Part shown: positions 1 to 64,000 of the stretch, one piece after another
Layout: the number at the start of each line of letters is the position of its first letter
Position numbering within the stretch: position 1 is the first letter of the stretch
DNA from: Flavobacterium difficile
Lineage (GTDB): Bacteria; Bacteroidota; Bacteroidia; Flavobacteriales; Flavobacteriaceae
NCBI RefSeq assembly: GCF_011392115.1
Contig: NZ_JAAJBT010000001.1
Span: forward strand, 248,001 to 312,000
Length of the DNA stretch: 64,000 bases
Direction: 5' to 3'
Translations under genes and position numbers: made by a program
The notes under the pieces: generated by a model
Databases searched by the model: none
What the model was told of the DNA's origin: nothing
The model's input: only the letters and a program-made list of their open reading frames with translations

Positions 1-7
1 AATAAAA

Positions 8-598
8 TTAACGATTGCGTTTTTTTAGATAATGATGCCACAATAAATATGTCGCTAAAGAGCGAAATGGTTTCCAGTTTTCAGCGTGATTTTCCATTTC
101 TTCTAAAGTTTCTAAATTAAAAAGTTCACGCATAGAATGTTGTATGGCTATATCTCCGATGGGAAAAATATCTTTTTTTTGCAAACAAAACATTAAATAG
201 ACTTGGGCAGTCCATTTGCCAATTCCTTTTAGTTGAATTAATTCATTGAAAACTTCTTGTTCTGTTTTGTATTGGAAACTTTCTAAATCCATATGATTTT
301 GTTGGATGGTAAATGCTAAGTTTTTGAGATAACTTATTTTTTGTCGCGATACACCACATTTTTTTAGTACTTCATCTGAAGCTTCAAGTATTAATTTTGG
401 AGTAAAACCATTTAAATAGTTTTCGATTTTGTCGTAACAAGCTTTTGCAGAAGCCATAGAAACTTGTTGTTCTAAAATTAATTGTGATAAAGCTATAAAA
501 CCTGATGGGCGAGTAGTGATAGTAGGAAGTCCGTAAGTGTCAATGATTTGTTGAAACTTAGGTTCGATTTCAATTAATGGTTCAAGAAAACTTAACAC
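8..598 (-). CDS. DNA-3-methyladenine glycosylase II-like (HhH-GPD)
   Basis: Base-excision repair glycosylase that removes alkylated purines. The 196-residue protein is one HhH-GPD domain: the helix-hairpin-helix is LKGIGKWTA at about residues 123-131, followed by PIGDIA with the likely catalytic Asp at about 149. It is shorter than E. coli AlkA (282 aa) and lacks that protein's N-terminal domain, like the compact AlkA forms of many bacteria. It lies 42 nt downstream of the DUF5686 gene on the same strand and could be co-transcribed with it. The family call is firm; the exact substrate is not visible from sequence. Confidence 0.85.
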   Translation of the reverse strand: MLSFLEPLIEIEPKFQQIIDTYGLPTITTRPSGFIALSQLILEQQVSMASAKACYDKIENYLNGFTPKLILEASDEVLKKCGVSRQKISYLKNLAFTIQQNHMDLESFQYKTEQEVFNELIQLKGIGKWTAQVYLMFCLQKKDIFPIGDIAIQHSMRELFNLETLEEMENHAENWKPFRSLATYLLWHHYLKKRNR

Positions 599-640
599 AA
601 ATATTCAATTTTGAAAAACGAATGTTGCATGTTGAACAAT

Positions 641-3121
641 TTAAAAATAGAAACCAAAACCAACACGAATCGTAAACTTACGCGCATCTGGAATGTTGAA
701 ATAGCTTCCACGCCAAGCCCCATCAATTCGCATAACTTTAAAAATATTTCCAATTCCTGCTGAATATTCATAATACCCATCTACTGGAGCTTGGTATTTT
801 TGTCCAGAAGCATTTAAAGCAATATTTTCATCAGAAACAGAGCCATAAACGGCTTTTACGCCAATAATTTCTCTCCAGTTTAATTTACGTAATAACGGTA
901 CTCTTGCAAATAATTTTCCATTAAAATTATGTTCTAAGTGTAGGGAAGTATATTGGTCTGCCACAAAATCGTAATAGTTTAATAGGTTATAGGTGTTATC
1001 GATAATAAAATACGATTGATTTCCAGGAATAATACCCATTAATGATAAAGGTACGGCACCAAAAGTTTTTCCAATTTCTATAGTAGAAAATAATCTTCCG
1101 AATCCTCCAATTAATAAGGGTTGACGGTAATATAATTGTAATTTTGAATAGTTGAAATCACTATCAAAAACACCTTTTAAACCTTGAGAATAACTCACGA
1201 AAAATCTAGGATAATTTAAATCTACATCAATTCGGTCAACGCCATATCCAACCATTTTTCGTTTGGGTGTATAGTTGATTAAGAAATTAATTTCAGATTG
1301 CGTAATTTTATTTGAAGTGGTTGTAAAAGTGTTATCTGTAAAATAATCTAGTTTAAATTCAGGTGAGGCTGAAGATAATGTTCGGTAGGAAAAGCTACTT
1401 TCTAAGACTAAATTTTTAACAGGTTCGATTTCGAAACCTAAATTGGTAAGGTTGACATTAGTTAATTTGTTATTAATACCGTTTGAAAAGAAAGATGAAG
1501 AAGCGAAACTTCTGCCTAAAACATCATTTGAAGTGGTTAAACTTACACCAATTTGTTCTACATCTCTTCGGTTTCCTAGCGAAACGATAAATCTATTTTT
1601 CTTATTTAACATTACACGGGCATTGATTCCGTATTTCACTTTGTCGTCTTTAAAGCCATAAGCAGTGTAACCTTGAATTCTCCAAGGGTCGTTGGCTCCA
1701 AAATACGTTCTTCCTCCAAAACGAATGCGTTGTCCTTCTACATCATTATAACCCAAAGTGGAGAAAACAGGTCCAATGTCGAATTTTCCAACCTGAATAT
1801 AACCGCTTCCTAAAATAGAAACTAAATTGTAAAAGCGTTTGATTTTTGGTACTGTTTTTAAGGTGTCAAGCATTTCATAGATTCCTTTTTCGTTGGAATT
1901 TAAACTTTCAAAACGGTTTTCTTCCCAATAATCATCTGTTTTGGTATATACTTCTTTATCAAACGTATTTACATCTTCTCGGTAAAATTTATCATCTTTA
2001 GGTTGGTTGAATTCATGATTTTTAAACATGGTGGTTCTTTTTCCGTACATTCCGTTAGCACCTTCTTTTTTGGTTAAGGCGAAATCGGTCATCATATAAT
2101 CGCGCTTTAGTAAGAAAACAGAATCGTTTAAAACATCAAATTCTTGTTCTATGTAAATGTCTCGGACCCAGTTTATATTTGCACTTTTGCTGGCTTCCAT
2201 ATTAATACTTTTAATGGCGAATGTTGAATCGTTAACCCAAAAATCACCTTTAAAAGTAAGTTCGTTTTTTCTTCTTGGGTAATACACAATATTGTAACAC
2301 CATTTGTTGTCAATAAAAGTACTGTCTGATAAAACATAATTGTATACTTGAATTCCAGTTCTTGAAAGTGGACTTATAAAATCTTTATCGAAAAATTTTA
2401 AATAATTATTATAAATGTCATAATCGGCATATAAATCTTTTAAAAAGGCGTTAACACCATCGTTGTTGGCATTTCCAAAACCGGAGTATTTGTTGGCTTG
2501 CAATACATCTTTTGTGCGGTTTTTTGTATTGTCTCCATATACTTTGCTTCGTGTTTCGTTGATAAATATAGGTAAAAAGTTTTTACCTGTTATTGCAGAT
2601 GTATCAACGTGTTGAAAAATAAATTCTACATTTTTAAAGATTTTACTCTTCATAAAAGTACTATCGATAGAGTTGATGTCAAATTCAATTTTTTCGTATT
2701 TATCATATTGATAATGCTCAAATTGACGCAAGCCATTTTTCTTTTTTCGTTCCCAAATTTTTCGTAAAATATCTATTGCAGGATTATTTTTTTTAGATGT
2801 TTTACCACCGTAGACTTTAACTTCAGCAATTTCGTTGGAGTTTTCTAAAACTATTTTTAAGTCGTAATTGTGTTCGCCAGTAAGTTCAATTTCTTTGTCT
2901 TTGTATCCCACAAAAGAAACAGATAAAGTCGTGTATGTTTTTTTAGATTCTAAATAGAATTTACCGTTTTCATCTGCAATTACACCTTCAGATGAGTTTT
3001 TAAAAGCTACAGTTGCATAAGCTACAGGTTGTTTTACATCGTCTAAAATTATACCACTTACTTTTGTTTGAGAAAAAGCAAGAGTTGAAATTAAAAAAAT
3101 AAAGGCAAATAGGTTTTTCAT
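641..3121 (-). CDS. DUF5686 / carboxypeptidase-regulatory-like outer-membrane protein
   Basis: The 826-residue protein starts with a signal peptide (MKNLFAFIFLISTLAFSQ). A carboxypeptidase-regulatory-like beta domain follows at about 20-100 (KVSGIILDDVKQPVAYATV, then a GKFYLESKKTY segment), as in SusC/TonB-receptor N-termini. The rest is a long beta-rich region ending in a Phe-terminated strand (FTIRVGFGFYF), typical of outer-membrane barrels. This matches the Bacteroidetes DUF5686 family, whose function is unknown. It has no TonB-plug motif that I recognise, so a classical TonB-dependent receptor is unlikely. It sits downstream of pdhB but is separated from it by a terminator and has its own candidate promoter. 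Confidence 0.8.
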   Translation of the reverse strand: MKNLFAFIFLISTLAFSQTKVSGIILDDVKQPVAYATVAFKNSSEGVIADENGKFYLESKKTYTTLSVSFVGYKDKEIELTGEHNYDLKIVLENSNEIAEVKVYGGKTSKKNNPAIDILRKIWERKKKNGLRQFEHYQYDKYEKIEFDINSIDSTFMKSKIFKNVEFIFQHVDTSAITGKNFLPIFINETRSKVYGDNTKNRTKDVLQANKYSGFGNANNDGVNAFLKDLYADYDIYNNYLKFFDKDFISPLSRTGIQVYNYVLSDSTFIDNKWCYNIVYYPRRKNELTFKGDFWVNDSTFAIKSINMEASKSANINWVRDIYIEQEFDVLNDSVFLLKRDYMMTDFALTKKEGANGMYGKRTTMFKNHEFNQPKDDKFYREDVNTFDKEVYTKTDDYWEENRFESLNSNEKGIYEMLDTLKTVPKIKRFYNLVSILGSGYIQVGKFDIGPVFSTLGYNDVEGQRIRFGGRTYFGANDPWRIQGYTAYGFKDDKVKYGINARVMLNKKNRFIVSLGNRRDVEQIGVSLTTSNDVLGRSFASSSFFSNGINNKLTNVNLTNLGFEIEPVKNLVLESSFSYRTLSSASPEFKLDYFTDNTFTTTSNKITQSEINFLINYTPKRKMVGYGVDRIDVDLNYPRFFVSYSQGLKGVFDSDFNYSKLQLYYRQPLLIGGFGRLFSTIEIGKTFGAVPLSLMGIIPGNQSYFIIDNTYNLLNYYDFVADQYTSLHLEHNFNGKLFARVPLLRKLNWREIIGVKAVYGSVSDENIALNASGQKYQAPVDGYYEYSAGIGNIFKVMRIDGAWRGSYFNIPDARKFTIRVGFGFYF

Positions 3122-3130
3122 TATTATGTT

Positions 3131-3161
3131 TTTAAAAAAAAATCCCGATACAATCGGGATT
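3131..3161 (-). terminator. Intrinsic terminator after pdhB
   Basis: On the minus strand AATCCCGAT, a TGT loop and ATCGGGATT form a perfect 9-bp stem at 3141-3161, followed by a run of T (the poly-A at 3133-3142 on the plus strand). It lies between pdhB and the DUF5686 gene. The 5' arm begins almost at the candidate -7 box of the downstream gene. Confidence 0.85.
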
Positions 3162-3169
3162 CAAATATA
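3162..3169 (-). promoter_or_regulatory. -7 box for the DUF5686 gene
   Basis: TATATTTG on the minus strand matches the Bacteroidetes -7 consensus TAnnTTTG. It lies 41 nt upstream of the DUF5686 start and immediately before the pdhB terminator hairpin, so transcription would start inside the 5' arm of that hairpin. No clear -33 TTG was identified. Confidence 0.45.
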
Positions 3170-3185
3170 TAATAAAAATTATGTA

Positions 3186-4166
3186 CTATGACTTGTACAT
3201 CACTTTTTTAACAGCTTTTATTACATCGTTACTGTTTGGTAACCATTCTTTTAAAAGAGTTGGTGAGTAAGGTGCTGGTGTATCAGCAGTTGTGATACGT
3301 TGAATAGGTGCATCTAAATAATCGAAAGCACGTTCTTGCACCATATATGTAATTTCTGAAGCAACTGAAGCGAATGGCCAAGCTTCTTCTAAAACTACTA
3401 ATCTATTTGTTTTTTTAACCGAATTAATAATACAGTCGTAATCCATTGGACGTACTGTTCTTAAATCGATAATTTCACAAGAAATACCTTCTTTGGCTAA
3501 TTCTTCTGCAGCAGTGTAAGCCTCTTTGATGATTTTTCCGAAAGAAACAATAGTTACATCAGTTCCTTCACGTTTGATATCAGCTACACCTAAAGGTAAA
3601 ACATATTCGCCATCAGGCACTTCACCTTTATCGCCATACATTTGCTCAGATTCCATGAAGATAACAGGGTCATTATCTCTGATGGCCGCTTTTAGTAAAC
3701 CTTTGGCGTCATAAACATTACTTGGTACTACTACTTTTAAACCCGGTGTATTTGCAAACCAGTTTTCAAAAGCTTGTGAGTGAGTAGCGCCTAATTGTCC
3801 TGCCGAAGCTGTCGGACCACGAAAAACCATTGGCATAGGGAATTGTCCGGCCGACATTTGACGCATTTTCGCTGCGTTGTTTATAATTTGATCGATTCCA
3901 ACTAAAGAGAAATTGAACGTCATGTATTCGACAATTGGTCGGCATCCGTTCATGGCTGAACCTACTGCAATACCTGCAAAACCAAGTTCTGCAATTGGAG
4001 TATCGATAACTCTTTTTGGTCCAAATTCATCTAACATTCCTTTTGAAGCTTTGTAAGCTCCATTATATTCCGCAACTTCTTCACCCATTAAATACACAGA
4101 TTCATCTCTACGCATTTCTTCACTCATCGCTTCCGCAATTGCTTCTCTAAACTGTATTGTTCTCAT
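3186..4166 (-). CDS. pdhB: Pyruvate dehydrogenase E1 component, beta subunit
   Basis: Beta subunit of the alpha2beta2 pyruvate dehydrogenase E1, which decarboxylates pyruvate with thiamine diphosphate. The 326-residue length is normal. The N-terminus MRTIQFREAIAEAMSEEMRRD and the segments EEVAEYNGAYKASKGM and DTPIAELGFAGIAVGSA, which contain the conserved Glu of the ThDP-binding half, are standard for the transketolase-like pyrimidine domain. The C-terminal transketolase domain (about 200-320) includes VSFGKIIKEA and LRTVRPMD. The alpha subunit and E2 are not adjacent. The gene is monocistronic between its promoter at 4194-4201 and the terminator at 3131-3161. Confidence 0.95.
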   Translation of the reverse strand: MRTIQFREAIAEAMSEEMRRDESVYLMGEEVAEYNGAYKASKGMLDEFGPKRVIDTPIAELGFAGIAVGSAMNGCRPIVEYMTFNFSLVGIDQIINNAAKMRQMSAGQFPMPMVFRGPTASAGQLGATHSQAFENWFANTPGLKVVVPSNVYDAKGLLKAAIRDNDPVIFMESEQMYGDKGEVPDGEYVLPLGVADIKREGTDVTIVSFGKIIKEAYTAAEELAKEGISCEIIDLRTVRPMDYDCIINSVKKTNRLVVLEEAWPFASVASEITYMVQERAFDYLDAPIQRITTADTPAPYSPTLLKEWLPNSNDVIKAVKKVMYKS

Positions 4167-4193
4167 AAATTAATTCTAAAACTTAGTGAAACG

Positions 4194-4201
4194 CAAAAAT
4201 A
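4194..4201 (-). promoter_or_regulatory. -7 box for pdhB
   Basis: TATTTTTG on the minus strand fits TAnnTTTG and lies about 28 nt upstream of the pdhB ATG. The remainder of the 250-nt divergent gap to etfB is very AT-rich and shows no other structure that I could support. Confidence 0.5.
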
Positions 4202-4416
4202 ATAAATTTTAACGAGTACTAACATTATTATTAAATAATTTTACTAAATCGATTTCTTTAATAATTAATTAATGAATTCTTATTTTGAGCTAATAAAATT
4301 AAACAATTCATAAAAATCATCAATTTTAGATAAAAATTACATATTTTATATGCACGCATAGTATTTTTTTAAAACATTTTTTGTAATTTCGTACCATCAA
4401 TATAAATTATTTAAAA

Positions 4417-5163
4417 ATGAAAATATTAGTTTGCATCAGTCACGTTCCTGATACTACTTCAAAAATTAATTTTGTTAATAACGATACAGAATTTGATACT
4501 AATGGAGTTCAATATGTTATTAACCCAAATGATGAATTTGGTTTAACCAAAGCAATTGTATTGAAAGAGCAAAATGGTGCTCATGTTACAGTTGTAAATG
4601 TTGGTGGTACAGATGCCGAGGCTACTTTAAGAAAAGCACTAGCAATTGGTGCAGATGAAGCTATTCGTGTAAACACTAATCCAACGGATGGTTTATTTGT
4701 AGCCAAACAATTAGAAAATGTGGTCAAACAAGGTGGTTACGATTTAATTATTGCAGGTACTGAATCTATTGATTATAACGGAGGAATGGTTCCTGGAATG
4801 TTAGCGGGATTATTAGGTTACAATTTCGTAAATGCTTGTATTGGTTTAGAAATTTCTGGTACAGAAGCTACTACAATTAGAGAAATCGATGGTGGTAAAG
4901 AAACCGCAACAGCAAGTTTACCATTAATTATTGCAGGTAAAAAAGGATTGGTAGAAGAAAAAGACCTAAGAATTCCAAATATGAGAGGAATTATGACTGC
5001 TAGAACTAAAGCTTTAAATATTGTAGAAGCTTCAGGTGATGCTAACGCAACTTCTTCAATCAAATTTGAAAAGCCAGCAGCTAAGTCAGCAGTAAAATTA
5101 ATTAGCGCAGATAACATTGATGAATTAATCAGTTTATTACACAACGAAGCTAAAGTAATATAA
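4417..5163 (+). CDS. etfB: Electron transfer flavoprotein subunit beta
   Basis: Small subunit of ETF, which carries electrons from acyl-CoA dehydrogenases to the respiratory chain. The 248 residues are typical. The N-terminus MKILVCISHVPDTTSKI and the segments ALAIGADEAIRV, DLIIAGTESIDYNGGMVPGM and GKKGLVEEKDLRIPNMRGIM are family hallmarks of the AMP-binding subunit. It is followed 52 nt later by etfA, with a 7-nt-period repeat in the spacer. The two genes form an operon that ends at the strong terminator at 6207-6260. Confidence 0.96.
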   Translation: MKILVCISHVPDTTSKINFVNNDTEFDTNGVQYVINPNDEFGLTKAIVLKEQNGAHVTVVNVGGTDAEATLRKALAIGADEAIRVNTNPTDGLFVAKQLENVVKQGGYDLIIAGTESIDYNGGMVPGMLAGLLGYNFVNACIGLEISGTEATTIREIDGGKETATASLPLIIAGKKGLVEEKDLRIPNMRGIMTARTKALNIVEASGDANATSSIKFEKPAAKSAVKLISADNIDELISLLHNEAKVI

Positions 5164-5204
5164 TTCATAAATCGAGTTCGTAAATCATAAATCGTAAATC
5201 GTAA
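5164..5204 (+). repeat. Heptanucleotide repeat (AAATCGT type)
   Basis: The etfB-etfA spacer is made of imperfect 7-nt units (AAATCAT, AAATCGT, AAATCGT, with related flanking copies). The same period recurs in other gaps of this window. Confidence 0.7.
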
Positions 5205-5215
5205 TTAAAAAAGAT

Positions 5216-6184
5216 ATGTCAGTTTTAATATATACAGAATCAAACGATGGTAAATTCAAAAAAGTAGCTTTTGAAATTGCCTCATACGCAAAAAAAGTAG
5301 CCGATATGTTAGGAACAACCGTAACAGCTGTTTCTATCAATGCTACAGAAAATCAAGCTTTATCTGCTTACGGAGTAAGTAAAGTATTAAAAGTTAACAA
5401 TGATAAATTATCTTCATTTAGCGCTAAAGCTTATGCAGATGTAATTAAGCAAGCCGCTGAAAAAGAAGGTGCTAAAGTAGTAATTGTTGCTTCAACTACA
5501 GATAGTTTGCATATTGCGCCATTAGTTGCTGTAAGCTTAAATGCAGGTTTTGCTTCGAATGTAATTGAAGCACCTATCAGTGTTGCACCATTTCAAGTAA
5601 AAAGAAGTGCTTTTTCAAATAAAGCATTTACAATTTCGGAAATTGCAACAGAAGTTAAAGTCTTGGGAATTTCTAAAAACTCATTTGGTTTAATTGAAAA
5701 CGCTACTTCATTAACAGAAGAAGATTTTTCACCAGCTTTATCCGATGCAGATTTTGGTGTAAAAGTAACAAATTCAGAAAAAACTACAGGAAAAGTAACT
5801 ATTGCTGATGCTGAAATTGTTGTTTCTGCTGGTCGTGGATTGAAAGGTCCAGAAAATTGGGGAATGATTGAAGATTTAGCTTCTGTACTTGGTGCAGCAA
5901 CCGCTTGTTCTAAGCCTGTTTCTGATATTGGTTGGAGACCACACGGAGAACACGTTGGACAAACAGGAAAACCAGTAGCTGCCAATTTATATATTGCAGT
6001 GGGTATTTCTGGAGCCATTCAACATATTGCAGGAATTAACTCATCAAAAGTTAAAGTAGTTATTAACACAGATGCTGAAGCACCTTTCTTTAAAGTTGCC
6101 GATTACGGTATTGTGGGTGATGCTTTTGATGTGGTTCCTAAATTGGTTGAAAAATTAAAAGCTTTTAAAGCAGCAAACGCATAA
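5216..6184 (+). CDS. etfA: Electron transfer flavoprotein subunit alpha
   Basis: FAD-carrying subunit of ETF, partner of the preceding etfB. Length 322 aa. The N-terminal half is the ETF alpha/beta fold. The C-terminal FAD domain (about 195-320) shows VSAGRGLKGPENW, ACSKPVSDIGW, EHVGQTGKPV and GISGAIQH, the conserved flavin-binding signature. The gene ends 23 nt before a strong intrinsic terminator. The start is supported by its position after an A-rich spacer and by the standard N-terminus MSVLIYTESNDGKFKK. Confidence 0.96.
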   Translation: MSVLIYTESNDGKFKKVAFEIASYAKKVADMLGTTVTAVSINATENQALSAYGVSKVLKVNNDKLSSFSAKAYADVIKQAAEKEGAKVVIVASTTDSLHIAPLVAVSLNAGFASNVIEAPISVAPFQVKRSAFSNKAFTISEIATEVKVLGISKNSFGLIENATSLTEEDFSPALSDADFGVKVTNSEKTTGKVTIADAEIVVSAGRGLKGPENWGMIEDLASVLGAATACSKPVSDIGWRPHGEHVGQTGKPVAANLYIAVGISGAIQHIAGINSSKVKVVINTDAEAPFFKVADYGIVGDAFDVVPKLVEKLKAFKAANA

Positions 6185-6206
6185 TTTTTTATATATTGTG
6201 CCTCCT

Positions 6207-6260
6207 AAAAAAGGCTATCTAAATAAGATAGAAATAGCTTGTTTAGATAGCCTTTTATTT
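6207..6260 (+). terminator. Intrinsic terminator of etfBA
   Basis: AAAAGGCTATCTAAA at 6209-6223 pairs perfectly with TTTAGATAGCCTTTT at 6242-6256 and is followed by a T-rich tail. Confidence 0.9.
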
Positions 6261-6280
6261 TATGGAAAATATTTTTATAG

Positions 6281-6288
6281 TACATTTG
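6281..6288 (+). promoter_or_regulatory. -7 box for the nuclease-domain gene
   Basis: TACATTTG fits TAnnTTTG and lies 19 nt upstream of the ATG at 6308, just after the etfBA terminator. Confidence 0.45.
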
Positions 6289-6307
6289 AATAAAGTTTAA
6301 GTACAAA

Positions 6308-6928
6308 ATGAGTTTAGTAAAATTAACCATTAAAGGAATATCTTATAGTCAAACACAAAATGGTGCTTATGCGCTTATTTTGAATGAAGAAGATGGAGAT
6401 CGAAAGTTGCCAATTGTTATTGGTGCTTTTGAAGCACAATCTATTGCAATTGCCTTAGAAAAAGAAATAAAACCACCGCGTCCTTTAACGCACGATTTGT
6501 TCAAAACTTTTGCGGATAAATATGATATTGTAATCAAACAAGTGATCATTCATAAATTAGTAGATGGTGTCTTTTATTCTAGTATTATTAGTGAAAGAGA
6601 CAGCATTGAAGAAATTATTGATGCCAGAACTTCAGATGCCATTGCCTTAGCTCTAAGATTTAACGCGCCAATTTTCACCTATAAAAACATCTTGGACAAA
6701 GCTGGAGTATTTTTAAATTTAAATACTCAAGAAGGTAATCCAGAAGATACCCATAATGATGGAGTTTTAACAGAACCAGAAACTTTTGGAGACGATAAGG
6801 AAGAACAAAGTGCCTATGCGAAATATAGTTTACAAGAATTGCATAACCTCTTAGAGGAAGCCATTCAAAACGAAGATTACGAGAAAGCAGCGGTATTAAA
6901 AGAAGAAATCGATAAAAAAGAGAGTTAA
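6308..6928 (+). CDS. Bifunctional nuclease (DUF151/BFN) domain protein with UVR motif
   Basis: Residues 1-140 form a DUF151/BFN domain (KLTIKGISYSQTQNGAYAL, RKLPIVIGAFEAQSIAIAL, PRPLTHDLFKTF, SDAIALALRFNAPIF). The C-terminus (about 170-203, LQELHNLLEEAIQNEDYEKA followed by AVLKEEI) is a UVR-type helical hairpin, as in UvrB/UvrC and McsA. The DUF151+UVR arrangement is common in Bacteroidetes. Its role there is not established, and nuclease activity is known only for distant plant and archaeal relatives. The transporter gene follows 23 nt later, probably in the same transcript. Confidence 0.85.
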   Translation: MSLVKLTIKGISYSQTQNGAYALILNEEDGDRKLPIVIGAFEAQSIAIALEKEIKPPRPLTHDLFKTFADKYDIVIKQVIIHKLVDGVFYSSIISERDSIEEIIDARTSDAIALALRFNAPIFTYKNILDKAGVFLNLNTQEGNPEDTHNDGVLTEPETFGDDKEEQSAYAKYSLQELHNLLEEAIQNEDYEKAAVLKEEIDKKES

Positions 6929-6951
6929 AAAATCAACCAAAATACTACAAA

Positions 6952-8211
6952 ATGAGCATAAAATTTAGATTGACAATAATGAATTTCCTCCAATTTTTTG
7001 TTTGGGGAGCTTGGTTAATTACAGTTGCTAACTATTGGTTTGGAACAAAAAATTGGGATGGAGCTCAATTTGGAGCTATATTTTCAACGATGGGAATAGC
7101 TTCAATTTTTATGCCAACACTTTGCGGTATTATTGCAGACAGATGGTTAAATGCTGAAAAATTATATGGAATTCTACATATTTTAGGTGGAATTACATTG
7201 TTTTATGTTCCTCAAGTTACAAATCCATCAGATTTCTTTTGGGTAATATTAGTAGCTATGATTTTTTATATGCCAACGATAGCCTTATCGAATTCAGTTG
7301 CATATAATGCCTTAAAAAGTAATAATTTAGATGTAGTTAAAGATTTTCCTCCAATTAGGGTATATGGAACTGTAGGTTTTATTGCTGCCATGTGGATAAC
7401 AAATTTAACAGGAAATAAAGCTTCAGAGAATCAATTTTATATTGCTGCAATCGCTGCAGTGATTTTAGGTATTTATTCTTTTTCACTTCCTAAATGCGAA
7501 CCAAAAGGAAAAACTATTGAAAATAAATCTTTTTTAGATTTAATGGGTTTAACTTCTTTTAAATTATTTGCTGATTATAAACTAGCATTGTTTTTTGTTT
7601 TCAGTATGTTTTTAGGTGCTGCTTTACAACTAACAAATGCTTATGGAGATGTTTTTTTAGACGATTTTAAGCATGTTGCAGAATATAAGGATTCTATTGT
7701 TGTAAAATATTCAACAATAATAATGTCAATTTCACAGATATCTGAAACACTTTTCATTTTAGCAATTCCATTTTTCTTAAAACGTTTCGGAATTAAGCAA
7801 GTAATGTTATTTAGTATGATTGCTTGGGTGCTTCGATTTGCATTATTTGCATATGGAAATCCAGGTGATGGACTTTGGATGATTATTTTATCATGTGTTG
7901 TTTATGGAATGGCATTCGATTTTTTCAATATTTCAGGTTCATTATTTGTCGAAACTTCAACTGATTCGAAAATTCGTTCTTCTGCACAAGGTTTATTTAT
8001 GATGATGACTAATGGATTTGGCGCAGTTTTAGGTAGTATAGTGAGTGGACAAATAATAAGTCTTTATTTTACAGATATTAAAACAGGAGCAAAAGACTGG
8101 CACAACATTTGGCTAACATTTGCTATTTATGCGCTTGTAATTGCTGTTGCTTTCGCTGTTTTATTCAAACACAAACACGATCCTAAAGACGTAGCATCAT
8201 TCAATCATTAA
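6952..8211 (+). CDS. Nucleoside:H+ symporter, NupG-like MFS permease
   Basis: Inner-membrane transporter of 419 aa with about 12 hydrophobic segments. The start MSIKFRLTIMNFLQFFVWGAW resembles the NupG/XapB nucleoside:H+ symporter family, and GIIADRWLNAEKLYGILH and RVYGTVGFIAAMW fit that family's motifs. Uptake of nucleosides would fit a salvage role beside thymidylate synthase 66 nt downstream, but the link is only positional. Substrate specificity is not readable from sequence. Confidence 0.82.
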   Translation: MSIKFRLTIMNFLQFFVWGAWLITVANYWFGTKNWDGAQFGAIFSTMGIASIFMPTLCGIIADRWLNAEKLYGILHILGGITLFYVPQVTNPSDFFWVILVAMIFYMPTIALSNSVAYNALKSNNLDVVKDFPPIRVYGTVGFIAAMWITNLTGNKASENQFYIAAIAAVILGIYSFSLPKCEPKGKTIENKSFLDLMGLTSFKLFADYKLALFFVFSMFLGAALQLTNAYGDVFLDDFKHVAEYKDSIVVKYSTIIMSISQISETLFILAIPFFLKRFGIKQVMLFSMIAWVLRFALFAYGNPGDGLWMIILSCVVYGMAFDFFNISGSLFVETSTDSKIRSSAQGLFMMMTNGFGAVLGSIVSGQIISLYFTDIKTGAKDWHNIWLTFAIYALVIAVAFAVLFKHKHDPKDVASFNH

Positions 8212-8242
8212 AAAGGGTTAAAGGTTTTGAACTATTTTTACA

Positions 8243-8275
8243 CTTTTAACTTTTAACTTCTAATTTCTAACTTTA
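8243..8275 (+). repeat. Heptanucleotide repeat (CTTTTAA/CTTCTAA type)
   Basis: Consecutive 7-nt units CTTTTAA, CTTTTAA, CTTCTAA, TTTCTAA and CTTTACT fill the spacer directly before the thyA ATG at 8278. Confidence 0.7.
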
Positions 8276-8277
8276 CT

Positions 8278-9102
8278 ATGAAACAATACCACGATTTAGT
8301 TAAGCACGTATTAGAAAACGGAACACAAAAAGGCGACCGAACTGGAACTGGAACTATCAGTGTTTTTGGATACCAAATGCGTTTCGATTTAAGTGAAGGT
8401 TTTCCCATGGTAACTACCAAAAAGCTACATTTAAAATCAATAATTCACGAATTGCTGTGGTTTTTAAAAGGACAAACTAATATTGCCTATTTGCAAGAAA
8501 ATGGTGTGAAAATTTGGGATGCTTGGGCAGATGAAAATGGAAATTTAGGGCCAGTTTACGGACACCAATGGAGAAATTGGAACAGTGAAGAAATTGATCA
8601 AATTACAGAATTAATCGAAACCTTAAAAACCAATCCAAATAGCCGTAGAATGTTAATTTCGGCTTGGAATCCTTCTGTTTTGCCAGATACTACAGTTTCG
8701 TTTTCAGAAAATGTGGCAAATGGAAAAGCTGCATTACCACCGTGTCATGCCTTTTTTCAGTTTTATGTTTCAGACGGAAAATTATCTTGTCAATTGTACC
8801 AACGCAGTGCTGATATTTTCTTAGGAGTACCATTTAATATTGCATCTTATGCCTTATTTACTATGATGATTGCTCAAGTTTGTAATTTAGAAGCGGGTGA
8901 ATTTATTCATACTTTTGGTGATGCGCATATTTATAATAACCACATTGAACAAGTGAATTTGCAACTGAGTAGAGAACCAAGAAAATTACCAACTATGAAA
9001 TTAAATCCGAATGTGACAAACATTTTCGATTTCACATTTGACGATTTCACTTTAGAAGGTTACGAACCTCATGAACACATTAAAGGAGCCGTTTCGGTAT
9101 AA
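8278..9102 (+). CDS. thyA: Thymidylate synthase
   Basis: Methylates dUMP to dTMP using methylene-tetrahydrofolate. The 274 aa match the short bacterial ThyA. The catalytic Cys is at about 156 in [40 protein letters not shown] and [18 protein letters not shown] are the phosphate- and nucleotide-binding signatures. The C-terminus ends in KGAVSV, with the conserved terminal Val. folA lies two genes downstream, so the folate cycle pair is nearly adjacent. Confidence 0.97.
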
Positions 9103-9111
9103 ATAGATTTT

Positions 9112-10056
9112 ATGAAGAAGATTGTTTTACTCTTAGTTTTGTTTTTTAATGCCTTTTTATTTGGACAAGAATACAAAACAGAATTTTTTGATTCTCTAGG
9201 AATGAGGTCCGTTAATGAGACAGGTTTTAGAAAAATTGTGTATGAAAAGAAAGATAGTTTATATAAGATATCAACTTTTTACAAAGGCAAATTAAACGCT
9301 GTAAAAATTGTAGTTGATACAATAAACTATGCAAAAAACATTGAGGAAACTGAGTATTTCGAAAATGGAAAAATATCAAAAACAAGAAAATACTTAAACA
9401 ATAAATTAGATGGTGATATAGTAGAATATTACGATAATGGCTTAAAAAAAGCAGTATATCAAATGGAGTATGACCAATCATTAAACTCTGTTTATAAAAT
9501 TAATGAATTTTGGAACAAAGAAGGCGAGCAACAAGTTATTAAAGGCAATGGAAAATTTGAGTTCGAAATATCAGTTAATTTTGGTTTAAATGAGAAACTT
9601 TTTCTAACTGGTAATGTAGTTGATGGTTTATTTGAAGGTAAATTTAATTCAAATGATGAGGTGTTTCCTTATTTTGAAGAATATTATTCAAAAGGAAAAC
9701 TGTTAAATGGAATGCGAAAAGTTTCTAAAAAAGAATCAAAATATTACACAGAAATTGCTATTCAGGCAAAACCAAATGGAGGAATGAGTAGTTTTAGAGG
9801 ACTAATTGGTTCGCAAATGTCAACAAAAAGACAAAAATCTGCCCTTAAAGGTCAAGTAATAGCTAAGTTCATTGTAGATACAAACGGATCGATTAAAAAT
9901 CCAATAATTGTTAAAAGTTTAAATTCTTATTTTGATAATCAATTGCTTGATATTTTGAGAAATACGGAAAAATGGACTCCTGGTGAATATAGAGGTCTGA
10001 AAGTAAAACAATATTTTACAATTCCTCTATTAATTGATGTGGAGGAAGCTAAGTGA
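9112..10056 (+). CDS. Secreted MORN-like protein with TonB C-terminal domain
   Basis: A 314-aa exported protein with signal peptide MKKIVLLLVLFFNAFLFGQ. Residues about 60-120 contain toxin-antitoxin/MORN-like turns (YFENGKISKTRKYLNNKLDG, then YYDNGLKKAVY). The last ~75 residues match the TonB_C fold (GQVIAKFIVDTNGSIKNP, then LLDILRNTEKWTPGEYRGLK, ending in IPLLID). It has no N-terminal membrane anchor or Pro-rich linker, so it is not a classical TonB; such proteins are frequent in Flavobacteria and uncharacterised. It starts 9 nt after thyA and is probably co-transcribed. Confidence 0.7.
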   Translation: MKKIVLLLVLFFNAFLFGQEYKTEFFDSLGMRSVNETGFRKIVYEKKDSLYKISTFYKGKLNAVKIVVDTINYAKNIEETEYFENGKISKTRKYLNNKLDGDIVEYYDNGLKKAVYQMEYDQSLNSVYKINEFWNKEGEQQVIKGNGKFEFEISVNFGLNEKLFLTGNVVDGLFEGKFNSNDEVFPYFEEYYSKGKLLNGMRKVSKKESKYYTEIAIQAKPNGGMSSFRGLIGSQMSTKRQKSALKGQVIAKFIVDTNGSIKNPIIVKSLNSYFDNQLLDILRNTEKWTPGEYRGLKVKQYFTIPLLIDVEEAK

Positions 10057-10158
10057 TAATATAAATTGGTTTCGATGTGTTTTAAAAAATCATAATTTGC
10101 TTTTAAAACAATTCATATACATTTTGTAAATTTCTTTTATCAAATACTCTAAATAATT

Positions 10159-10656
10159 ATGCTAACACTAATCGCCGCAACATCTACAAATAACGCTTTA
10201 GGAAAAGACAACCAATTGGTTTGGCATTTACCTGACGATTTTAAGCGTTTTAAAGCTTTAACTACAGGACATTACATTATTTTAGGAAGAAAAACGTTTG
10301 AAAGTTTCCCTAAACCTTTGCCAAACAGAACGCATGTAATTATTACTCGAAATAAAAATTACGAAGCACCAGAAGGATGTATTGTGGTTTCAAGTTTAGA
10401 AAATGCTATTGAGGTTTGTCCAAAAAATGAAGAAATTTTCATTATCGGTGGTGGTGAAATTTATAAGCAATCTATAGATATTGCTGACAAAGTTGAATTA
10501 ACTCGTGTGCATACTATCGTAGAAGCAGATACTTTTTTTCCTGAAGTTGATCCAGGTAAATGGAAAGTTGTTTTCGAAGAATTTCATCCCAAAGATGAAA
10601 AACATGCCTTCGATTTTACTTTTTTAACTTTTATTAAAGCAAATCCTAATTCGTAA
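10159..10656 (+). CDS. folA: Dihydrofolate reductase
   Basis: Reduces dihydrofolate to tetrahydrofolate with NADPH, restoring the cofactor oxidised by ThyA. The 165-residue length is standard. N-terminal LIAATSTNNALGKDNQLVWHLPDDFKRF contains the LVWHLPDD active-site segment with the conserved acidic residue. LGRKTFESFPKPLPNRTHVIITR and IIGGGEIYKQ are the NADPH-binding elements. The start agrees with family N-termini. Confidence 0.96.
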   Translation: MLTLIAATSTNNALGKDNQLVWHLPDDFKRFKALTTGHYIILGRKTFESFPKPLPNRTHVIITRNKNYEAPEGCIVVSSLENAIEVCPKNEEIFIIGGGEIYKQSIDIADKVELTRVHTIVEADTFFPEVDPGKWKVVFEEFHPKDEKHAFDFTFLTFIKANPNS

Positions 10657-10671
10657 ATCGTAATTTTGAAT

Positions 10672-10679
10672 TACTTTTG
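10672..10679 (+). promoter_or_regulatory. -7 box for menG
   Basis: TACTTTTG fits TAnnTTTG, 18 nt upstream of the menG ATG at 10698. A short 7-nt repeat (TCGTAAATCGTAAT) precedes it at the folA stop. Confidence 0.4.
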
Positions 10680-10697
10680 TAGCACAAATAAAAAATC

Positions 10698-11429
10698 ATG
10701 TCTAAAACCATAAAACCATACCAAGATTCCGACACCAGTAAGAAAGAGCAAGTTGCTCAAATGTTCGACACTATTTCCGGGAATTATGACGGATTGAACA
10801 AAATTATTTCTTTGGGAACCGATGCCGCCTGGAAAAAGAAGATTCTGAAAATGGTGCAACTTCAAAATCCAACAAATATTTTAGATATAGCTACGGGAAC
10901 TGGGGATTTAGCCATTCTTTTCGCTGCAACTTCTGCAAAAGAAATTATTGGCTTAGATATTTCTCACGGCATGTTAGAAGTTGGAAAGAAAAAAATCTTA
11001 GATAAAAAACTAGAATCAAAAATTCAAATGGTTTTAGGTGATGGAGAACAAATTCCGTATGCAGATAATTATTTTGATGTAATTACCATTGCTTACGGAG
11101 TGAGAAATTTTGAGAATTTAGATAAAGGTTTGTCAGAAGTTTTAAGAGTGCTAAAACCAAATGGCTTACTGTTAATTTTAGAAACTTCTGTTCCTACAAA
11201 ATTCCCTGTGAAACAAGGTTATTATGTATATACCAATTTTATTATGCCAGCCATAGGTAAATTGTTTTCTAAAGATAAAAAAGCCTATGCCTATTTGTCC
11301 AATTCGGCACAAAATTTTCCTTTTGGAGAAGCTTTAAACAATATTTTACGAAAAATTGGGTTTATAGATGTAAAGCACTTGCCTCAAACATTAGGTGTGG
11401 CAACAATTTATAAAGCATCAAAAAAGTAA
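10698..11429 (+). CDS. menG: Demethylmenaquinone methyltransferase (UbiE/MenG)
   Basis: SAM-dependent C-methylation, the last step of menaquinone synthesis. The 243 aa show the UbiE signatures: VAQMFDTISGNYDGLNKIISLG at the N-terminus, SAM motif I DIATGTGDLAI, YFDVITIAYGVRNF and LRVLKPNGLLLILE. Flavobacteria use menaquinone, so MenG is the likely role. The gene is 3 nt from the PorT-like gene, an arrangement I recall as common in Flavobacteria. Confidence 0.94.
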   Translation: MSKTIKPYQDSDTSKKEQVAQMFDTISGNYDGLNKIISLGTDAAWKKKILKMVQLQNPTNILDIATGTGDLAILFAATSAKEIIGLDISHGMLEVGKKKILDKKLESKIQMVLGDGEQIPYADNYFDVITIAYGVRNFENLDKGLSEVLRVLKPNGLLLILETSVPTKFPVKQGYYVYTNFIMPAIGKLFSKDKKAYAYLSNSAQNFPFGEALNNILRKIGFIDVKHLPQTLGVATIYKASKK

Positions 11430-11432
11430 GAC

Positions 11433-12131
11433 ATGCAATTCAAATCAATTTTTATACTACTATTCATTACACTAAATTCGTTTGGACAAGGCGGAACATT
11501 TGGTAAAGATCCAATTATTCAGCAAGAAAATTTCGACAAACAAAGGGTGCATTGGGGTTATTTTTTAGGCTTTAGTAGTTATAATTATCAATTTAATTAT
11601 TTAACTGTTGGAAAAGATATCGAGTTAAAAACTTCTACAGGTTTTAATGTCGGATTAGTTGGAAATCTTCGTTTAAATGAATTTTTAGATTTGCGTTTTG
11701 AACCTGGTTTTTATGCTACTCAAAGAAATTTAGTATATCCTGATATTGCAAATAGTGTAGATAAACTAAGAGAAGTTAAAGCAGCCAATTTGCATTTTCC
11801 ACTATTATTAAAATATTCTGCTTTGCGTACCGGAAATGTTAGGCCTTATTTATTAGGTGGAGTTTCTTCAACTTTAAATTTAGGAAGTAACGAAAAAGCG
11901 CCCGACGATAATTTTTCTGACAGATTTAGAGTGAAAACTTGGACGCAAAATTATGAGATTGGATTTGGTTTGGATTTGTATTTAGAATATTTCAAATTCT
12001 CACCCTCAATTCGAGGTGTTTTTGGTATGAATGATGAGTTAATTCGTGACAACGACCCAAATTCTCCTTGGACGGGTAACATACAATCTATGAAAACTAG
12101 AGCTGTTTTTATCAACTTCACGTTTCATTAA
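11433..12131 (+). CDS. porT: PorT-family outer-membrane beta-barrel (T9SS)
   Basis: The 232-aa protein has a signal peptide (MQFKSIFILLFITLNSFGQ) and an alternating, aromatic-rich barrel pattern ending in VFINFTFH. HWGYFLGFSSYNYQFNY, the RLNEFLDLRFEPGFYATQRN stretch and FPLLLKYSALR fit the PorT/SprT family required for the Bacteroidetes type IX secretion and gliding machinery. Its position directly after menG supports this. T9SS substrates and gldA occur elsewhere in the window. The main alternative is a generic porin-like barrel of the same fold. Confidence 0.8.
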   Translation: MQFKSIFILLFITLNSFGQGGTFGKDPIIQQENFDKQRVHWGYFLGFSSYNYQFNYLTVGKDIELKTSTGFNVGLVGNLRLNEFLDLRFEPGFYATQRNLVYPDIANSVDKLREVKAANLHFPLLLKYSALRTGNVRPYLLGGVSSTLNLGSNEKAPDDNFSDRFRVKTWTQNYEIGFGLDLYLEYFKFSPSIRGVFGMNDELIRDNDPNSPWTGNIQSMKTRAVFINFTFH

Positions 12132-12214
12132 AATGCCATAATTTATTTTTAGAGTAAAGTAGTCTAAAACAGTTAGTTGCTATAATATTTTTATTTCAAT
12201 TGCTTTAAAATAAG

Positions 12215-12943
12215 TTATTGCATTCTTTTAAATTCCGATAAAATTATTGCCGTCGCAGTTGCTACGTTTAAACTTTCTGTTTGTTGTAAACTGCCAAATC
12301 TTGGAATACTGATTTTTTGAGTTACCAAATTCTCAATTTCTTTTGAAATTCCATTGGCTTCATTACCCATAACAATGATTCCTTTAGGAGGTAGTTCCGA
12401 TTTATAAATGTTTTCACCTTCCATAAAAGTACCAAAAATGTCTAAATCGGTAGTTTTTAAATAGTCCGTTAAGTTCGTATATACAACTTCCACACGAGCC
12501 AAACTTCCCATAGTAGCCTGAACTACTTTTGGATTGTAAATATCAACCGTTTCTTCCGTACAAACAATTTTAGAAATTCCAAACCAATCGCACAGTCTAA
12601 TAATTGTGCCCATATTTCCAGGGTCTTTAATATTATCTAAGGCCAATTCTAAATCAGAAGAACCTAATTTAGAGCTAGTTGTTTTAATTTTAAAAACAGC
12701 CAAACAATCATTTGCGGTAGTTAATGCAGATATTTTTTTAAGTTCACTTTCAGAAATAAATTCTGTTTGAAATTTTTTATCAAATAAATTTTCTTTAGTT
12801 ACAAATAAATGTTCCAAGCTAAAATTGGCATCAATAAGCTCCTGAATTACTTTTTTACCTTCCGCAATAAAAAGTTGATGTATTTTTCGGTACTTTTTTT
12901 GCTGTAAGCTATTAATTAGTTTAATTTGGTTTTTGCTAACCAT
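12215..12943 (-). CDS. TrmH/SpoU-family RNA 2'-O-methyltransferase
   Basis: The 242-aa protein has an N-terminal substrate-binding domain (about 1-85, KNQIKLINSLQQKKYRKIHQ and LFIAEGKKVIQEL) and a C-terminal SPOUT knot domain (LELALDNIKDPGNMGTIIRL, IVMGNEANGISKEI, IPRFGSLQQTESLNVATATA). It methylates ribose in tRNA or rRNA with SAM; the target base cannot be assigned. It is convergent with porT, and I saw no terminator hairpin in the 83-nt gap. It diverges from the TamL-like gene. Confidence 0.9.
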   Translation of the reverse strand: MVSKNQIKLINSLQQKKYRKIHQLFIAEGKKVIQELIDANFSLEHLFVTKENLFDKKFQTEFISESELKKISALTTANDCLAVFKIKTTSSKLGSSDLELALDNIKDPGNMGTIIRLCDWFGISKIVCTEETVDIYNPKVVQATMGSLARVEVVYTNLTDYLKTTDLDIFGTFMEGENIYKSELPPKGIIVMGNEANGISKEIENLVTQKISIPRFGSLQQTESLNVATATAIILSEFKRMQ

Positions 12944-12952
12944 AAAAAGTTG

Positions 12953-12960
12953 TATTTTTG
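12953..12960 (+). promoter_or_regulatory. -7 box for the TamL-like gene
   Basis: TATTTTTG fits TAnnTTTG. Its last three bases coincide with an in-frame TTG at 12958, so that TTG would lie upstream of the transcript. The usable start is then the TTG at 12976. Confidence 0.5.
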
Positions 12961-12975
12961 AATAAAATTAAGTGT

Positions 12976-15540
12976 TTGAAAAAATTCACATCAAAAATAG
13001 TACTATTTTTTCTTTTTGGACTATTTTTTTACTCCTGTTCTGAAGTAAGAAAACTCCAAAAGAAACAGTTGCTAATTCATAATAACGAAATTATAGTTAA
13101 TGGTAAATCTACAAAAGCGGAAGATTTACAAAATCAGTTGTACCAAAAACCCAACAGTAAATTATTAGGTTTTAAGCCAAGATTACAACTTTTTAATTTA
13201 AGTAAAAAAAACGCAGATTCTTCTTATCAGGCTTGGTTACTTAAAAAGCCAAATCGCGTAGCGAAAATGACGAAGTTATATTCCAAAAAACAAGTGAATC
13301 GCTTAGGAAAATCATTTCTTGTTTCAGGTTACAGCGATTTTTTTAAGAGAGTTGGAGAAGCACCTTCTATTTTAGATACTTCAAGAGTAAAAAAATCTGA
13401 AAAAAGATTATTTAAATATCATTTTAATCGTGGTTTTTTTGATGCGAAAGTAACCTCAAAAATTGATTCTTTAAAAAAGCAAAAAGTAAAAATTTCATAC
13501 CTTATCAATTCAGGAAAACCTTACCTAATTGATAGTATTTTTAGAAATATAAATTCTCCAATTATAGATTCATTATATGTGGAAATATCTAACCGATCTT
13601 TAATAAAATCTGGAACTTCTTATAACGCCGAGAATATTGCAATTGAGAAAAAAAGAATTACTACAGAATTTAGAAATCGTGGCGTATATCATTTTCAGGA
13701 AAACTACATAAAACAACCTGATGCCGATACTATAGATAAACCTAAAAACACACTAAATTTAACTTTTAATATTGGAAATCGAATTGTAAAAAAAGGCGAT
13801 TCTAGCTATACAGAACCTTTTAAGCTGTATAAAATTAATAAAGTCAACATTTTTACAGATAAACAAGTTAAAGAAAAAGTTGTTGGAATTGACAGTATTG
13901 CCTACAAAAATTATAATTTTTACAGTTCTGGAAAATTAAAATACAAACCCAAAGCCATAACAAATTCTATTTTTATTGAAGAAGGTAAATTGTTTAGTGA
14001 TCAAGATAAAACGTTAACTACAAGGGCTTTATCCAACTTGAAAATCTTTTCTTATCCGCAAATTCAGTATGTTGAAGATGCTAGTGGTGAAGGATTGATA
14101 GCTAACGTTGTTTTAACACCTTTAAAAAAATATCAATTTAACATTAAAGGCGATTTAACCCATTCTAACATTCAACAATTTGGTATTTCCGGATTTACAG
14201 GTATTACTTTTAGAAATATATTTAAAGGGGCCGAAATTTTAGATTTTTCCATTCGAGGCAATCTTGGAACTTCAACCGATCCGAGTATCAAAAACAGTAC
14301 AAATGCTTTTTTTAACATCTTAGAATATGGAGGTGATTTAAAATTGACATTTCCAAGGATTTTCTTTCCAATTAATACCAAGAGCATAATTAAAAAAGAA
14401 TCGTTACCCAGTACATCTATTACTTTAGGACTCTCTAAACAAACCAATATCGGTTTAGATAAAGAAAATTATAACGGAAGTTTCTATTACGATTGGGGCT
14501 TAAATAAAGACGAAACTAAAAAATTCAGATTCGATTTGTTTAACCTACAATTTGTTAGAAATCTAAATATTGGAAATTATTTTAATGTATATAATTATTC
14601 GTATGATACGTTGAACGATTTAGCATTAGTTTATAACACTAATCCAAATTTTAATGTAGGACAAATTTTAGGGAATGATTTAACTTTTCCAGGTGCAGTT
14701 GAGTTTATTAATCAAGTTGGTGCTGGATTTATAGATGTTGGAAGTGAAGAAAATTTCAAAACCATCAACACTATTGGTGAAAGAAGAAAAAGACTTATCG
14801 AAAACAACTTAATTTTATCCTCTAGTTTTTCTTATAATTTAAGTACAAAAAGCGATTTTAACGATGTGCAGTTTTATAATATAAAAGCCAAAATAGAAAG
14901 TTCTGGTAATATTTTAAACGCAATTGCAAAACAAAAAAATGAAGGCTTTAGCGACAATAATAAAAGAACACTTTTTGGTGTAGAATATGCTCAGTACATA
15001 AAAACAGAACTAGAATACATCAAACACTTACATCTTTACAAAAAAAGTTCTTTAGCTTTCCGATTTTTTGGAGGTATAGCAATTCCTTATGGGAACTCCA
15101 ATTCTGTTCCGTTTTCACGAAGTTATTTTGCAGGTGGAAGTAATGATAATAGAGGATGGCAAGCTTATTCGTTAGGGCCAGGTTCAAGTGCTAGTGTAAA
15201 TGATTTTAATGAAGCCAATTTGAAATTTTCTTTAAATTTAGAATATAGATTTAATATTTTTAACAGTTTAAATGGCGCATTATTTGCTGATGCGGGAAAT
15301 ATTTGGAATGTTTTTGATAATGTGGAAGATGAAAAACTTAAATTTAAAGGAGCAAAATCTTTCGAAGAATTCGCCTTAGGAACGGGTTTCGGATTGCGTT
15401 ACGATTTTGGTTTTTTCGTAGTTCGTGGCGATTTTGGGTTTAAAGCTTATAATCCAGCTAAGCGTTATGAAGAAAGATGGCTTAAAGATGTAAATTTATC
15501 AAAAACTGTATTTAATATAGGTATCAATTATCCTTTCTAG
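12976..15540 (+). CDS. TamL-like BamA/TamA (Omp85) outer-membrane lipoprotein
   Basis: An Omp85-superfamily protein of about 854 aa. From the TTG at 12976 the N-terminus reads MKKFTSKIVLFFLFG and then FFYSCSE, a lipoprotein signal with the lipobox Cys in YSCS. POTRA-like segments occupy about 25-400 (SKKQVNRLGKSFLVSG, KISYLINSGKPYLIDSIF). The C-terminal half is a surface-antigen barrel with FAGGSNDNRGWQAYSLGPG, the typical RGW motif region, ending in VFNIGINYPF. A lipidated TamA-like protein (TamL) is known from Bacteroidetes and is presumed to act in outer-membrane assembly. No ATG is available near the N-terminus. Confidence 0.82.
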   Translation: MKKFTSKIVLFFLFGLFFYSCSEVRKLQKKQLLIHNNEIIVNGKSTKAEDLQNQLYQKPNSKLLGFKPRLQLFNLSKKNADSSYQAWLLKKPNRVAKMTKLYSKKQVNRLGKSFLVSGYSDFFKRVGEAPSILDTSRVKKSEKRLFKYHFNRGFFDAKVTSKIDSLKKQKVKISYLINSGKPYLIDSIFRNINSPIIDSLYVEISNRSLIKSGTSYNAENIAIEKKRITTEFRNRGVYHFQENYIKQPDADTIDKPKNTLNLTFNIGNRIVKKGDSSYTEPFKLYKINKVNIFTDKQVKEKVVGIDSIAYKNYNFYSSGKLKYKPKAITNSIFIEEGKLFSDQDKTLTTRALSNLKIFSYPQIQYVEDASGEGLIANVVLTPLKKYQFNIKGDLTHSNIQQFGISGFTGITFRNIFKGAEILDFSIRGNLGTSTDPSIKNSTNAFFNILEYGGDLKLTFPRIFFPINTKSIIKKESLPSTSITLGLSKQTNIGLDKENYNGSFYYDWGLNKDETKKFRFDLFNLQFVRNLNIGNYFNVYNYSYDTLNDLALVYNTNPNFNVGQILGNDLTFPGAVEFINQVGAGFIDVGSEENFKTINTIGERRKRLIENNLILSSSFSYNLSTKSDFNDVQFYNIKAKIESSGNILNAIAKQKNEGFSDNNKRTLFGVEYAQYIKTELEYIKHLHLYKKSSLAFRFFGGIAIPYGNSNSVPFSRSYFAGGSNDNRGWQAYSLGPGSSASVNDFNEANLKFSLNLEYRFNIFNSLNGALFADAGNIWNVFDNVEDEKLKFKGAKSFEEFALGTGFGLRYDFGFFVVRGDFGFKAYNPAKRYEERWLKDVNLSKTVFNIGINYPF

Positions 15541-15555
15541 AATTAATAAAATTAT

Positions 15556-15563
15556 TACTTTTG
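15556..15563 (+). promoter_or_regulatory. -7 box for fbaA
   Basis: TACTTTTG fits TAnnTTTG, 46 nt upstream of the fbaA ATG. Confidence 0.5.
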
Positions 15564-15609
15564 TAAATTCAACAACACAAAATAAATTATTAAAAATAAA
15601 AAACACATT

Positions 15610-16677
15610 ATGAGTCATACTATTAAACCAGGAGTTGCAACAGGAGATCAAGTTCAAGAAATTTTTAGATATGCTAAAGAAAAAGGCTTCGCGTTACCAG
15701 CCGTAAATGTTACTGGTAGTAGTACAGTAAATGGCGTTTTAGAAACTGCAGCAAAATTAAACGCTCCTGTAATCATTCAGTTTTCAAATGGTGGTGGTCA
15801 ATATAATGCAGGTAAAGGTCTTTCTAATGCTGGTGAAAAAGCAGCTATTTTAGGTTCAATCGCTGGTGCCATTCATGTGCATACTTTAGCAGAAGCTTAT
15901 GGTGCAACTGTAATTTTACACACAGATCATTGTGCTAAAAAATTATTACCATGGATTGATGGTTTATTAGAGGCTTCTGAAAAACATTTCGCAGCTACAG
16001 GAAAACCATTATATTCTTCACATATGATCGATTTATCTGAAGAACCAATTGAAGAAAATATCGAAATTTGTAAATCCTATTTAGCACGTATGAGTAAAAT
16101 GGGTATGACATTAGAAATCGAATTAGGTATAACAGGTGGAGAAGAAGATGGTGTAGATAATTCAGATGTGGACAGCTCGAAATTATACACGCAACCAGAA
16201 GAAGTTTCGTATGCTTACGAAGAATTAATGAAAGTGAGTCCGCGTTTTACTATTGCAGCTTCTTTCGGAAATGTACACGGCGTTTACAAACCAGGAAACG
16301 TAAAATTAACACCTAAGATTTTGAAAAATTCTCAAGAATTCGTTCAAAATAAATTCAATACAGAAGCAAATCCAGTAGATTTTGTTTTCCATGGTGGTTC
16401 AGGTTCTACTTTAGAGGAAATTAGAGAAGCAATTTCTTACGGTGTAATTAAAATGAATATTGATACTGATTTACAATTCGCATATACTGAAGGTGTAAGA
16501 GATTACATGGTGAACAATATCGATTATTTAAAAACTCAAATTGGAAATCCAGAAGGAAGCGATGTGCCTAACAAAAAATATTACGATCCAAGAAAATGGG
16601 TGCGTGAAGGTGAAGTTACATTCAATACTAGATTAGAACAAGCTTTCGCAGATTTAAATAATGTAAACACGTTATAA
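15610..16677 (+). CDS. fbaA: Class II fructose-bisphosphate aldolase
   Basis: Zn-dependent cleavage of fructose-1,6-bisphosphate in glycolysis and gluconeogenesis. Length 355 aa, as in the FbaA subgroup (E. coli 359). TDHCAKKLLPWIDGL contains the metal-binding and catalytic Asp/His pair, EIELGITGGEEDGVDNS carries the Glu and flexible-loop residues, and FHGGSGSTLEEIREAISYGV is the C-terminal phosphate-binding signature. It has its own promoter and is followed by accD after a repeat-containing gap. Confidence 0.97.
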   Translation: MSHTIKPGVATGDQVQEIFRYAKEKGFALPAVNVTGSSTVNGVLETAAKLNAPVIIQFSNGGGQYNAGKGLSNAGEKAAILGSIAGAIHVHTLAEAYGATVILHTDHCAKKLLPWIDGLLEASEKHFAATGKPLYSSHMIDLSEEPIEENIEICKSYLARMSKMGMTLEIELGITGGEEDGVDNSDVDSSKLYTQPEEVSYAYEELMKVSPRFTIAASFGNVHGVYKPGNVKLTPKILKNSQEFVQNKFNTEANPVDFVFHGGSGSTLEEIREAISYGVIKMNIDTDLQFAYTEGVRDYMVNNIDYLKTQIGNPEGSDVPNKKYYDPRKWVREGEVTFNTRLEQAFADLNNVNTL

Positions 16678-16749
16678 TTTACAAATTAATTGTACAAAAT
16701 ATAAGATAATAAATTTTTAATATGTTAGATAAAGTTATGTTTTGAAGGC

Positions 16750-16784
16750 AACTTCTAACTTCCAACTTCTAACTTCTAACTTAC
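16750..16784 (+). repeat. Heptanucleotide repeat (CTTCTAA/CTTCCAA type)
   Basis: Units CTTCTAA, CTTCCAA, CTTCTAA, CTTCTAA and CTTACTA run up to the accD ATG at 16789. The same units occur before rsgA and inside aroA and metH. Confidence 0.8.
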
Positions 16785-16788
16785 TATT

Positions 16789-17643
16789 ATGGCTTGGTTT
16801 AAAAGAAAAGAAAAAGGAATTACTACCGCAACAGAAGATAAAAAAGATGTTCCGAAAGGATTGTGGTATAAGTCTCCAACAGGGAAAATTGTTGATTCTG
16901 ACGAATTAGAAAGAAATTTATGGGTTAGCCCAGAAGATGATTATCATGTTAGAATTGGTAGTGCTGAATATTTTCAAATTTTATTTGATAATAATGAATT
17001 TGAAGAATTAGATGCAAATTTAACTTCTGTAGATTCTTTAAACTTCGTAGATACTAAAAAATATAGCGACCGTTTAAAAGAAGTAACAGAAAAAACAAAA
17101 TTAAAAGACGCAGTTAGAACAGCTGTAGGTAAATCTAAAGGAAACGACATCGTAGTAAGCTGTATGGATTTTGCCTTTATTGGTGGTTCAATGGGTGCGG
17201 TAGTAGGTGAAAAAATAGCACGTGGTATTAATTATGCGATTAAGCATAGGTTGCCATTTGTGATGATTTCAAAATCAGGTGGTGCTCGTATGATGGAAGC
17301 GGCACAGTCTTTAATGCAATTGGCTAAAACTTCTGCAAAATTAGCACAATTAGCTGAAGAAAGATTACCATACATTTCATTATGTACCGATCCAACAACA
17401 GGTGGAACAACCGCTTCTTATGCAATGCTAGGTGATATCAATATCGCAGAACCAGGAGCTTTAGTAGCTTTCGCTGGACCGCGTGTGGTCAGAGATACAA
17501 CGGGTAAAGATTTACCAGAAGGATTTCAAACTTCAGAGTTCTTACTAGATCACGGTTTTTTAGATTTCATTTCACACAGAAAAGATTTAAAAGACAAAAT
17601 TAATATGTACGTTGATTTAATTTTAAATCAAGATATTAGATAA
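16789..17643 (+). CDS. accD: Acetyl-CoA carboxylase carboxyltransferase subunit beta
   Basis: With AccA, transfers the carboxyl group from biotin to acetyl-CoA in fatty-acid synthesis. The 284-aa protein has [40 protein letters not shown] and [17 protein letters not shown], the crotonase-like signatures. The N-terminal region where many AccD proteins carry a four-Cys zinc ribbon reads [19 protein letters not shown] and [13 protein letters not shown], with no cysteines, so the ribbon has lost its metal site. A convergent terminator follows immediately. Confidence 0.95.
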
Positions 17644-17646
17644 AAC

Positions 17647-17685
17647 AAAAAACCCCGATTTTCAACTAAAAATCGGGGTTTTTTT
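17647..17685. terminator. Bidirectional terminator between accD and metK
   Basis: AAAAAACCCCGATTTT pairs with AAAATCGGGGTTTTTT around a CAACT loop. A runs on one side and T runs on the other suit termination in both directions for the convergent accD and metK. Confidence 0.9.
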
Positions 17686-17703
17686 ATGATTGTTTAGAAA
17701 AGA

Positions 17704-18975
17704 TTAAATTCCAAAAGCAGTTTTAATATCTGCAACTCGGTCTAATTTTTCCCAAGTAAATAATTCAACTTCTATAGTTTTAACGTCACCATTTGGAGAT
17801 TTAAACGTTTTGGTAACTACTTCGTTTTTACGTCCCATGTGTCCGTAAGCTGCCGTTTCGCTGTAAATTGGAGTTCTTAATTTTAAATTTTGCTCAATAG
17901 CATAAGGTCTTAAATCGAACAATTGTGCCACTTTATCAGCAATTTGAGAATCTAATAAACCATTATTGGCTGTACCATAAGTGTTAACGTAAATGTTACA
18001 TGGTTTGGCAACACCAATGGCATAAGAAACTTGTACTAAAACTTCGCTAGCTACACCAGCAGCAACTAAGTTTTTAGCAATATGACGTGCTGCATAAGCC
18101 GCACTTCTGTCTACTTTACTTGGATCTTTTCCTGAGAATGCTCCACCACCGTGAGCACCTTTACCACCATAAGTATCTACGATAATTTTTCTACCTGTTA
18201 AACCTGTATCTCCATGTGGTCCTCCAATTACGAATTTTCCAGTTGGATTAATGTGGTACTCAATTTTGTCATTAAATAAATGTGCGTATTGCGGATATTT
18301 AGCTAAAATTCTTGGAATTAAAATAGTAATAATGTCCGATTTGATTTTGGCTAACATGGCTGTTTCTTCATCAAAATCGTCATGTTGAGTAGATACTACG
18401 ATTGAGTCAATTCTAACTGGAATGTTGTCATCGTTATATTCTAAAGTTACTTGCGATTTTGCATCCGGACGTAAATAAGTAATAGCCGAATTTTCTCTTC
18501 TTAATGCTGCTAATTCTTGTAATAATTTATGTGCCAAGTCTAAAGCTAATGGCATTAAGTCTTCTGTTTCGTTTGTAGCATAACCAAACATAATTCCTTG
18601 GTCACCTGCGCCTTGTGCGTTAGCTTTCGATTCGAAATCTGTTGCAGCAGCTCTGTCAACACCTCTATTGATATCGTCAGACTGATCATGAATAGCAGAT
18701 AAAACACCACAAGAATTTGCTTCGAACATATATTCACTCTTAGTATAACCAATTTTCTTGATCACATCACGAGCAATAGTTTGAACGTCTAAATAAGTAG
18801 AAGACTTTACTTCACCAGCTAAAATAACTTGTCCAGTGGTAACTAAAGTTTCACAAGCTACTTTTGACGCTGGGTCAAATGCTAAAAAATTATCAATTAA
18901 TGCATCACTAATTTGATCTGCAATTTTATCTGGATGTCCTTCACTCACAGATTCCGACGTAAATAAATATGCCAT
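17704..18975 (-). CDS. metK: S-adenosylmethionine synthetase
   Basis: Makes SAM from methionine and ATP. Its 423 aa are slightly longer than E. coli MetK (384). The N-terminus is [20 protein letters not shown]. The segments [15 protein letters not shown] and [21 protein letters not shown] are the methionine/ATP-binding and phosphate-binding signatures. The gene is transcribed alone from a promoter at 19106-19113, and its leader contains a SAM-II riboswitch, so SAM should repress it. Confidence 0.97.
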
Positions 18976-19043
18976 AATTATAAAAATAAATTATATAAAT
19001 AATACCGAAAAAATTGCAAGGAAATACTAAAGGAAGAAAGTTC

Positions 19044-19096
19044 TGCTTTAGCATTTTTTTTACGAGGTTGCAATCAGTTCAAATTTTTCCTCTTTT
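19044..19096 (-). ncRNA. SAM-II riboswitch upstream of metK
   Basis: On the minus strand GAGG (19092-19089) pairs with CCTC (19067-19064) to close P1. Between them lie TTTGAACTGATTGCAA and, after P1, GTAAAAAAAATGCTAAAG. The TGATTGCAA and 3' TGCTAAA elements are the conserved core of the SAM-II (metA-type) pseudoknot aptamer. The aptamer begins about 14 nt after the -7 box. The 3' CTAAAG of the core can alternatively pair with CTTTAG at 19032-19027, giving a plausible switching helix. Covariance-model scoring was not run. Confidence 0.82.
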
Positions 19097-19105
19097 AATT
19101 CTGTG

Positions 19106-19113
19106 CAAATTTA
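19106..19113 (-). promoter_or_regulatory. -7 box for metK
   Basis: TAAATTTG on the minus strand fits TAnnTTTG and places the transcript start a few bases before the SAM-II aptamer. Confidence 0.6.
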
Positions 19114-19221
19114 CTAATTAGTTTTTTAAAATCGAATAATTATTTTTTTTATTTTTTGAATCCAATTTTAATTTCTTTTCGTAGTTAGATTTAAGTAATA
19201 ATAGTTTTAAAAGTTAATGAT

Positions 19222-19611
19222 ATGAAAAAGTTTGTAGTGATGTTTGTTTTGGTGTGTTTTAGTCAATTTTCAATAGCGAATGAAAAGGATGAGTTTTTGT
19301 TGGAAAAAGCAAAATCGTTAGTTAAAGTTGAAAATTATGCTGCTGCAATTCCATTATTAAAACAATATATAAACGAATTGAAAACAACTGCTCCTAAAGA
19401 AGTATATTTAGAATTAGCAAACGCTTATTTCGGATTAAACAATCAAAAAGAAACGTTGGCTTATATAAAAATTGCTATCAGTAAAGCAGGTTTAACCGAG
19501 CAAGATTTTATTTATTCAAACACGTTAAATGAAGAAGTGTCTAGTTTTGTGTGGGAATTTTTCTATAACAATTATGATGATCTAAGAGAAGAATATCTTA
19601 GTACTAAATAA
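19222..19611 (+). CDS. Small secreted TPR-like protein (paralogue 1 of 3)
   Basis: A 129-aa exported protein with signal peptide MKKFVVMFVLVCFSQFSIAN and one to two TPR-like helical hairpins (AKSLVKVENYAAAIPLLKQY, then EVYLELANAYFGLNNQ). It has the same layout as the proteins at 42802-43245 and 43534-43929, including the YxExANxYF motif and a following G(L/V)T-(K/E)-(E/Q)-D block. Function is unknown. It flanks the sulfur block on its left side, while the two paralogues lie at its right end. Confidence 0.7.
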   Translation: MKKFVVMFVLVCFSQFSIANEKDEFLLEKAKSLVKVENYAAAIPLLKQYINELKTTAPKEVYLELANAYFGLNNQKETLAYIKIAISKAGLTEQDFIYSNTLNEEVSSFVWEFFYNNYDDLREEYLSTK

Positions 19612-19737
19612 GTTTAATCTAAAATTAATTTTAAATTAGTTTTAAATCTACTAGACGGTTGCTTTTTAGATTTATTTTCTTATTTTTATGTTTTAAATAG
19701 TAAAATTTAGATAATTTAACTAGAATATTTATTTTAT

Positions 19738-19758
19738 TAGAAAATTATTCTATTTTTG
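19738..19758 (+). promoter_or_regulatory. Promoter with inverted repeat upstream of the metB leader
   Basis: TAGAA-AATTA-TTCTA (19738-19752) overlaps the -7 box TATTTTTG (19751-19758). An almost identical stretch, AGAAAATTATTCTAAATTTG, sits at the second Met leader (34390-34409), and similar sequence extends about 35 nt upstream in both (TAAAATTTAGATAA). The symmetry suggests an operator for a sulfur-responsive regulator; that is inference. The 320-nt gap 19612-19931 otherwise holds only the leader ORF and terminator. Confidence 0.45.
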
Positions 19759-19801
19759 CCTCGTTAAAAAAAACAACAAAGTGCAAATAGTAACAAATAA
19801 A

Positions 19802-19855
19802 ATGATGATGCAATTGATGATGTGGAAAAGTTCCGCAGGGTATTCTATTTGTTAA
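19802..19855 (+). CDS. Met-rich leader peptide of the metB operon (Met leader 1)
   Basis: A 17-codon ORF encoding MMMQLMMWKSSAGYSIC, with five Met codons including ATG ATG directly before TGG. It ends 23 nt before a terminator. Hairpin arm 1 TGTGGAA (19821-19827) and arm 2 TTCCGCA (19831-19837) follow the sensing codons. GCAGGGT (19835-19841) can instead pair, with one bulged base, with ACCTCTGC (19879-19886), the 5' arm of the terminator. A ribosome stalled at the Met codons would free GCAGGGT and prevent termination, so low methionyl-tRNA should switch on the two downstream genes. Position and codon content are direct observations; the mechanism is inferred from classical attenuators. Confidence 0.8.
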   Translation: MMMQLMMWKSSAGYSIC

Positions 19856-19878
19856 ATCTAAAATAATAATATAAATAG

Positions 19879-19906
19879 ACCTCTGCTTTTGTAGAGGTTT
19901 TTTTTT
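19879..19906 (+). terminator. Attenuator terminator before metB
   Basis: ACCTCTGC (19879-19886) pairs with GTAGAGGT (19891-19898, one G-T pair) around a TTTT loop, followed by T8. It lies between the Met leader ORF and the metB-like gene. Confidence 0.88.
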
Positions 19907-19931
19907 GTCTAAAATTTAAAACTCAACCAAC

Positions 19932-21101
19932 ATGCAACTTGAAACTCTATTAGCTAATATCACTCAACATGCCAATTTAGTCGATGCTTATGGTGCGACT
20001 CATTTGCCGATTTACAATACCGCAACTTTCGATCATAAAAGGCAATTTCCTAATCATAAAAACTACGATTATTCCAGAACTGATAATCCAACTAGAAATG
20101 CCTTAGAAGATATTTTTACAATTGCAGAAAACGGTGCTGGCGGTGTATGTACTAATACAGGTGTTGGAGCATTAGCACTTCTTTTTGATACGGTTTTAAA
20201 ATCAGGCGATACTGTTTTAGTCGAAAGAGATTGTTACGGTGGAACTTACAGAATGTTAAATATTCTACTTGAAAAACAAAATATTAAAACATGTTATGCC
20301 GATTTTACAGATGCAATTGAAGTAGAAAATGTATTGAAAAATAATGCTATAACACTTGTTTTATGTGAATCTCCAACCAATCCAAGTTTAAAAATTGTAG
20401 ATTTAAAAGCAGTAGCAGAATTAAGTAAAAAATACAATGCTTTATTTGCGGTAGATAATAGTATGGCCACATTTGCTTCCCAAAAACCATTAGATTTAGG
20501 AGCGGATTTTTCGTTGTTTTCTGCCACAAAATTTATTTCTGGTCACGGAAGTGTGGTGGCTGGAGCTATTATAGCAAAAACTGACTATTGGGCAGAACGT
20601 TTATGCTATTTTTCTAACGCAAATGGGAGAGCGCAAAGTCCGTTTGATGTGTTTTTAGTATCATTAGGTTTGCCCACTTTAGTATACAGAATGAAAACGC
20701 AAGAGCAAAGCGCCATTCAACTTTCAGAATTTTTACTTTCGCTTTCAGAAGTTGTTGAGGTAAAATTTCCAGGGTTGCCCTCGCATCCGCAATATGAATT
20801 GGCTAAAAGACAGATGAAAATTATTCCTTCGGTGTTAACCATCACTTTAAAATCGGCAGAAAAATCGGAACAATTAATTCGAAATACGAAGTTATTTGGA
20901 GAAAAAGTATCTTTCGGCACTTCAGATTCAAGATTAGAAATTCCATCAAAAATGAGTCATGCTACTTACTCGGAAGAAGATTTAAAGAAAATAGGACTAA
21001 CTCATGCTACAGTTAGAATTGCTGTAGGATTGGAAAATGTTGACGATTTAATTGCTGATATACAACAAGCTTTAAAAATAGAAACTAGTAAATGTGTGTA
21101 A
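19932..21101 (+). CDS. metB: Cystathionine gamma-synthase / O-acetylhomoserine sulfhydrylase-type PLP enzyme
   Basis: A Cys/Met-metabolism PLP enzyme of 389 aa (fold type I). The PLP lysine is in SLFSATKFISGHGSVVAGAI, with the cofactor segment YDYSRTDNPTRNALEDI upstream and the substrate-side LCESPTNPSLKIVDL. It would join O-acetylhomoserine, made by the MetX encoded at 34810, to cysteine or sulfide. Sequence alone does not separate cystathionine synthase from direct sulfhydrylase. It overlaps closely with the second PLP gene, whose ATG follows one base after this stop. It lies behind the Met leader attenuator. Confidence 0.88.
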   Translation: MQLETLLANITQHANLVDAYGATHLPIYNTATFDHKRQFPNHKNYDYSRTDNPTRNALEDIFTIAENGAGGVCTNTGVGALALLFDTVLKSGDTVLVERDCYGGTYRMLNILLEKQNIKTCYADFTDAIEVENVLKNNAITLVLCESPTNPSLKIVDLKAVAELSKKYNALFAVDNSMATFASQKPLDLGADFSLFSATKFISGHGSVVAGAIIAKTDYWAERLCYFSNANGRAQSPFDVFLVSLGLPTLVYRMKTQEQSAIQLSEFLLSLSEVVEVKFPGLPSHPQYELAKRQMKIIPSVLTITLKSAEKSEQLIRNTKLFGEKVSFGTSDSRLEIPSKMSHATYSEEDLKKIGLTHATVRIAVGLENVDDLIADIQQALKIETSKCV

Positions 21102-21102
21102 A

Positions 21103-22593
21103 ATGAGTACAACGGTTGAAAATTATTTTAATGAGATTCCATGTGGCGCAACGATTCCTTTAAATAATCCGCATGCGGTTTCAGTTAGTTTGCCGAAAAT
21201 TCAGGATGTTGTCGATTATGAAGAAGGAAAATCACATGTTCTTGAGGTAATGAAATCGGGTTATCCGAGGTTTTTTCAAAATCATTTTGTGAAACAATTA
21301 ACGGATTATATCAAAGCAAAAAATCAGATTTCAGATGAAAAGAAACTGATTCCAATTTCTTCGATTCAAGCTAAAAATAATATCGAAAAAGTGTTTCAAG
21401 TGGTTTTCGAATATATTAAAGATGAATTTGAAAATGTGTTTTTAATTTTAGATTCCAATGATGAAAACGCTAAAAAATATACAGATTTTATCAGAAATGC
21501 GGGATTGATTATTAGTTCAAGAAAAGCGGAAGCAACTTTATATGAATTGCGGGTTATCGATACAATTTTTAAGGAAGAAACGGTGGAAGAAGCGGAAGCT
21601 ATTTCGAACATTAAAAACACCTTAAGTGAAGCTTACGGTTCTTCTTCAGAGAATATTGTTTTGTCTAATTGCGGTATGAATGCTTTATTTGCGGCTACTG
21701 AAGCTTTAGTTGCTGTTCAACAAGAATTTAGAAAAACAAAAATTGTACAATTGGGTTGGTTGTATGTCGATACCATGGAAATTATCGAAAGAAAAGGAAA
21801 TTTTCATCTTCAAGTCAATGTTTTCGATTTAGTTCAACTAGAAAATTGGCTGGAAATTCATCATGAAAGTGTTGCTGTGATGGTTACAGAAGTGGTGAGT
21901 AATCCGCTTTTACAATGTGTAGATTTGCCTAAATTATATGAAATATGTTCGTGGTTTTCTGTTAAATTAATTGTAGATAATACTTTAGCCACGCCGTTTT
22001 GTGCAGATGTTTTGCCGTTTTGTGATGTGGCAGTAGAAAGTCTAACTAAATTCGCATGTGGTAATGCCGATTTGCTTTTAGGAGCAATTATAGCAAAAGA
22101 TAGAAGTTTAATTGCGTTGCTTCATGAATATGTAATTCCACCTTTTGAAGGAGAAATTAAAAGGTTGGGTTTTGAAATATTAGAGTATGAAAATAGAGTT
22201 CGTAAAGTTTCTGAAAATACAATTTTACTTTACGAATATTTAAAAAAGCAAGCAAAAGTATTGGAAGTAAAAAGTGTGTTTCATACTGCGAATGGGGAAA
22301 ACTATTCGAAAATTCAAAAAGGAAATGGTGTTCCGGGTTTATTATCGATTGTGTTTGATAAAAGTTTAGCATTTTATTACGATAAGTTACAAATAGCGAA
22401 AGGCCCTAGTTTAGGAACTGAATTTACATTAGCAATGCCTTACGTGTATTTGGCTCATTATGAGTATTTAAAATCGGCAGAAGGTTTAAGTCAACTCAGT
22501 GAATTGGGAATCAATCCGGATTTATTGCGAATTTCTGTTGGAACAGAGCCGATAGAAGCTATTGTCAAAGCTTTTCAGTGGATTTTAGAATAA
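21103..22593 (+). CDS. Second, long Cys/Met-metabolism PLP enzyme
   Basis: A 496-aa protein from the ATG at 21103; an in-frame GTG at 21094 lies inside the previous gene and is less likely. The first ~170 residues (ENYFNEIPCGATIPLNNPHA, SGYPRFFQNHFVKQL) are extra relative to normal cystathionine gamma-synthase. The remainder is a fold-type-I PLP domain with Lys in VESLTKFACGNADLLLGAII and VSNPLLQCVDLPKLYEIC. The layout and the YPRFF segment recall the long fungal-type cystathionine gamma-synthase, from memory. It is probably a trans-sulfuration partner of the preceding enzyme; substrate unknown. Confidence 0.75.
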   Translation: MSTTVENYFNEIPCGATIPLNNPHAVSVSLPKIQDVVDYEEGKSHVLEVMKSGYPRFFQNHFVKQLTDYIKAKNQISDEKKLIPISSIQAKNNIEKVFQVVFEYIKDEFENVFLILDSNDENAKKYTDFIRNAGLIISSRKAEATLYELRVIDTIFKEETVEEAEAISNIKNTLSEAYGSSSENIVLSNCGMNALFAATEALVAVQQEFRKTKIVQLGWLYVDTMEIIERKGNFHLQVNVFDLVQLENWLEIHHESVAVMVTEVVSNPLLQCVDLPKLYEICSWFSVKLIVDNTLATPFCADVLPFCDVAVESLTKFACGNADLLLGAIIAKDRSLIALLHEYVIPPFEGEIKRLGFEILEYENRVRKVSENTILLYEYLKKQAKVLEVKSVFHTANGENYSKIQKGNGVPGLLSIVFDKSLAFYYDKLQIAKGPSLGTEFTLAMPYVYLAHYEYLKSAEGLSQLSELGINPDLLRISVGTEPIEAIVKAFQWILE

Positions 22594-22691
22594 GTTAAAA
22601 AATTACAATAAAAACAGCATGATGAATAATATTCTGTAAAAATAGAATTTTAAAGATTATTATTCGTTTATAGTTTCATAAAGTAGCAAAA

Positions 22692-22744
22692 TATAGAAAA
22701 TTTATCTATAAAAATTGGTTTCATGGAAAATTTGTATATCTTTG
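22692..22744 (+). promoter_or_regulatory. Promoter and inverted repeat of the cys operon
   Basis: The -33 TTG (22715-22717) and -7 TATCTTTG (22737-22744) are separated by 19 nt, a good Bacteroidetes promoter. Just upstream TATAGA-N7-TCTATA (22692-22710) is a perfect inverted repeat, similar in sequence to those at the metB, metX and metH promoters. It could be an operator, which is inference. The rest of the gap 22594-22691 is AT-rich without clear structure. Confidence 0.55.
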
Positions 22745-22763
22745 TACCATAAATGAATCAAAA

Positions 22764-22820
22764 ATGACAAATAAATTTTGCAATAAGTGTTGTTGTATGG
22801 GGAAAATTTCCACAGAGTAG
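22764..22820 (+). CDS. Cys-rich leader peptide 1 of the cys operon
   Basis: An 18-codon ORF, MTNKFCNKCCCMGKISTE, with four Cys codons including three in a row. TGGGGAA (22798-22804) and TTCCACA (22808-22814) form a hairpin with one mismatch, directly after the Cys codons. CAGAG at 22813-22817 (then TA, GC) can pair with GCCTCTG of the terminator's 5' arm (22858-22864). The hairpin and following sequence align base for base with Met leader 1. Shortage of cysteinyl-tRNA would therefore be expected to allow read-through. Four Cys in 18 residues is far above chance in such AT-rich DNA. Confidence 0.8.
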   Translation: MTNKFCNKCCCMGKISTE

Positions 22821-22853
22821 CCTATTGCCTAATTTTAAATATATAAAATAGCT

Positions 22854-22885
22854 AAAAGCCTCTGTTTTGCAGAGGCTTTTTTTTT
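22854..22885 (+). terminator. Attenuator terminator 1 of the cys operon
   Basis: AAAAGCCTCTG (22854-22864) pairs perfectly with CAGAGGCTTTT (22870-22880) around TTTTG and is followed by T5. Confidence 0.9.
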
Positions 22886-22905
22886 AATCATATACAAACC
22901 AAAAA

Positions 22906-22980
22906 ATGAATTCAAAATCAAATAATAATACAGTTTCAACTTTAATTTGCTGTGGTTGCTTTTTCCAAAAGGAGCACTAA
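22906..22980 (+). CDS. Cys-rich leader peptide 2 of the cys operon
   Basis: A 24-codon ORF whose middle reads STLICCGCFFQKEH (three Cys in four codons, 22948-22959). The antiterminator arm AAGGAGC (22969-22975) near the end of the ORF is exactly complementary to GCTCCTT (23015-23021) in the terminator's 5' arm. The same AAGGAGC can be sequestered by GCTTTTT (22958-22964) overlapping the last Cys codon. This gives the three mutually exclusive helices of a classical attenuator. It lies in tandem behind Cys leader 1 and its terminator and does not share that leader's hairpin sequence. Confidence 0.78.
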   Translation: MNSKSNNNTVSTLICCGCFFQKEH

Positions 22981-23013
22981 TTTGGTATGAATATAATTCA
23001 AAACAGGTATAAG

Positions 23014-23045
23014 AGCTCCTTCAAATAGAAGGAGCTTTTTTATTT
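23014..23045 (+). terminator. Attenuator terminator 2 of the cys operon
   Basis: AGCTCCTTC (23014-23022) pairs with GAAGGAGCT (23028-23036) around AAATA and is followed by T-rich sequence. It is the second of two terminators the polymerase must pass before cysH. Confidence 0.9.
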
Positions 23046-23059
23046 AAAAGTAAATCAAA

Positions 23060-23755
23060 ATGAAAGAAAAATTATTAAAAATAGTAGCTGAAAGTAAAAC
23101 GTTAGAAGAAAAATTAAAACAAATATCTAATTTAATTCCAGGTAAAATAGTGTTTTCAACTAGTTTCGGAATGGAAGATCAAGTTGTTTCTCACGCTATT
23201 TTTTCGCAAAACATTGAAAATATTGAAGTGTTTACATTAGATACAGGTCGACTTTTTCCTGAAACTTATTCGGTATGGGATAAAACACAATTGCAATACA
23301 ATGCCAAAGTAAAAGCTTTTTATCCGAACTCAGAATCCATTGAAAGGTACATCAATGAAAACGGAATTAACGCTTTTTACAATTCAGTGGATTTAAGGAA
23401 AACATGCTGTTTCATTCGAAAAGTAGAACCGTTAAATCGGGCTTTGGAAGACGCAACAATTTGGATTACGGGTTTACGATCAGAACAATCTAATAACAGA
23501 AATGGGTTAAATGAAATAGAATGGGATCAAGAAAAACAACTGTTCAAATTCAATCCACTTCTAAATTGGTCAACTGATGAAGTAATGGAATATTTAAAAC
23601 AAAATGCTGTTCCTTATAATCCATTACACGATGAAGGTTTTATTAGTATTGGATGTGCGCCGTGTACTAGAGCTATAAAACCAGGTGAAGATTTCCGAGC
23701 TGGTCGTTGGTGGTGGGAAGAGCAATCCAAAAAAGAATGTGGATTACATAAATAA
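23060..23755 (+). CDS. cysH: Assimilatory APS/PAPS reductase
   Basis: Reduces activated sulfate to sulfite. The 231-aa protein has the PP-loop-like start KIVFSTSFGMEDQV, DTGRLFPETY, and the C-terminal ECGLHK with the catalytic Cys. It also contains the paired cysteines KTCCFIRKVEPL and IGCAPCTRA that ligate a [4Fe-4S] cluster. In this family the CC...CxxC set marks the iron-sulfur form, typically an APS reductase. No APS kinase gene is present in the operon, which agrees with APS as substrate. It is the first structural gene after the two Cys attenuators. Confidence 0.92.
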   Translation: MKEKLLKIVAESKTLEEKLKQISNLIPGKIVFSTSFGMEDQVVSHAIFSQNIENIEVFTLDTGRLFPETYSVWDKTQLQYNAKVKAFYPNSESIERYINENGINAFYNSVDLRKTCCFIRKVEPLNRALEDATIWITGLRSEQSNNRNGLNEIEWDQEKQLFKFNPLLNWSTDEVMEYLKQNAVPYNPLHDEGFISIGCAPCTRAIKPGEDFRAGRWWWEEQSKKECGLHK

Positions 23756-23801
23756 AAAAAAGGTAAAAAACTTAAAACAATAACAATTCGAAACAAAAAA
23801 T

Positions 23802-24707
23802 ATGAGTCAGAAATATAATTATCTAGAACAATTAGAAAACGAAGCCATTTATATCCTTCGTGAAACAGCCGCACAATTTGAAAAACCAGCCTTGCTTTTT
23901 TCAGGCGGAAAAGATTCAATCGTATTGGTGCATTTGGCTTTAAAAGCTTTTCGACCTGGTAAATTTCCGTTTCCTTTGGTACATATCGATACCGGTCATA
24001 ATTTTCCTGAAGCGATTGAATTTAGAGATTATTTAGCAAACCAAATTGGCGAAAAATTAATAGTAGCTTCAGTTGAAGACAGCATTAAAAAATACAATTT
24101 GAAGGAAACTGCGGGTCGTTTTCCTTCAAGAAATGCCTTACAAACCTACGCACTTTTAGATGCCATCGAAGAAAATGAATTTGATGCGTGTATCGGTGGC
24201 GCACGACGCGATGAAGAAAAAGCCAGAGCAAAAGAAAGAATTTTTTCAGTTCGAGACGATTTCGGACAATGGGATCCCAAATTACAACGCCCCGAATTAT
24301 GGGATATCTTAAACGGAAAAGTCAAAAAAGGACATAATGTTCGCGTGTTCCCAATTAGCAATTGGACCGAATTAGACGTGTGGAATTACATTCAAAAATA
24401 CAATATCGAATTGCCAAGCTTATATTTCGCACATGAAAGAGAATGTATTGTCCACCAAGACAAATTGGTGGCTACTTCAAAATTTATCCAACCGCTAGAG
24501 CATGATAAAGTAGTTGTCGAAAAAGTACGCTACAGAACGGTTGGGGATATGACATGTACCGCAGCAGTTCCATCAACAGCAACAACGGTTCAAGATATCA
24601 TAGACGATATCATTCAAACAAGAATTAGTGAAAGAGGCCAAACGCGTTTAGACGATCAACTATCCGAAGCAGCCATGGAAGACAGAAAAAAACAAGGATA
24701 TTTTTAA
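23802..24707 (+). CDS. cysD: Sulfate adenylyltransferase subunit 2
   Basis: ATP-pyrophosphatase subunit of ATP sulfurylase, forming APS from sulfate and ATP. The 301 aa match CysD. The PP-loop is PALLFSGGKDSIVLVHLALK, followed by FPLVHIDTGHNFPEAIEFRD and GGARRDEEKARAKERIFS. It sits 46 nt after cysH and is followed by its GTPase partner cysN. Confidence 0.96.
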   Translation: MSQKYNYLEQLENEAIYILRETAAQFEKPALLFSGGKDSIVLVHLALKAFRPGKFPFPLVHIDTGHNFPEAIEFRDYLANQIGEKLIVASVEDSIKKYNLKETAGRFPSRNALQTYALLDAIEENEFDACIGGARRDEEKARAKERIFSVRDDFGQWDPKLQRPELWDILNGKVKKGHNVRVFPISNWTELDVWNYIQKYNIELPSLYFAHERECIVHQDKLVATSKFIQPLEHDKVVVEKVRYRTVGDMTCTAAVPSTATTVQDIIDDIIQTRISERGQTRLDDQLSEAAMEDRKKQGYF

Positions 24708-24733
24708 ACTTGAAACTTGAAATCTGGAATTTG
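24706..24733 (+). repeat. Heptanucleotide repeat (ACTTGAA type)
   Basis: Units ACTTGAA, ACTTGAA, ATCTGGA and ATTTGAT fill the start of the cysD-cysN spacer. They begin at the cysD stop codon. Confidence 0.65.
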
Positions 24734-24800
24734 ATCCGAGGCGTAGCCGAACAGAATGGAGTGCAGCGGAATTAAACAAAAACAATTTGAAACTAAAAAA

Positions 24801-26033
24801 ATGAACACATTAAAATTTATAACAGCAGGAAATGTCGATGATGGTAAAAGCACTTTAATTGGGCGACTTTTATACGATTCGGATAGTATTCACACCGATC
24901 AATTAGGGGTGTTGCAAAAACAAACCAAACAAGAAGGTGTGGATATCGATTTGTCTTTAATTACAGACGGATTAAGAGCGGAACGTGAACAAGGAATTAC
25001 AATCGATGTAGCATACAAATATTTTTCAACGAAGAAAAGAAAATTCATCATCGCTGATGCACCTGGTCACGAACAATATACTAGAAATATGATTACAGGC
25101 GCATCCAATTCCGATGTCATTATCATTCTAGTCGATGCACGAAAAGGTATTACAGAACAAACGAAACGTCATGCAAGTATTGGATCGTTAATGGGAATAA
25201 AAAAAGCAATTATCGCGATTAATAAAATCGATTTGCTCAATTATTCTGAAACGGTTTTCAATCAAATTAAAACGGATTTCGAAGCCATCAAATCAGAATT
25301 ATTGTTTAATGAAATTCATTATGTTCCTGTTAGTGCTTTAATCGGAGATAATATTGTGTCAAAATCTGAACGTACTAGTTGGTACGAAGGGAAAGCGTTA
25401 TTAGAAACCTTGGAAGCCATTGAAATTGAAACTACTGAAGATTTAGACTCAAGATTTCAAGTACAATGGGTAATTCGTCCGAAAGATGATGCGCATCATG
25501 ATTATCGCGGTTATGCAGGCTTGGTGTTAAGTGGAACGTATAAAGTTGGAGATACCGTAATTGTTTTGCCAGCAAATATGGCTACTAAAATTGTAAAAAT
25601 TGAGAAGAATTTAGAAAGCGTTCAAGTAGCGAAAGCTGGTGATAATATTGTGTTGCATTTTGAAAACAATATTGATATCAGTCGGGGTGATGCTATCGTT
25701 TTATACCATCAATTACCAAAAGAATCTACACAAATTCATACTTGGATTTCTTGGTTAGACAATGAACCATTACAAATTGGAAAAACCTATTTGTTAAAAC
25801 ATCGTTTTAAAAATGTTCGTGTGAAAATTCAAGAAGTGAACCAAAAATGGAACATCAACGAATGGGAATTTACTAAAGAAACGGAAATTAAATTAAATGA
25901 TATCGGACAAATTAGTTTAAAAACCAATCAGCCTTTGTTTTACGATGCTTTTGATAAAAATCCAAAATCGGGTAATGCGATTTTAATTGACGAAACTAGT
26001 AATAATACCGTAGCAGCTTTAATGTTTTTATAA
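24801..26033 (+). CDS. cysN: Sulfate adenylyltransferase subunit 1 (GTPase)
   Basis: EF-Tu-like GTPase that drives APS formation with CysD. From the ATG at 24801 the N-terminus is MNTLKFITAGNVDDGKSTL, containing the P-loop. DAPGHEQYTRNMITGAS (G3) and NKIDLL (G4) follow. An in-frame ATG at 24756 would add 15 residues encoded by spacer sequence and is unlikely. At 410 aa it is shorter than E. coli CysN (475) and carries no fused APS kinase domain. cysE follows one base later. Confidence 0.95.
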   Translation: MNTLKFITAGNVDDGKSTLIGRLLYDSDSIHTDQLGVLQKQTKQEGVDIDLSLITDGLRAEREQGITIDVAYKYFSTKKRKFIIADAPGHEQYTRNMITGASNSDVIIILVDARKGITEQTKRHASIGSLMGIKKAIIAINKIDLLNYSETVFNQIKTDFEAIKSELLFNEIHYVPVSALIGDNIVSKSERTSWYEGKALLETLEAIEIETTEDLDSRFQVQWVIRPKDDAHHDYRGYAGLVLSGTYKVGDTVIVLPANMATKIVKIEKNLESVQVAKAGDNIVLHFENNIDISRGDAIVLYHQLPKESTQIHTWISWLDNEPLQIGKTYLLKHRFKNVRVKIQEVNQKWNINEWEFTKETEIKLNDIGQISLKTNQPLFYDAFDKNPKSGNAILIDETSNNTVAALMFL

Positions 26034-26034
26034 A

Positions 26035-26850
26035 ATGTCTTATTCTATTTACATCAGAAATCAGGAAAGAACCAAAAACCCAATCAACAAAAATCAGGTT
26101 GAAATTTGGGTTGATGCCTTGATAAATTGGTTGTTCGACATCAATCAAGAGCATCATAATTACAGGTTTTTTCAAAATAAAGAAAAGTTGTTGCACTTGC
26201 AGTTGCAAGATGTTTTAGCAAAAGTGACAGACGACACGCATCAGGTGATTGTAAATTCAAATTATTTTTTTGATCGCTTAGAGCAAATTCATTTTGTGCT
26301 TATTAACGACCTAGAAACGATTGTCAATTTTGATCCAGCAGCAAAGTCTAAAGAAGAAGTTTTGTTAGCGTATCCTGGTTTTTTTGCCATTACAGCTTAC
26401 CGTATTGCTAATGTATTTTGGAAACTAAATATTCCAATTATTCCAAGAATTATCACAGAATATGTGCACAGCAGAACAGGAATCGATATTCATCCGGGTG
26501 CAGAAATTGGAGAAAATTTCTTTATCGATCACGGAACTGGTATCGTAATCGGTGAAACCACAAAAATTGGAAACAACGTAAAAATCTATCAAGGTGTAAC
26601 TTTAGGCGCATTATCCGTTGCAAAAGACAACACTTCTGCCAAAAGGCATCCAACCATTGAAAATAATGTTACGATTTATGCCAATGCTACAATTTTAGGA
26701 GGAAAAACTACCATTGGAGTCAATTCTGTGATTGGGGGAAATGTTTGGTTAACACATTCTGTTCCCGAAAATTCATTGGTTTATCATAAAAGTGAAATCG
26801 AAATTAAAAAGAAAAGCGAGTTTCCAGAAGCCTTAAATTATGTGATTTAA
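26035..26850 (+). CDS. cysE: Serine O-acetyltransferase
   Basis: Acetylates serine to O-acetylserine, the carbon skeleton for cysteine. The 271 aa have an N-terminal helical region (about 1-125). A C-terminal left-handed beta-helix follows, with HSRTGIDIHPGAEIGENFFI, DHGTGIVIGETTKIGNNVKI and YQGVTLGAL, the hexapeptide repeat and active-site His/Asp region. It starts 1 nt after cysN and precedes the cysteine synthase gene, so the two enzymes of the final step are adjacent. Confidence 0.95.
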   Translation: MSYSIYIRNQERTKNPINKNQVEIWVDALINWLFDINQEHHNYRFFQNKEKLLHLQLQDVLAKVTDDTHQVIVNSNYFFDRLEQIHFVLINDLETIVNFDPAAKSKEEVLLAYPGFFAITAYRIANVFWKLNIPIIPRIITEYVHSRTGIDIHPGAEIGENFFIDHGTGIVIGETTKIGNNVKIYQGVTLGALSVAKDNTSAKRHPTIENNVTIYANATILGGKTTIGVNSVIGGNVWLTHSVPENSLVYHKSEIEIKKKSEFPEALNYVI

Positions 26851-26926
26851 GAACCTGAAACTTAAAATTTAAAACAAAATAAATGAATAGGTTAAGATAA
26901 CTTGAAACCTGAAACTTGAAATTAAA
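26851..26926 (+). repeat. Heptanucleotide repeats between cysE and cysK
   Basis: Two runs of ACCTGAA/ACTTAAA/ACTTGAA-type 7-nt units occupy most of the 81-nt spacer. Confidence 0.65.
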
Positions 26927-26931
26927 ATAAC

Positions 26932-27843
26932 ATGAAAGCAAATAATATATTAGAAACGATTGGAAATACACCAGTTGTAAAAATTAACAAACTATTCGGT
27001 CCGAATAAAAATGTATTTATAAAATTAGAAAGAAATAATCCTGGAAACAGTATAAAAGATAGAATTGCTCTTGCGATGATTGAAGATGCTGAGGCCAAAG
27101 GCTTATTAAAACCAAACAGTGTAATTATCGAACCAACTTCTGGAAATACAGGAATCGGATTAGCGTTAGTGGCAGCCGTAAAAGGCTATAAAGTGATTTT
27201 AGTTATGCCTGAATCTATGAGTGTAGAACGCCGAAAACTAATGGAAATTTATGGGGCAACTTTCGACTTAACTCCAAGAGAAAAAGGAATGAAAGGCACC
27301 ATAGAAAGAGCTGCCGAATTGGTAGCTGAAACGCCAAATGCTTGGTCGCCTTCTCAGTTTAAAAACCCAGCCAATGTAGTGGTGCATCAAAGAACTACCG
27401 CACAAGAAATTTTAAACGATTTCCCTCAAGGTCTAGATTATATTATAACTGGAGTAGGAACGGGCGGACATATTTCTGGCGTAGCAAAAGTAGTAAAAGC
27501 GAAATTCCCAAATGTGAAAGTAATTGCAGTGGAACCAGAATTATCACCGGTTTTGAGTGGTGGAAGTCCATCGCCGCATCCACTACAAGGTATCGGAGCC
27601 GGATTTGTTCCTGAAAATTATCATGCAGAATTTATCGATGAGGTGATTCCAGTTTCTAAAGAAGAAGCTTTTGAATTTACCAGAAATATCGCTAAACAAG
27701 AAGGGATTTTAGTTGGAATTTCAACAGGTGCTTCCTTAGCGGCAGTAGCCAAAAAAATAGCAACATTACCCGATGAAGCTGTAGTATTAACGTTTAATTA
27801 CGATACGGGTGAACGTTATCTTTCTATAGAAGGATTGTTCTAA
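26932..27843 (+). CDS. cysK: Cysteine synthase (O-acetylserine sulfhydrylase)
   Basis: PLP enzyme that makes cysteine from O-acetylserine and sulfide. Length 303 aa. The PLP lysine is in [31 protein letters not shown] and [13 protein letters not shown] are the phosphate-binding and substrate loops. The CysK/CysM split cannot be decided here. It ends the cysteine-forming part of the operon and is followed by siroheme and sulfite reductase genes. Confidence 0.94.
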
Positions 27844-27871
27844 AAATCAATTATTTATTGTAGAATTTGTC

Positions 27872-27889
27872 TTCCGATATTGGTCGGAA
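27872..27889. repeat. Inverted repeat before cobA
   Basis: TTCCGA, a TATTGG loop and TCGGAA form a perfect 6-bp hairpin between cysK and cobA. It has no T-run, so it is more likely an mRNA-processing or stability element, or a decayed repeat, than a terminator. Confidence 0.45.
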
Positions 27890-27921
27890 CAGCCCTTTCT
27901 ATGCCAAATTTTAAGAGAAAT

Positions 27922-28740
27922 ATGATACAAATACATAAAAAAGGAAAGGTGATTTTAGCAGGAGCAGGTCCTGGTGATCCCGATCTAATTAGTTTAAAAG
28001 CATTAAAATACCTGCAAATTGCAGATGTAATTTTAACCGACCGATTGGTTTCTCCCATACTTATTGAGGATCATGCGCGAAAAGAGGCTGAAGTTATTTA
28101 TGTGGGTAAACAATGTTCTAAAGGCATCTGGACACCGCAAAAAGACATTAACGATTTACTCGTAGCCTACGCTTTGCAAGGTAAATTGGTGCTTCGCCTA
28201 AAAGGTGGTGATGCCTCATTGTTTTCCAACGTGTTAGATGAGTTACAAGCCGTTAAAAAGAACGCGATTACTTATGAAATCATTCCAGGAATTTCTGCTG
28301 CTTTTGGTGCCGCAGCTTATACCGGTATTCCATTAACAGCCAGAACGTATTCTCGTGGTGTCCGATTTTTAACCTTATATGATTTGAATACTGTGGATTC
28401 CAAACAATGGAAAGACTGGGCAACTACAGAAGATACTTTGGTGTTTTACATGAGCGGACAACGCTTAGACGTATTAACAAAGCAATTACTAAATAACGGA
28501 ATTGAAACAAGTAAAGGAATGGCAGTTGTTCAACAAGCTACAACTCCAAATCAGAAAACTTCTGTGTATTCTTTTGAAAGCTTACAAACACAATCTTTAC
28601 CCAATTTTGAATTTGTTCCTACTTTATTAATCATTGGGAAAGTGGTGAATTTACACCATCAGTTTTCATGGTTCACAGAAAATTATACCACCGAATCTTA
28701 TTTCGATAATCACAAAAATATGTATCAAAATGCTATCTGA
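27922..28740 (+). CDS. cobA: Uroporphyrinogen-III C-methyltransferase
   Basis: Makes precorrin-2, the first step towards siroheme for sulfite reductase. From the ATG at 27922 (MIQIHKKGKVILAGAGPGDP) the protein has 272 aa. GAGPGDPDLISLKALKYL, LRLKGGDASLFSNV and EIIPGISAAFGAAAYTGIPL are the tetrapyrrole methylase signatures. Another in-frame ATG at 27901 would add seven residues; the TTG at 27880 lies inside a hairpin and is unlikely. It overlaps the start of cysJ by 11 nt, implying translational coupling. Confidence 0.93.
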   Translation: MIQIHKKGKVILAGAGPGDPDLISLKALKYLQIADVILTDRLVSPILIEDHARKEAEVIYVGKQCSKGIWTPQKDINDLLVAYALQGKLVLRLKGGDASLFSNVLDELQAVKKNAITYEIIPGISAAFGAAAYTGIPLTARTYSRGVRFLTLYDLNTVDSKQWKDWATTEDTLVFYMSGQRLDVLTKQLLNNGIETSKGMAVVQQATTPNQKTSVYSFESLQTQSLPNFEFVPTLLIIGKVVNLHHQFSWFTENYTTESYFDNHKNMYQNAI

Positions 28741-30400
28741 AACTAAATTAACTTTATTACAACAATTTACCAAAAATGCTTCAAAAGAAGAAGTGATATG
28801 GGCTAATGGCTATTTTTCAGGTTTTTTAGATGCAAAAGAATGGTTGGGAGGCACTTCGGAAATTGTAGAAAAAAACAGTACGGCTCAAGTAGCAGTAAAA
28901 CCATTAATTGTATACGGAACAGAAACTGGAAATTCTAAAAAAGTAGCTTCTGGTTTATTAGCTTCTTTTAAAAAGAATAAAATTCAAGCCAAAGCCATCG
29001 AAGTTTCGCAATACGATGCGGATAAACTACAAAAAGAAAATGTAGTTCTTTTTATAATGAGTACACAAGGCGAAGGCGAATTCCCACAAAATGCCGTGTC
29101 GTTTTACGAAAAACTTAAAAGTTCAACGGTTCATTTAAATCAATTGTCTTATGCCGTTTTAGGTTTAGGTGATTCATCTTATCCGTTGTTTTGTAATGCT
29201 GGAATTTTATTAGATGAAGTGTTAGCAGAAAAAGGGGCGAAACGTTTATTGCCTTTAGTGAAAGCAGATGTAGATTTTACGGAAACAGTTTCAATCTGGG
29301 AATCGGATTTGCAAAAAGCCTTTCAGAATTTAGGTTCGAATGTAACGAATGAAGTAAAACCAACACCTGCAACAGCTTCTTCTCAAAAGAAAAATTATAT
29401 CGGAAAAATTAGTCATAAAGTAGTTTTAAATGACATAGGTTCTAATAAAGAAACTTATCACATCGAAATTGAATCGGATGAAGCAATTAGTTACGAACCT
29501 GGCGATGCTTTAGGGATTATTCCGAAAAATAAAATAGAAGAAATTCAAGCTATCGCTGCGTATTTTAATGAAAATAACTATTCAGATTTAGAAGACAAAA
29601 ATATCCGTGGTTTATCAAAAAAATCACTAGAAGCTTTTTCAAAGTTGTTCAAAATTGAAATTACCGAAGAGAAAGCGAATCTGTTAGATGTCATCCAAAA
29701 ATACCAACCAAAAAAGGTAAAATTAGAAGAACTAATTGCATTGCTTTTGCCAATTTCTCCACGATTGTATTCGATTTCGTCTTCTTCAGAAGCACACGAT
29801 GGTCAGGTGCATTTAACAGTAAATTTAAATACGTTTTCAGTAAATGGTGAAATAAAAAAAGGTTTGGCTTCAGAATTTTTAGCTGAATTGTCACAGCATT
29901 CAGATGTGGAATTTTACATTCATAAAAATCAAAATTTCAGACTACCATCAGAAGATACAGATATCATTATGATTGGCCCAGGAACAGGAATCGCTCCTTT
30001 TAGAAGTTTTTTAGCAGAAAGAGACGTTAGAGGTGCCGAAGGGAAAAATTGGCTGTTTTTCGGAGAACAACATTTCGTGCACGATTTTTATTATCAAACA
30101 GAAATTCAAGAATGGCTTACTACAGGTGTGTTAACGAAATTGGATACAGCTTTTTCAAGAGATCAAGAACAAAAAATTTATGTGCAAGATAGAATCAGAG
30201 AAAAAGGAAAAGAGTTTAATAATTGGTTAGAAAACGGAGCCAGCATTTACATCTGCGGACAAAAGAATCCAATGAGTCAAGATGTAGAAAATGCGATTGT
30301 TGCTGTTATTGCAAAAGAACGAAATGTCTCAGAAGCTGAAGCCAAACAAATTTTAGAAGCATTAGAAAACCAAGGAAAATATCAAAAAGACGTGTATTAA
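28730..30400 (+). CDS. cysJ: Sulfite reductase flavoprotein (alpha subunit)
   Basis: Passes electrons from NADPH via FAD and FMN to the sulfite reductase haemoprotein. The 556 aa contain a flavodoxin domain (about 60-200, LIVYGTETGNSKKVASGL), an FAD domain with RLYSISSSSEAHDGQVHLTV, and an NADPH domain with IGPGTGIAPFRSFLAERD. It ends with the usual YQKDVY tail. The gene overlaps cobA and precedes the haemoprotein gene. Confidence 0.93.
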   Translation: MLSETKLTLLQQFTKNASKEEVIWANGYFSGFLDAKEWLGGTSEIVEKNSTAQVAVKPLIVYGTETGNSKKVASGLLASFKKNKIQAKAIEVSQYDADKLQKENVVLFIMSTQGEGEFPQNAVSFYEKLKSSTVHLNQLSYAVLGLGDSSYPLFCNAGILLDEVLAEKGAKRLLPLVKADVDFTETVSIWESDLQKAFQNLGSNVTNEVKPTPATASSQKKNYIGKISHKVVLNDIGSNKETYHIEIESDEAISYEPGDALGIIPKNKIEEIQAIAAYFNENNYSDLEDKNIRGLSKKSLEAFSKLFKIEITEEKANLLDVIQKYQPKKVKLEELIALLLPISPRLYSISSSSEAHDGQVHLTVNLNTFSVNGEIKKGLASEFLAELSQHSDVEFYIHKNQNFRLPSEDTDIIMIGPGTGIAPFRSFLAERDVRGAEGKNWLFFGEQHFVHDFYYQTEIQEWLTTGVLTKLDTAFSRDQEQKIYVQDRIREKGKEFNNWLENGASIYICGQKNPMSQDVENAIVAVIAKERNVSEAEAKQILEALENQGKYQKDVY

Positions 30401-30421
30401 CGGAGCGTAGCGATTTATCGC
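30401..30421. repeat. Short REP-like palindrome after cysJ
   Basis: GGAGCGTAGCGATTTATCGC contains the perfect palindromic stem GCGAT-TT-ATCGC (30410-30421). It begins right after the cysJ stop and is GC-richer than its surroundings. A similar element lies at 50127-50150. Confidence 0.5.
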
Positions 30422-30439
30422 ATTTAAAATAAAAACAAA

Positions 30440-32086
30440 ATGAGCGAAAAATTATCAGCAGTAGAATATATAAAGACCAAAAGCGATGGTCTTAGAGGTA
30501 CTTTAAAGGAAAGTATCGATTTAGATAATCACACCGGAAGTGTGCGTCCAGACGATGAAACCCTAGTAAAGTTTCATGGCATGTATGTGCAAGACGATAG
30601 AGATAGAAGGGCAGAAAGAGCCGCAAAAAAATTAGACAAATTGTATTCTTTTATGATACGTTTGCGAATTCCAGGTGGCGTAATCTCAGCAGAACAATGG
30701 TTAGCAACTCATGAAATTTCAGAGCAATACGGAACTGGAACGTTAAAAATTACAACCCGACAAACGGTGCAATTACATGGTTTGTTAAAACATCAATTGC
30801 GACCAACTATTCAAGCTTTTAACACGGCAAAATTAGATTCTATTGCTGCTTGTGGCGATGTAAATAGAAATGTTATTGTGAGTTCGCATCCGCAAATTTC
30901 ACCAATTCATCAAGAAATTTATGAGTATGCGGATAAAATTTCAACCTTGCTTTTGCCTAAAACGCAATCGTATTATGAGGTTTTTATCGATGGTGAAAAA
31001 ATTTATGAACGTTCTTCTGAAGCCGATCCGTTATATGAAGATCGTTATTTGCCAAGAAAATTTAAAATTGCCATCGCTATTCCACCAAGTAATGATGTGG
31101 ATGTGTTTACGAACGATATCGGTTTGATCGCCATTATCGAAAATAATGTACTGAAAGGTTTTAACATCGCTGTTGGTGGCGGTTTGGCTACCACTCATGG
31201 AAATCCGAATACGTATTCTCGCTTAGGAACTATCATTGGTTTTACAGATACAGAAGAGAGAACGTTAAAAGCGGTGTACGAAATTTTAACGGTACAACGT
31301 GATTTTGGAAATCGTGTCGACAGAAAATTATCTCGATTGAAATATACAGTAGATAAATTAACTGTGGAAGGTTTTAAAAAAGAATTGGAAAGCCGTATCG
31401 GATTTCAATTAGAACCTGCAAGAGCGTATGTTTTTACTGAAAGAAGTGATCGTTTTGGGTGGGAACAAAATCACCAAGGAAAGTGGTTTTATACGTTGTT
31501 TGTAGAGCACGGAGTTGTTAAACCGGAACTGAAGCAATTCTTGTACGAATTGGCGCAATTAGGCATCAATAATTTTATTTTTTCAGGAAATCAAAATCTA
31601 ATTTTAGGCGAGATTGATGCTGCTAAAAAAGCTCGTGTGGAAGCCTTATTGCAACAACATAACATAGAAAAACAAGTAAGTGCTTTACGAAAAAATTCAA
31701 TGGCTTGTGTGGCTTTACCAACTTGTCCGTTAGCGTTAGCAGAAGCACAAAGATATTTGCCGGTTTTAGTTACAAAAATCGAACCCATTTTAGCCAAATA
31801 CCAACTATCAAATGATGAAATTACCATACGAATGACAGGTTGCCCGAACGGTTGTGGTCGCCCTTATGTGGCCGAACTTGGTTTTGTAGGAACAGGTCCG
31901 GAACAATATAATTTTATGTTGGGTGGCGACAGATTCGGACAAAGGTTAAATACTATTTACAAAGAAAAACAAACCGAATCGCAAATTCTAGATGAAGTAG
32001 ATGTGCTATTGGGAAAATATGTAAATGAGAAATTAGAACAGGAAACCTTTGGAGATTTTGCCTACAGAACCATTTTGAACAAATGA
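30440..32086 (+). CDS. cysI: Sulfite (or nitrite/sulfite) reductase haemoprotein
   Basis: Six-electron reduction of sulfite to sulfide on coupled siroheme and a [4Fe-4S] cluster. The 548 aa show the two NiR/SiR repeats. Cluster and siroheme ligands are the Cys pairs in MACVALPTCPLA (about 422 and 428) and TGCPNGCGRP (about 467 and 471). GTGTLKITTRQTVQLHG is the N-terminal substrate arm. Its place beside cysJ and after cysH makes sulfite the likely substrate. It overlaps the next gene by 4 nt (ATGA). Confidence 0.93.
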   Translation: MSEKLSAVEYIKTKSDGLRGTLKESIDLDNHTGSVRPDDETLVKFHGMYVQDDRDRRAERAAKKLDKLYSFMIRLRIPGGVISAEQWLATHEISEQYGTGTLKITTRQTVQLHGLLKHQLRPTIQAFNTAKLDSIAACGDVNRNVIVSSHPQISPIHQEIYEYADKISTLLLPKTQSYYEVFIDGEKIYERSSEADPLYEDRYLPRKFKIAIAIPPSNDVDVFTNDIGLIAIIENNVLKGFNIAVGGGLATTHGNPNTYSRLGTIIGFTDTEERTLKAVYEILTVQRDFGNRVDRKLSRLKYTVDKLTVEGFKKELESRIGFQLEPARAYVFTERSDRFGWEQNHQGKWFYTLFVEHGVVKPELKQFLYELAQLGINNFIFSGNQNLILGEIDAAKKARVEALLQQHNIEKQVSALRKNSMACVALPTCPLALAEAQRYLPVLVTKIEPILAKYQLSNDEITIRMTGCPNGCGRPYVAELGFVGTGPEQYNFMLGGDRFGQRLNTIYKEKQTESQILDEVDVLLGKYVNEKLEQETFGDFAYRTILNK

Positions 32087-32829
32087 GAAAATTAGTCTTA
32101 CTTCTATTTATGTTGCTTTTAGAAGTTGTTGCTGCTCAAAAAAAAATAGAAAAACAACAACTTATGTGGTATGGGTATTACAATCAATTTAAGTGGAATG
32201 AAAATTGGAGTGTAAATAGTGAAATTCAACAGCGTCAGTTTTACAATCCTACAAGTCAACATCAATTGGTTTTTAGGTCGAATTTAGAGAGAAAATTAGC
32301 TGGAGATTGGAATACTTCAGCAGGTTTGACGTTTTTTTTGCAGAATCCGAATGATCCAAATTCTGAAAGCAATTTAACTGTTCCAGAATTACGACCGGAC
32401 ATCGGATTTAATCACAAACAAAAATTGGGTTTCATCACCATTAACCACAGATATAAAGCAGAAGCAAGATTTTTTCATGATGTGGAAAACAACAAATTAG
32501 TTGGAGGATATCGTTTTTCTAATTTTCGATTTCGTTATCAAATAGGTCTCGATTATTCTTTTTGGAAGAATAATAAAGATCAAGAGTTAGTAGTAAAAGT
32601 TAAAGATGAATTGATGCTAAACATGGGAAATAAAATCGTTAATAATACCTTCGATCAAAACAGAATTTATGCGGCTTTATATTACAAAATAAATAATTCA
32701 TATGGTGTAGAATTAGGATATATGAATTGGTTTCAGCAACAAAAAACAGGAACCGATTTTTATGATAGAGATATTTTAAGATTGTCTATTTTCCATAACA
32801 TCTATTTTAAAAATAAAAAAAATGACTAA
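32083..32829 (+). CDS. DUF2490-type outer-membrane protein in the cys operon
   Basis: The 248-aa exported protein has signal peptide MRKLVLLLFMLLLEVVAAQ and a barrel-like pattern (WYGYYNQFKWNENWSVNSEI, RFRYQIGLDYSFWKN), ending in LRLSIFHNIYFKN. This matches DUF2490, a family of Bacteroidetes barrels of unknown function. It overlaps cysI by 4 nt and the next gene by 8 nt, so it is firmly inside the sulfate-assimilation operon. A role as a porin for sulfate or another sulfur source is suggested by context only. Confidence 0.72.
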   Translation: MRKLVLLLFMLLLEVVAAQKKIEKQQLMWYGYYNQFKWNENWSVNSEIQQRQFYNPTSQHQLVFRSNLERKLAGDWNTSAGLTFFLQNPNDPNSESNLTVPELRPDIGFNHKQKLGFITINHRYKAEARFFHDVENNKLVGGYRFSNFRFRYQIGLDYSFWKNNKDQELVVKVKDELMLNMGNKIVNNTFDQNRIYAALYYKINNSYGVELGYMNWFQQQKTGTDFYDRDILRLSIFHNIYFKNKKND

Positions 32830-34267
32830 TACATTATTTCCAGTTTTTCTAAAAACAGAAACCGCACAATTTTTAATTGTTGGTGGCGGAAATGTCGGTT
32901 TAGAAAAAACAGAAACCTTATTAAAGCAAAATCCGCACATTCATATCGTAATTGTTGCGCCGCTTTTGCATCCTAAGTTGAGAGAAATAATTAAGATACA
33001 TTCAACTATTACTTGTTTTGAACGCCCTTTTGAAGTGGCAGACCTAGAACATAAAGATTTTGTAATTATTACAACTGATCAACCTAAGGTAAACAAAGAA
33101 GTACGTGAGTTAGCCAAAGCAAGAGGAATTAAAGTGAATGCCGCCGATCAACCCGATTTATGTGATTTTTATTTGGGTTCGATTGTAAATAAAGGGAATC
33201 TAAAAATTGCCATTTCTACCAATGGGAAATCGCCTGTTTTAGCCAAAAGAATGCGAGAATATTTCACAGAAGTTATTCCCGATGAAATTGATGAAACTAT
33301 TCTGCAGTTGAATACATTTAGAAACCAACAAAAAGGAGATTTTAAAGAAAAATTAGCCGTTTTAAATGAAGTTACTGCCGTATTTGAAAAGAAAAATTCA
33401 GAAAAAAAGAAATATAAAAATTTAACGTTTCAATTAACGCTTTTATTTTTTGCTATTTTCTTTGGATACGGACTTTCAGGTGTAATTTCAATCGATCAAG
33501 TTAAAGAATATTCAAGCCAAGTTCCAAATGTTTTTTTCGGAATGTTATTAGTTGGTTTTTTTGCACAATTGGTAGATGGTGCGGTGGGTTTAGGTTATGG
33601 AATTACATGTTCTACAAGTATGATGTTGTTAGGGATAAAATTGCCAGCTATAAGCGGAAGTATCCATACAGCAGAAATGTTTTCAAGCGGAATCAGTGGT
33701 TTTTCGCATTACAGATTTGGGAATGTAAACAAAAAACTACTTTGTTGGTTGGTTATTCCTGGTGTTATTGGCGCGGTATCTGGTGCTTTATTATTAGTGT
33801 ATTTAGGCAATAAATATGAAAAAATTACATATGGCGTTTTAGCAACTTATACCATGATTATGGGGTTTAGTTTGTTGAGAATCGCCATCAGAAAACAAAT
33901 TCCAAATAGAAAAAGTAAAAATACTGGATGGTTAGGTTTTGCTGGCGGCTTTTTAGATGCTTTTGGTGGTGGTGGTTGGGGACCAATTGTAACATCAACA
34001 CTTTTGTCAAGAGGTAAAAAATCTAAATATGTTATTGGAACAGTAAGTTTAGCTGAATTTTTTGTCACAATGGCCGCATCCATTACCTTTTTTGCATCAA
34101 TCGGAGTAAGTCACTGGTATATTATTGCTGGTTTGATTATTGGTGGTGCTGTCGCAGCGCCAATTGCAGCTAAACTAACTGGGAAATTACCTCAAAAAAC
34201 GGCCATGTTATTAGTGGCGTTTTTGGTAATTGTTTTTAGTTTGAGAATGTTATTGAAAATTGTATAA
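32822..34267 (+). CDS. Fusion of precorrin-2 dehydrogenase (CysG-N) and TauE/SafE permease
   Basis: A 481-aa two-part protein. Residues 1-190 are a Rossmann domain of the siroheme synthase N-terminus (FLIVGGGNVGLEKTETLL, DFVIITTDQPKVNKEVREL, NAADQPDLCDFYLGSIV, KIAISTNGKSPVLAKRMREY), which oxidises precorrin-2 and may insert iron. Residues about 200-481 form a TSUP/TauE-SafE permease with about eight hydrophobic segments (LVGFFAQLVDGAVGLGYGI, GFAGGFLDAFGGGGWGPI). The permease half probably moves sulfite, sulfate or another sulfur anion across the inner membrane. It completes siroheme synthesis with cobA and overlaps the preceding gene by 8 nt. Confidence 0.88.
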   Translation: MTNTLFPVFLKTETAQFLIVGGGNVGLEKTETLLKQNPHIHIVIVAPLLHPKLREIIKIHSTITCFERPFEVADLEHKDFVIITTDQPKVNKEVRELAKARGIKVNAADQPDLCDFYLGSIVNKGNLKIAISTNGKSPVLAKRMREYFTEVIPDEIDETILQLNTFRNQQKGDFKEKLAVLNEVTAVFEKKNSEKKKYKNLTFQLTLLFFAIFFGYGLSGVISIDQVKEYSSQVPNVFFGMLLVGFFAQLVDGAVGLGYGITCSTSMMLLGIKLPAISGSIHTAEMFSSGISGFSHYRFGNVNKKLLCWLVIPGVIGAVSGALLLVYLGNKYEKITYGVLATYTMIMGFSLLRIAIRKQIPNRKSKNTGWLGFAGGFLDAFGGGGWGPIVTSTLLSRGKKSKYVIGTVSLAEFFVTMAASITFFASIGVSHWYIIAGLIIGGAVAAPIAAKLTGKLPQKTAMLLVAFLVIVFSLRMLLKIV

Positions 34268-34389
34268 ACTAAATTTTTCTGTTTCATAGAATTATTTTTG
34301 CTTCAGAGATATAATTTACGAAATAAAATCTATTTTTAAACATCAAAATAATAAAATTTAGATAAATTATCTACTAATTTTTATTTTAC

Positions 34390-34409
34390 AGAAAATTATT
34401 CTAAATTTG
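34390..34409 (+). promoter_or_regulatory. Promoter with inverted repeat upstream of the metX leaders
   Basis: AGAA-AATTA-TTCT (34390-34402) abuts the -7 box TAAATTTG (34402-34409), the same arrangement as at 19738-19758. The upstream flank TAAAATTTAGATAA is also shared. The 542-nt gap 34268-34809 contains this promoter and two leader/terminator units and no other gene that I can support. Confidence 0.5.
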
Positions 34410-34429
34410 CCATATCAAAATCAATATAA

Positions 34430-34498
34430 ATGAATTTAATAATTGACAATATGCGCTTTATGATGTGGAACCTTTCGCAGCGGGCTAGTATTGTATGA
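34430..34498 (+). CDS. Met leader peptide 2 (first of two before metX)
   Basis: A 22-codon ORF ending in MRFMMWNLSQRASIV. ATG ATG TGG is placed exactly as in Met leader 1. Arm 1 TGTGGAA (34464-34470) and arm 2 TTTCGCA (34473-34479) form the protecting hairpin. GCAGCGG (34477-34483) can pair, with one mismatch, with CCTCTGC in the terminator's 5' arm (34530-34536). The peptide shares the MMW(K/N)xS...SI pattern with Met leader 1, so the two look like copies of one element. Confidence 0.75.
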   Translation: MNLIIDNMRFMMWNLSQRASIV

Positions 34499-34527
34499 TT
34501 TTAAATATTTTAAAAGTTATAAGATTT

Positions 34528-34557
34528 AACCTCTGCAATTTGTAGAGGTTTTTTTTT
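34528..34557 (+). terminator. Attenuator terminator 1 before metX
   Basis: AACCTCTGC (34528-34536) pairs with GTAGAGGTT (34542-34550, one G-T pair) around AATTT and is followed by T7. Confidence 0.88.
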
Positions 34558-34587
34558 ACCAGATTTTATAAATAACACATTTTAAAG

Positions 34588-34683
34588 ATGAAACAAACAA
34601 TCCAAACCATAAACTACACAACAATGAAAATGCGTACAATGTTTAGTATGCGTGAAAACTATTGCCAAAAACGGAAGATGTAA
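34588..34683 (+). CDS. Met-rich leader peptide 3 (second of two before metX)
   Basis: A 31-codon ORF whose second half reads TTMKMRTMFSMRENYCQKRKM, with five Met codons after the start. A shorter version could begin at the ATG at 34624. TTGCCAAAA (34662-34670) inside the ORF is exactly complementary to TTTTGGCAA (34711-34719) in the terminator stem, a 9-bp antiterminator. Stalling at the ATG cluster (34624-34650) would leave it free. It lacks the TGTGGAA hairpin of the other Met leaders, so it is a separate design in tandem. Confidence 0.75.
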   Translation: MKQTIQTINYTTMKMRTMFSMRENYCQKRKM

Positions 34684-34702
34684 TCTTAGTATTAGTTCAA
34701 CT

Positions 34703-34739
34703 AAAAACCCTTTTGGCAAACGTTCAAAAGGGTTTTTTT
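34703..34739 (+). terminator. Attenuator terminator 2 before metX
   Basis: AAAACCCTTTTG (34704-34715) pairs with CAAAAGGGTTTT (34725-34736) around GCAAACGTT and is followed by T7 in total. Confidence 0.9.
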
Positions 34740-34809
34740 ATTCTGAACTTGTTTCAGAATATTAAGGAAAAGCGCAATGTTTTAAAAAAACAACAATAGT
34801 TTAAAATAA

Positions 34810-35793
34810 ATGAAAACAGTACAAAATATAACAATATCAAATTTTTTACTTCAATCTGGTGAGGTTTGTAGAATCAATTTATCCTTTCAAACTTTTGGTT
34901 TGCCAATTGGAATGGCGCCAATAGTAATTGTCAATCACGCATTAACAGGAAATTCAAATGTAGCTGGTGAAAACGGTTGGTGGAAAGAAGTTGTGGGGGA
35001 AAATAAAGTAATAGATCCCCAAAAATTTACCATAATCGCCTTCAATATTCCAGGAAATGGGTACGATGAAATTCCTGAGAATTTAATTGAAAACTATAAA
35101 AGTTTTACGACTAAAGACATCGCGTCTCTCTTTTGGAAAGGGTTAGAATATTTAAAAATAGAACAACTTTTTGCAGTCATTGGTGGTAGTTTAGGCGGTG
35201 CTATCGCTTGGGAAATGGCTTTTATAAAACCAAAATCTATTCAAAATCTTATTCCCATTGCCACAAATTGGAAAGCTAATGATTGGCTAATTGGAAATGT
35301 TTTAGTACAAGATGCGATTCTGAATCATTCAATCAATCCAATTCATGATGCCAGATTGCATGCGATGCTTTTATATCGAACACCAGAATCGTTAACCGCG
35401 AAATTTAACTCAGAAAAGAATGGCAATCAGGATAGTTATAAGGTTGAATCCTGGTTGCTGCATCATGGCGAAAAATTAGCAGGTCGATTTCAATTAAGTG
35501 CCTACAAATTAATGAATCATCTTTTAAAGACTATTGGTGAAAGTTATTCGGAAAAAGATTTGCAAAATTTCATACTAAGCAGCAATACAAAAATTCACCA
35601 AATAGCGATTAATAGCGATTATTTTTTCGCTCCAAATGAAAATATCAAAACACATAATTTGTTAAGCAATCTCACAAAGAACATTACGTATCATGAAATA
35701 AATTCTATTCATGGTCATGATGCATTCTTGATAGAATATGAACGATTAAACTATATTTTAAAAACAATTATTAACGCAAAACACACAACTTAA
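34810..35793 (+). CDS. metX: Homoserine O-acetyltransferase
   Basis: Acetylates homoserine, committing it to methionine. The 327-aa alpha/beta hydrolase shows SFQTFGLP, IVNHALTGNSNVAGENGWW and the nucleophile elbow VIGGSLGGAIAWEMA (Ser about 128). A late acid segment is AINSDYFFAPNE, and SIHGHDAFLIE carries the catalytic His. It is a little shorter than most MetX proteins. It is preceded by two Met attenuators and followed 2 nt later by homoserine dehydrogenase, which makes its substrate. Confidence 0.9.
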   Translation: MKTVQNITISNFLLQSGEVCRINLSFQTFGLPIGMAPIVIVNHALTGNSNVAGENGWWKEVVGENKVIDPQKFTIIAFNIPGNGYDEIPENLIENYKSFTTKDIASLFWKGLEYLKIEQLFAVIGGSLGGAIAWEMAFIKPKSIQNLIPIATNWKANDWLIGNVLVQDAILNHSINPIHDARLHAMLLYRTPESLTAKFNSEKNGNQDSYKVESWLLHHGEKLAGRFQLSAYKLMNHLLKTIGESYSEKDLQNFILSSNTKIHQIAINSDYFFAPNENIKTHNLLSNLTKNITYHEINSIHGHDAFLIEYERLNYILKTIINAKHTT

Positions 35794-35795
35794 TT

Positions 35796-37379
35796 ATGTC
35801 AATTTTAAAATCAGAACAAAAAGCAATCAAGTACAAAGAATTAAAAGAATTAACGGTCTTAGATACTGTTTCTTTGCTAAATTTAGAAGGAAAAGGCTTG
35901 CTTGGAAAAGCAGGAATCGATGCGCGAATTTTCAGTGTTATGGCGCTCCATAATATTAGTGTAAGTATCATTTCACAAGGTTCTTCGGAAAGAGGAATCG
36001 GAATCGTTGTTAACTCGGACAGGGCTACAGAAGCTTTGCAGGGATTGGAAAAAGAATTTTCAAAAGAACTACTTTTTGGCGATGTAAGTAAGGTTTCAGT
36101 TGATACAAATATCGCTGCTATTTCTATTACGGGTCAGGATTTGAGTACTTTTCATAAGTTGTATTCTGCTTTAATAAAGAATAAAATTACACCAATTTTA
36201 TTCAATACTATCATCACAGGAAATAGTGTAAGCTTAGTGGTGAAGAAAACCGATTTAAATCGCGCTTTGAATGTGATTAATGTTGAGATTTTCGGACAAA
36301 CTAAAAAAATCAATATTGCTGTTTTTGGTCATGGTTTAGTAGGTGGAACGCTTATCAATCAAGTGTTATCATCTGCAAAAAATATTGAAGGTAGAAAAGG
36401 AATTCAGCTGCATATATTTGCGATTGCGAATTCTACCAAATTAGTACTTCAAAAAGCGGGAGTAAACGAAAACTGGAAGGAGGAAATTATTAAAAATGGA
36501 GCAGCTTATACCATTCAAGATGTAATTCAATTTGCTAAAGAAAATCATTTAGAAAATTTAATCGCTGTGGATAATACCGCAAGTAGTGTTTTTGTTGAAA
36601 ATTATGTAACACTTATTGAAAATGGTTTCGATGTAGTATCTTCTAACAAAATTGCCAATACTTTAAGTTATGATTTTTATAAAGATGTTAGAAAGGCTTT
36701 ACAAATTAACCAGAAAAATTATTTGTACGAAACTAATGTAGGTGCAGGTTTGCCGTTAATTGATACGATACAATTATTGCATCTTTCAGGAGAAAATATT
36801 ACAAAGATTAAAGGTGTTTTTTCAGGAACTTTGAGTTATATTTTTAATCATTTTTCTGTACAAGACAAACCCTTTAGTGAAGTGTTGAAAGAAGCCATAG
36901 CACAAGGTTTTACCGAACCCGATCCTCGTGAAGATTTATGTGGAAATGATGTGGCCAGAAAATTATTGATTTTAGCACGCGAATTAGATTTACAAAATGA
37001 ATTGAGTGAAATTGAGATTCAAAATTTAATTCCAGTCGAATTAAGAACTTTAACGACTTCCAATTTTTTAGAAAATTTAAAGTTGTTGGATTTTCATTAT
37101 AAAACAATAAAAGACAACCAAGAAAAAGGAAATGTGTTACGTTATATCGGAGAATTATCTGGCGATTTGCAACAAGACAAAGGAGTGTTACAGGTGAAAT
37201 TAGTTTCAGTTCCAGAAAGCTCAGCATTAGGTCAATTAAAAGGCTCCGATTCCATTTTCGAAATTTATACCGAATCGTATGGAGAACGACCAATCGTAAT
37301 TCAAGGTGCAGGTGCGGGTGCGTCAGTTACTGCTCGCGGAGTTTTTGGAGATATTCTAAGAATTATTGATAAAAAATAA
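35796..37379 (+). CDS. ACT-domain homoserine dehydrogenase (ThrA-like without kinase)
   Basis: Reduces aspartate semialdehyde to homoserine. The 527 aa begin with two ACT-like segments resembling the regulatory part of aspartokinase (about 15-165: VSLLNLEGKGLLGKAGIDAR, SVSIISQGSSERGIGIVV, ISITGQDLSTFHKLYSALI). The homoserine dehydrogenase follows (about 170-525): INIAVFGHGLVGGTL for NAD(P), SNKIANTL, ETNVGAGLPLIDTIQ, GVFSGTLSYIFNHF and EPDPREDLCGNDVARKLLIL. This is ThrA/MetL minus the aspartokinase catalytic domain. Its place after metX suggests a methionine-dedicated enzyme whose ACT part may bind an amino acid. Confidence 0.88.
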   Translation: MSILKSEQKAIKYKELKELTVLDTVSLLNLEGKGLLGKAGIDARIFSVMALHNISVSIISQGSSERGIGIVVNSDRATEALQGLEKEFSKELLFGDVSKVSVDTNIAAISITGQDLSTFHKLYSALIKNKITPILFNTIITGNSVSLVVKKTDLNRALNVINVEIFGQTKKINIAVFGHGLVGGTLINQVLSSAKNIEGRKGIQLHIFAIANSTKLVLQKAGVNENWKEEIIKNGAAYTIQDVIQFAKENHLENLIAVDNTASSVFVENYVTLIENGFDVVSSNKIANTLSYDFYKDVRKALQINQKNYLYETNVGAGLPLIDTIQLLHLSGENITKIKGVFSGTLSYIFNHFSVQDKPFSEVLKEAIAQGFTEPDPREDLCGNDVARKLLILARELDLQNELSEIEIQNLIPVELRTLTTSNFLENLKLLDFHYKTIKDNQEKGNVLRYIGELSGDLQQDKGVLQVKLVSVPESSALGQLKGSDSIFEIYTESYGERPIVIQGAGAGASVTARGVFGDILRIIDKK

Positions 37380-37425
37380 CTTAAAATTCGTTTTTTTAGT
37401 TTTTTGTTCTTTTTTTATGTGCTAA

Positions 37426-37455
37426 TTGTGATTAAAAAACTATTTTTTGTGATTA
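37426..37455 (+). repeat. Direct repeat TTGTGATTA upstream of the metH promoter
   Basis: TTGTGATTA occurs at 37426-37434 and 37447-37455, exactly 21 nt apart (two helical turns), 45-74 nt upstream of the -7 box. It may be a pair of activator sites; no proof. Confidence 0.4.
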
Positions 37456-37466
37456 TTTAATTAATA

Positions 37467-37507
37467 AATAGAAAATATTTCTATTTCACATTTTTTTATT
37501 ACATTTG
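37467..37507 (+). promoter_or_regulatory. Promoter and inverted repeat of metH
   Basis: AATAGAAA-ATA-TTTCTATT (37467-37485) is a perfect 8-bp inverted repeat, about where a -33 element would lie. The -7 box is TACATTTG (37500-37507). The repeat core resembles those at the metB, metX and cys promoters. Confidence 0.5.
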
Positions 37508-37530
37508 CATCGTTCATAAGCATAATGATT

Positions 37531-37633
37531 GTTATCACGAAAGGTGGAGGGATTAGACCCTGCGAAACCTTAGCAACCCTACGCTTGTAGAAGGTGCTAC
37601 ATTCTATTTCGATTTTAATCGGAAACAGATAAC
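37531..37633 (+). ncRNA. SAM-I (S-box) riboswitch upstream of metH
   Basis: P1 is GTTATC (37531-37536) with GATAAC (37628-37633). The core GAAAGGTGGAGGGATTAGACCC and then TGCGAAACCTTAGCAACCCT matches the S-box pattern of a GAGGGA-type internal loop and the conserved GCAACC. The P3 and P4 hairpins follow (GCTTGTAGAAGGTGC; TTTCGATTTTAATCGGAAA). SAM binding should repress methionine synthase. No U-tailed terminator follows, so control is probably at translation, or via a platform I could not resolve in 37634-37736. Confidence 0.9.
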
Positions 37634-37675
37634 CAGAAAATTTTCACCACTTTTCGCTGATACCAATATAAAGTT

Positions 37676-37718
37676 TACACTCGCTACAATTTAGCCCGTG
37701 TACACTTGCTATAATTTA
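37676..37718 (+). repeat. Imperfect tandem repeat in the metH leader
   Basis: TACACTCGCTACAATTTA (37676-37693) and TACACTTGCTATAATTTA (37701-37718) are 18-nt copies with two differences, 25 nt apart, between the riboswitch and the metH start. Confidence 0.6.
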
Positions 37719-37736
37719 TACTTTAAAAAAAACAAA

Positions 37737-38762
37737 ATGTCAGATACGAGCACAGCAGCTTTAACCAAAAAAAGTACTATTTACCAAGCCATTAAGGAAA
37801 GGATTCTTGTGTTAGATGGCGCTATGGGAACCATGTTGCAACGCAATAAATTTGAAGAAGAAGATTTTCGTGGCGAACGTTTCAAAGATTTTCCGCATCC
37901 TTTAAAAGGAAATAACGATTTGTTGTCGTTAACCCAACCCGAAGCCGTTAAAGAAGTACACCGTTTGTATTTTCAAGCTGGTGCTGATATTGTAGAAACG
38001 AATACATTTTCTGGAACTACTATTGGTATGGCCGATTATCATATGGAAGATTTGGTTTACGAATTAAATTATCAATCGGCTAAAATTGCTAGAGAAGTAG
38101 CGGATGAATTTACAGCCAAAAATCCAGAGCGACCAAGATTTGTAGCAGGTTCTATCGGACCAACCAACAGAACCGCTTCTATGTCGCCAGATGTAAATGA
38201 TCCAGGATATCGTGCGGTAACATTTGACGATTTAAGAATTGCGTATAAACAGCAAGTCAATGCCCTAATTGATGGTGGTTCAGATGTACTTTTAGTAGAA
38301 ACGATTTTCGATACTCTCAATGCAAAAGCTGCATTATTTGCCATTGAAGAAGTCAAAGAAGAACGGAATTTAGATATTCCCATCATGGTTTCAGGAACGA
38401 TTACAGATGCTTCTGGTAGAACGTTATCTGGTCAAACCGTAGAAGCCTTTCTGATTTCCATTCAACATATTCCATTATTAAGTGTGGGATTCAATTGTGC
38501 GTTAGGAGCCGATCAACTAAAACCTTATTTGAAAAGATTAGCACATCATACGCAGTTAAATATTTCTGCACATCCTAATGCAGGTTTGCCAAATGCTTTT
38601 GGAGAATATGACCAAACACCAAAAGAAATGCAAGTACTTATTCGGGAATATTTGCAAGATAATTTAGTTAATATTATTGGTGGTTGTTGTGGTACGACTC
38701 CAGAGCATATCCAATTAATTGCTGAGGTTGCAGCCGAATTTCAACCTAGAAAATCTGTTTAA
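37737..38762 (+). CDS. metH: Methionine synthase, homocysteine-binding part (split MetH, first half)
   Basis: A 341-aa homocysteine S-methyltransferase domain from the ATG at 37737; an in-frame GTG at 37698 falls in the leader repeat and is unlikely. RILVLDGAMGTMLQRNKFEE, DIVETNTFSGTTIGMADY, and the zinc-binding GFNCALGADQLKPYL and NIIGGCCGTTPEHI cysteines correspond to the N-terminal module of MetH. The remaining modules are encoded by the gene at 38940. Both lie behind the SAM-I riboswitch. Confidence 0.93.
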   Translation: MSDTSTAALTKKSTIYQAIKERILVLDGAMGTMLQRNKFEEEDFRGERFKDFPHPLKGNNDLLSLTQPEAVKEVHRLYFQAGADIVETNTFSGTTIGMADYHMEDLVYELNYQSAKIAREVADEFTAKNPERPRFVAGSIGPTNRTASMSPDVNDPGYRAVTFDDLRIAYKQQVNALIDGGSDVLLVETIFDTLNAKAALFAIEEVKEERNLDIPIMVSGTITDASGRTLSGQTVEAFLISIQHIPLLSVGFNCALGADQLKPYLKRLAHHTQLNISAHPNAGLPNAFGEYDQTPKEMQVLIREYLQDNLVNIIGGCCGTTPEHIQLIAEVAAEFQPRKSV

Positions 38763-38812
38763 AAAATTCATTTAGCTTTTTATGATTCTAAATGAATGGT
38801 AAAAAGTCTATC

Positions 38813-38914
38813 ATGAAAAAAACGATATTAAAATTTAAAAAATATTATAAGCAAAGCAAAATCTTCTGGAAGGAAGTTGCTGAAAATTATAGGAAAATAA
38901 ATAATGTACTTTAA
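38813..38914 (+). CDS. Possible 33-aa basic protein between the metH halves
   Basis: The ORF starts MKKTILKFKKYYKQSKIF and is followed by WKEVAENYRKINNVL. It is preceded by TAAAAA 8 nt upstream, a plausible Bacteroidetes translation signal, and it fills most of the 177-nt gap. It is rich in Lys and Tyr, with no recognisable domain. It may be a real small protein or chance in A-rich DNA. Confidence 0.3.
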   Translation: MKKTILKFKKYYKQSKIFWKEVAENYRKINNVL

Positions 38915-38939
38915 TTAAAAAGTACAAGCGTAGAAAAAG

Positions 38940-41615
38940 ATGTCAAGAAATAATAAAATAAATTTACAACTTTCAGGTTTAGAACCACTTTTCATTACCG
39001 AAGAGTCGATTTTCGTAAATGTGGGTGAAAGAACAAACGTAACGGGTTCTCGTAAATTTCTTCGATTAATTAAAGAAGAAAACTATGAAGAGGCATTGGA
39101 TATTGCTAGAAATCAGGTTGAAGGTGGCGCGCAAATCATCGATATCAATATGGATGAAGGCATGTTAGATGGCGTCTATGCGATGACAAAATTCTTAAAT
39201 TTAATTGCTGCCGAACCAGATATTGCTCGTGTTCCTGTTATGATAGATAGCTCGAAATGGGAGATCATCGAAGCAGGTTTAAAAGTTGTGCAAGGAAAAG
39301 CTGTTGTAAATTCTATTTCATTAAAAGAAGGAAAAGAAACATTTATTCATCATGCTAAATTAATCAAACGCTATGGTGCAGCTGTAATTGTTATGGCTTT
39401 TGATGAAGTCGGACAAGCTGATACCTATCAACGAAGAATTGAGATTTGTAAAAGAAGTTATGATATTTTAGTCAACGAAGTCGGTTTTCCAGCCGAAGAC
39501 ATCATTTTCGATCCAAATATTTTCCCTGTTGCTACGGGAATGGACGAACATAAATTAAATGCTCTAGATTTTTTCCAAGCCACAAAATGGATACGAGAAA
39601 ACTTGCCGTATGCTAACATTTCGGGCGGAGTAAGTAATGTTTCGTTTTCTTTTCGCGGAAACGATAAAGTGCGTGAAGCGATGCATTCAGCTTTTTTATA
39701 TCATGCCATTCAAAATGGAATGACAATGGGAATCGTAAATCCAGAAATGTTAGAAATTTACGATGAAATTGATAAGGTTTTACTAGAGCATGTAGAAGAT
39801 GTGCTCTTAAATAGAAGAGAAGACGCTACTGAAAGATTATTAGACTTAGCCGAAAGTTTCAAAGGCGATATCAAGTCGAACGAAAAAGCGGTTGCCGAAT
39901 GGCGAAATGAATCAGTTCAAGAACGATTAACACATTCTTTAGTAAAAGGGATTGATGAATTTATTGAAATTGATGTAGAAGAAGCCCGATTACATGCTAA
40001 GAAAGCTATCGAAGTCATCGAAATCAGTTTAATGAACGGAATGAATGTAGTGGGCGATTTATTCGGAAGTGGAAAAATGTTCTTGCCACAAGTAGTTAAA
40101 TCTGCTCGTGTGATGAAAAAAGCCGTGGCGTATTTATTACCTTTTATTGAAGCAGAAAAAGACGACACCGCTTCTTCGTCAGCCGGAAAAGTATTAATGG
40201 CTACCGTAAAAGGAGACGTGCACGATATCGGTAAAAATATTGTTTCGGTAGTGTTGGCGTGTAATAATTTCGAAATCATCGATTTAGGTGTGATGGTTCC
40301 GCCAGAAAAAATTATTGAAGCCGCTGTTAAGGAAAATGTTGATATTATTGGTTTAAGTGGATTAATTACGCCATCGTTAGATGAAATGGTGTATTTGGCT
40401 AAAGAAATGGATAAGTTAAATATCAAAATTCCAGTGATGATTGGTGGTGCGACTACTTCACGTGCGCATACGGCTGTGAAAATTGCTCCAGAATATCAAG
40501 CGACAGTAGTTCATGTAAATGATGCTTCTCGAGCTGTAACTGTCGCTTCTAATTTATTGAATTCAGAAACTAAAGCTGATTTTTCATCAGCATTAAAAGA
40601 GGAATACGATTCGTTACGTGAAGGCTATTTGAACAGAGCCAGAGAGAAAAATTTTCTGACCATTGAAGAAGCTCGAAAAAATAAATTCAAAATCGATTGG
40701 GACGCTTTCGAACCGATACAACCTAATTTTATAGGAACAAAAATTGTTGAGGTGGAACTTTCTGCACTAGTTGATTTTATCGATTGGACGCCGTTTTTTC
40801 AATCGTGGGAATTATTTGGGAAATTTCCTGCTATTTTAACTGATGAAGTTGTTGGGGAACAAGCATCAGACTTATACAAAGATGCTCAAAAAATGCTTGC
40901 TCAAATCGTTTCAGAAAAATGGTTTGAAGCGAAAGGTATTTTAGGAATATTTCCAGCAAATACAGTAAATGATGATGATATCGAAGTCCAACTTCCAACT
41001 TCTAATTTTCAATTTCTAACGTTACGTCAACAATCACAAAAAACAGCAGGCGCTCCTAATTTGGCTTTAGCTGATTTTATTGCGCCAAAAGATAGCAACA
41101 AACAAGATTATATTGGCTGTTTTTGTGTTACAACTGGTTTTGGTGTAGATGAAAAAGCAGCAGAATTTGAAAGTCAATTAGACGATTATAATTCGATTTT
41201 AACCAAAGCCTTAGGCGACAGATTAGCAGAAGCTTTCGCAGAATATTTACACTTACAAGTTCGTAAAGAAATTTGGGGTTATGCCTCAGATGAAAATTTA
41301 TCCAATAACGAATTAATTAAAGAAAATTATAAAGGAATCCGACCTGCGCCAGGTTATCCAGCTTGTCCAGACCATTTAGAAAAACCAACCATTTGGGAAA
41401 TTCTGAAAGTGGAAGAAAATATTGGAGTTAAATTAACCGAAAGTATGGCGATGTGGCCAGCAGCTTCGGTTTCTGGTTATTATTTTGCCAATTCTGAAAG
41501 TAAATATTTCGGATTAGGGAAAATTAAAAAAGATCAAGTGGATGATTATGCTAAAAGAAGAGGCGTTTCAAATGAAGTAGCCGAAAAATGGTTAGCCCCA
41601 AACATAACAGATTAA
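38940..41615 (+). CDS. metH: Methionine synthase, folate/B12/activation part (split MetH, second half)
   Basis: Cobalamin-dependent methyl transfer from methyl-THF to homocysteine. The 891 aa hold the pterin-binding domain (about 20-290: [36 protein letters not shown]), the B12 cap and Rossmann domains ([20 protein letters not shown] with the B12-ligand His, then [13 protein letters not shown]), and the SAM-binding activation domain ([20 protein letters not shown]). Around residues 680-700 a 7-nt-period repeat encodes [14 protein letters not shown]. The product must pair with the homocysteine module encoded upstream. Confidence 0.93.
40987..41020 (+). repeat. Heptanucleotide repeat inside metH
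   Basis: In-frame units CTTCCAA, CTTCTAA, TTTTCAA and TTTCTAA within the coding sequence, encoding LPTSNFQFL in the linker before the activation domain. Confidence 0.7.
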
Positions 41616-41639
41616 AAATAGTTGTTTCAGAATTAAAGT

Positions 41640-41676
41640 TTAAAAACCTGAAACTTAAACCTGAAACTTGAAACAA
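41640..41676 (+). repeat. Heptanucleotide repeat between metH and metF
   Basis: AACCTGA, AACTTAA, ACCTGAA and ACTTGAA units fill the spacer up to the metF start region. Confidence 0.65.
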
Positions 41677-41685
41677 AATAAAACG

Positions 41686-42642
41686 ATGAAAGTAACCGAA
41701 CATATAGAAAACGCCAACGGAAAACCTTTGTTTTCTTTTGAAATATTACCGCCTTTAAAAGGGCAAAATATTCAATCAATTTTTGATAGTATCGATCCGT
41801 TAATGGAATTCAATCCACCATTTATTGATGTTACTTATCATCGTGAAGAATACGAATTTAAAGAATTAGAAAACGGACTTCTTCAAAAGAAAATTGTAAA
41901 AAAACGTCCCGGAACAGTTGGTATTTGTGCCGGAATTCAAAACAAATATAATGTAGATGCCATTCCGCATATTTTATGTGGTGGTTTTACCAAAGAAGAT
42001 ACTGAAAATTTATTAATAGATTTAGATTTCTTGGGTATTGATAATGTGGTAGCGCTAAGAGGTGATGCGGTTAAAAGTGAAATTTATTTCAAACCGGAAA
42101 AAGAAGGTCATGCTTTTGCTTCAGAATTGGTTTCTCAAATTCACGATTTAAATAACGGGATTTATTTAGATGCTGATTTGCAAAATTCTTCTAAAACCGA
42201 TTTTTGTATTGGAGTGGCAGGTTATCCCGAAAAACACATGGAAGCTCCAAGTTTAGATAGCGACATTCATTTCTTAAAACAGAAAATTAAAAATGGTGCC
42301 GATTACATCATTACGCAAATGTTTTTCGATAATAAAAAATTCTTCGATTTTGTAGAAAAATGCAGAGCAGCTGGAATTACTGTTCCTATCATTCCTGGTT
42401 TGAAGCCTATTGCTACAAAAAAACAATTGAATTTAATTCCACATCGTTTTAGTTTAGAATTACCAGACGATTTAATTATGGCAGTGGTAAAAGCAAAAGA
42501 TAACGAAGCTGTGAAGCAAATCGGAATTGAATGGTGTATTCAACAAAGCGCCGAATTGGTTGCAGCTGGAATTCCAGTATTGCACTATTACTCAATGGGT
42601 AAAGCCGAAAATATCAAAGCTATTGCTAGTAAAATATTTTAA
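41686..42642 (+). CDS. metF: Methylenetetrahydrofolate reductase
   Basis: Makes methyl-THF for MetH. From the ATG at 41686 (MKVTEHIENANGKPLFSFEI) the protein has 318 aa. FSFEILPPLKGQ, ALRGDAVK (FAD/substrate segment) and GADYIITQMFFDNKKFFDF are MetF signatures. A TTG at 41668 in the repeat would add six residues and is disfavoured. The gene ends the methionine block, with a probable terminator about 45 nt downstream. Confidence 0.95.
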   Translation: MKVTEHIENANGKPLFSFEILPPLKGQNIQSIFDSIDPLMEFNPPFIDVTYHREEYEFKELENGLLQKKIVKKRPGTVGICAGIQNKYNVDAIPHILCGGFTKEDTENLLIDLDFLGIDNVVALRGDAVKSEIYFKPEKEGHAFASELVSQIHDLNNGIYLDADLQNSSKTDFCIGVAGYPEKHMEAPSLDSDIHFLKQKIKNGADYIITQMFFDNKKFFDFVEKCRAAGITVPIIPGLKPIATKKQLNLIPHRFSLELPDDLIMAVVKAKDNEAVKQIGIEWCIQQSAELVAAGIPVLHYYSMGKAENIKAIASKIF

Positions 42643-42686
42643 CACCTTGTAAAGCATTGTAAATTAAGATGTTATAAGTTGTGCTT

Positions 42687-42720
42687 AAAAACGGTTAAAT
42701 TGTATTTAATCGTTTTTTTT
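42687..42720 (+). terminator. Probable terminator after metF
   Basis: AAACGGTTAAA and TTTAATCGTTT pair with one bulged base around TTGTA, followed by T5. Confidence 0.65.
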
Positions 42721-42762
42721 GTGTTTGTGTCGATTAAATTAGAGCCCAAATCAAGTTTTATA

Positions 42763-42770
42763 TAATTTTG
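42763..42770 (+). promoter_or_regulatory. -7 box for the second TPR-like gene
   Basis: TAATTTTG fits TAnnTTTG, 32 nt upstream of the ATG at 42802. Confidence 0.45.
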
Positions 42771-42801
42771 CTTTGTAAATAAAACCCCTAAATTCTAAAC
42801 A

Positions 42802-43245
42802 ATGAAAAAATTAGTAATCATCTTAATCTTGAGTTTATCATTTCAGTTAGGATATTCAAATGACAGAGACGTTGTCCTTAATCAAGCAAGAGAATCTAAA
42901 GAAAATAAAAATTACGACAAAGCCATAAAAGAATATGTTTCTTATATTAAGATGTTTAAAAATGAAGCAGTTAATTTAAAGGATGTATATTTCGAAGTAG
43001 CAAATTGTTATTTTTTAGATAACAACAACTATATGGCTTTCAAGGTAATAAAAGAAACGATTTCGAAATACGGAGTTACCAAAGAAGATTTAGAAACTAG
43101 TCCAGTTTTGGATAAAAAATTGTTTGAAGTTGCATGGGCTGATATTTATCCAGAATACACAGCTTTAAGAAAGCAATTTGTTAAAAGATTAAATAATGTT
43201 GATATTTATGTTGAAAATAACGTAGTGGAATTGAAAAGTAAATAA
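42802..43245 (+). CDS. Small secreted TPR-like protein (paralogue 2 of 3)
   Basis: A 147-aa exported protein with signal peptide MKKLVIILILSLSFQLGYSN. Helical repeat segments are ARESKENKNYDKAIKEYVSY and DVYFEVANCYFLDNNNYMAF. The block KYGVTKEDLETSPVLDKKLFE matches the corresponding blocks of the other two paralogues. Function unknown. It has its own promoter and terminator. Confidence 0.72.
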   Translation: MKKLVIILILSLSFQLGYSNDRDVVLNQARESKENKNYDKAIKEYVSYIKMFKNEAVNLKDVYFEVANCYFLDNNNYMAFKVIKETISKYGVTKEDLETSPVLDKKLFEVAWADIYPEYTALRKQFVKRLNNVDIYVENNVVELKSK

Positions 43246-43265
43246 TTTTTTTACATATTACTAAG

Positions 43266-43315
43266 AATACCTCATTAAGTTTGTAAGAATTTAATGAGGT
43301 ATTTGTTTTTTTTTT
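43266..43315 (+). terminator. Terminator after TPR-like paralogue 2
   Basis: AATACCTCATTAA (43266-43278) pairs with TTAATGAGGTATT (43291-43303), followed by GTTTTTTTTTT. Confidence 0.88.
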
Positions 43316-43483
43316 ATTTTTTGCATTTTTATCAGATTGTTTGTTTTTTGAATTAAATGCTGTTTTTTATTCAAAGTTTCATCTTTAGATTTACAAATAT
43401 TGATGAATAGTCAAAATAATCGACGAAATGCAAACTCCTATCGTTCAAAAACACATATAATCGACAAGTGAAAATTTGGTGGG

Positions 43484-43506
43484 TAAAATTAATATGCCTA
43501 ATTTTA
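43484..43506. repeat. Inverted repeat upstream of TPR-like paralogue 3
   Basis: TAAAATTA, ATATGCC and TAATTTTA form a perfect 8-bp inverted repeat 27 nt before the gene. The 288-nt gap 43246-43533 otherwise holds the preceding terminator and AT-rich sequence without a clear TAnnTTTG box. Confidence 0.4.
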
Positions 43507-43533
43507 GATATATAATTCAAAACCAAATGTGTT

Positions 43534-43929
43534 ATGAGAAAAATTACCTACCTATTCGTTATGCTATTTGCTTGCCAAATAACAATTGCTAAAGATAAAG
43601 ATTTGCTTTTATCAGAAGCCAGACAGTATGCATTAAATAAAGAATATTCTGAGGCCATTAAATCTTATAACGAGGTTGTAAAAACTGCTACAGATGCCGA
43701 GATGAAAGAAATTTATTTCGAAATGGCCAATTGCTATTACAAAAATAATGAGACCAAAAAAGCAGTTAAAACATTAAAAAAATCAATAAAAAAATTCGGA
43801 TTAACAGAAGAAGATATTATTTATAGTAAAGTTTTAGATGCCGATTTATCTTCTATAACTATTGCAGAATTGTATAACGATTTTACACGATTAAGAAATA
43901 AATACATTACTTACCAAGAAAAAAATTAG
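43534..43929 (+). CDS. Small secreted TPR-like protein (paralogue 3 of 3)
   Basis: A 131-aa exported protein with signal peptide MRKITYLFVMLFACQITIAK and TPR-like helices ARQYALNKEYSEAIKSYNEV and EIYFEMANCYYKNNETKKAV. The segment FGLTEEDIIYSKVLDADLSS is almost the same as AGLTEQDFIYSNTLNEEVSS in paralogue 1. Function unknown. Confidence 0.72.
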   Translation: MRKITYLFVMLFACQITIAKDKDLLLSEARQYALNKEYSEAIKSYNEVVKTATDAEMKEIYFEMANCYYKNNETKKAVKTLKKSIKKFGLTEEDIIYSKVLDADLSSITIAELYNDFTRLRNKYITYQEKN

Positions 43930-43938
43930 TTTTATTTT

Positions 43939-43974
43939 AAAAAAAATATCTTCAGAAATGAAGATATTTTTTTT
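43939..43974. terminator. Bidirectional terminator between TPR-like paralogue 3 and gldA
   Basis: AAAAAATATCTTC pairs with GAAGATATTTTTT around AGAAAT. A and T runs flank both sides, between convergent genes. Confidence 0.85.
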
Positions 43975-44019
43975 ATAATGGGTTTCATTCATTCAAATAA
44001 AACTTTATACAATTAACAT

Positions 44020-44712
44020 CTAAAGTGTTTTTGTTTTTTCTCTAAAAACTTTTTCTAAATTTTTTCCTAAATCAGCTAATTGTGCATCTTCAACAATTTG
44101 ACCTTTGTGAATTATAATAATTCTATCACAAATCGCTTCCACTTCTTGCATAATATGTGTAGATAAAAATACGGTTTTGTTTTTTCCAATATTCTTAATT
44201 AGTTCTCTTATTTCAACCAACTGATTTGGGTCTAATCCTGTAGTGGGCTCATCTAAAATCAAAACATCTGGATTGTGTAATAATGCTGTTGCTAATCCAA
44301 CACGTTGACGATAACCTTTAGAAAGCGCTCCTATTTTTTTATGACATTCTGGAGTTAAACCAGTTAATTCAATAACTTCTTGAATTCTAGATTTTTCTGT
44401 TTGATATACATCTGCACTAAACTCTAAATATTCTCGAACATATAAATCTAAGTATAACGGATTGTGTTCTGGTAAATATCCAACCGATTGTTGTACCTTT
44501 TTTGGTGCTGTAGTTACATCAAAACCATTAACTGTAGCTTCGCCTTCATCTGCTGTTAAATAGGTAGTCAATATTTTCATTAATGTCGATTTTCCAGCAC
44601 CATTCGGACCTAAAAAACCTACAATTTCACCTTTATTTACAGAAAAACTTACGTTATCTAACGCTTTTTGAGTTCCGTAAGTTTTAGTAATTTTTTTTAC
44701 TTCTATCGACAT
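44020..44712 (-). CDS. gldA: Gliding-motility ABC transporter ATPase GldA-like, short form
   Basis: ATP-binding subunit of an ABC-2 transporter. The 230 aa have the Walker A GFLGPNGAGKSTL, a Q-loop region VGYLPEHNPLYLDL, the signature LSKGYRQRVGLA and Walker B VLILDEPTTGLDPN. The N-terminus EVKKITKTYGTQKALDNVSF and the phrase GYLPEHNPLY are as in flavobacterial GldA. GldA proteins are usually about 300 aa. Here LADLGKN runs directly into LEKVFREKTKTL, which resembles the usual extreme C-terminus, so the intervening ~65-70 residues seem to be missing. The alternative is a GldA-like paralogue that is naturally short. Confidence 0.75.
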   Translation of the reverse strand: MSIEVKKITKTYGTQKALDNVSFSVNKGEIVGFLGPNGAGKSTLMKILTTYLTADEGEATVNGFDVTTAPKKVQQSVGYLPEHNPLYLDLYVREYLEFSADVYQTEKSRIQEVIELTGLTPECHKKIGALSKGYRQRVGLATALLHNPDVLILDEPTTGLDPNQLVEIRELIKNIGKNKTVFLSTHIMQEVEAICDRIIIIHKGQIVEDAQLADLGKNLEKVFREKTKTL

Positions 44713-44726
44713 AATCTTGTTTTCAA

Positions 44727-44734
44727 CAAAAATA
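44727..44734 (-). promoter_or_regulatory. -7 box for gldA
   Basis: TATTTTTG on the minus strand fits TAnnTTTG and lies 15 nt upstream of the ATG. Confidence 0.45.
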
Positions 44735-44959
44735 ATAAAATTATAGGAGTTCGATATAAATAATTTAATTTTTATTGCTTTTCGCAGATTTGCTAAAAAT
44801 TCACAAATTATATTTTTTCTGAATTTGAAAATTTATGTTTCAAAGATGATAATTAGTATTAAATTAAAGTAGAACCTCTAATTTTTGACTCAACTTTTAT
44901 GTGACCTTATGATTTAAATCAATTCTTTAATTAATAATTTTTAGTTAATATTGATTTTA

Positions 44960-44993
44960 TTGTTTACTTTTTTTGTATATTTGTTAAACAAAA
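44960..44993 (+). promoter_or_regulatory. Promoter of the TetR-aarF pair
   Basis: TTG (44960-44962) and TATATTTG (44986-44993) are separated by 23 nt, within the Bacteroidetes -33/-7 spacing range, 11 nt before the TetR-like ATG. Confidence 0.55.
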
Positions 44994-45003
44994 TTAGAAT
45001 GAT

Positions 45004-45681
45004 ATGGCTGCACCAAAAAAAAAGAAAACAATTTCAGAAGATTTAATTGTTTCTGCTTACACAGATTATTGTTTAACTCATGGTAAAAAACCAAATTCTG
45101 TATACGAATTCGCCAAACTAAATGGTATGGATGAAAGCGATTTTTATCAGTTTTTTGCTTCGTTTGAGTTTTTAGAAAAGCAATATTTTGTATCTATGTT
45201 TACTTATACACTTGAATTACTAGAAAAAAATGAAGCTTTTCAAACGTATGACAGTGCCAATAAATTGTCTGCTTTTTACTTTACCTTTTTCGAAATGGCA
45301 ACTGCCAACAGAAGTTTTATCATGCATTTATTAAAAGAGAATAAAAATGCAATGAAAAACTTAGGGAAATTATCAAAACTTAGAGAAGTATATTTAGATT
45401 ATGCATTAACCGTTTTAGACAAACCGATTAAAATTGAACAAGAAACGGTTGTGAAAATTCAGGATAAAGTTTTACAAGAAGCTTCTTGGTTGCAATTTCT
45501 TTCGATTTTCAATTTTTGGATGAAAGACGAATCGGCCAATTTTGAAAAAACAGACATCTTCATTGAAAAATCAGTAAAAGCAAGTTTCGATTTAGCCTAT
45601 AATATTCCAACTCAAAGTATTGTTGATTTTGGAAAATTTTTATGGAAAGAACAAATGAATGGCATGTTTTCCAAATCATAA
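45004..45681 (+). CDS. TetR-family-like regulator
   Basis: A 225-aa helical protein. The N-terminal ~60 residues (SEDLIVSAYTDYCLTHGKKP, VYEFAKLNGMDESDFYQFFA, SFEFLEKQYF) have the TetR helix-turn-helix layout with the typical F-FxSxExLE-x-F segment. The remainder is an all-helical ligand/dimerisation domain. The HTH is divergent, so DNA binding is likely but not certain. It is followed 15 nt later by the AarF-like kinase gene, and the two are probably co-transcribed. Confidence 0.75.
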   Translation: MAAPKKKKTISEDLIVSAYTDYCLTHGKKPNSVYEFAKLNGMDESDFYQFFASFEFLEKQYFVSMFTYTLELLEKNEAFQTYDSANKLSAFYFTFFEMATANRSFIMHLLKENKNAMKNLGKLSKLREVYLDYALTVLDKPIKIEQETVVKIQDKVLQEASWLQFLSIFNFWMKDESANFEKTDIFIEKSVKASFDLAYNIPTQSIVDFGKFLWKEQMNGMFSKS

Positions 45682-45696
45682 ATTCAACAAAATATA

Positions 45697-47004
45697 ATGA
45701 AAAAAATAGACAGTATTCCAACAGGAAAGATAGAGCGTGTAACAAAATTAGTTACAACTGGAGTGAAAGTTGGAGGAAATTACCTAAAATATTATGGCGA
45801 AAAAGTAATCAATCCGTCTTTAACTAAAGATAAATTGCACGAAAATAATGCTACTGATATTTATGATGGGTTAAAAGAACTAAAAGGAAGTGCTTTAAAA
45901 GTGGCACAAATGTTAAGCATGGAAAAAAACTTGTTGCCGCAATCTTATACAGATAAGTTTTCGTTGTCGCAATTTTCTGTTCCGCCTTTGTCAGCGCCTT
46001 TAGTTCGTAAAACTTTTAAAACGTATTTTAAAAAATATCCAGAAGAATTATTTGATACATTTTCTCCTGATTCTATAAACGCTGCAAGTATCGGTCAAGT
46101 GCATAAAGCGAAGAAAAATGGAAAAGAATTAGCAGTTAAAATTCAATATCCAGGCATTCGCGAAAGTATTGGATCTGATATTGCTTTGGTGAAACCCATT
46201 GCAATAAGAATGTTTAATTTACAAGGTACATCAGACGAGTATTTTCAAGAAGTTGAAGACAAATTAACGGAAGAAACCGATTATAAATTAGAAATTTCGC
46301 AATCGATGAAAGTGATTCAAGATTGTGAGAAAATTGAGAATTTACTTTTCCCACATTATTATCCTGAACTTTCGTCAGATAAAATTATAACCATGGATTG
46401 GATGAACGGAATCCATTTGTCTGAATTTTGTTCTAGTAATGCAAGTCAAGAACAACGCGATAAAGTGGGGCAAACCTTATGGAACTTTTACATGTACCAA
46501 ATTCATCAATTGAAAAAATTTCATGCCGATCCGCATCCTGGAAATTTTTTAGTAGATAAAAACGATAATTTAATTGCGATTGATTTCGGTTGTATGAAAG
46601 AAATTCCAAATGATTTTTATGTACCTTATTTTGAAGTTTCTACACCAGAATCATTGAAAAATATGGATTATTTTACAAAAAAATTGTTCGAATTAGAAAT
46701 CCTAAAATCTACTGATAAACCTAAAGAATTGGAATTTTTTACAGAAATGTTCCATGAATTGTTAAGCGTATTTACACAACCTATTCAATCCGAAATTTTC
46801 GATTTTGCACAACCTGAATTTCAAGCGCAAATTGCAGTTTTAAGTGAAAAGTTTGCAAACGATAAAACATTAAGAAAAATGAACGGAAACAGAGGTTCTA
46901 AACATTTCATATATGTGAATCGTACATTTTTTGGCTTATACAATTTAATGTTTGATATCAAAGCAAAAGTAAGGATTAACGATTTTGAAAAATATTTAAA
47001 TTAG
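45697..47004 (+). CDS. ABC1/AarF (UbiB-family) atypical kinase
   Basis: The 435-aa protein-kinase-like protein contains LKGSALKVAQMLSMEKNLLP (the KxGQ-type motif, here KVAQ), AASIGQVHKAKKNGKELAVK with the ATP-binding Lys, TMDWMNGIHLSEF, HADPHPGNFLVDK (catalytic loop) and AIDFGCMKEI (DFG equivalent). Family members support quinone synthesis or lipid handling in bacteria. The specific role here is not known, but this organism appears to use menaquinone. Co-transcribed with the TetR-like gene. Confidence 0.88.
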   Translation: MKKIDSIPTGKIERVTKLVTTGVKVGGNYLKYYGEKVINPSLTKDKLHENNATDIYDGLKELKGSALKVAQMLSMEKNLLPQSYTDKFSLSQFSVPPLSAPLVRKTFKTYFKKYPEELFDTFSPDSINAASIGQVHKAKKNGKELAVKIQYPGIRESIGSDIALVKPIAIRMFNLQGTSDEYFQEVEDKLTEETDYKLEISQSMKVIQDCEKIENLLFPHYYPELSSDKIITMDWMNGIHLSEFCSSNASQEQRDKVGQTLWNFYMYQIHQLKKFHADPHPGNFLVDKNDNLIAIDFGCMKEIPNDFYVPYFEVSTPESLKNMDYFTKKLFELEILKSTDKPKELEFFTEMFHELLSVFTQPIQSEIFDFAQPEFQAQIAVLSEKFANDKTLRKMNGNRGSKHFIYVNRTFFGLYNLMFDIKAKVRINDFEKYLN

Positions 47005-47153
47005 AATTACACTATTAATTGTAAAATTATAAAATTAACTTAAATGATTAGCTACGAGTTATAAAATTTTAATTTGTTAGTAATTGACGAAAATTCGAAT
47101 AGAATTTAACAAATTTAAAAATTTGTGAATTTGTGGTACAAAAAATAATATCT

Positions 47154-47837
47154 ATGAAAAACTACTTAATTATTGGCGGAAGCAAAGGTGTCGGTGAGCA
47201 AATTGTAAAAGAATTATCTGAAAAAGGAAATTTTTGTCACGTCATTTCACGTTCAGAACCTTCTTATTCTTTTAACGGAAATTGGCACCAATTAGATGCT
47301 TTAACTGGAGAATTACCCACAATTGAAACTATTGATGGTTTGGTGTATTGTTTGGGAAGCATCAATCTAAAACCTTTTAACCGTCTGAGTTTAGAAGATT
47401 TTAATGCCGATTTAAATGTGAATTTTTTCGGAGCACTAAAAGCTTTTCAGCATTATTTGCCAACTTTAAAAAAGTCGGAACAAGCTAGTGTGGTTATGTT
47501 TAGTACGGTTGCGGTACAATCTGGAATGCCATATCACGCAAGTATAGCAGCTGCAAAAGGAGCAGTAGAAGGATTGGTAAAAAGTTTAGCTGCAGAATTT
47601 GCACCAAAAATTAGAGTGAATGCCATTGCACCTTCTTTAATCGATACACCTTTAGCTGCTGGCATTTTACGTTCAGATCAGATTAGAGAAAATATGACAG
47701 CTAAACATCCTTTAAAACGAATTTTAAATCCAATTGATGTTTCAAAAACTGCTTGTTTCTTGCTTTCAGAAGATTCTAACGGAATAACTGGGCAAATAAT
47801 TGTACAAGATAATGGCTTAGTCAGTTTAAGTTATTAA
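47154..47837 (+). CDS. Short-chain dehydrogenase/reductase
   Basis: From the ATG at 47154 the 227-aa protein starts MKNYLIIGGSKGVGEQIVKE, the Rossmann cofactor motif. The GTG at 47133 would add seven residues and is disfavoured. VYCLGSINL, FSTVAVQSGMPYHASIAAAK (the Ser region; a His follows Tyr, so the YxxxK pattern is YHASIAAAK and the Tyr-Lys spacing is abnormal), VNAIAPSLIDTPLA and GITGQIIVQDNGLVSL are SDR-like. The abnormal Tyr-Lys spacing is typical of a divergent SDR. Substrate unknown. Confidence 0.85.
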   Translation: MKNYLIIGGSKGVGEQIVKELSEKGNFCHVISRSEPSYSFNGNWHQLDALTGELPTIETIDGLVYCLGSINLKPFNRLSLEDFNADLNVNFFGALKAFQHYLPTLKKSEQASVVMFSTVAVQSGMPYHASIAAAKGAVEGLVKSLAAEFAPKIRVNAIAPSLIDTPLAAGILRSDQIRENMTAKHPLKRILNPIDVSKTACFLLSEDSNGITGQIIVQDNGLVSLSY

Positions 47838-47845
47838 AAATTTTA

Positions 47846-47853
47846 TATATTTG
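47846..47853 (+). promoter_or_regulatory. -7 box for the DAHP synthase leader
   Basis: TATATTTG fits TAnnTTTG, 9 nt after the SDR stop. The transcript would start close to 47859, so the leader start at 47880 is the better candidate. Confidence 0.55.
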
Positions 47854-47879
47854 TATCGATGTTAAGCAACAAATTAAAT

Positions 47880-47912
47880 ATGGTAGCAACTTGGTGGAAA
47901 ATATTTCGCTAG
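47880..47912 (+). CDS. Trp leader peptide of the DAHP synthase gene
   Basis: A 10-codon ORF, MVATWWKIFR, with adjacent Trp codons. An in-frame ATG at 47859 would add seven residues but lies at the predicted transcript start. GGTGGAA (47893-47899) and TTTCGCT (47904-47910) form the same kind of hairpin, directly on the sensing codons, as in the Met and Cys leaders. GGGATT (47912-47917) pairs exactly with AATCCC (47943-47948), the terminator's 5' arm. Tryptophan shortage should therefore raise DAHP synthase expression. The mechanism is inferred. Confidence 0.75.
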   Translation: MVATWWKIFR

Positions 47913-47942
47913 GGATTACTATATATTAGATATAAATCAGTG

Positions 47943-47968
47943 AATCCCGAATTTTTCGGGATTTTTTT
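47943..47968 (+). terminator. Attenuator terminator before DAHP synthase
   Basis: AATCCCGA (47943-47950) pairs with TCGGGATT (47956-47963) and is followed by further T residues, 12 nt before the ATG. Confidence 0.9.
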
Positions 47969-47980
47969 ATTTTAAAAACC

Positions 47981-49063
47981 ATGGAAATTACAAAAGAACA
48001 TAAACAATGGTTGGTAGATTTTGAATTAAATCACCCATTAGTTATTGCTGGTCCTTGCAGTGCAGAAACCGAAGAACAAGTTTTGAAAATCGCACACGAA
48101 TTGAAAAATTCTGATGTGTCAATCTTTCGTGCAGGTATTTGGAAACCAAGAACTCGTCCGGGTGGATTTGAAGGTGTCGGTGAAATCGGACTCAAATGGT
48201 TACAAAAAGCAAAAGGGGAAACCGGTTTGCTAATGGCTACTGAAGTTGCCAATGCTAATCATGTAAAGTTGGCGCTAGAACATGATATTGATGTGTTGTG
48301 GATTGGTGCAAGAACAACTGTAAATCCGTTCGCAGTTCAGGAAATTGCAGACGCTTTAAAAGATACAGACAAAATTGTTTTGGTAAAAAACCCAGTAAAC
48401 CCCGATTTGTCTTTATGGATTGGTGGAGTAGAACGTTTGTATAATGCTGGAATTAAAAAATTAGGCGTCATACATAGAGGATTTTCAACGTATGAAAAAA
48501 CAAAATTCAGAAATAATCCCGAATGGCAAATTGCTATTGATTTGCAAAATAAATTTCCTAATTTGCCACTTATTTGCGATCCGTCACACATTACTGGAAG
48601 ACGTGATATGATTCAGGAAGTTTCGCAACAAGCTTTAGATTTGAATTACGACGGTTTAATTATTGAAACGCATATTGATCCAGATAATGCATGGAGTGAT
48701 GCCGCTCAGCAAGTTACACCAGCAACTTTAAAACAAATTTTTGTCGATTTAAAAATGAGAAAAGAAACCGATGAAAATGCAGAATGGAACAAAGCAATGG
48801 CTTTACAACGCGCCTATATTGATGAATTAGATACTAAACTAATTGAAATTTTAGGGAAAAGAATGAAGTTAGCTGAAAATATTGGAGCGCTAAAAAAAGA
48901 AAAAAACGTTGCTATTTTACAGAATAAACGCTGGAATGAAATTTTAGGTCGAATGATCTTAGATGGAGAAGATAAAGGTCTAAATGAAGAATTTGTGCTT
49001 AAAATTTATAAAGCAATTCACCAAGAAAGTATTGCGCATCAAGAAAAAATTATAAACAAATAA
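47981..49063 (+). CDS. Bifunctional DAHP synthase / chorismate mutase
   Basis: First step of the shikimate pathway joined to the branch-point mutase. The 360 aa comprise a DAHP synthase domain (about 1-265: PLVIAGPCSAETEEQVL, FRAGIWKPRTRPGGFEGVG, GARTTVNPFAVQEIADAL, LPLICDPSHITGRRDMI) and an AroQ-type helical chorismate mutase (about 270-355: YIDELDTKLIEILGKRMKLA, then ENIGALKKEKN). This domain order is known from Bacteroidetes. It is controlled by the upstream Trp attenuator; aroA lies 6 kb downstream. Confidence 0.94.
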   Translation: MEITKEHKQWLVDFELNHPLVIAGPCSAETEEQVLKIAHELKNSDVSIFRAGIWKPRTRPGGFEGVGEIGLKWLQKAKGETGLLMATEVANANHVKLALEHDIDVLWIGARTTVNPFAVQEIADALKDTDKIVLVKNPVNPDLSLWIGGVERLYNAGIKKLGVIHRGFSTYEKTKFRNNPEWQIAIDLQNKFPNLPLICDPSHITGRRDMIQEVSQQALDLNYDGLIIETHIDPDNAWSDAAQQVTPATLKQIFVDLKMRKETDENAEWNKAMALQRAYIDELDTKLIEILGKRMKLAENIGALKKEKNVAILQNKRWNEILGRMILDGEDKGLNEEFVLKIYKAIHQESIAHQEKIINK

Positions 49064-49076
49064 AATAATTAATAAC

Positions 49077-49084
49077 TATATTTG
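49077..49084 (+). promoter_or_regulatory. -7 box for rsgA
   Basis: TATATTTG fits TAnnTTTG, 14 nt after the DAHP synthase stop and 66 nt before the rsgA ATG. Confidence 0.45.
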
Positions 49085-49117
49085 TTCTATTAAATGAAGT
49101 TAGTGTTTAGAATTCCA

Positions 49118-49149
49118 TTTCTATTTCTAACTTCTAACTTCTAACTTTT
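49118..49149 (+). repeat. Heptanucleotide repeat before rsgA
   Basis: TTTCTAA, CTTCTAA, CTTCTAA and CTTTTAA units run up to the rsgA ATG. Confidence 0.75.
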
Positions 49150-49150
49150 A

Positions 49151-50131
49151 ATGATAGGAACCGTATATAAATCTACCGGAAGTTGGTATTATGTAAAATC
49201 TGAAGATCATCAATTTTATAATTGTCGAATCAAAGGTAAATTCCGTATGAAAGGAATTAAGAGTACCAACCCAATTGCAGTAGGTGATGTGGTCGATTTT
49301 GATTTAGACGAAACTGTAGATGAAGTAAACGGAATTATTACAAATATTCACGATCGTAAGAATTACATTGTTCGTAAATCGGTAAATTTATCGAAACAAA
49401 CACATATTATTGCTTCTAATATTGATATAGGTTTTTTAATTGTAACGATCAATAATCCAATAACTACAACAAGTTTTATTGATAGGTTTTTAGTAACAGC
49501 TAAAGCTTACGGAATTGAAGCTATTTTAATTTTCAATAAAATTGACACTTTTGACGAGGCTACTTTAGATGAACAATTGTATTTGCAACACACTTATGAG
49601 CAAATCGGTTACAAATGTTTACGAGTTTCGGCAACGGATAATAAAGGTGTTTCGGAATTAATGGATTTAATGAAAGGTAAAGTTTCAATGTTTTCTGGCC
49701 ATTCTGGTGTGGGAAAATCGACTTTAGTAAATGCAATTGAACCAACCTTAAATCTAAAAACCAAAGAAATTTCGAATACGCATTCACAAGGACAACATAC
49801 TACTACTTTTGCAGAAATGTTCGATTTGTCTCACGATATTCGAATTATTGATACGCCCGGAATTAGAGGTTTTGGAATGGTAGATATGGAAAAACAAGAA
49901 GTTTCTGATTATTTTCCAGAATTTTTTGTGCTAAAAGAAGATTGTAAATTTAACAATTGTTTACATAAAGAAGAACCTCATTGTGCGGTAAAAAAAGCAT
50001 TAGATGAAGATAAAATTGCTTGGAGCAGGTACCAAAGTTATTTGAAAATTTTAGAAGGCGATGAAGAAAATTATCGAAATGATATTTACGGCGAAGACCG
50101 AATTGCCAGCGATGAAACCCGAAAATCGTAG
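49151..50131 (+). CDS. rsgA: Ribosome small-subunit-dependent GTPase
   Basis: Circularly permuted GTPase for 30S maturation. The 326 aa have an N-terminal OB-fold (about 1-70), G4 FNKID before G1 (GHSGVGKSTLVNAI, about 192) and G3 DTPGIRGFGM. The C-terminal zinc motif is CKFNNCLHKEEPHCAVKKA (CxxxxCxHxxxxxC). The permuted motif order is diagnostic. Its stop codon lies inside a short REP-like sequence. dtd follows. Confidence 0.96.
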   Translation: MIGTVYKSTGSWYYVKSEDHQFYNCRIKGKFRMKGIKSTNPIAVGDVVDFDLDETVDEVNGIITNIHDRKNYIVRKSVNLSKQTHIIASNIDIGFLIVTINNPITTTSFIDRFLVTAKAYGIEAILIFNKIDTFDEATLDEQLYLQHTYEQIGYKCLRVSATDNKGVSELMDLMKGKVSMFSGHSGVGKSTLVNAIEPTLNLKTKEISNTHSQGQHTTTFAEMFDLSHDIRIIDTPGIRGFGMVDMEKQEVSDYFPEFFVLKEDCKFNNCLHKEEPHCAVKKALDEDKIAWSRYQSYLKILEGDEENYRNDIYGEDRIASDETRKS

Positions 50132-50150
50132 AGACGCAATTTATCACGAC
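50127..50150. repeat. REP-like element at the rsgA stop
   Basis: CGTAGAGACGCAATTTATCA, then CGAC, resembles the GTAGAGACGC...GCGTCTC type of intergenic palindrome in degraded form. It contains the rsgA stop codon. Confidence 0.4.
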
Positions 50151-50168
50151 TAATTAATTTAATTCAAG

Positions 50169-50621
50169 ATGAGAATAGTTATTCAAAGAGTTTCTGAAGC
50201 TTCTGTAACCATTAATTCAAAAATTGTAGCACAAATTAATACAGGTTTATTGGTTTTGGTCGGAATTGAAGAAGAAGACACAACAGAAGATTGTAACTGG
50301 TTGGTTTCAAAAATTGTAAATCTTAGAATTTTTCCCGATGAAAATGAAGTAATGAATCTTGCTGTAAAAGATGTAGACGGCGATATTATTGTGGTGAGTC
50401 AATTTACACTACATGCATTAACTAAAAAAGGCAACAGGCCAAGTTATATCAAAGCTGCAAAACCAGAATTTGCCATTCCAATGTATGAAAAATTCGTAAA
50501 ACAAGTTGAAACAGAATTAGGAAAAAAAATACAAACTGGTCAGTTTGGAGCCGATATGAAAGTAGCTTTAATTAATGACGGACCAGTTACCATAATTATA
50601 GATAGTAAAAATAGAGAATAA
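50169..50621 (+). CDS. dtd: D-aminoacyl-tRNA deacylase
   Basis: Removes D-amino acids from mischarged tRNA. Length 150 aa, as usual. MRIVIQRVSEASVTI, GDIIVVSQFTLHALTKKGNR (the SQ-x-T motif) and INDGPVTIIIDS (the GPVT motif) are diagnostic. The next gene starts immediately after its stop, so an operon with the two DUF3857 genes is likely. Confidence 0.96.
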   Translation: MRIVIQRVSEASVTINSKIVAQINTGLLVLVGIEEEDTTEDCNWLVSKIVNLRIFPDENEVMNLAVKDVDGDIIVVSQFTLHALTKKGNRPSYIKAAKPEFAIPMYEKFVKQVETELGKKIQTGQFGADMKVALINDGPVTIIIDSKNRE

Positions 50622-52505
50622 ATGAGATTGTTTTTTTTAGTATTTTTTTTGGGAATTAATAGCGCATTTTGTCAAAATGTAAGGCTTCCAATTATCACTC
50701 AAGAACAAAAAGATAATGCAAACGCTATTAAAATTTCTCAAAGTTTAGTAGTTGATTACAAAAGTTTTGATAAGGTTAATGTTATCAATAAATATGCTGT
50801 TTTAGTATTTAACGAATCGGGTTATACTAATTTAGATATCTCCAAAAGCTATGATAAATCTAATAAAATAAAGAAACTTTCGACTACAATTTACAATCTT
50901 CAAGGCGGAAAAATAAAACAATTTAATAAATCCGACTTTAAAGACAGAAGTGTTACTGATGAAGTAAGTATATTTTCAGATGATAGGATTTTACAACTTG
51001 ACTATACACCATTGTCATATCCTTTTATTTTAGAGTATGAATGCGAAACGGAAAGTATTAATACTGCTTTTTTGAAAAGTTGGTCGCCCATTTCAAGTTT
51101 GTATGAAACTGTATTAGAATCGAAATTGGAAATTATTAAAAATCCATTATGCCCTGTTAATGTTAAAACTCAAAAATTAGAAGAATACGGTGTTGAAAAA
51201 AACGAACTAGCTGATAAAATTATCTATTCTGTAAAAAATATTTTGGCAATTAAAGCTGAAAGTTATGCCGATTATTCTAGAGAATTTCCATCAGTAAAGA
51301 TGTTTTTAAATAAAGCATCTCTAGAAGGACATAGTTTTGATATGTCTTCTTGGAAAGAATTTGGTAAAAAATATTATGAATATTTTATTCTAAATAATAG
51401 TACTATTTCAGAAGAAACAAAGCAAAAATTAGATAAAATCATTTCGCCTAATGATAAGAAATTAGATGTTCTAAAAAAGGTTTATAAATATGTTCAAGAC
51501 AATACAAGGTACATAAGTGTTCAAGTTGGAGTTGGTGGTTGGAAGCCTATGGAAGTATCTGATGTAGAGAAATATGGCTATGGGGATTGTAAAGCATTAA
51601 GTAATTATACACGAGCAATTCTTAAAGCTTACAATGTTGATTCGTATTACACTCTTCTATACGGAGGCAATAAAATGAGCTTTGAAGAAGATATAGTAGC
51701 AAAACAAAGTAATCATGTCATTTTAACTGTTCCTGATAATGATAGTTATATTTTCCTAGAATGTACTAGTCAAACGAATCCGTTTGGATACCAAGGAGAG
51801 TTTACCTCAAACCGAAATGCTTTTCTTCTTAAACCAGATGGTGGAGAAGTAATTAAAACGAATTTTTATAAAGCAGAAGACAATACTCAAATTACCAAAT
51901 CGAAAATTTTTCTTTCAGAAAATGGTAGTATTTTGGGCGATGTAGAAATTGTTTCTAAATTAACACAATATGATAATGTAGCCCATTTAGAACTTAGAAA
52001 TCCAAAACAAAAATTGGATTATTATATAAATCATTTCGGACATTTAAATAACTTAGAGATTTCCAATTTGAATTTAATTAATAACAAAGAAGATTTTTCT
52101 TTTACAGAGAAATTTAGTTTTAAAGCTCAAAACTATTACGAAAACGGCTTAAATTCGATTATATTACCTTTGAATGTTTTCAATAGATTTGAAAGTATTC
52201 CTGCCAAACAAAGAAATAAAAGGTTTTCATTTGAAATTGATTATGGATTTACAGATACCGATGAACTTGAAATTTTATTACCAAATAATACAACGGTAAC
52301 TCAATTACCAGAAAAAATTGATTTAGTTGAAAAATTTGGAGAATATCATTCTGAAGTATTATTAGAAAATAATAAATTGATTTATAAAAGAAAATTAATA
52401 ATGAAAGATGGTGTGTTTGCTAAAGAAGATTTCGAATCATTCAGAAAGTTTAGAGAGCAAATCAATAAATTAGAAAATGTTAAAGTAATAATAGATAAAT
52501 TATAA
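50622..52505 (+). CDS. DUF3857 / transglutaminase-like exported protein, catalytic residues present
   Basis: The 627 aa begin with a signal peptide (MRLFFLVFFLGINSAFCQ). A DUF3857 domain covers about 50-220. A transglutaminase-like core follows (about 270-370) with KYGYGDCKALSNYTRAILKA (catalytic Cys), QSNHVILTV (His) and FLECTSQTNPFGYQG. The C-terminal part is beta-rich (DUF3858-like). The role in Bacteroidetes is unknown; many are adjacent in pairs, as here. It is separated by 2 nt from the second copy. Confidence 0.85.
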   Translation: MRLFFLVFFLGINSAFCQNVRLPIITQEQKDNANAIKISQSLVVDYKSFDKVNVINKYAVLVFNESGYTNLDISKSYDKSNKIKKLSTTIYNLQGGKIKQFNKSDFKDRSVTDEVSIFSDDRILQLDYTPLSYPFILEYECETESINTAFLKSWSPISSLYETVLESKLEIIKNPLCPVNVKTQKLEEYGVEKNELADKIIYSVKNILAIKAESYADYSREFPSVKMFLNKASLEGHSFDMSSWKEFGKKYYEYFILNNSTISEETKQKLDKIISPNDKKLDVLKKVYKYVQDNTRYISVQVGVGGWKPMEVSDVEKYGYGDCKALSNYTRAILKAYNVDSYYTLLYGGNKMSFEEDIVAKQSNHVILTVPDNDSYIFLECTSQTNPFGYQGEFTSNRNAFLLKPDGGEVIKTNFYKAEDNTQITKSKIFLSENGSILGDVEIVSKLTQYDNVAHLELRNPKQKLDYYINHFGHLNNLEISNLNLINNKEDFSFTEKFSFKAQNYYENGLNSIILPLNVFNRFESIPAKQRNKRFSFEIDYGFTDTDELEILLPNNTTVTQLPEKIDLVEKFGEYHSEVLLENNKLIYKRKLIMKDGVFAKEDFESFRKFREQINKLENVKVIIDKL

Positions 52506-52507
52506 GT

Positions 52508-54481
52508 ATGAATAAGTTTAAATTATTTTTTTTAAGTGTGTTATTTCCAATTTTGATATATTCTCAAAAATATGAATTAGGAGAAGTAAGCGTGGATGAG
52601 TTACTAGAAAAAACTCATAAAAACGATACTTCAGCCGTAGCCTGTAAGTTATTTGAAATAGGAAAAACATATTTTACTTATAAATCGAATTCAGGCTTTT
52701 CATTGGTAACTGAAGTAAATGTAAAAATTAAAATATATAAAAAGGAAGGATTAGAATGGGCGAATAAAGTTGTAAATCATAGTATTGGAGATGTTGAGGA
52801 AAAAGTAATGTTTTCTAAAGCTGTAACTTATAATTTAGAAAATGGTAAAATTGTAAAAACTAAGGCGTCTTCAGAGTCTGAGTTTAAAGAAAAAATAAAT
52901 GAATATTGGGGATCTAGAAAACTTGTTATGCCTAATGTTAAAGTAGGTTCAATTGTAGAATACAAATATGAATTAACCTCACCTTACATCTATAAAATGG
53001 ATCAATGGAAATTTCAAGATAAAATTCCTGTGAACTACTCAGAATTTACTAATTCTATTCCAGAATATTTATTTTATAACACCTATACAAGAGGTTTTTA
53101 TTTCATACAAAATGATTCAGAAATCAAGCAAAAGACTCTAAGTTATACTACAAATGTTGGTTTAGCAAGTATGAGTTTTAACGAAACGATAAATAAATAT
53201 TTCTTAAAAGATTTACCTGCAATTAAAGAAGAATCATATTCAAATAGTATGGAAAATTATATCTCAAGTATTGAGTTCGAATTGGCATCAACAAGATTTC
53301 CAAATGATGGTCTAAAACAATTTACGGAATCTTGGGAAAGTGTAGCGGAATCCATAAATAAAAATAAATATTTTGGAGAAGAGTTAAATAAAACTGAGTA
53401 TTTTGAAGAAGATTTAAAAAGACTAATTGGAAATAAACAACTTAATGAAAAAGAAAAAATTGCACTTGTCTTTGAGTTTGTGAAAAATAGATATGTTTGG
53501 AATAAGAATAATTCTATTTATACTGATAAAGGTGTAAAAAAAGCTTATCAAGAAAAAACAGGAAATGTTGCTGAAATTAATTTTACTTTAATTGCTATGT
53601 TAAGAAAATTAGGGATAAGTGCTAGCCCTATTTTAATTTCTACTAGAAATAAACCAATTAATTTATACCCAAGTAAAGCAGCGTACAACTATGTAATTTG
53701 TGGTGTTGAATTTTTAAATGATATCATATTTTTAGATGCAACAGATAAATATGCTGCCATGGATGTATTGCCTCTTAGAGCATTAAATGAAAATGGTAGA
53801 ATTATTAGAAGTACAGGTTCTAATGCAAATATTATAATAACTCCAGATAAAGCTGCTACCAACATCATTACAATTGAAACCAAAATATCAGAAGATTCAA
53901 AACTTTTTGGAAAAATAACGGAAAACCTCTCTAAGAATTTAGGATTAAATTTTAGAATTAAATATAATGAAATGTCTCTAGACTCATATTTAGATAATGT
54001 TGAAAAAAAGGTGCCAGGATTAGAAATCTCAAATTATTCTGTTAAAAATAAAGACAAAGTTGAAGAGCCAATTATAGAAGAATATGACTATGTATATAAT
54101 TCAGATATTGAAATTGTAAGTGGAAAAATGTACATAAAACCATTAATGTTTTTTGGATTAAAAGAGAATCCGTTTAAAGAAGAGTCTAGAACATTGCCAA
54201 TAGATTTTGTATATCCATTTAATGAATCGTATAATGTAGTTTTTGAAATCCCGAAAGGATATGTCGTTGAGCAATTGCCAAAACAAATCAAATTAGCAAC
54301 GGAAGAAAATGAACTTGCTTTTTCATATCTTTATGAGGTTAAGGGTAATACAATAGTTTTTAATGTGAAATTTGATGTTAATTTAGCTCTTTTTCCAAGT
54401 GATTACTATGACGTTATACGACCTGTTTTTAATGATGTTTTCCTAAAAATGAATGAGAAAATAGTTTTGAAAAAACAATAA
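52508..54481 (+). CDS. DUF3857 protein, probable catalytically inactive paralogue
   Basis: The 657 aa have the same architecture as the preceding protein: signal peptide MNKFKLFFLSVLFPILIYSQ, a DUF3857 domain, a transglutaminase-like core and a C-terminal beta domain. The segment corresponding to YGDCKALS reads KTGNVAEINFTLIAMLRKLG, so the catalytic Cys is absent. It probably binds rather than cleaves peptide, or has a structural role. It overlaps functionally with the upstream paralogue as a tandem pair. Confidence 0.82.
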   Translation: MNKFKLFFLSVLFPILIYSQKYELGEVSVDELLEKTHKNDTSAVACKLFEIGKTYFTYKSNSGFSLVTEVNVKIKIYKKEGLEWANKVVNHSIGDVEEKVMFSKAVTYNLENGKIVKTKASSESEFKEKINEYWGSRKLVMPNVKVGSIVEYKYELTSPYIYKMDQWKFQDKIPVNYSEFTNSIPEYLFYNTYTRGFYFIQNDSEIKQKTLSYTTNVGLASMSFNETINKYFLKDLPAIKEESYSNSMENYISSIEFELASTRFPNDGLKQFTESWESVAESINKNKYFGEELNKTEYFEEDLKRLIGNKQLNEKEKIALVFEFVKNRYVWNKNNSIYTDKGVKKAYQEKTGNVAEINFTLIAMLRKLGISASPILISTRNKPINLYPSKAAYNYVICGVEFLNDIIFLDATDKYAAMDVLPLRALNENGRIIRSTGSNANIIITPDKAATNIITIETKISEDSKLFGKITENLSKNLGLNFRIKYNEMSLDSYLDNVEKKVPGLEISNYSVKNKDKVEEPIIEEYDYVYNSDIEIVSGKMYIKPLMFFGLKENPFKEESRTLPIDFVYPFNESYNVVFEIPKGYVVEQLPKQIKLATEENELAFSYLYEVKGNTIVFNVKFDVNLALFPSDYYDVIRPVFNDVFLKMNEKIVLKKQ

Positions 54482-54484
54482 TCT

Positions 54485-54667
54485 ATGAGTAATCTTAATC
54501 TTAAAAAAGCCCTTTTAGAGTTTTTATTTAACGGTACAATTTGTACGGTTTTAATATATTATTTGCAATTTCACGATTGGAATAAATCCTTGAAATTTGG
54601 ACTCGTTTTCGGATTGGTTATGGCTATTTTATATACTTTTATTTTACCTAAATTCAAAAAGAAGTAA
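54485..54667 (+). CDS. Small two-helix membrane protein
   Basis: A 60-aa protein with two hydrophobic segments (FLFNGTICTVLIYYLQF and FGLVFGLVMAILYTFILP) and a Lys-rich C-terminus KFKKK. It starts 3 nt after the DUF3857 stop, so it is likely translated as part of that operon. No family recognised. Confidence 0.6.
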   Translation: MSNLNLKKALLEFLFNGTICTVLIYYLQFHDWNKSLKFGLVFGLVMAILYTFILPKFKKK

Positions 54668-54668
54668 T

Positions 54669-54697
54669 CTAGATTGCTTCATAAATTCGCAATGACA
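54669..54697. repeat. Degenerate REP-like repeat before the MazG-like gene
   Basis: ATTGCTTCATAAATTCGCAA followed by TGAC has ATTGC and GCAAT as an inverted repeat, like the ATTGCTTC...GCAATGAC elements found in many bacterial intergenic regions. It ends at the start codon of the next gene. Confidence 0.4.
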
Positions 54698-55023
54698 TGA
54701 ACATACAAAACGCACAACTTGAAGTTGATAATTGGATTAAAAATCACGGTGTTCGTTATTTTAACGAATTGACTAATATGGCACAACTAACTGAAGAAGT
54801 TGGTGAAGTAGCCCGAATTATTGCACGTCGCTACGGAGAACAATCTGAAAAGGAATCCGATAAAAATAAAGATTTAGGCGAAGAACTTGCCGATGTAGTT
54901 TTTGTAGTTCTGTGTTTAGCCAATCAAACGGGTATTAATTTACAAGAAGCTTTCGATAAAAAATTAGATTTAAAAACCAATCGCGATCACGACCGCCATA
55001 AAAATAACGAAAAGCTAAAATAG
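54697..55023 (+). CDS. MazG-like nucleotide pyrophosphohydrolase
   Basis: A 108-aa all-alpha NTP pyrophosphohydrolase with the metal-binding pattern LTEEVGEVARIIARRYGE, then LGEELADVVFVVLCLANQTG (ExxE...ExxD). It probably hydrolyses non-canonical or excess dNTPs; the precise substrate is unknown. It is 1 nt from the SMR transporter gene. Confidence 0.88.
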   Translation: MNIQNAQLEVDNWIKNHGVRYFNELTNMAQLTEEVGEVARIIARRYGEQSEKESDKNKDLGEELADVVFVVLCLANQTGINLQEAFDKKLDLKTNRDHDRHKNNEKLK

Positions 55024-55024
55024 A

Positions 55025-55351
55025 ATGAACTGGATTTTACTTTTAATCGCAGGTTTATTTGAAGTGGGTTTTGCTACTTGTTTAGGTAAAGCCAAAGAAA
55101 CTTCAGGAACAACTGCCTGGCTTTGGTATGGCGGTTTTTTGATTTGCTTAACCATTAGCATGCTTTTATTAGTGAAAGTCACCAAAGTTTTACCGATAGG
55201 AACAGCTTATGCAGTTTGGACAGGCATCGGTGCAGTTGGAAGTACGATAATTGGTATTTTAGTTTTTAATGAACCCGCAACTTTTTGGAGAATTTTCTTT
55301 CTCTTTACTCTAATTTCTTCACTTGTAGGCCTAAAATTTGTTTCTAACTGA
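55025..55351 (+). CDS. Small multidrug resistance (SMR) / SugE-like transporter
   Basis: A 108-aa four-helix inner-membrane protein. The essential Glu is in AGLFEVGFATCLGKA (about residue 13). AYAVWTGIGAVGSTIIGIL and NEPATFWRIFFLF fit the SMR family. It could export quaternary ammonium compounds or guanidinium; sequence alone does not decide. Its stop overlaps the aroA ATG by one base. Confidence 0.9.
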   Translation: MNWILLLIAGLFEVGFATCLGKAKETSGTTAWLWYGGFLICLTISMLLLVKVTKVLPIGTAYAVWTGIGAVGSTIIGILVFNEPATFWRIFFLFTLISSLVGLKFVSN

Positions 55352-56595
55352 TGAATCTTTATTTAACAAAATCCGAAATCAAAAATCCGAAATCAAAAAT
55401 CAATATAACGGGTTCTAAATCGGAAACCAATCGTTTGTTGTTGTTACAGGCTTTATATTCAAATTTGGTTTTAGAAAATGCTTCTAATTCAGATGATTCG
55501 GAAGTGATGTTAGAAGTATTAAAAAACTTCCAACTTCCAACTTCCAACTCGCAACTTTTCGATATTCATCACGCAGGAACAGCCATGCGTTTTCTTACCG
55601 CTTATTTCGCTATTCAAGAAGGAAAAGAAGTCGTTTTAACAGGTTCTTCCCGAATGAAAGAACGCCCGATTCAAATTTTAGTTACAGCCTTAAAGGCATT
55701 GGGTGCTACCATTTCTTATGAAGAAAAAGAAGGTTTTCCACCTATTAAAATCATTGGAAAAAACTTAAATCAATTTAAAGTTACCTTGCCTGCAAATATC
55801 AGTAGTCAATATATTTCTGCTTTGTTGTTAATTGCTCCTAAATTAGAACAAGGATTAGAAGTGACTTTAGAAGGTGAAATCACTTCCATTCCTTACATTA
55901 AAATGACTTTAGCGTTATTAAACGAAATAGGAGTACAAACTGCTTTTGAAAGTAATGTTATAAAAGTAGACAAACTTAAAACCTTAAACTCCAATGTTAT
56001 TACTGTAGAAAGTGATTGGTCTTCCGCTTCTTATTGGTACTCTATTGTTGCTTTGTCTGAAATTGGTACAGAAATTAAGTTATCTAGTTTTAAAGAAAAT
56101 AGTTTACAAGGTGATGCTGTTTTAGTTGAAATATATAAACATTTTGGAGTAGCAACTACTTTTGAAAATAGTAGTATCCTATTGACGAAAATTGAAAATT
56201 CTAACCTTCCAGTTACTATTGAGCTAGATTTAAAAAATGCTCCTGATATAGCACAGACCATTGCGGTTACTTGTTTCGGTTCAGGGTTAGCTTGTCATTT
56301 AACAGGTTTGCATACACTAAAAATAAAAGAAACAGATAGGTTAGAAGCTTTGAAAACCGAGTTGACAAAACTTGGTGCAATTATTTCTGTAACAAATGAT
56401 TCCTTAACACTTCAACCAGCTGAAAAAATTAATGAAAACGTAAGCATTGTTACGTATCAAGATCACAGAATGGCGATGGCATTTGCTCCTTTAGCGTTAA
56501 AAGTTCCGATTGTTATTGAAAATGCTGAAGTGGTTTCCAAATCGTATCCAACTTTTTGGGAAGATTTAAAGTGTGTAGGATTTTTATTTGATTAG
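55351..56595 (+). CDS. aroA: 3-phosphoshikimate 1-carboxyvinyltransferase (EPSP synthase)
   Basis: Condenses shikimate-3-phosphate with phosphoenolpyruvate. The 414-aa protein has the N-terminal ITGSKSETNRLLLLQALY, the HHAGTAMRFLTAYFA loop (in place of the usual N-A-GT-R motif), SRMKERPIQILVTALKALGA, ISSQYISALLLIAP, and a C-terminal YQDHRMAMAFAPLAL. Two coding segments are made of 7-nt-period repeats: SEIKNPKSKIN near the start and NFQLPTSNSQL at about 59-69. Confidence 0.93.
   Translation: MNLYLTKSEIKNPKSKINITGSKSETNRLLLLQALYSNLVLENASNSDDSEVMLEVLKNFQLPTSNSQLFDIHHAGTAMRFLTAYFAIQEGKEVVLTGSSRMKERPIQILVTALKALGATISYEEKEGFPPIKIIGKNLNQFKVTLPANISSQYISALLLIAPKLEQGLEVTLEGEITSIPYIKMTLALLNEIGVQTAFESNVIKVDKLKTLNSNVITVESDWSSASYWYSIVALSEIGTEIKLSSFKENSLQGDAVLVEIYKHFGVATTFENSSILLTKIENSNLPVTIELDLKNAPDIAQTIAVTCFGSGLACHLTGLHTLKIKETDRLEALKTELTKLGAIISVTNDSLTLQPAEKINENVSIVTYQDHRMAMAFAPLALKVPIVIENAEVVSKSYPTFWEDLKCVGFLFD
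55368..55404 (+). repeat. Heptanucleotide repeat at the aroA N-terminus
   Basis: AAATCCG and AAATCAA units alternate within the coding sequence, encoding KSEIKNPKSKIN. Confidence 0.7.
55527..55557 (+). repeat. Heptanucleotide repeat inside aroA
   Basis: Three exact CTTCCAA units followed by CTCGCAA, encoding FQLPTSNSQL just before the HHAGTAMRF loop. Confidence 0.8.
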
Positions 56596-56678
56596 ATTTG
56601 TAAAGTAACATTTTGTTAAATGCGCGAAATTTTAATCAACGATTTAAAAATTTCAGTATCTTGTAACAAATTATTTCA

Positions 56679-59600
56679 ATGAAGAAATTTTACTTCGTTT
56701 TATTATTAGGATTTATCCAATTTGGTTATTCTCAATTGTCTAATTTTAGTTTGCAAGTTACTGCAACAAATGAAACTTGTTCAGGAAATGGAACACTAAG
56801 TTTTACGGTTTCTAATACAACTGTTGGCGCTTCAATAGTGTATAATGTTTTCTTATTGCCAAATACTACAACTCCTATTGGGATAACTTCTAATGCGACT
56901 TTAACAGGACTAAACGCAGGAAATTACTTAGTGACAGCCTCCCAAACGCTTGGCTCAGAGACCAATTCGCAACAGCAAAATATTAGTATTTTAAATCAAA
57001 TACAAAATTTAAGTTTTGAGATTGCTCATCAAAAAGTAAAATGTGGTAACGATGGGGTTTTAATAGCAAATGTAACAACAGGAAATCCTGTAAGTTATGA
57101 ATTGTTGACAGGTCCGGTTACAATGCCTGCACAAAGTTCAAATGTTTTTTCTGGGTTACCTGCAGGGAATTATTCCATTCGTGTTTTTGATACTTGTGGG
57201 AATGCTGTGGTAAATAGCTTTACACTTATTCAAAGTTACACACCACTATTAATTTATTCTGCTAATGAAACAGATTTAACCTGTAATACAGTTAAATTAA
57301 ATGCCATTACAAATTACTCTAACGGAAATATTGCTTACCCATTAAATATAGAATTTAAGGTATATCCTCCAAATAATGCGCCACCGTTATTTTTCTCTCA
57401 AACTTTAACCTCTTACAGTAATCAAGGAATATCTCAAGTCATTCCAAGATTTGATGGCAATCATTCTTACGATGTTAAAATTGTTGACGCTTGCGGTAAT
57501 ACGACAACTTTAAATGATAATTTTATTTTTATTAATTTTAGTTTTGCTGTAATTACTTTACAAGGTTGTTCTCCAAAAATTAATATTTCAACAAGTAATG
57601 CAACATTTCCCTTTATGGTAGAATTTTTAATTTCACCATCTAATTACAATCCAACAGTGTTAAACTCAGGTTTTCCGGGACCATATTTTACTCCAGATAT
57701 TGATTTGAATGTTGTTGTTGGAAATTATTCTGTAAAATTAACGGATGCATGTGGGAAAACACATGTAGTAAATTTTCAAGTCGCACCAGTTGAAACACCA
57801 GTAGTAGGTTCTGTATCCAATAATGGTTGTGGAGGAATTTCTTTTTCTATTGATGAAATTCATGAAGTTACAATTCAGAGTGTAACTCTAGTCTCGGCAC
57901 CAGCAACTTACACTGGAACTTTACCAGAAAATTTATCAGCATATATAAATCTTTCGGGTTATAATTGGACACAAATTGGCTTTCCTCAAGGCGTTTATTT
58001 GTTTCATATTTTAGATTCTTGTAGTGTTTTGCACATTAGAAGCATAACCGTTTTACCTGCACAACCTGCAAATGTAAATTATGTAAATTATCCAGAATGT
58101 AATCCTGAAAATATTTCTGTTTATGTATTTTATTCTTCTACTACTATCGGTAACGTAACCATTTTGAATGCACCAACAAGTTTTCCTTTTCCTTTACCTT
58201 ATGTGGTTACAAATACAAGTAACAATGCTTTTAGTTTAGTAAACGTTCCTGTTGGAAGTTATACGATACAAATGACTTCATTATGCGGAAATATACAATC
58301 AAATGTTGTGAATTTTGTTGGTTATGTTGACACTAGCACTTCCATAGAAATTGAACAGTTTTGTAGTTCTTTCAATTTGAAATTTACCCAGCAAGGAAAC
58401 GCAATTTCACCAAGTTATGGGCTTCAAAAATTAAATGAAACTACCGGAAATTGGGAACATCCAGAAACTGGTTTGCAAATTATAAATAATCAAATTAATT
58501 CTGCAAATTTTTATACAATCGTACCTAATCAATGGAATGTTAATTTAATATTTTCAGGGAAATTCAGAATTTTAGAAGCCTATTCCACTTTTAGTTCACA
58601 AACTTGTGTGCAATCCATTCAAGAATTTGAAATTTTTAGTCATCCTCAAGTTCTTAATCATGATGTTATAAACTGTGGAAGCGGTACTTCAGTTTTGCAA
58701 TTAAATGCGATAGGAATAGGACAATTAAATTATAAAATTACAGAGAAAAATAATTTACCATTTATAGTGAATAACGGCACGAGTAATGTTTTTGCTAATT
58801 TGCAACCTGCGATTTATAATTTTCAAATTGAGGATTCTTGTGGTAACATTTTGAATCACCAAATTGAAATTAATACTAGTTTTCCAATTCAAGTTATTCC
58901 TAACTTATGTGAAAATCAGTTGTCTAATTTGTCAGCTGATACCTATTCTTTTCTACAGTACGAATGGTGGAAAGCAGGCGCACCTTCCACAATTTTAAGT
59001 ACAACAAGTGTTTTAACTTTTAATCCGTTTGTCTCTTCAATACATAGTGGATTGTACTATTTAAGAATCACTCACATTGGAAATCCTACTTCTTGCTTAA
59101 ATGGCGTTTTAACTTACACAATTTCTTCACAAGCACTACCTTTAGCTGGTTCAGATAATATGGTTAATTTATGTGGTTTACAAAATGTTATCAACTTGAA
59201 TTCTTATTTGTCTGGTACATTTGATTCTAACGGAAATTGGGAAGATGTAAGCACTTCTAATAGTATACCAAATGGCATTTGGAATGCTACTGCGGTTTCA
59301 TATGGGATGTATCAGTTTAAATATATTGTAACCGGACATTGTTCCAGTGTAGACGAAGCGATTATTACCATTCAAATTAATGAAATGCCAGTTTTAAATT
59401 CTTTACCAACATTATATACTATTTGTAAAGAGGGAGATTTAGAAATCAATTCAGGAGTCAATAATACTAATTATACTTATCAATGGACGGGACCAAATAA
59501 CTTTTCTTCAACAAATGCTATTTTGCAATTTGCTTCGATTCAGAACAGTGCAAATGGTCAGTATTCTTTAATTATTACGAATAATAATTGTGTTTCGGAT

Positions 59601-60116
59601 CCTTATCATTTTATGATAGAAGTAATTAGTTTACCCGAATTTACGATTAGTGAAACTTGTGAAAACAATATTAAAACATTAACAGCTATTCCAATAAACG
59701 AATCGTTTGATACAACAATAAATTTCAACTGGGTGGGTCCAAATAGTTATACAAACATGAATAATCCCATTTCAATTCCTTCTGGTAATATTGGGCAATA
59801 TACTTTAACAATTGAAAAAAACAATTGTGAAATTTTTAAAGAAATTACAGTTTCTTCTACAGCTTGTGAAATTCCAAAAGGTATTTCTCCAAATGGAGAT
59901 GGCTTAAATGAATTTTTTGATTTATCTGGTTTTGATGTGAAGACAATCAAGATTTATAATAGATATGGTTTGGAAGTATATGCCAAACAAGGATATATAA
60001 ATGAATGGTATGGACAAGCAAATAACGGTAATTTATTGCCAGATGCTACTTATTTTTATGTATTAACACTCAATTCAGGTGAAGCCAAAACGGGTTGGGT
60101 ATACCTGTTAAGATAA
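56679..60116 (+). CDS. Large secreted protein with T9SS type B sorting domain
   Basis: The 1145-aa exported protein has signal peptide MKKFYFVLLLGFIQFGYSQ. Multiple beta-sandwich segments with cysteine pairs follow (VTATNETCSGNGTLSFTV, ALEVFDTCGN-like repeats such as RVFDTCGNAVVNSFTLIQ and KIVDACGNTTTLND). The C-terminal gliding-motility-associated (CHU_C) domain runs from ISPNGDGLNEFFDLSGF through KTIKIYNRYGLEVYAKQGY to GWVYLLR. It is a probable surface adhesin or structural protein exported by the type IX system. It ends 5 nt from the convergent mlaF with no evident terminator. Confidence 0.88.
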   Translation: MKKFYFVLLLGFIQFGYSQLSNFSLQVTATNETCSGNGTLSFTVSNTTVGASIVYNVFLLPNTTTPIGITSNATLTGLNAGNYLVTASQTLGSETNSQQQNISILNQIQNLSFEIAHQKVKCGNDGVLIANVTTGNPVSYELLTGPVTMPAQSSNVFSGLPAGNYSIRVFDTCGNAVVNSFTLIQSYTPLLIYSANETDLTCNTVKLNAITNYSNGNIAYPLNIEFKVYPPNNAPPLFFSQTLTSYSNQGISQVIPRFDGNHSYDVKIVDACGNTTTLNDNFIFINFSFAVITLQGCSPKINISTSNATFPFMVEFLISPSNYNPTVLNSGFPGPYFTPDIDLNVVVGNYSVKLTDACGKTHVVNFQVAPVETPVVGSVSNNGCGGISFSIDEIHEVTIQSVTLVSAPATYTGTLPENLSAYINLSGYNWTQIGFPQGVYLFHILDSCSVLHIRSITVLPAQPANVNYVNYPECNPENISVYVFYSSTTIGNVTILNAPTSFPFPLPYVVTNTSNNAFSLVNVPVGSYTIQMTSLCGNIQSNVVNFVGYVDTSTSIEIEQFCSSFNLKFTQQGNAISPSYGLQKLNETTGNWEHPETGLQIINNQINSANFYTIVPNQWNVNLIFSGKFRILEAYSTFSSQTCVQSIQEFEIFSHPQVLNHDVINCGSGTSVLQLNAIGIGQLNYKITEKNNLPFIVNNGTSNVFANLQPAIYNFQIEDSCGNILNHQIEINTSFPIQVIPNLCENQLSNLSADTYSFLQYEWWKAGAPSTILSTTSVLTFNPFVSSIHSGLYYLRITHIGNPTSCLNGVLTYTISSQALPLAGSDNMVNLCGLQNVINLNSYLSGTFDSNGNWEDVSTSNSIPNGIWNATAVSYGMYQFKYIVTGHCSSVDEAIITIQINEMPVLNSLPTLYTICKEGDLEINSGVNNTNYTYQWTGPNNFSSTNAILQFASIQNSANGQYSLIITNNNCVSDPYHFMIEVISLPEFTISETCENNIKTLTAIPINESFDTTINFNWVGPNSYTNMNNPISIPSGNIGQYTLTIEKNNCEIFKEITVSSTACEIPKGISPNGDGLNEFFDLSGFDVKTIKIYNRYGLEVYAKQGYINEWYGQANNGNLLPDATYFYVLTLNSGEAKTGWVYLLR

Positions 60117-60121
60117 ACCAT

Positions 60122-60889
60122 TTACACATCATCTTCTAAATACATTTTTCGTACCCGTTTGAATAATTCACTAGAATATACAAAGTCGGTAACCGCTGCA
60201 TTATCAGTTTTGAAAATTTCTTTATTGCTGCCTTCCCATTCTAATAACCCGTTTTTTAAGAATACAATTTTTTCGCCAATTTCCATTACGGAATTCATGT
60301 CGTGAGTATTTATTACTGTAGTAATATTATATTCTTTAGTAATTTCTTGAATTAAATTATCAATTACAATGGCTGTTTTCGGATCTAAACCCGAATTAGG
60401 TTCATCGCAAAATAAATATTTCGGATTGTTTACAATGGCTCTTGCAATGGCTACTCGTTTTTGCATTCCACCAGAAATTTCTGAAGGTTTTTTATGATTG
60501 GCGTTAATTAAATTTACTCGGTCAATTACAAAATTCACACGTTCTTTAATTTCTGCGGCTGTTTTATTAGTAAACATTTTTAAAGGAAAACCGATATTTT
60601 CTTCCACGGTCATGCTGTCGAATAATGCACTGCCTTGAAATACCATTCCAATTTCTGTACGAATATCACGTTTTTCGTCTTTATTCATGTCTTCGTAAAT
60701 TCTTCCGTCAAAAGCAATATGACCACTATCTACATGATGAACACCTAATAAAGATTTTAAAAAAACTGTTTTTCCTGAACCGCTTTGTCCAATTACTAAA
60801 CTAGTTTTTCCAGCTTCAAAACTCGTAGAGATCCCTTTTAAAACCATTTGGTCTCCAAAGCTTTTTTTAATGTCGTGTACTTCAATCAT
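60122..60889 (-). CDS. mlaF: Mla-type phospholipid ABC transporter ATPase
   Basis: A 255-aa ATPase from the ATG at 60889 (MIEVHDIKKSFGDQMVLKGI). A longer reading from 60949 would overlap the permease gene by 60 nt and is unlikely. Walker A is VIGQSGSGKTVFLKSLL, the signature ISGGMQKRVAIARAI and Walker B YLFCDEPNSGLDP. The start overlaps the MlaE stop (TAATG), giving translational coupling. MlaD and MlaC are not in the window. Confidence 0.9.
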   Translation of the reverse strand: MIEVHDIKKSFGDQMVLKGISTSFEAGKTSLVIGQSGSGKTVFLKSLLGVHHVDSGHIAFDGRIYEDMNKDEKRDIRTEIGMVFQGSALFDSMTVEENIGFPLKMFTNKTAAEIKERVNFVIDRVNLINANHKKPSEISGGMQKRVAIARAIVNNPKYLFCDEPNSGLDPKTAIVIDNLIQEITKEYNITTVINTHDMNSVMEIGEKIVFLKNGLLEWEGSNKEIFKTDNAAVTDFVYSSELFKRVRKMYLEDDV

Positions 60890-61635
60890 TAGCTTAAAAG
60901 TAATTGGGTTAAAATATAATTCATCAAAATAATGACTACCGATGTCCAAACAAAAGAAACCGTACTGGCTTTACCCACTTCTAAGGCGCCACCTTTCATA
61001 AAGAAACCATGAAACGAGGGAATAGTTGCTAATAAAAAGGCAAAGACTAAAGTTTTTATAAATGCATAGGCGATATGAAAAGGGATAAATTCATTTTGTA
61101 AACCCGTAATGAATTCTTGGCTTGTAGTAAAACCACCATAAACTCCAGCCAAATACCCACCAAAAATACCCAAGAACATAGAAATTCCAATGACAAAAGG
61201 ATATAAACTTGCAGCAATCATTTTTGGAAAAACCAGATAATTAAGAGCATTTACACCCATAACTTCTAAGGCTTCAATTTGCTCCGTAACACGCATAGAA
61301 CCAATACTTGATGTAATAAAGGAGCCCATTTTTCCTGCCATAATGATAGAAATAAAGGTTGGTGCAAATTCTAATACTATCGATTGACGTGTAGCAAAAC
61401 CAATTAAATATTTTGGAATTAATGGGTTGGTTAAATTCAATGCGGTTTGAATGGCTACAACTCCACCTACGAAAAACGAAATGAAACATACAATTCCAAG
61501 TGAATCGATAATTAAATCGTCAATTTCTTTCAAGATAAGTTGTTTCATCACGCTCCATTTTACAGGCCGATTGAAAACGTCTTTCAGCATAATGAAATAG
61601 CGACCTATTTGCGATAAATATCTTACGAGCATCAT
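60889..61635 (-). CDS. mlaE: Mla-type phospholipid ABC transporter permease
   Basis: A 248-aa inner-membrane permease for lipid transport between membranes. It has about five hydrophobic segments and the MlaE core FVGGVVAIQTALNLTNPLI, FAPTFISIIMAGKMGSFITS and QIEALEVMGVNALNYLVFPK. The start MMLVRYLSQIGRYF is usual for Bacteroidetes MlaE. It forms a two-gene operon with mlaF. Confidence 0.93.
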   Translation of the reverse strand: MMLVRYLSQIGRYFIMLKDVFNRPVKWSVMKQLILKEIDDLIIDSLGIVCFISFFVGGVVAIQTALNLTNPLIPKYLIGFATRQSIVLEFAPTFISIIMAGKMGSFITSSIGSMRVTEQIEALEVMGVNALNYLVFPKMIAASLYPFVIGISMFLGIFGGYLAGVYGGFTTSQEFITGLQNEFIPFHIAYAFIKTLVFAFLLATIPSFHGFFMKGGALEVGKASTVSFVWTSVVIILMNYILTQLLLS

Positions 61636-61718
61636 AGTTTAAAAATATCTGCTAAAATAAGAATAAGTTTGTTTTAAATGTATTAATGATGAATTAAAAT
61701 ATTTTAGTCTGAATTTAA

Positions 61719-61751
61719 TTGCATTTTTTTTTTTTTTAAATTGTATATTTG
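61719..61751 (+). promoter_or_regulatory. Promoter of the delta-60-repeat protein gene
   Basis: TTG (61719-61721) and TATATTTG (61744-61751) are separated by 22 nt, and the ATG lies at 61770. Confidence 0.6.
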
Positions 61752-61769
61752 ATTTTTAAAATAAGTAAA

Positions 61770-64000
61770 ATGAAAAAGATTATACCACTAATTTTATTCT
61801 TTGTTTTCAAATTAGGTTATTCACAGGTAATAAGCCCAACAGAAATTGATGAATCATATAATTATAAGGCAAATGTTTTTATAAACACAATGTCAAGTCC
61901 AGTAATTCTCCAAGATGGTAAAATTTTAACTGTTTTCAATGGTACAATAAATAATGTTAGTCATGCAAATTGTCTTGTAAGATTGAATGCTGATTTGTCA
62001 TTAGATGAATCATTTCCAGTAGGTAAATTTACTGGACTTAATAGTCTTCCATCTATTTTAAAGCAACCTGATGGTAAAATATTACTTAGTATTAATGCAA
62101 CATCTTCGACGTCCACTGCTGTAAAATACAATGATACTGTAATTCATGACGGTATCTTTAATAGGTATTTTTTGATCAGATTGAATCAAGATGGGACATT
62201 AGATAATACTTTTTTTTCTTACAATATAGGAAATTCAATTTTAAAATTTAAAATATTAACTGATGGTAAAATTTTGGTGCATAAGGCAAATGAAATATTA
62301 ATTATGCTTGATGCTAATGGAAATTTTATTAATACTCCCTTGTCTGGAAATTACTATGTAGATAATTTTTTTCAATTATCTAATGGAAGAATATTTATTG
62401 TTTATGGAAGTTCTAGTAGTTATTATATTAGAGAAATGAACAATAATGGTCAAATTGCCACTAATTTTCAAATGGTATCTTTAACTTCTACATATCAACA
62501 TGATATTTATGGTCCTATTTCAGATATACAAATGCAATCAGATGGTAAGTTAATCATAGCAGGTAGATTTAGTCATATAAATAATGAGCCAAGAGAATAT
62601 CTTGCAAGATTAAATATAAATGGTGCGCTTGATAACTCATTTGCTTTAAGTCCATCAGGTATGCAAAGTGGACTTAATGCAAATCTTCAATACACACAAA
62701 TTAAATCAATTTCTATTCAGCCTAATAATAAGATATTAATAGTTGGTAATTTTAGTTCTTATAATGGTATTAGTTCAAAAGGGTTAATAAGATTTAATTC
62801 AGACGCTAGTATAGATTCATCGCTTGATATGAGTTTTGGATTTGATGTTCAATATAATAGTCCTAGTAAAGTTATATCTTTATCAGATGAGCAAATGTTA
62901 ATTTGGAGTGCTGTTAAATTTAAAGAATATTCTACACCTGGTGTTTTTAAACTTGATGGTTTAGGTAATTTAATGAATCTGCCAAGCTTTAACCATCAAA
63001 CTAAGAAAGTTATATATGATTCAAATCAAAATATATTATTAGTTGGGAATACCACATATGCTAGTCAAAGAGGTTTAAAGTTAAATGATGCGAATGGTAA
63101 TATTATAGATAATTTAAATTTAAGATTAGGTTTTAATTCAAATGGGAATAGTTTTTATCCAGATTTATCATGTAATGATGCAATAATTCAACCTGATGGT
63201 AAAATTTTAGTTTGTGGTTTATTTCAAAAATACAATGAGAATCCAGCTAATAAAATAATTAGATTAAATCAAGATTATAGTATTGATTCTACTTTTTTGA
63301 TAAATGGATTCAACAATAATAATGTGGTAATTAATAATTTAGCGCTACAAGCTGATGGGAAAATATTTGTGACAGGTGATTTAGGCGATTCCTACAACGG
63401 AAACTCAATTACAAGTAAATTAATCAGACTAAATGCAGATGGTACTTTAGATTCAAGTTTTACAATGCAAGTGAATCAGCCAGTAGGAAAAATGTTTATA
63501 CAATCAAATGGCAAGGTAATACTACCAAGTACTAATGGGTTAGTTAGAGTTAATTTAGATGGAACAATAGATAATACTTTTACTTCAACTCCTTTAACAA
63601 ATGTCTTGTTATTATTAGAGGATGACAAACTATTGGTTAGATCAAATAATCAGATTTTAAGATTAAGCGCAGATGGAACTCCTGATTTAAATTTTGTTCC
63701 TATTCCAATTGTTGGTACTTATGATTTTGCAATCTGTATTCAGCCTGATGGGAGAATCCTAAAAAGTGAACAAACATATAGTGGTCAAGCTTATGTATAC
63801 AAAATTGTTAGATATAATATTGATTCATCTAAAGATTTAGCTTTTCAATCTGGTTTTTTCAATAGTAATATAAATCATATATCTATTGACTCGTATGGGA
63901 GAATTTTTGTAGCTGGAAGTTTTACTCGATATAATGGGGCTTGGTGTAATGGTACGATGAGATTATTGGGTGGTGAGGCTTATTTAGTAAACGGAACCAA
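61770..64000 (+). CDS. Delta-60-repeat (DUF5122) secreted protein, 3' end outside the window
   Basis: The ATG at 61770 opens a reading frame with no stop through the window end (743 codons). The signal peptide is MKKIIPLILFFVFKLGYSQ. Repeats of the form RLNxDGxLDxSF and QxDGKILVxGxF-xxYNG occur through the rest (for example ILKQPDGKILLSIN, IQMQSDGKLIIAGRFSHINN, IQPNNKILIVGNFSSYNG and RLNADGTLDSSFTM). These are beta-propeller blades. Such proteins in Flavobacteria usually end in a T9SS sorting domain, which is not visible here. Confidence 0.85.
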   Translation, partial: MKKIIPLILFFVFKLGYSQVISPTEIDESYNYKANVFINTMSSPVILQDGKILTVFNGTINNVSHANCLVRLNADLSLDESFPVGKFTGLNSLPSILKQPDGKILLSINATSSTSTAVKYNDTVIHDGIFNRYFLIRLNQDGTLDNTFFSYNIGNSILKFKILTDGKILVHKANEILIMLDANGNFINTPLSGNYYVDNFFQLSNGRIFIVYGSSSSYYIREMNNNGQIATNFQMVSLTSTYQHDIYGPISDIQMQSDGKLIIAGRFSHINNEPREYLARLNINGALDNSFALSPSGMQSGLNANLQYTQIKSISIQPNNKILIVGNFSSYNGISSKGLIRFNSDASIDSSLDMSFGFDVQYNSPSKVISLSDEQMLIWSAVKFKEYSTPGVFKLDGLGNLMNLPSFNHQTKKVIYDSNQNILLVGNTTYASQRGLKLNDANGNIIDNLNLRLGFNSNGNSFYPDLSCNDAIIQPDGKILVCGLFQKYNENPANKIIRLNQDYSIDSTFLINGFNNNNVVINNLALQADGKIFVTGDLGDSYNGNSITSKLIRLNADGTLDSSFTMQVNQPVGKMFIQSNGKVILPSTNGLVRVNLDGTIDNTFTSTPLTNVLLLLEDDKLLVRSNNQILRLSADGTPDLNFVPIPIVGTYDFAICIQPDGRILKSEQTYSGQAYVYKIVRYNIDSSKDLAFQSGFFNSNINHISIDSYGRIFVAGSFTRYNGAWCNGTMRLLGGEAYLVNGT

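Follow-up and report, generated by a model that had tools for sequence, protein, structure and literature searches.

The leader whose ORF probably begins at position 19781 of the window, the whole 64,000-nucleotide stretch of Flavobacterium difficile DNA that was analysed, most probably acts as a ribosome-mediated transcription attenuator reading the charging of tRNA-Met, a reading to which we assign a probability of about 0.87. It is favoured because the Met and Cys codons are conserved in frame, the antiterminator covaries, the codons match the pathway of the genes that follow and independent second leaders repeat the arrangement. The earlier note on this DNA, made from the letters alone, had suggested a Met-sensing attenuator, and the same four lines of evidence support that suggestion. 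The element is very likely a real regulatory one, wider than first noted. For the leaders as a whole, ribosome-mediated attenuation of transcription in response to the charging of Met and/or Cys tRNA is the best reading of the sequences.

The ORF at 19802-19855 translates as MMMQLMMWKSSAGYSIC and carries ATG at five codons (19802, 19805, 19808, 19817 and 19820). The helices and this 17-aa ORF lie where the earlier note had placed them, but the T run comprises nine bases rather than eight and the peptide is probably longer. The reading frame is open upstream to GTG 19781, seven codons before ATG 19802, which gives the 24-aa peptide VQIVTNKMMMQLMMWKSSAGYSIC, and in F. terrigena (L001) and F. bernardetii (L002) an ATG stands at the codon matching this GTG (peptides MQLGNNKMMMQMMMWKISAGYSIC and MQLGNNKMMKHMMMWKISAGYSIC, respectively). 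Therefore, a leader peptide of 24 aa is probable. The start at 19781 is likely, not certain, since GTG 19781 and ATG 19802 both have A at -3 and -6, which favours initiation in F. johnsoniae (PMC6847099). The antiterminator pairs as had been claimed but is longer, with a second segment of 7 bp (TCTATTT/AAATAGA), and an A+T-rich spacer separates the leader hairpin from the terminator. Upstream, a -7 element fits the F. johnsoniae consensus TAHHTTTG (PMC6847099), and transcription would be expected to start near 19763. The corresponding site in L001-L004 reads TATTTTTG or TAATTTTG; the motif TANNTTTG is a short one, with 93 matches in the window, fewer than in shuffles. The metB-like gene starts 76 bases after the stop of the leader ORF, and among the 25 NCBIfam families listed for its product none reached the cut-off. 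The features are collected in Table 1.

Table 1. Positions of the leaders, their RNA elements and the genes behind them in the window.
Feature	Position	Strand	Remarks
-7 promoter element TATTTTTG	19751-19758	+	matches F. johnsoniae consensus
Leader ORF	19781-19855	+	24 codons from GTG 19781, or 17 from ATG 19802
Protector/pause hairpin TGTGGAA-AAG-TTCCGCA	19821-19837	+	arms 19821-19827 / 19831-19837; begins in last Met codon
Antiterminator 5' strand	19835-19850	+	GCAGGG 19835-19840, TCTATTT 19844-19850; within 3' end of leader ORF
Antiterminator 3' strand	19873-19886	+	AAATAGA 19873-19879, CCTCTGC 19880-19886; last seven bases also terminator 5' arm
Intrinsic terminator	19877-19906	+	CCTCTGC 19880-19886 / GTAGAGG 19891-19897, T9
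Putatively regulated gene, Cys/Met-metabolism PLP-dependent enzyme (metB-like), 389 aa	19932-21101	+	PF01053, E 2.3e-108
-7 promoter element TATCTTTG before cys operon	22737-22744	+	
Cys leader 1, MTNKFCNKCCCMGKISTE	22764-22820	+	
Terminator of Cys leader 1	22854-22885	+	antiterminator mimic ACAGAG in ORF
Cys leader 2, MNSKSNNNTVSTLICCGCFFQKEH	22906-22980	+	
Terminator of Cys leader 2	23011-23041	+	3' arm mimicked by AAGGAGC in ORF
cysH, first gene behind tandem Cys leaders	23060-23755	+	
-7 promoter element TAAATTTG before metX	34402-34409	+	
Met leader 1 of metX, MNLIIDNMRFMMWNLSQRASIV	34430-34498	+	
Terminator of metX Met leader 1	34528-34557	+	
Met leader 2 of metX, MKQTIQTINYTTMKMRTMFSMRENYCQKRKM	34588-34683	+	
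Terminator of metX Met leader 2	34704-34739	+	ORF TTGCCAAAA complementary to 5' arm TTTTGGCAA
metX-like acyltransferase, first gene behind tandem Met leaders	34810-35793	+	best TIGR01392, below cut-off

In the proposed mechanism, RNA polymerase would start near the expected site and a ribosome would follow it on the leader ORF. When Met-tRNA is scarce, the ribosome would stall at the Met run and cover the protector hairpin, leaving the antiterminator 5' strand free to pair with its 3' strand, which includes the terminator's own 5' arm. The terminator could not form, because the antiterminator would occupy that arm, and the metB-like gene would be transcribed. When Met-tRNA is plentiful, the ribosome would reach the stop codon at 19853 and sit on the antiterminator arm, allowing the terminator to form; that a ribosome at this codon would cover the antiterminator 5' strand follows from the geometry. 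Translation initiation uses fMet, and a shortage of Met should therefore also slow initiation on the leader, which counts against a Met-sensing model.

The folding analysis proposed in the earlier note bore out a structured leader, with a z-score of -2.6 and none of 200 shuffles equally stable. The antiterminator with both segments reaches -14.2 kcal/mol, the terminator alone -13.0 and the protector -6.2. The three helices had been described as mutually exclusive, and this holds for the antiterminator and the terminator, which share an arm, but protector and antiterminator are only partly exclusive, because they overlap by just three bases. In equilibrium folding of a transcript ending just past the terminator 5' arm, the antiterminator forms with a mean pair probability of 0.96 when the protector region is present and 0.97 when it is absent; the protector by itself thus does not account for an OFF state in the absence of a ribosome. 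Once the transcript is complete, the terminator becomes the favoured structure, even with the upstream part masked, when the antiterminator has a probability of 0.23. The mechanism thus needs kinetics: as modelled, the leader logic is one of kinetic attenuation, in which the protector perhaps acts as a pause hairpin and not as a strong block.

Covariation was counted in alignment A3 (38 leaders), since A1 had misplaced a one-base frame difference; in A3 the last antiterminator pair is formed in only 19 of the 38 leaders and one window row is off by a base. For the antiterminator 87.5% of cells are paired, with 17 double changes vs 3.9 in shuffles, a number equalled in 0/500 of them, where the shuffles ignore the relatedness of the leaders. 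The terminator has 99.4% of its cells paired and 38 double changes. The protecting hairpin proposed in the earlier note is present, but of the three helices it has the weakest support: folding is not decisive about it, and its covariation is weak (88.5% of cells paired, five double-changed cells vs 2.3, a score reached by 27/500 shuffles). Three sites change together in the series GCAGAGG-CCTCTGC-GCAGAGG, GCAGCG-CGCTGC-GCAGCG and GCAAGGG-CCCTTGC-GCAAGGG. Moreover, across 44 non-redundant leaders the antiterminator duplex is more stable between a leader's own strands than with swapped partners (-14.9 vs -11.4 kcal/mol, p 1e-8), the own partner being the best of all 44 in only 6/44 leaders. Taken by itself, the second segment shows hardly any specificity (p 0.045; own partner best in 0/44).

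The window holds five such leaders, namely the one at 19781, two Met leaders in tandem upstream of metX and two Cys leaders in tandem upstream of cysH. Each metX leader has its own terminator and antiterminator mimic. By our own cut-offs, three of the 14 strong terminators in the window have a Met/Cys-rich short ORF, and in 200 replicates in which the DNA upstream of terminators was swapped at random the mean was 0.17 and the maximum 2. Within one genome, Met-codon leaders thus stand at Met genes and Cys-codon leaders at sulfate-assimilation genes.

The pattern ATGATGTGGN{3,12}CGCRGNG was searched in 299 Flavobacterium genomes and, in its strict form, occurred at 82 places in 76 of them, compared with 14 matches in 13 genomes for the backwards control. 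The 83 rows inspected consist of 77 of the 82 pattern places, the two of the window and L001-L004. A leader ORF with a terminator and at least three Met was found in 73 rows, corresponding to 69 distinct places (four were seen twice). The first ORF downstream is akin to a sulfur, Met or homoserine protein of the window in 72/73 rows (68/69 distinct places, the exception being L043), as judged by BLAST against a set limited to 17 proteins from that part of the window. The conservation of Met codons in Flavobacteriaceae, named earlier as a check, was thus found in many species, and many relatives add Cys codons: peptides such as MKLTICNMCCMMWKISAGRVIV and MNLIICNMCCMMWKFPQRTFIA are typical of the genus, which suggests that many leaders read Cys besides Met. 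In a named genome collection six loci were found, four of them from Flavobacterium. A gene-centred search in 81 genomes of the genus for each gene found cysH in 56 and metX in 66; among 30 inspected loci of each, our own finder placed a leader next to the gene in eight for cysH and six for metX, where the remaining loci may be operon-internal genes. At L210, L213, L217 and L218 a leader-like MNKSLQMNKMFNVARICVRVC (or ..ICVCVC) with a terminator lies about 725-750 bases upstream of metX. A BLAST search with the whole leader was discarded; matches were listed in 40/40 relatives, a tally that is meaningless because only four (L008-L011) of the ten loci inspected had the leader and six were without it.

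Beyond the genus, model R1, which also matches Cys leader 1 of the window, had matches in 205 of 299 genomes of the family at E up to 0.01. Outside the window, the 29 R1 loci with the best matches (E up to 1.1e-6) include 26 with a Met/Cys leader, from 17 genera including Flavobacterium; since R1 was trained on such leaders, its hits are to some extent bound to contain Met codons, a circularity from which the second leaders are exempt. The three loci without a leader (L157, L159 and L160) are among the weakest of the 29, and we therefore suspect that many weaker R1 hits are plain terminators. In 24 of the 26 leader loci, L136 included, the first downstream ORF is metY-, metB- or metX-like; L138 and L149 differ. 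The Met/Cys leader of L138 lies about 63 bases ahead of an ORF that resembles an outer-membrane receptor by eye and is perhaps an uptake gene within the regulon. At L123, from another family (f2) of the same order, MINQLNNYTVFSMSETEGKQLIMMMSLSMMMWMQSVYMKV with a terminator precedes metY. Upstream of metY, where Flavobacterium has the leader, a SAM-I riboswitch was found at 10 of 14 scanned loci outside the genus.

A second terminator with its own ORF is common behind the first. Second leaders were sought at 97 loci (72 of the 73 genus rows and 25 model hits), of which 73 have room for one, with 110 bases or more separating the first terminator from the gene, and 24 do not. A further terminator with an ORF was found at 59 of the 73 loci with room, giving 55 distinct peptides; the other 14, at which the finder detected no terminator, were excluded. 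The ORFs were picked by length and position only, blind to Met and Cys, and L149, where the longest ORF is not the Met-rich one, was kept in the count. At least 20% Met+Cys was reached by 52 of the 55 peptides (for example MIFNTNTMMMAMMMMNMMMFTTPYCLKSTS and MNVIAKNMMSCMMMHMMMCCIGICYYQKRKT), and the mean Met+Cys content is 33% in frame vs 10% and 1.5% in the shifted frames, many of the peptides being related. This frame bias is the strongest sign in the sequences that Met and Cys codons were selected as codons. Tandem leaders are thus common, not universal. Behind the first attenuator and ahead of metY or metX, L034 carries an extra short ORF MKIAIYNPRRCCRMCS, for which no terminator was found, and L038 carries MEVRIYIPRRYCRMCS with a terminator; other loci with a short gap probably carry a similar extra ORF.

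The balance of the two codons differs between pathways. In first-type leaders Cys/(Cys+Met) is 0.54 before cysH, cysD or cysE (11 peptides, range 0.40-0.80) vs 0.12 before metX, metB-like, metH or homoserine genes (19 peptides, range 0-0.33), with L228 and L064 included (0.56 and 0.11 without both) and the mostly mixed metY leaders excluded; the p of 3e-6 is only indicative, because the peptides are hand-picked and related. The part of the ORF that mimics the terminator arm is constrained differently. Its GCAG lies in phase 0 in 23 leaders (..SAE/SAG..) and in phase 2 in 49 (..PQR..), and the first in-frame stop follows the mimic after 21 bases in 21/23 of the former and after 22 bases in 45/49 of the latter (66/72 together), so that the stop is the same place reached in two frames. 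The RNA arm is thus unchanged where the peptides differ, and the mimic part is kept as RNA, the Met/Cys part as codons.

Further leaders were found across the class. Model R2, built on an alignment that includes Cys leader 1 of the window, matched seven of 296 class genomes at E up to 1e-4, five of them Flavobacterium, the window's own included; the other two are L224, a real leader from another family, and L225, which is without a leader. Among those listed, five non-Flavobacterium members of the family gave no R2 match. The L224 leader precedes a nitrite/sulfite reductase gene (PF01077), and a search with this reductase protein had matches in 36/149 class genomes. A Cys/Met-rich leader with a terminator, such as MNYTIHTILNKGMMCCMMCCCPRGMEMSC, was present at 19 of the 30 inspected reductase loci (L229-L258), from 13 other families of Bacteroidia. 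Several of these loci have two Cys/Met leaders in series. In a stricter test of the 27 reductase loci with full flanks, a terminator-linked ORF lay upstream of the gene in 20, and 21 of 27 such ORFs (16 loci) had at least 20% Met+Cys vs 0/7 at other terminators, a comparison set of only seven. No Rfam match appeared in any of the 20 reductase loci scanned. The chance seems slightly better than even that sulfur assimilation and the synthesis of Met and Cys are governed in much of Bacteroidia by leaders that read the charging of Met- and Cys-tRNA, commonly two in series, tuned for each operon by the Cys:Met codon ratio and evolutionarily interchangeable with SAM-I riboswitches at the same genes.

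Other explanations of the 19781 leader have to be weighed against attenuation by codon reading. The ribosome may be arrested by the nascent peptide itself, as in TnaC and plant CGS1, with free Met, SAM or Cys as the signal, rather than by stalling at codons. The N-terminal half of first-type leaders (..ICNMCCMMW..) does recur across many species, as such an arrest would favour, but the recurring W stems from the hairpin TGTGGA and is replaced by C, S, R or G in leaders whose hairpin is altered. The half that follows the Met run is read in two frames over unchanged RNA and is not conserved as peptide, and second-leader peptides, close relatives aside, have little in common beyond Met and Cys. 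Peptide-mediated arrest is therefore very improbable.

It is still a little less probable that a ligand, bound by the RNA in the manner of a SAM riboswitch or by a protein, controls the terminator while the ORF is incidental. Neighbouring Met genes do use SAM riboswitches, and SAM-I occupies the same place before metY in other genera; however, the enrichment in Met and Cys codons is confined to one frame, inspection of the alignments revealed no further conserved block, and no Rfam family reached its cut-off in the leader region. Among its 38 Rfam matches at E up to 10 the best, a Brucella sRNA (E 0.003), was far below cut-off, and T-box was absent; none of the SAM riboswitch families (SAM-I, SAM-II and others of Rfam 15) matched at 19740-19940 up to E 10, and the Leu, Trp, His and Phe leaders of Rfam, whose cut-offs lie at 41 to 55 bits, scored 12.1 to 19.5 bits. 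The least probable explanation is an unregulated, constitutive terminator, which would either end a transcript from upstream or give rise to a small RNA. Terminators can presumably act alone, but the covarying antiterminator needs the 3' end of the ORF, a promoter-like element lies upstream and the element is located ahead of sulfur genes. Attenuation through the reading of Met codons thus remains the preferred reading.

The trp and his attenuators of enteric bacteria combine a codon run, three competing helices and a terminator with a T run. The present leaders share this plan; in contrast to them, they mix Met and Cys, often stand two in series and have no sequence relation to these leaders at the Rfam cut-offs. 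Among the closest described counterparts is MetL of Campylobacter jejuni, a proposed leader peptide of 20 aa with three Met codons before metBA (PMC3847290), whose start was later observed by ribosome profiling (PMC11955535). It is likewise a short multi-Met ORF, carried on a short, terminated RNA ahead of genes for Met synthesis, with ribosome stalling and antitermination proposed (PMC3847290, PMC11955535), and a further Met-rich short ORF, CJsORF19, precedes a methionine-transport gene (PMC11955535). In contrast to the present leaders, MetL belongs to Epsilonproteobacteria, is attributed by its authors only to C. jejuni, C. coli and C. doylei, and, compared by description, comes with no mention of Cys codons, tandem copies or covariation in the accessible parts of these papers. 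Cys leader peptides were described for the cys operons of Mycobacterium and Propionibacterium and for cbs of Bifidobacterium (PMC1262725). These also place Cys codon runs before sulfur genes, but they are without conserved terminator hairpins and Rho was suggested (PMC1262725), whereas the present leaders have intrinsic terminators and antiterminators. The uORFC-8-2 motif before cysS in Rhodobacterales, for which ribosome-mediated attenuation was proposed, resembles them in its tandem Cys codons and intrinsic terminator but is found in Alphaproteobacteria before a tRNA-synthetase gene (PMC8632094).

Closer relatives also have candidate attenuators. For amino-acid operons of F. psychrophilum, of the same genus, attenuation by leader peptides was proposed (PMC9723704), and leader-like short ORFs were reported in Bacteroides thetaiotaomicron (PMC7366714), of the same phylum; both are 5' regions with short ORFs proposed to attenuate. 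In the section on the F. psychrophilum attenuators, amino acids are specified only through the pheA and hisG elements, and the word 'methionine' is absent from the main text of that paper (PMC9723704). The suggestion of novelty in the earlier note has to be moderated, since a Met leader in C. jejuni and attenuators in F. psychrophilum had already been proposed. In the literature searched, mostly open-access and taken without supplements, no description of Met/Cys leaders in Bacteroidetes was found. A survey of attenuation in bacteria by Lopatovskaya and others (2010) reportedly exists and may contain earlier predictions for Bacteroidetes. It is listed among the references of PMC4833913.

If the class-wide reading is true, Met leaders have to operate even though a lack of Met impairs initiation too, which poses the question of how a sensor of Met starvation functions when the same starvation limits the initiator tRNA. 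In textbooks, the RNA sensors of methionine genes are SAM riboswitches. In this large lineage, charged tRNA appears to be sensed instead, with one short peptide reading both Met and Cys and often with two consecutive attenuators. Such leaders would define a sulfur-metabolism regulon in Flavobacteriaceae, account for many of the short ORFs ahead of sulfur genes and provide a natural set of switches whose Cys:Met sensitivity is graded. How riboswitch and leader peptide replace each other ahead of metY can be studied directly within a single order.

Two minor observations concern the surroundings of these leaders in the window. The 499-aa protein encoded at 21094-22593 has a Cys/Met PLP match confined to residues 185-494, and its best NCBIfam family, BesB, is far below cut-off. 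A SAM-II riboswitch lies at 19038-19098 on the minus strand before metK and a SAM-I riboswitch at 37529-37635 on the plus strand before the metH N-terminal part, which together with the leader peptides makes three types of RNA sensor for one set of Met genes.
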